NCBI GenBank assembly: GCA_030635835.1
Contig: DAOVYB010000069.1
Span: forward strand, 1-7,447
From: Gammaproteobacteria bacterium
GTDB taxonomy: Bacteria > Pseudomonadota > Gammaproteobacteria > UBA6429
Length of the DNA stretch: 7,447 bases
Direction: 5' to 3'
Shown: positions 1 to 7,447 of the stretch, in pieces
Numbering within the stretch: the first letter of the stretch is position 1
Layout of the letters: each line of letters begins with the position of its first letter
The notes under the pieces: model-generated
Told to the model about the DNA's origin: nothing
The model's input: only the letters and a program-made list of their open reading frames with translations
Databases searched by the model: none
Translations under genes and position numbers: made by a program

Positions 1-1
1 T

Positions 2-415
2 GAAAATACAATTAAAAAAGTTGTTTTTGAAATTACCGAAAGTATTGTTGCGGAAGGCAGCAATATTGTTGATATTATCAATGAAGTTAAACAACTGGGA
101 ATTAATTTTTCAATGGATGATTTTGGAACAGGTTATAGTTCATTAAGTTATATTAGAAAACTTCCTATTGATGAAATCAAAATAGATCGCCATTTTATTA
201 ATGATCTCTCACAATATAAAAATGCTGAGGAAATGGTAGAGACTATTTTAAATATTGCTAAAATATTTAATCTTAGCGTTGTTGCAGAAGGTGTTGAAAC
301 TGAAGAACAGAAAAACTTTTTAATTAAACATGGTTGCAAGGTTTTTCAGGGTTTTCTTTATTCTGAGCCTGTATCAAAGAATAACTTTGAAAAACTTTAT
401 ATGGAAAATAAATAA
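2..415 (+). CDS. EAL-domain cyclic-di-GMP phosphodiesterase, C-terminal part (5' truncated by window edge)
   Basis: The open frame runs in from the left edge (codons start at base 2) and ends at TAA 413-415, giving 137 visible residues. They match the second half of an EAL domain in order: the EITES segment (visible residues 10-14), the double-aspartate loop DDFGTGYSSL (about 39-48), the lysine segment IDEIKIDRHFI, the EGVET glutamate loop, and the C-terminal QGFLYSEPV. The conserved Glu, Asp-Asp, Lys, Glu and Gln residues of the metal and c-di-GMP site are all present, so this part looks catalytically competent. The EAL motif itself and any upstream sensor or GGDEF domain lie outside the window. 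The internal ATG at 113 lies inside the domain and is not the real start. Family role: hydrolysis of c-di-GMP to pGpG, controlling motility and biofilm. The frame ends right after the domain. Confidence 0.93.
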   Translation, partial: ENTIKKVVFEITESIVAEGSNIVDIINEVKQLGINFSMDDFGTGYSSLSYIRKLPIDEIKIDRHFINDLSQYKNAEEMVETILNIAKIFNLSVVAEGVETEEQKNFLIKHGCKVFQGFLYSEPVSKNNFEKLYMENK

Positions 416-424
416 TTTAAATAA

Positions 425-443
425 CAAAAAGCCCGCAATGCGG
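425..443 (+). terminator. Left half of a probable split terminator hairpin after the EAL gene
   Basis: About ten bases after the EAL stop codon there is an A-run followed by GCCCGCAATGCGG, which folds as CCGC/GCGG around AAT. It lacks the expected T-run on its right. A T-run is found instead at 702-709, directly after a second copy of CGCAATGCGG (692-701). Joining 425-443 to 702-709 would give A-run, GC stem and T-run, which is a normal bidirectional terminator between this gene and the convergent minus-strand unit. I infer that an insertion separated the two halves. Confidence 0.4.
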
Positions 444-485
444 TAGTGCTGTTAAGTTAAGGATATAAAATTAAAAATATCAGTT

Positions 486-520
486 CCCTCCCCATCAAGG
501 GGAGGGTTAGGGTGGGGTGA
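486..520. repeat. GC-rich hairpin, left arm of the inverted pair inside the insertion
   Basis: CCCTCCCC (486-493) and GGGGAGGG (499-506) form a perfect 8-bp stem with loop ATCAA, followed by TTAGGGTGGGG. The whole stretch is approximately the reverse complement of the hairpin at 631-660, so the two mark out an internal module of about 175 bp. Hairpins of this CCCTCCCC...TTAGGGTGGGG type are common dispersed intergenic repeats in bacteria. Confidence 0.7.
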
Positions 521-533
521 TATATTGATCCCC

Positions 534-561
534 TCGACAATTGCTCCTCGATAACTGCTCC
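534..561 (+). repeat. Tandem 14-bp repeat, two copies
   Basis: TCGACAATTGCTCC (534-547) is followed directly by TCGATAACTGCTCC (548-561), with 12 of 14 positions identical. It lies inside the MITE-like insertion and looks like a local duplication within that element rather than a regulatory site. Confidence 0.6.
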
Positions 562-611
562 TGCGTTATTCTACTTACGGGCGTCCTGCCCTAATGCATT
601 GTTCTACCTTC

Positions 612-625
612 GCCCATCCATGGGC
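612..625. repeat. Small palindrome within the insertion
   Basis: GCCCAT (612-617) and ATGGGC (620-625) form a 6-bp stem with a two-base loop. It lies six bases before the right-hand GC-rich hairpin and is part of the same repetitive element. Confidence 0.5.
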
Positions 626-630
626 TCGTC

Positions 631-660
631 CCCCCTAGCCCCCTCCCATAGGGAGGGGGG
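631..660. repeat. GC-rich hairpin, right arm of the inverted pair inside the insertion
   Basis: CCCCCTCCC (639-647) and GGGAGGGGG (651-659) form a perfect 9-bp stem with loop ATA, preceded by CCCCCCTAG. It is the approximate inverted counterpart of 486-520. The stem is strong enough to act as a structural block in DNA or RNA, but it has no T-run and so is not a clear terminator. Confidence 0.7.
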
Positions 661-715
661 ATAAAACAAAACTCTTAAATGATTGGTATTACGCAATGCG
701 GAATTTTTTGTAAAA

Positions 716-812
716 GGTACCGTAGTCACTAAGCCTTCAAAGTTAAGGCGTTTGTTTTATAAAATATTTTATAAAACAATCGATGATATCAAAGAAGAGT
801 GATTTCGGTACC
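716..812. repeat. 97-bp inverted-repeat element with a central perfect palindrome
   Basis: The ends are 15-bp inverted repeats: GGTACCGTAGTCACT (716-730) matches the reverse complement of 798-812 at 13 of 15 positions. Almost exactly at the centre is a perfect 28-bp palindrome (752-779), and between left end and centre is a small GCCTT/AAGGC hairpin (733-749). The symmetry suggests a short palindromic mobile or protein-binding element. TGTAA occurs on both sides (709-713 and 813-817), but the left copy is two bases away from the end, so a target duplication is uncertain. It sits just beyond the stop codon of the minus-strand unit and could also help end that transcript. Confidence 0.5.
752..779. 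repeat. Perfect 28-bp AT-rich palindrome
   Basis: The 14-base left arm is the exact reverse complement of the right arm, with no spacer. Each arm is built around the 10-base self-palindrome TTTTATAAAA, so the site is two TTTTATAAAA copies separated by TA and flanked by TTG/CAA. It could extrude as a cruciform or bind a dimeric protein. As RNA it would be a weak hairpin without GC pairs, so I do not call it a terminator. Confidence 0.8.
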
Positions 813-825
813 TGTAAGTAATTTT

Positions 826-1293
826 TTAAAAAGACATTCTTCCGCCAGCGGCGATGATAATAGTTATAAAACCAATCACAGTATTAATTCCAACCATTTT
901 ACGGATTATATTCAGGTTTCTTCCACCTTCCGGCCAGTCTTGTTTTATTACGGCTTCTTTAAGACGTTTGAATGGTGCAAAGTAAACGTGTAAAAAAATT
1001 AATATCATCATTATGCCAAATCCAGTCATGACATGGATGTATATTGGTGTATGAGCCATGTTGCCCCATATATTAACAATCAACAGGTAACCGGTTAAAG
1101 GTAAAAAAAGAACAGCCAGCCAAACCATCGGAAAAAACCGTTTAAATATACCCACCCAGAGAGGTAAACGTATTGCAGGTTCAAGTTGTGCAGCGACAAC
1201 CGGGCGTAAAAACATATGGGCGAATAACATTCCGCCAACCCATACTACGGCGGAGAGTACATGTAGTACTAATGAAAAAGTATTAAGTGTCAT
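826..1293 (-). CDS. CopD-like four-helix integral membrane protein
   Basis: The product has 155 residues and is mostly membrane. I see four hydrophobic helices at about residues 5-27, 53-75, 84-106 and 133-150, with a basic loop (about 107-132) between the last two. The N-terminus LHVLSAVVWVGGMLFAH is typical of CopD-family proteins, and histidines lie in or beside helices (H11, H26, H87, H102). Proteins of this family have been linked to copper handling, and the histidines could bind metal or heme, but nothing here proves a substrate. The ATG is preceded by AAGGAA on the minus strand with suitable spacing. The gene starts 14 bp after the hydrolase stop codon, so the two are probably co-transcribed. 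The family call is fairly sure; the function is not. Confidence 0.75.
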   Translation of the reverse strand: MTLNTFSLVLHVLSAVVWVGGMLFAHMFLRPVVAAQLEPAIRLPLWVGIFKRFFPMVWLAVLFLPLTGYLLIVNIWGNMAHTPIYIHVMTGFGIMMILIFLHVYFAPFKRLKEAVIKQDWPEGGRNLNIIRKMVGINTVIGFITIIIAAGGRMSF

Positions 1294-1307
1294 TATTGTT
1301 TCCTTAA

Positions 1308-2120
1308 TTATTTAATTTTAACTTCTGTACCGGCAGCATTTTTTTTCAGCCAACCCCGTACACGTTTAACAAGTACATCGTCTTTGTTATCAAAAAAGTG
1401 ATTCGCGCCCGTGATTTTAACCTGAGTATATTTTTTATGTCCTGCTTTACGTGCGGTGTTTCGTTTTGACTTTTCACTTTTTAATACTTGTTCAAGATCA
1501 TTACTGCCAAAAATATCAAGCACGGGAACTTTAATTGTTTTTAACGAGCTAAGGTACCCAACTTTATTATCTTTATGCATTTCGCCTGACACACCAATTG
1601 CAACAAATGCGCGAATACTGGGGTTGGGTTTTGTCGCCATGTAATGTGCTGCCATCGATGAACCTAAACTATGAGCAACAATAACAATATTTTGAATACC
1701 TTTGCCCTTTAGAAATTCAACGCCAGCTTTAATACGCGGGGAAACTTCTTTAAATAGCGGGATATAGTCCTTATATTCTGCTTTGTTATCTAATACCGGT
1801 AATTGCAGTGACAGAGTTGACCAGCCATAGTCAGGTAATTGGCTGCGAAGCGGGCGAACAACCTGATCCCAGTTAGGGTGAACACCACTACCATGTAAAA
1901 CAATGGCACCGCCAATGGCTTTTTCAGTGGTATTTTCAGTATAAATAGAAAGAATTTTACTTTTTCCAACCTTTAACCATTCCGCATCCCCCACCATAAT
2001 GCTGTCAACGACCTGGTCAGCCCAGCGTTTTTCTTTTGCGGTATCCGAGGCATAACTTGGCCCCAGTGACAGGCAAAATCCGATAAATAATAAGGTTTTA
2101 TAACAGGCATTAAACTTCAT
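1308..2120 (-). CDS. Exported alpha/beta-hydrolase-fold protein, DUF3530 type
   Basis: The 270-residue product begins with a signal peptide (basic start, hydrophobic LLFIGFCLSLG, likely cleavage after SYA at residue 24), so the mature protein should be periplasmic. The first strand ends in IVLHGSG (73-79), an oxyanion-type HG loop, followed by HPNWDQVVRPLR and GWSTLSLQLPVL, a pattern I associate with DUF3530. The nucleophile elbow is AHSLG with Ser151. GSND at 205-208 offers Asp208 as the acid, and GANHFF offers His241, so the catalytic triad looks complete. The substrate is unknown; an esterase or lipase-like role is only possible. The minus-strand sequence GGAGAG lies just before the ATG and supports this start. 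It is the first gene of a two-gene unit with the CopD-like gene. Confidence 0.8.
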   Translation of the reverse strand: MKFNACYKTLLFIGFCLSLGPSYASDTAKEKRWADQVVDSIMVGDAEWLKVGKSKILSIYTENTTEKAIGGAIVLHGSGVHPNWDQVVRPLRSQLPDYGWSTLSLQLPVLDNKAEYKDYIPLFKEVSPRIKAGVEFLKGKGIQNIVIVAHSLGSSMAAHYMATKPNPSIRAFVAIGVSGEMHKDNKVGYLSSLKTIKVPVLDIFGSNDLEQVLKSEKSKRNTARKAGHKKYTQVKITGANHFFDNKDDVLVKRVRGWLKKNAAGTEVKIK

Positions 2121-2148
2121 TGTGGCTCTCCAATTACAATATATTTAG

Positions 2149-2177
2149 AGTATAAGCATCTATTCAATGAAGCAAAA
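2149..2177 (-). promoter_or_regulatory. Candidate sigma70-type promoter for the minus-strand unit
   Basis: On the minus strand, TATACT (complement of 2149-2154) is a good -10 box, 28 bp upstream of the hydrolase ATG. Upstream, the T-rich TTTTGCTT (complement of 2170-2177) offers weak -35 boxes such as TTTGCT or TTTTGC with 16-17 bp spacing. The -10 is convincing and the -35 is not. Confidence 0.45.
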
Positions 2178-2214
2178 GGCTGAAAAATCCTTTGTGATCG
2201 GGTAAAGTCAGCGC

Positions 2215-2247
2215 TTCAAATTATTTACAGGTTCAAATATTTCAAAT
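2215..2247 (+). repeat. Three direct TTCAAAT repeats upstream of rpe
   Basis: TTCAAAT occurs at 2215-2221, 2232-2238 and 2241-2247, with starts 17 and 9 bp apart, in the divergent region between the hydrolase and rpe. They could be regulator sites or chance in AT-rich DNA. I see no clear -35/-10 pair for rpe in this region. Confidence 0.3.
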
Positions 2248-2270
2248 TTTGGGCAAAATATTCGTGTTTG

Positions 2271-2282
2271 GCGTTTTAACGC
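2271..2282 (+). promoter_or_regulatory. Small dyad in the rpe leader
   Basis: GCGTT-TT-AACGC is a 5-bp inverted repeat ending 25 bp before the rpe start codon. It could be an operator or a leader hairpin. It lies upstream of the ribosome binding site AAGAGG (2293-2298) and does not cover it. Confidence 0.3.
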
Positions 2283-2307
2283 TGAAGAAAACAAGAGGCA
2301 ACACAAC

Positions 2308-2997
2308 ATGGCAGACTTTAAAATAGCACCTTCGATTTTATCCGCAGATTTTGCGCGTTTGGGTCAGGAAGTGGATAACATTATCAAATCAGGTGCGGAT
2401 GTTGTTCATTTTGACGTAATGGATAACCACTATGTGCCAAATCTGACCATCGGTCCTCTGGTTTGTGATGCTTTGCGTAAACATGGCGTGACAGCCGATA
2501 TTGATGTGCATTTAATGGTTAAACCTGTTGATCGCATTATTCCAGATTTTATTGATGCTGGCGCAAGCTACATCACTTTCCACCCTGAAGCGTCTGAACA
2601 CATCGATCGTACATTACAAATGATTCGTGAAGGTGGCTGTAAATCAGGTTTAGTATTTAATCCAGCGACTCCATTATCTATTCTTAAGCATGTCATGGAC
2701 AAAGTAGATATCATTTTATTAATGTCAGTGAACCCGGGTTTTGGTGGTCAAAGCTTCATTCCTGAAACATTGGTTAAATTACGCGAAGCGCGCAAAATGA
2801 TTGATGAAAGTGGTTATGACATCACGCTGGAAATTGATGGTGGCGTAAAAGTCGATAACATTAAAGAAATCGCAGAAGCAGGTGCAGATATGTTTGTAGC
2901 CGGTTCTGCATTATTTAATGCGAAGAATGATAAAGATGCTGACGTTTATAACACGGTAATTAAACAATTCCGTGATGAACTGGCGAAAGTGAAATAA
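2308..2997 (+). CDS. rpe: Ribulose-phosphate 3-epimerase
   Basis: The product interconverts D-ribulose 5-phosphate and D-xylulose 5-phosphate in the cytosol, serving the pentose phosphate pathway and, if present, the Calvin cycle. Its 229 residues match the usual length. The TIM-barrel motifs appear in order: APSILSADF (7-15), [12 protein letters not shown] (34-45) with metal ligands His34 and Asp36, DVHLMV (66-71) with His68, NPGFGGQSF (142-150) for phosphate, and EIDGGV (175-180) with Asp177. Asp36 and Asp177 are the family's catalytic acid/base pair. A second phosphate loop is AGSALF near residue 198. The start has AAGAGG nine bases upstream and the normal family N-terminus. It is the first gene of the + strand block; gph follows after a 203-bp gap filled mainly by repeats. 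Confidence 0.97.
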
Positions 2998-3013
2998 AAG
3001 GAAATAAAGACCT

Positions 3014-3048
3014 CAACGCGGAGACGCAAAGGCGCAGAGAACGCAAAG
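3014..3048 (+). repeat. ACGCAAAG-type repeat, pair 1 left copy
   Basis: This 35-bp copy contains variants of the ACGCAAAG octamer (ACGCGGAG, ACGCAAAGG, CGCAGAGA, ACGCAAAG). It begins 16 bases after the rpe stop codon. It matches the reverse complement of 3150-3184 at 30 of 35 positions without gaps, so the pair could form a long stem in DNA or in the rpe-gph mRNA. Confidence 0.85.
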
Positions 3049-3060
3049 AAAATAATTAAT

Positions 3061-3140
3061 GTCATTGCGAGTAAAGCTCGGCAATCTTATGCTGGATAAC
3101 ATTTTTCTGTAGATTGTCGCAGTCATTCCATTGCCATGAC
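3061..3140. repeat. 80-bp nested inverted-repeat element inside pair 1
   Basis: The left end GTCATTGCGAGTAAAGCTCG continues to GCAATCT (3061-3087). The right end (3111-3140) reads in reverse complement as GTCATGGCAATGG...ACAATCT. These imperfect arms of 27-30 bp resemble the widespread bacterial intergenic repeat that starts GTCATTGCGAG. There is no reading frame of note inside. Confidence 0.6.
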
Positions 3141-3149
3141 AAGAAATTC

Positions 3150-3184
3150 CTTTGCGTTCTTTGCGCCTTCGCGCCTTCGCGTTA
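3150..3184 (-). repeat. ACGCAAAG-type repeat, pair 1 right copy (inverted)
   Basis: In reverse complement this reads TAACGCGAAGGCGCGAAGG and ends AACGCAAAG, the same repeat as at 3014-3048 in opposite orientation. It ends 16 bases before the likely gph start, so pair 1 occupies nearly the whole rpe-gph gap. Confidence 0.85.
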
Positions 3185-3200
3185 GATTTTGATAATATAT

Positions 3201-3887
3201 ATGATTAAGAAAAAACCAGAAATGATATTAATTGACGTAGATGGCACACTGGTCGACAGTGTGCCGGATCTTGCTTATTGCGTTGATGAAATGATGAAGC
3301 AACTCGATATGCCTGTTCATGGTGAAGAAAAAGTCCGTGACTGGGTCGGTAACGGTGTTGAGCGTTTAACACGCCGTGCTTTAATTGGTCAGCTTGATGG
3401 TGAGCCGGATGATGCTTTATTTGAAAAAGCTTATCCTATTTTTCTTGAGCTTTATGCAGAAAATACCTGCAAACGCAGCTGTTTATATCCGGGTGTAAAA
3501 GAAGGTTTGGCTTACATGAAAGCAGAAGGTTATAAACTGGGTTGTGTAACGAATAAAGATTCTCAATTTACTTTGCCAATACTCAAGGAACTGGGTATTC
3601 ATGATGATTTTGAAATTATTGTTTGTGGCGATACTTTAGAGAAGAAAAAACCTGATCCACTGCCATTGCTACATTCGGCAGAAAAATTGGGCGTGAAACC
3701 TGAAAACGCGATGATGCTCGGTGACTCTATTAGTGATGTAAAAGCCTCTCGTGCAGCCGGATTCCAGATTGTTTGCATGAGTTATGGTTATAATCACGGG
3801 GTAGATATTAATACCGCAAATCCAGATGCCGTGATTGATTCAATGGCCGAATTATCTGATATATTAGGTGATTCTGCAGCAGCATAA
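3201..3887 (+). CDS. gph: Phosphoglycolate phosphatase, HAD family
   Basis: The product dephosphorylates 2-phosphoglycolate, formed by DNA repair or Rubisco oxygenation. With the start at ATG 3201 it has 228 residues, near the usual length. HAD motifs are in order: DVDGTLVDS (12-20) with nucleophile Asp12 and Asp14, VTNKD (116-120) with Thr117, KKKPDP (148-153) with the conserved Lys, and MLGDSISDVKAS (172-183) with Mg-binding Asp175 and Asp179. A helical cap lies between motifs one and two. The frame is open upstream to a TTG at 3189, but the family N-terminus favours 3201; a second ATG at 3222 is possible. None of these starts has a good ribosome binding site, which is odd and may reflect the repeat inserted just upstream. 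A 143-bp gap separates it from trpE. Confidence 0.93.
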   Translation: MIKKKPEMILIDVDGTLVDSVPDLAYCVDEMMKQLDMPVHGEEKVRDWVGNGVERLTRRALIGQLDGEPDDALFEKAYPIFLELYAENTCKRSCLYPGVKEGLAYMKAEGYKLGCVTNKDSQFTLPILKELGIHDDFEIIVCGDTLEKKKPDPLPLLHSAEKLGVKPENAMMLGDSISDVKASRAAGFQIVCMSYGYNHGVDINTANPDAVIDSMAELSDILGDSAAA

Positions 3888-4030
3888 TTACAATAAGAAC
3901 TGACTTAATGATGAATAGAAAACAACAAATACTCAAGCGATGGCGCAACTTAAGTAATAGTTGAGAGTTGTTGCCGGTCTATTTCTCGTCGGCGTATTTA
4001 TTGTATATTTTTTATTATTAGGCAAAATGA
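3888..4030 (+). other. gph-trpE gap with a possible broken small membrane-protein ORF
   Basis: No ACGCAAAG repeat occurs here, unlike the other three junctions of the block. A short frame from ATG 3908 encodes MMNRKQQILKRWRNLSNS and stops at TGA 3962. One frame over, from 3961, the DNA encodes a convincing membrane helix, VVAGLFLVGVFIVYFLLLGK, and runs on 44 bp into trpE. Joining both with one added base near 3961 would give a small single-helix protein. Either this is a decayed gene or the similarity to a membrane helix is chance. There is a single Trp codon, no tandem Trp codons and no terminator hairpin with a T-run, so it is not a convincing trp attenuator. A weak TTGCCG/TATTTA promoter-like pair (3971-4000) has an 18-bp spacer. 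Confidence 0.25.
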
Positions 4031-5506
4031 ATGAATCAAGAAGAATTCAACGCGTATGTCACGCAAGGTTATAACCGCATCCCGCTCACGCGGGAAGTGC
4101 TGGCCGATCTCGATACCCCGTTAAGTACCTATCTTAAATTAGCCGATGGACCGTATTCTTATTTATTTGAATCAGTGCAAGGTGGTGAAAAATGGGGACG
4201 TTACTCCATCATAGGTTTACCTTCACGAAAAGTGATTCGAATTTCCGGTTATGAAGTGAATATTCTGCAAGATGGAAAACTGTCAGAAACATTAACAGTT
4301 GATGATCCTCTGAACTGGATTGAAGAATTTCAAAAAGAATATAAGGTTCCGGAAATTGAAGGGATGCCAAAGTTCAATGGCGGGCTGGTTGGTTACTTTG
4401 GGTATGACACTATTAGGTACATAGAACCACGATTGGAGAACTGTCCAAATCCGGATCAATTAGAGTTGCCGGATATTTTACTCATGGTTTCAGATGAGTT
4501 GGTGGTGCACGATAATTTAAGTGGCAAACTCTATATTATTGTTCATGCTGATGCCGAGAGTTATGAGTCTGCTCAGGTGAGATTAGACTGGTTATGTAAT
4601 CAGCTTGATAGCCATATTAGTCACCCTGCAAAATCTAAACCTGTAAAAGTTAAAGAAAATGATTTTGTTTCTGGTTTTAGTCAGGACGGTTTTGAAGCTG
4701 CTGTATTAAAAGCGAAGGAATACATTAAAGAAGGTGATGCTATGCAGATAGTGTTATCACAGCGTTTATCGATTCCTTTTTCGGCACGCCCTTTGGATCT
4801 TTATCGCGCTTTACGTAGTTTAAATCCTTCACCTTATATGTTTTATCTGGATCTTGGAGATTTTCATGTTACCGGTTCTTCACCGGAAATATTGACCCGC
4901 TTAGAAGAAGGTGAAGTAACGGTAAGACCCATTGCCGGGACACGGCCTCGGGGTAAAACGACTAGGGAAGATAAGCTGCTTGAATATGAATTATTATCTG
5001 ATCCAAAAGAACTCGCTGAACATTTAATGTTAATCGATCTTGGACGTAACGATGTTGGTCGAATTGCAAAAACCGGTAGCGTGAAATTAACTGAAAACAT
5101 GCTCATTGAGCGTTACTCTCATGTTATGCATATAGTTTCAAATGTGATTGGCAGGTTAAAAGAAGGTTTAAGCGCAATGGATGTGTTACGTGCCACTTTC
5201 CCTGCCGGAACAGTGAGTGGCGCACCAAAAATTCGCGCAATGGAAATCATTGATGAATTAGAACCGGTTAAGCGGGGTGTCTATGCCGGTGCAGTGGGTT
5301 ATCTCTCATGGCATGGAAATATGGATACGGCTATTGCTATTAGAACAGCGGTAATAAAAGATAAAACACTTCATATACAAGCCGGTGCAGGTATTGTTTA
5401 TGATTCAGTGCCTAAAAATGAATGGGATGAAACCATGAATAAAGGACGCGCGGTTTTTCGTGCTGTTGCCATGGCAGAAGCCGGACTGGATAAAGTACAT
5501 AAATAG
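4031..5506 (+). CDS. trpE: Anthranilate synthase component I
   Basis: The product converts chorismate to anthranilate using ammonia delivered by TrpG, the first committed step to tryptophan. Its 491 residues fit the family. The N-terminal part has LFES at 45-48 in [16 protein letters not shown], corresponding to the LLES element of the tryptophan feedback site, together with NPSPYMFYL (265-273), so allosteric inhibition is expected. Catalytic-domain motifs follow: GSSPEIL (282-288), IAGTRPRG (301-308), [14 protein letters not shown] (332-345), YSHVMHIVS (362-370) with the conserved His367, [18 protein letters not shown] (390-407) and [17 protein letters not shown] (452-468). ATG 4031 is preceded by TAGG at eight bases; an ATG at 4027 is out of frame. 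The C-terminus is complete. Tryptophan, rather than PabB, is indicated by trpG and trpD downstream. Confidence 0.97.
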
Positions 5507-5521
5507 CAAAGTCAAAAGACT

Positions 5522-5557
5522 CAACGCAAAGGCGCAAAGATGCAAAGGAACGCAAAG
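5522..5557 (+). repeat. ACGCAAAG-type repeat, pair 2 left copy
   Basis: The 36-bp copy reads CAACGCAAAGGCGCAAAG, then ATGCAAAGGAACGCAAAG. It is four octamer-like units in a row and the closest of the six to the apparent consensus. An AAAAGACT flank precedes it, matching the A-rich outer flank seen at the other copies. Confidence 0.88.
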
Positions 5558-5574
5558 TAAATTAAGGAAAAACC

Positions 5575-5582
5575 AGGGAGGG
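5575..5582 (+). promoter_or_regulatory. Strong ribosome binding site of the GxxExxY gene
   Basis: AGGGAGGG ends four bases before ATG 5587 and contains GGAGG (5578-5582). It is the strongest Shine-Dalgarno sequence in the window, in contrast with the weak or absent sites before gph and trpG, and it fixes the start of the cassette gene. Confidence 0.75.
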
Positions 5583-5586
5583 TAAT

Positions 5587-5964
5587 ATGAATGAGAATGA
5601 TATATCGAGACTTGTGATAGGTGCTGCAATTGATGTACATCGTACAATGGGGCCTGGTTTACTGGAATCTGTGTATCATCAGTGTATGAAGCATGAGTTA
5701 GGAATAAGGGGTATAGCTTATGAGACAGAAGTGCAGATAAAAGCGGAGTATAAAGGATTAGAGTTTGATTGTGCTTACCGAATGGACATTGTGGTCAATA
5801 ATAGTGTTGTACTAGAATTAAAAGTTGTAGAACACTTGTTACCTGTACATGAAGCACAATTATTATCTTATTTAAGATTGACGGGAAAGAAACTTGGTTT
5901 GTTAATTAATTTTAATACACCTATTTTAAAATCAGGAGTAAAACGTATAGTGAATGGTTTATGA
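5587..5964 (+). CDS. GxxExxY-family protein with PD-(D/E)XK-like core
   Basis: This 125-residue protein carries the family signature G24-LL-E27-SV-Y30. It starts with a helix (ISRLVIGAAIDVHRTMGPGLLE), followed by EVQIKAEYKGLEFDCAYRMDIVV and VVLELKVVEHL. Asp67 and the Glu77-Leu-Lys79 triplet have the spacing of a PD-(D/E)XK nuclease core, and Gln91 in QLLSYL fits the helix after it. The last part, KLGLLINFNTPILKSGVKRIV, is the usual family ending, so the gene is full length and undamaged. The fold suggests nucleic-acid cleavage or binding, but no biochemical role is known to me. It has no tryptophan-pathway role; it sits between trpE and trpG inside an inverted-repeat pair, with its own strong ribosome binding site. 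The position suggests it is mobile cargo, or that it recognises the repeats (inference). Confidence 0.9.
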   Translation: MNENDISRLVIGAAIDVHRTMGPGLLESVYHQCMKHELGIRGIAYETEVQIKAEYKGLEFDCAYRMDIVVNNSVVLELKVVEHLLPVHEAQLLSYLRLTGKKLGLLINFNTPILKSGVKRIVNGL

Positions 5965-5972
5965 AGTTTAAA

Positions 5973-6007
5973 CTTTGCGTTCTCTGCGTCTTTGCGCCTT
6001 TGCGTTG
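5973..6007 (-). repeat. ACGCAAAG-type repeat, pair 2 right copy (inverted)
   Basis: The reverse complement reads CAACGCAAAGGCGCAAAG, then ACGCAGAGAACGCAAAG, nearly identical to the left copy. On the + strand it ends in GCGTTGGATTTTTTC, so the trpG start (6017) lies only nine bases beyond the repeat and the T-run lies between them. Confidence 0.88.
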
Positions 6008-6016
6008 GATTTTTTC

Positions 6017-6610
6017 ATGCTTTTAATGATCGATAATTATGATTCCTTTACTTATAACCTGGTTCAGTATTTTGGTGAGCTTAAGGTGGATGTACAGGTA
6101 TACCGTAATGATGAAATTACAATTAAAGAAATTGAAAAGCTAAAACCAGAATACCTTGTTATTTCACCGGGTCCCTGTACACCAAAAGAAGCCGGAATTT
6201 CAATTGATACTATCAGGCATTTTGCAGGTAAAATTCCGATTTTAGGTGTTTGCCTGGGGCATCAGAGTATCGGGCAGGCTTTTGGTGGAAAGATCATCCA
6301 TGCTAAAAAAATCATGCATGGAAAAGTTTCACAAATCTATCATAACAGTGAAGGCGTATTTAAAAATCTGTATAGCCCGTTAGATGCGACACGTTATCAT
6401 TCGCTGGTGATAGATGTTAAAACGCTACCAGACTATCTTGAAGTTACCGCATGGACTGAAAAGGAAGGTGGTATTATGGATGAGATTATGGGGGTACGAC
6501 ATAAAGAGTATCCGATTGAAGGTATTCAGTTTCATCCTGAATCAATATTAACTGAGCATGGTCATGCGATGTTACAGAACTTTTTGGATTCAGTTAAATC
6601 AAAGAATTAA
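6017..6610 (+). CDS. trpG: Anthranilate synthase component II (glutamine amidotransferase)
   Basis: The product releases ammonia from glutamine for TrpE. With ATG 6017 it has 197 residues, the normal size for TrpG/PabA, beginning [20 protein letters not shown]. Class I amidotransferase motifs are intact: [11 protein letters not shown] (50-60) at the oxyanion loop, [15 protein letters not shown] (77-91) with nucleophile Cys79, MHGK (100-103), and [14 protein letters not shown] (169-182) with His173 and Glu175. An open frame reaches back to TTG 5975, but those residues are translated inverted repeat (LRLCAFAL) and are not part of the family. Only a weak GGA (6007-6009), at the repeat edge, precedes the start. 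It is separated from its partner trpE by the GxxExxY cassette. Such subunits often serve PabB as well. Confidence 0.96.
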
Positions 6611-6615
6611 AGATC

Positions 6616-6651
6616 CAACGCAAAGGCGCGAAGACGCAAAGGAACGCAAAG
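6616..6651 (+). repeat. ACGCAAAG-type repeat, pair 3 left copy
   Basis: The 36-bp copy reads CAACGCAAAGGCGCGAAG, then ACGCAAAGGAACGCAAAG. It starts only five bases after the trpG stop codon and is preceded by AAAGATC, the same A-rich flank as the other copies. Confidence 0.88.
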
Positions 6652-6669
6652 TTAAAAAAGATTTTGTAG

Positions 6670-6687
6670 GTTGGGCTTTAGCCCAAC
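6670..6687. repeat. TTGGGC/GCCCAA hairpin inside pair 3
   Basis: GTTGGGCT (6670-6677) and AGCCCAAC (6680-6687) form a perfect 8-bp stem with loop TT. Hairpins of the form TTGGGCTTTAGCCCAA are common dispersed repeats in proteobacteria. There is no T-run, so it is not a standard terminator. Confidence 0.7.
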
Positions 6688-6739
6688 GCTGTGGTAAGAA
6701 AAGAGTAAACATTTAATAAAATAGTAATTAAACAAAAAA

Positions 6740-6775
6740 CTTTGCGTCTCTTAGCGCTCTTTGCGCCTTTGCGTT
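6740..6775 (-). repeat. ACGCAAAG-type repeat, pair 3 right copy (inverted)
   Basis: The reverse complement reads AACGCAAAGGCGCAAAGAG, then CGCTAAGAGACGCAAAG. It pairs with 6617-6651 over most of its length with a few mismatches and one extra base. The + strand continues AGGTTTTATGATTTTTT, again T-rich. The 6611-6803 gap holds this pair, the hairpin at 6670-6687 and no gene. Confidence 0.85.
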
Positions 6776-6803
6776 AGGTTTTATGATTTTTTGGAGCAAC
6801 CGT

Positions 6804-7447
6804 ATGGATATGCAATCAGCAATTAAAGCAGTTTTAGCGCACCAGGATTTGAGCGCAGAAGAAATGAATAATGTCATGCGTATTATTATGACGGGTGAAG
6901 CAACGCCTGCTCAAATAGGTGGTTTCCTTGTAGGTTTACGTATGAAAGGTGAAACGGTAGATGAAATTGCTTCTGCCGCTAAAGTGATGCGTGAGCTTGC
7001 TACTGGTGTAAAAGTCAGCGGTGATCATATTGTTGATATCGTTGGTACCGGTGGTGATGGTTCCAATACCTTTAATATTTCAACGGCTTGTACTTTTGTT
7101 GTTGCTGCTGCTGGCGGTACGGTTGCTAAACATGGCAATCGTTCGGTATCGAGTAAATCAGGTAGTGCCGATTTATTAGAAGCGGCAGGTGTTAAACTTG
7201 ATCTTAATGCAGAGCAAGTTGCAAAGTGTATAAATGAAGTGGGTGTGGGTTTTATGTTTGCGCCTATGCACCACAGTGCAATGAAACATGCGATTGGGCC
7301 ACGAAAGGAAATGGCGGTAAGAACTATTTTTAATGTACTGGGTCCTTTAACTAATCCAGCCGGTGCACCGAATCAACTTTTAGGTGTGTTTGATGATGAG
7401 TTAGTTGAACCACTTGCCGAAGTTTTAAATAAGTTAGGCAGTAATCA
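6804..7447 (+). CDS. trpD: Anthranilate phosphoribosyltransferase, 3' truncated by window edge
   Basis: The product transfers the phosphoribosyl group of PRPP to anthranilate, the second tryptophan step. The first 214 codons are present, open to the last base, against a usual length of about 340. It begins [11 protein letters not shown], followed by [23 protein letters not shown] (29-51). The PRPP loop is [17 protein letters not shown] (78-94), then [18 protein letters not shown] (109-126), MHHSAMKHA (155-163) and the [23 protein letters not shown] segment (165-187). All are typical and undamaged. GGAG at 6793-6796, seven bases upstream, supports ATG 6804. An in-frame ATG at 6783 would add seven residues (MIFWSNR) unlike the family and lacks as good a site. 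It is expected to be co-transcribed with trpG across pair 3; trpC probably follows beyond the window. Confidence 0.96.

Follow-up and report, generated by a model that had tools for sequence, protein, structure and literature searches.

MITEs are gene-less copies that share their termini with a rarer parent insertion sequence, which carries the gene. A comparable arrangement of gene and repeats is found in the REPtron, where a chromosomal gene lies beside copies of a palindromic repeat, other copies are dispersed, and the type of repeat is matched to the enzyme (PMC8266576). The REPtron gene is described there as behaving more like a housekeeping gene than like a transposase gene (PMC8266576). 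A third system is the intervening sequence (IVS) of 23S rRNA genes; in Coxiella, it forms a 428-nt element with a 28-bp stem and an S23 ORF (PMC4990558). Here, we compare with these systems a small GxxExxY gene and its inverted repeat arms, found in a 7,447-nt stretch of gammaproteobacterial DNA (contig DAOVYB010000069.1), which we call the window. In the literature searched, which was confined to non-subscription sources, GxxExxY is mentioned in passing, and the arm strings did not occur.

The genes in the window are rpe, gph, trpE, trpG and trpD. The named proteins closest to those of the window are gammaproteobacterial, and the window TrpE is 81% identical to a TrpE in the gammaproteobacterial class searched. 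As the original prediction had it, a complete GxxExxY gene with a good ribosome-binding site lies inside inverted repeats, and gene and repeats are located between trpE and trpG (Table 1). The gene-carrying element has a length of approximately 490 nt, is intergenic in the window, outside any gene, and its gene is co-oriented with both neighbors. Each arm is about 35 nt long and consists of four tandem CRCNNAG-type octamers, in the window mostly ACGCAAAG. The arms had been described as near-identical inverted repeats of about 36 bp. They do form an inverted pair, but because the best ungapped inverted match (5514-5547/5982-6015) is only 85% complementary over 34 nt, we call them similar and not near-identical. 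Further, the original prediction overlooked two more arm pairs in the window, both gene-less, one between rpe and gph and one between trpG and trpD. The interior of the gene-less trpG-trpD element (6617-6775) contains a GTAGGTTGGGC..GCCCAAC palindrome. Other repeat-like sequences, GTCATTGCGAG and GTAGGTTGGGCTTTAGCCCAAC, were noticed in the gene-less interiors at 3052-3146 and 6652-6739, as if one repeat family had inserted into another; GTCATTGCGAG is presumably a repeat, and GTAGGTTGGGCTTTAGCCCAAC is reminiscent of GTAG-tagged REPs. Among the family-matching ORFs of at least 80 aa between the window arms, no known transposase type was found, GxxExxY being the only family. A search of the window for rRNA gave no match at E ≤ 1. 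The single Rfam match in the window had an E-value of 0.92, far under the gathering score, and a known RNA family was rejected as the identity of the element on this ground.

Table 1. Features of the gene-carrying element, the gene-less elements and the adjacent host genes in the window.
Feature	Position	Strand	Basis
GxxExxY nuclease gene (predicted activity), 125 aa, TIGR04256 / PF13366	5587..5964	+	ORF, family profiles, fold prediction
Ribosome-binding site AGGGAGGG of the nuclease gene	5575..5582	+	read from sequence
Left arm of the gene-carrying element, four tandem CRCNNAG-type units (ACGCAAAG, GCGCAAAG, ATGCAAAG, ACGCAAAG)	5523..5557	+	sequence, repeat search
Right arm of the gene-carrying element (left arm inverted)	5973..6006	-	sequence, repeat search
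Left arm of the gene-less element between rpe and gph	3015..3051	+	repeat search (pair I3)
Right arm of the gene-less element between rpe and gph	3147..3183	-	repeat search (pair I3)
Left arm of the gene-less element between trpG and trpD	6617..6651	+	sequence, repeat search
Right arm of the gene-less element between trpG and trpD	6740..6775	-	sequence, repeat search
trpE, host gene left of the insertion	4031..5506	+	family profile
trpG, host gene right of the insertion	6017..6610	+	sequence, family profile

Family profiles identified the window protein as GxxExxY, with 146.1 bits for TIGR04256 (cut-off 35) and 144.4 bits for PF13366 (cut-off 22); PDDEXK_3/GxxExxY alone was matched in Pfam and NCBIfam. 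No sequence match to solved structures was found at a meaningful E-value. The fold model (mean pLDDT 96.3) had its best solved structural match in Cas4 SSO0001 (E 3e-4, TM 0.61), followed by lambda-type exonucleases with weaker E-values. Nucleases of the RecB/Cas4 branch share the motif D, ExK, QxxxY. These core features and the fold model agree with the PD-(D/E)XK-like protein that had been proposed, nuclease activity being a prediction. The predicted active-site residues of the window protein are H18, D67, E77-K79 and Q91-Y95. Among the 83 armed elements introduced below, D67, K79, E27 and Y30 are present in all 83, E77 and Y95 in 82, Q91 in 81 and H18 in 72. We thus predict a minimal nuclease of the Cas4/lambda-exonuclease type whose active site is conserved and which is likely active, given the fold match and the conservation of the catalytic residues. 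With the window protein as query, relatives were detected in 7 of 72,556 plasmid records and in 0 of 50,697 phage records; in viral contigs, which were searched with an alignment, 70 stretches fit a pattern and none was confirmed. Phage or plasmid cargo was rejected on these numbers. From the near-absence of relatives in plasmids, phages and viral contigs, we conclude that the protein travels, if at all, mainly within chromosomes.

All genome-wide results were drawn from the genomes of relatives. An alignment of 59 relatives served as the query in a scan of the GTDB genome collection. Out of 578 confirmed stretches, the best 80 were taken; they come from Proteobacteria, Bacteroidota, Chloroflexota, Planctomycetota, Verrucomicrobiota, a cyanobacterium, archaea and others. 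Flanks were compared for 77 of these best 80 of 578 loci, three having too little flank. The median inverted-flank score was 39; the corresponding medians were 18 in shuffles, 20 with mismatched partners and 19 in same-locus controls, the latter with a maximum of 52. A score of at least 30 (200-nt flanks) was reached by 55 of the 77 GxxExxY genes. Among 273 control ORFs from these loci, 7 reached it, and in three of the seven (L045, L048, L063) the arms belong to a second GxxExxY gene of that locus. The remaining 22 of the 77 genes scored below 30. For 148 elements, a larger set, the score had a median of 33 compared to 18 for mismatched partners; 80 elements exceed the 95% point and 47 the 99% point of the mismatched pairs. 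Since the flank scores exceed those of control ORFs and mismatched pairs, the arms go with the GxxExxY gene and not with genes at large, and chance or a shuffling artefact is ruled out by the shuffles, the mismatched partners and the same-locus controls. Thus, the expectation that most GxxExxY genes are bounded by inverted repeats holds in the relatives examined, the exception being Rhodopila globiformis (G023; L081-L089), whose many GxxExxY genes or gene fragments are mostly armless. The genome of R. globiformis contains 79 matches to arms of the AT type (see below).

One fixed repeat of the ACGCAAAG type had been expected at these genes. Instead, we found a family of tandem-unit dialects, comprising CRCNNAG, CRCNNAT and rarer forms. 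The Lentisphaerae genome G008 has six genes with six unit types (CACGAAG, CACGAAA, CGCAACG, CACAGAC, CACAGATG, CACTAATC), each of them matched between left and right. The pairing of left and right flanks was assessed for 120 elements, from 123 left after removal of duplicates. In 51 of the 120, the best match of the left flank among all 120 right flanks was its own partner (approx. 1 expected), and when partners were shuffled within genomes, the observed sum was reached in 0 of 10,000 permutations. The own partner was strictly best within its genome for 45 of 59 elements, or 45 of 51 without G023. The two dialects that were searched across genomes are private: CACTAATCNACACTAATC is present in one of 25 genomes, and CACGGAGCAACGGAGCAACGGAG has 37 matches in the uncultured Geobacteraceae G015 and none in the 24 other genomes. 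For the CACTAATC dialect of G008, 10 of 14 matches are found in a stretch of about 50 kb that surrounds the cognate gene (contig C92, approx. 95-145 kb; L161-L172), as if spread had been local. The first 400 kb of contig C3 in G003 (L141-L160) show many dispersed palindromes of several families (GTAGGTCGGGC, CGTCATTCCCGCG, CRCNNAG, CRCNNAT).

Next to the pairing of the two arms, a coupling between arm and protein became visible. Among the 148 elements with usable flanks, 83 are armed (score of at least 30), and the more identical two proteins are, the more similar are their arms (Mantel rho 0.34, a value reached in 0 of 500 permutations). In 73 of the 83, the final unit letter could be called (59 G, 14 T; 10 unlabelled). 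On the tree of the 83 proteins this letter changes once, versus a mean of 13 changes after shuffling, so that the 14 CRCNNAT and the 59 CRCNNAG elements lie on opposite sides of one branch, which has a support of 98. Unit positions 2 and 5 are also clustered on the protein tree, more weakly (17 changes versus approx. 24 shuffled). Since a single change on the tree represents a single event, the last-letter split alone is no proof of recognition. A follow-up set was composed of elements that had not been used in defining the AG/AT split, whose arms were called under one fixed rule. The AG side yielded 36 G, 1 T and 5 mixed elements, with 24 uncallable; the AT side yielded 4 T, 0 G and 3 mixed elements, with 6 uncallable. 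The biggest differences between the proteins of both sides are a two-residue gap near the C-terminus and several residues, among them S28, R65 and S94 (window numbering), which adjoin the active-site residues E27, D67 and Y95. In combination, the split on the tree and the within-genome pairing are difficult to account for without a joint action of protein and arms, and we consider the protein-arm pairing well supported as far as comparative data go. A strict rule, by which a dialect requires its gene in the same genome, was not supported: an AT-side gene was found in 6 of 8 genomes with at least five AT-type arm matches and in 7 of 17 genomes with fewer.

Arms are also frequent in their own right. 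Pairs of AG-type arm units had more than 100 matches in 4 of 25 genomes, although these counts are rough, since the control pattern in reversed orientation gave as many as 34 matches in a single genome. This abundance is compatible with arms that are ordinary dispersed repeats, with the gene located between them by chance or for a local function, e.g., as a toxin or regulator; hairpin-templated repair, which could equalise left and right arms, would then keep them alike. We hold this to be highly improbable, as it leaves unexplained why the arm letter tracks the protein tree across phyla and why arms are rare at control ORFs. Our preferred reading is that the protein acts on the arms. The gene had been proposed to be either cargo of the repeats or the enzyme acting on them; the enzyme fits better, and cargo fits worse, because the enzyme is matched to its repeats.

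Signs of mobility were found for gene-less copies. In G015, one private arm pair brackets a GxxExxY gene, and in 13 others the arms start 87-114 bp apart. An alignment of 15 gene-less copies from G015 revealed a common conserved interior (two copies with deletions) between unrelated flanks; no trace of the GxxExxY gene was seen by eye in the 15 interiors. A match to a gene-less region was obtained in 30 of 39 genomes of the G015 genus, some of the matches being only arm-length or flank pieces. The empty site of one gene-less copy was found in the congener G055, where the flanks are 88 and 92% identical, and the filled counterpart is flanked on both sides by GTGGA. A 5-bp target duplication outside CCT..AGG ends, which in the gene-less family lie about 20 bp outside the arms, was detected over 37 copies from several genomes (39 candidates, two without an arm pair), with a mean of 2.35 matches versus 1.71 (p = 0.0002). 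Five is the only significant length (k = 4, p 0.85; k = 6, p 0.06), and perfect duplications are GTGGA, ATAAA, TTGAT and ATAAC. Target duplication is thereby established for one gene-less family, and none is established for gene-carrying copies. In comparisons between G055 and G015 (L316 versus L317, L320 versus L325), the core of the element is deleted at short shared sequences and the outer ends remain, which are possible excision scars. Some of the copies missing in G055 are internal deletions of this kind that leave the ends; therefore, not every missing copy represents an unfilled site.

A classical transposase could leave both the 5-bp duplication and CCT..AGG ends located outside the arms. 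Further, AT-type arms are abundant in G003 (27) and G012 (29), where the placed genes are all AG-side (a fourth, short fragment of G012 is unplaced). Both observations favor an unrelated transposase that moves arms and gene-less palindromes, the GxxExxY protein only binding the arms as a repressor, in copy-number control or as a passenger. Nevertheless, we regard this as unlikely. One transposase candidate, the IS1380 type (PF13701), was chosen for its end features; as the mover of the gene-less family it was not supported, since PF13701 had no match in G015, which holds at least 15 gene-less copies, nor in G033 and G035. The ends of the gene-less family were not found at the two full-flank copies judged elsewhere (L369, L370), where the best alignment scores were 12-16 versus 40-46 for a perfect end. 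In addition, the outer end sequence has 37 matches in five genomes, and in 26 of 30 loci that were read the arms come next to it; the catalytic residues of GxxExxY are conserved. Both observations argue against the unrelated transposase.

The gene-carrying element of G015 occupies the same place in several congeners and is absent from G045, with 469 nt versus 71 nt between the matching parts. At this orthologous site, the left and right arms have changed in concert: both are CAACGGAG in G015 and G033, both are CAACAGAG in G035, and both are CACNGAG in G029. In G055, the left dialect differs from the right one at this site, and the gene of G054 has a stop codon. The gene copies of G015 and G033 at one site have a pN/pS of 0.13, pointing to purifying selection.

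The trpE-trpG junction of Pseudomonas aeruginosa is the location of the R/F pyocin cluster, and the original prediction took this to mean that the junction accepts insertions elsewhere. The junction is not special, because elements occupy many loci. For a survey of the junction, the loci of the 30 best TrpE matches were used; three had no trpG found downstream and 27 were counted. A GxxExxY gene was present in 4 of the 27, in 21 the spacer measures 115 nt or less and contains no such gene, and two contain other inserts. The GxxExxY gene at this junction in L279 gives a two-part match and is possibly broken. Two gammaproteobacterial loci have a 1167-nt insert without a GxxExxY match (L306) and a 180-nt spacer with a long palindrome (L308) at trpE-trpG. 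The junction is also filled in G002 (L002), which was reached by a separate route. The trpE-trpG insertion is thus common to several gammaproteobacteria. On the protein tree, the window protein belongs to a set of four (support 99), and L283, L286 and L002 are the rows closest to it by path; because of this grouping the insertion is probably old and partly inherited. The empty neighbors may be either unfilled sites or losses. Empty sites, as predicted, do exist: the 21 junctions without gene are one instance, and gene-carrying as well as gene-less sites that are empty in congeners are another. That gene and repeats together form a unit is supported.

Genes of the four-helix-bundle family TIGR02436 (IVS-type) were tried as a negative control, using 30 loci (L339-L368), of which 27 were examined and three partial matches left out. 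They failed as a control, since they are armed themselves. Inverted arms of tandem short units with a score of at least 30 enclose 16 of the 27 genes, versus 3 of 702 mismatched pairs (e.g., L365, L341, L361, L362, L350, L367), and the own partner was best in 17 of 27. The CRCNNAK unit occurs twice on both sides in none of the 27 TIGR02436 loci versus 97 of 148 GxxExxY elements (23 of 148 in a reversed-orientation control). As TIGR02436 genes share the anatomy, the anatomy needs no nuclease. On the other hand, their unit classes differ from those of GxxExxY, and arm class therefore follows protein family, which again favors recognition.

The layout shared by the IVS-type family in the loci examined would also suit an RNA-level element like the 23S rRNA IVS, in which the stem of the transcript is cut by host RNase III and the protein binds RNA, the manner of spread being left unspecified. 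When folded as RNA, the window region has a strong fold (z = -5.95, equalled by 0 of 100 shuffles), with the stem closed by the arms; the gene is co-oriented with trpE and trpG, and the element, with its ORF in the loop of a long stem, is near in size and layout to the 428-nt Coxiella IVS (PMC4990558). Against this stand the protein fold, which matches DNA exonucleases best, and the dispersed gene-less copies and the 5-bp duplication, which suggest insertion of DNA. Consequently, we rate an RNA-level element as distinctly improbable.

We favor, with modest confidence, that the GxxExxY gene and its arms constitute a selfish or semi-domesticated chromosomal element, which is REPtron-like, with enzyme and repeats that are both unrelated to those of the REPtron. 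A small PD-(D/E)XK nuclease of the Cas4/lambda-exonuclease type would recognise its own arms by their CRCNNAK units, probably in the form of a cruciform or hairpin, and would nick or trim the DNA there. In cis, it would rarely move, or else maintain, the gene-carrying copy; in trans, it would spread gene-less palindromes with cognate arms, whose insertion at a staggered target cut would create the 5-bp duplication. Comparison of the genomes shows a unit architecture, matching left and right dialects, coupling of protein and dialect, dispersed gene-less copies and empty sites, and also a 5-bp duplication in one gene-less family and a conserved active site that is under purifying selection. From there, we infer that DNA and not RNA would be the substrate, that the protein would cut the arms, and that the mover would be the GxxExxY protein rather than another transposase or host repair. 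We know of no lone nuclease of this fold that transposes DNA; if this nuclease does move the repeats, DNA would spread without any known transposase.

A wider reading, which we put forward tentatively and hold to be possible though less probable than the one above, is an undescribed cross-phylum class of palindromic mobile elements, each with a small protein that reads the tandem units of its own arms. GxxExxY with CRCNNAK units would form one branch and TIGR02436 with other unit classes a second branch; the 23S rRNA IVSs would be members of the TIGR02436 branch inserted in rRNA, and gene-less members would account for a large part of the palindromic intergenic repeats in environmental bacteria that lack an explanation. 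The parallel with the four-helix-bundle genes may therefore bear on the origin of rRNA intervening sequences. More generally, the proposed element would place a widespread family of proteins with unknown role in a context, would explain a common class of intergenic repeats, and would offer a natural protein-DNA code, in which unit letter corresponds to protein clade.

Compared with known systems, the closest likeness is to the REPtron, in that the GxxExxY gene lies beside its own repeats, cognate gene-less copies are dispersed, and the repeat type is matched to the enzyme; dispersed cognate gene-less repeats were found in G015, though not for every dialect and genome. However, the REPtron enzyme is an HUH protein (TnpA-REP/RAYT), whereas the GxxExxY element encodes a predicted PD-(D/E)XK nuclease, and REPtron repeats are mostly GTAG-tagged REPs, whereas GxxExxY arms are tandem CRCNNAK units. 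Profile, fold and arm comparisons gave no sign of a relation of the GxxExxY protein or arms to the REPtron protein or repeats. With the 23S rRNA IVS, the element shares its shortness and one small ORF within terminal inverted repeats that form a long stem (PMC4990558). In contrast, IVSs are inserted in rRNA helices and cut by RNase III, while GxxExxY elements are intergenic and encode a nuclease-fold protein; the window element lies between trpE and trpG and not in a 23S rRNA helix. As in MITEs, gene-less copies share arms with a rarer gene-carrying copy and show target duplication, but the window arms enclose GxxExxY only, no known transposase, and are built of tandem units; the full set of MITE features (gene-less, inverted termini, target duplication, dispersed) was found in the gene-less family of the G015 genus only. 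Cas4, lambda exonuclease and RecB nucleases are similar in predicted fold and motif, whereas GxxExxY has 125 aa without extra domains and lies beside its own repeats. Homing endonucleases reside in an intron or intein and cut the allele that is unoccupied; the window element is intergenic. Since each known mobile family considered differs in a defining feature, apart from the MITE features of gene-less copies, we count the element as new, as judged from the non-subscription literature: GxxExxY elements look like an undescribed kind of mobile DNA element.
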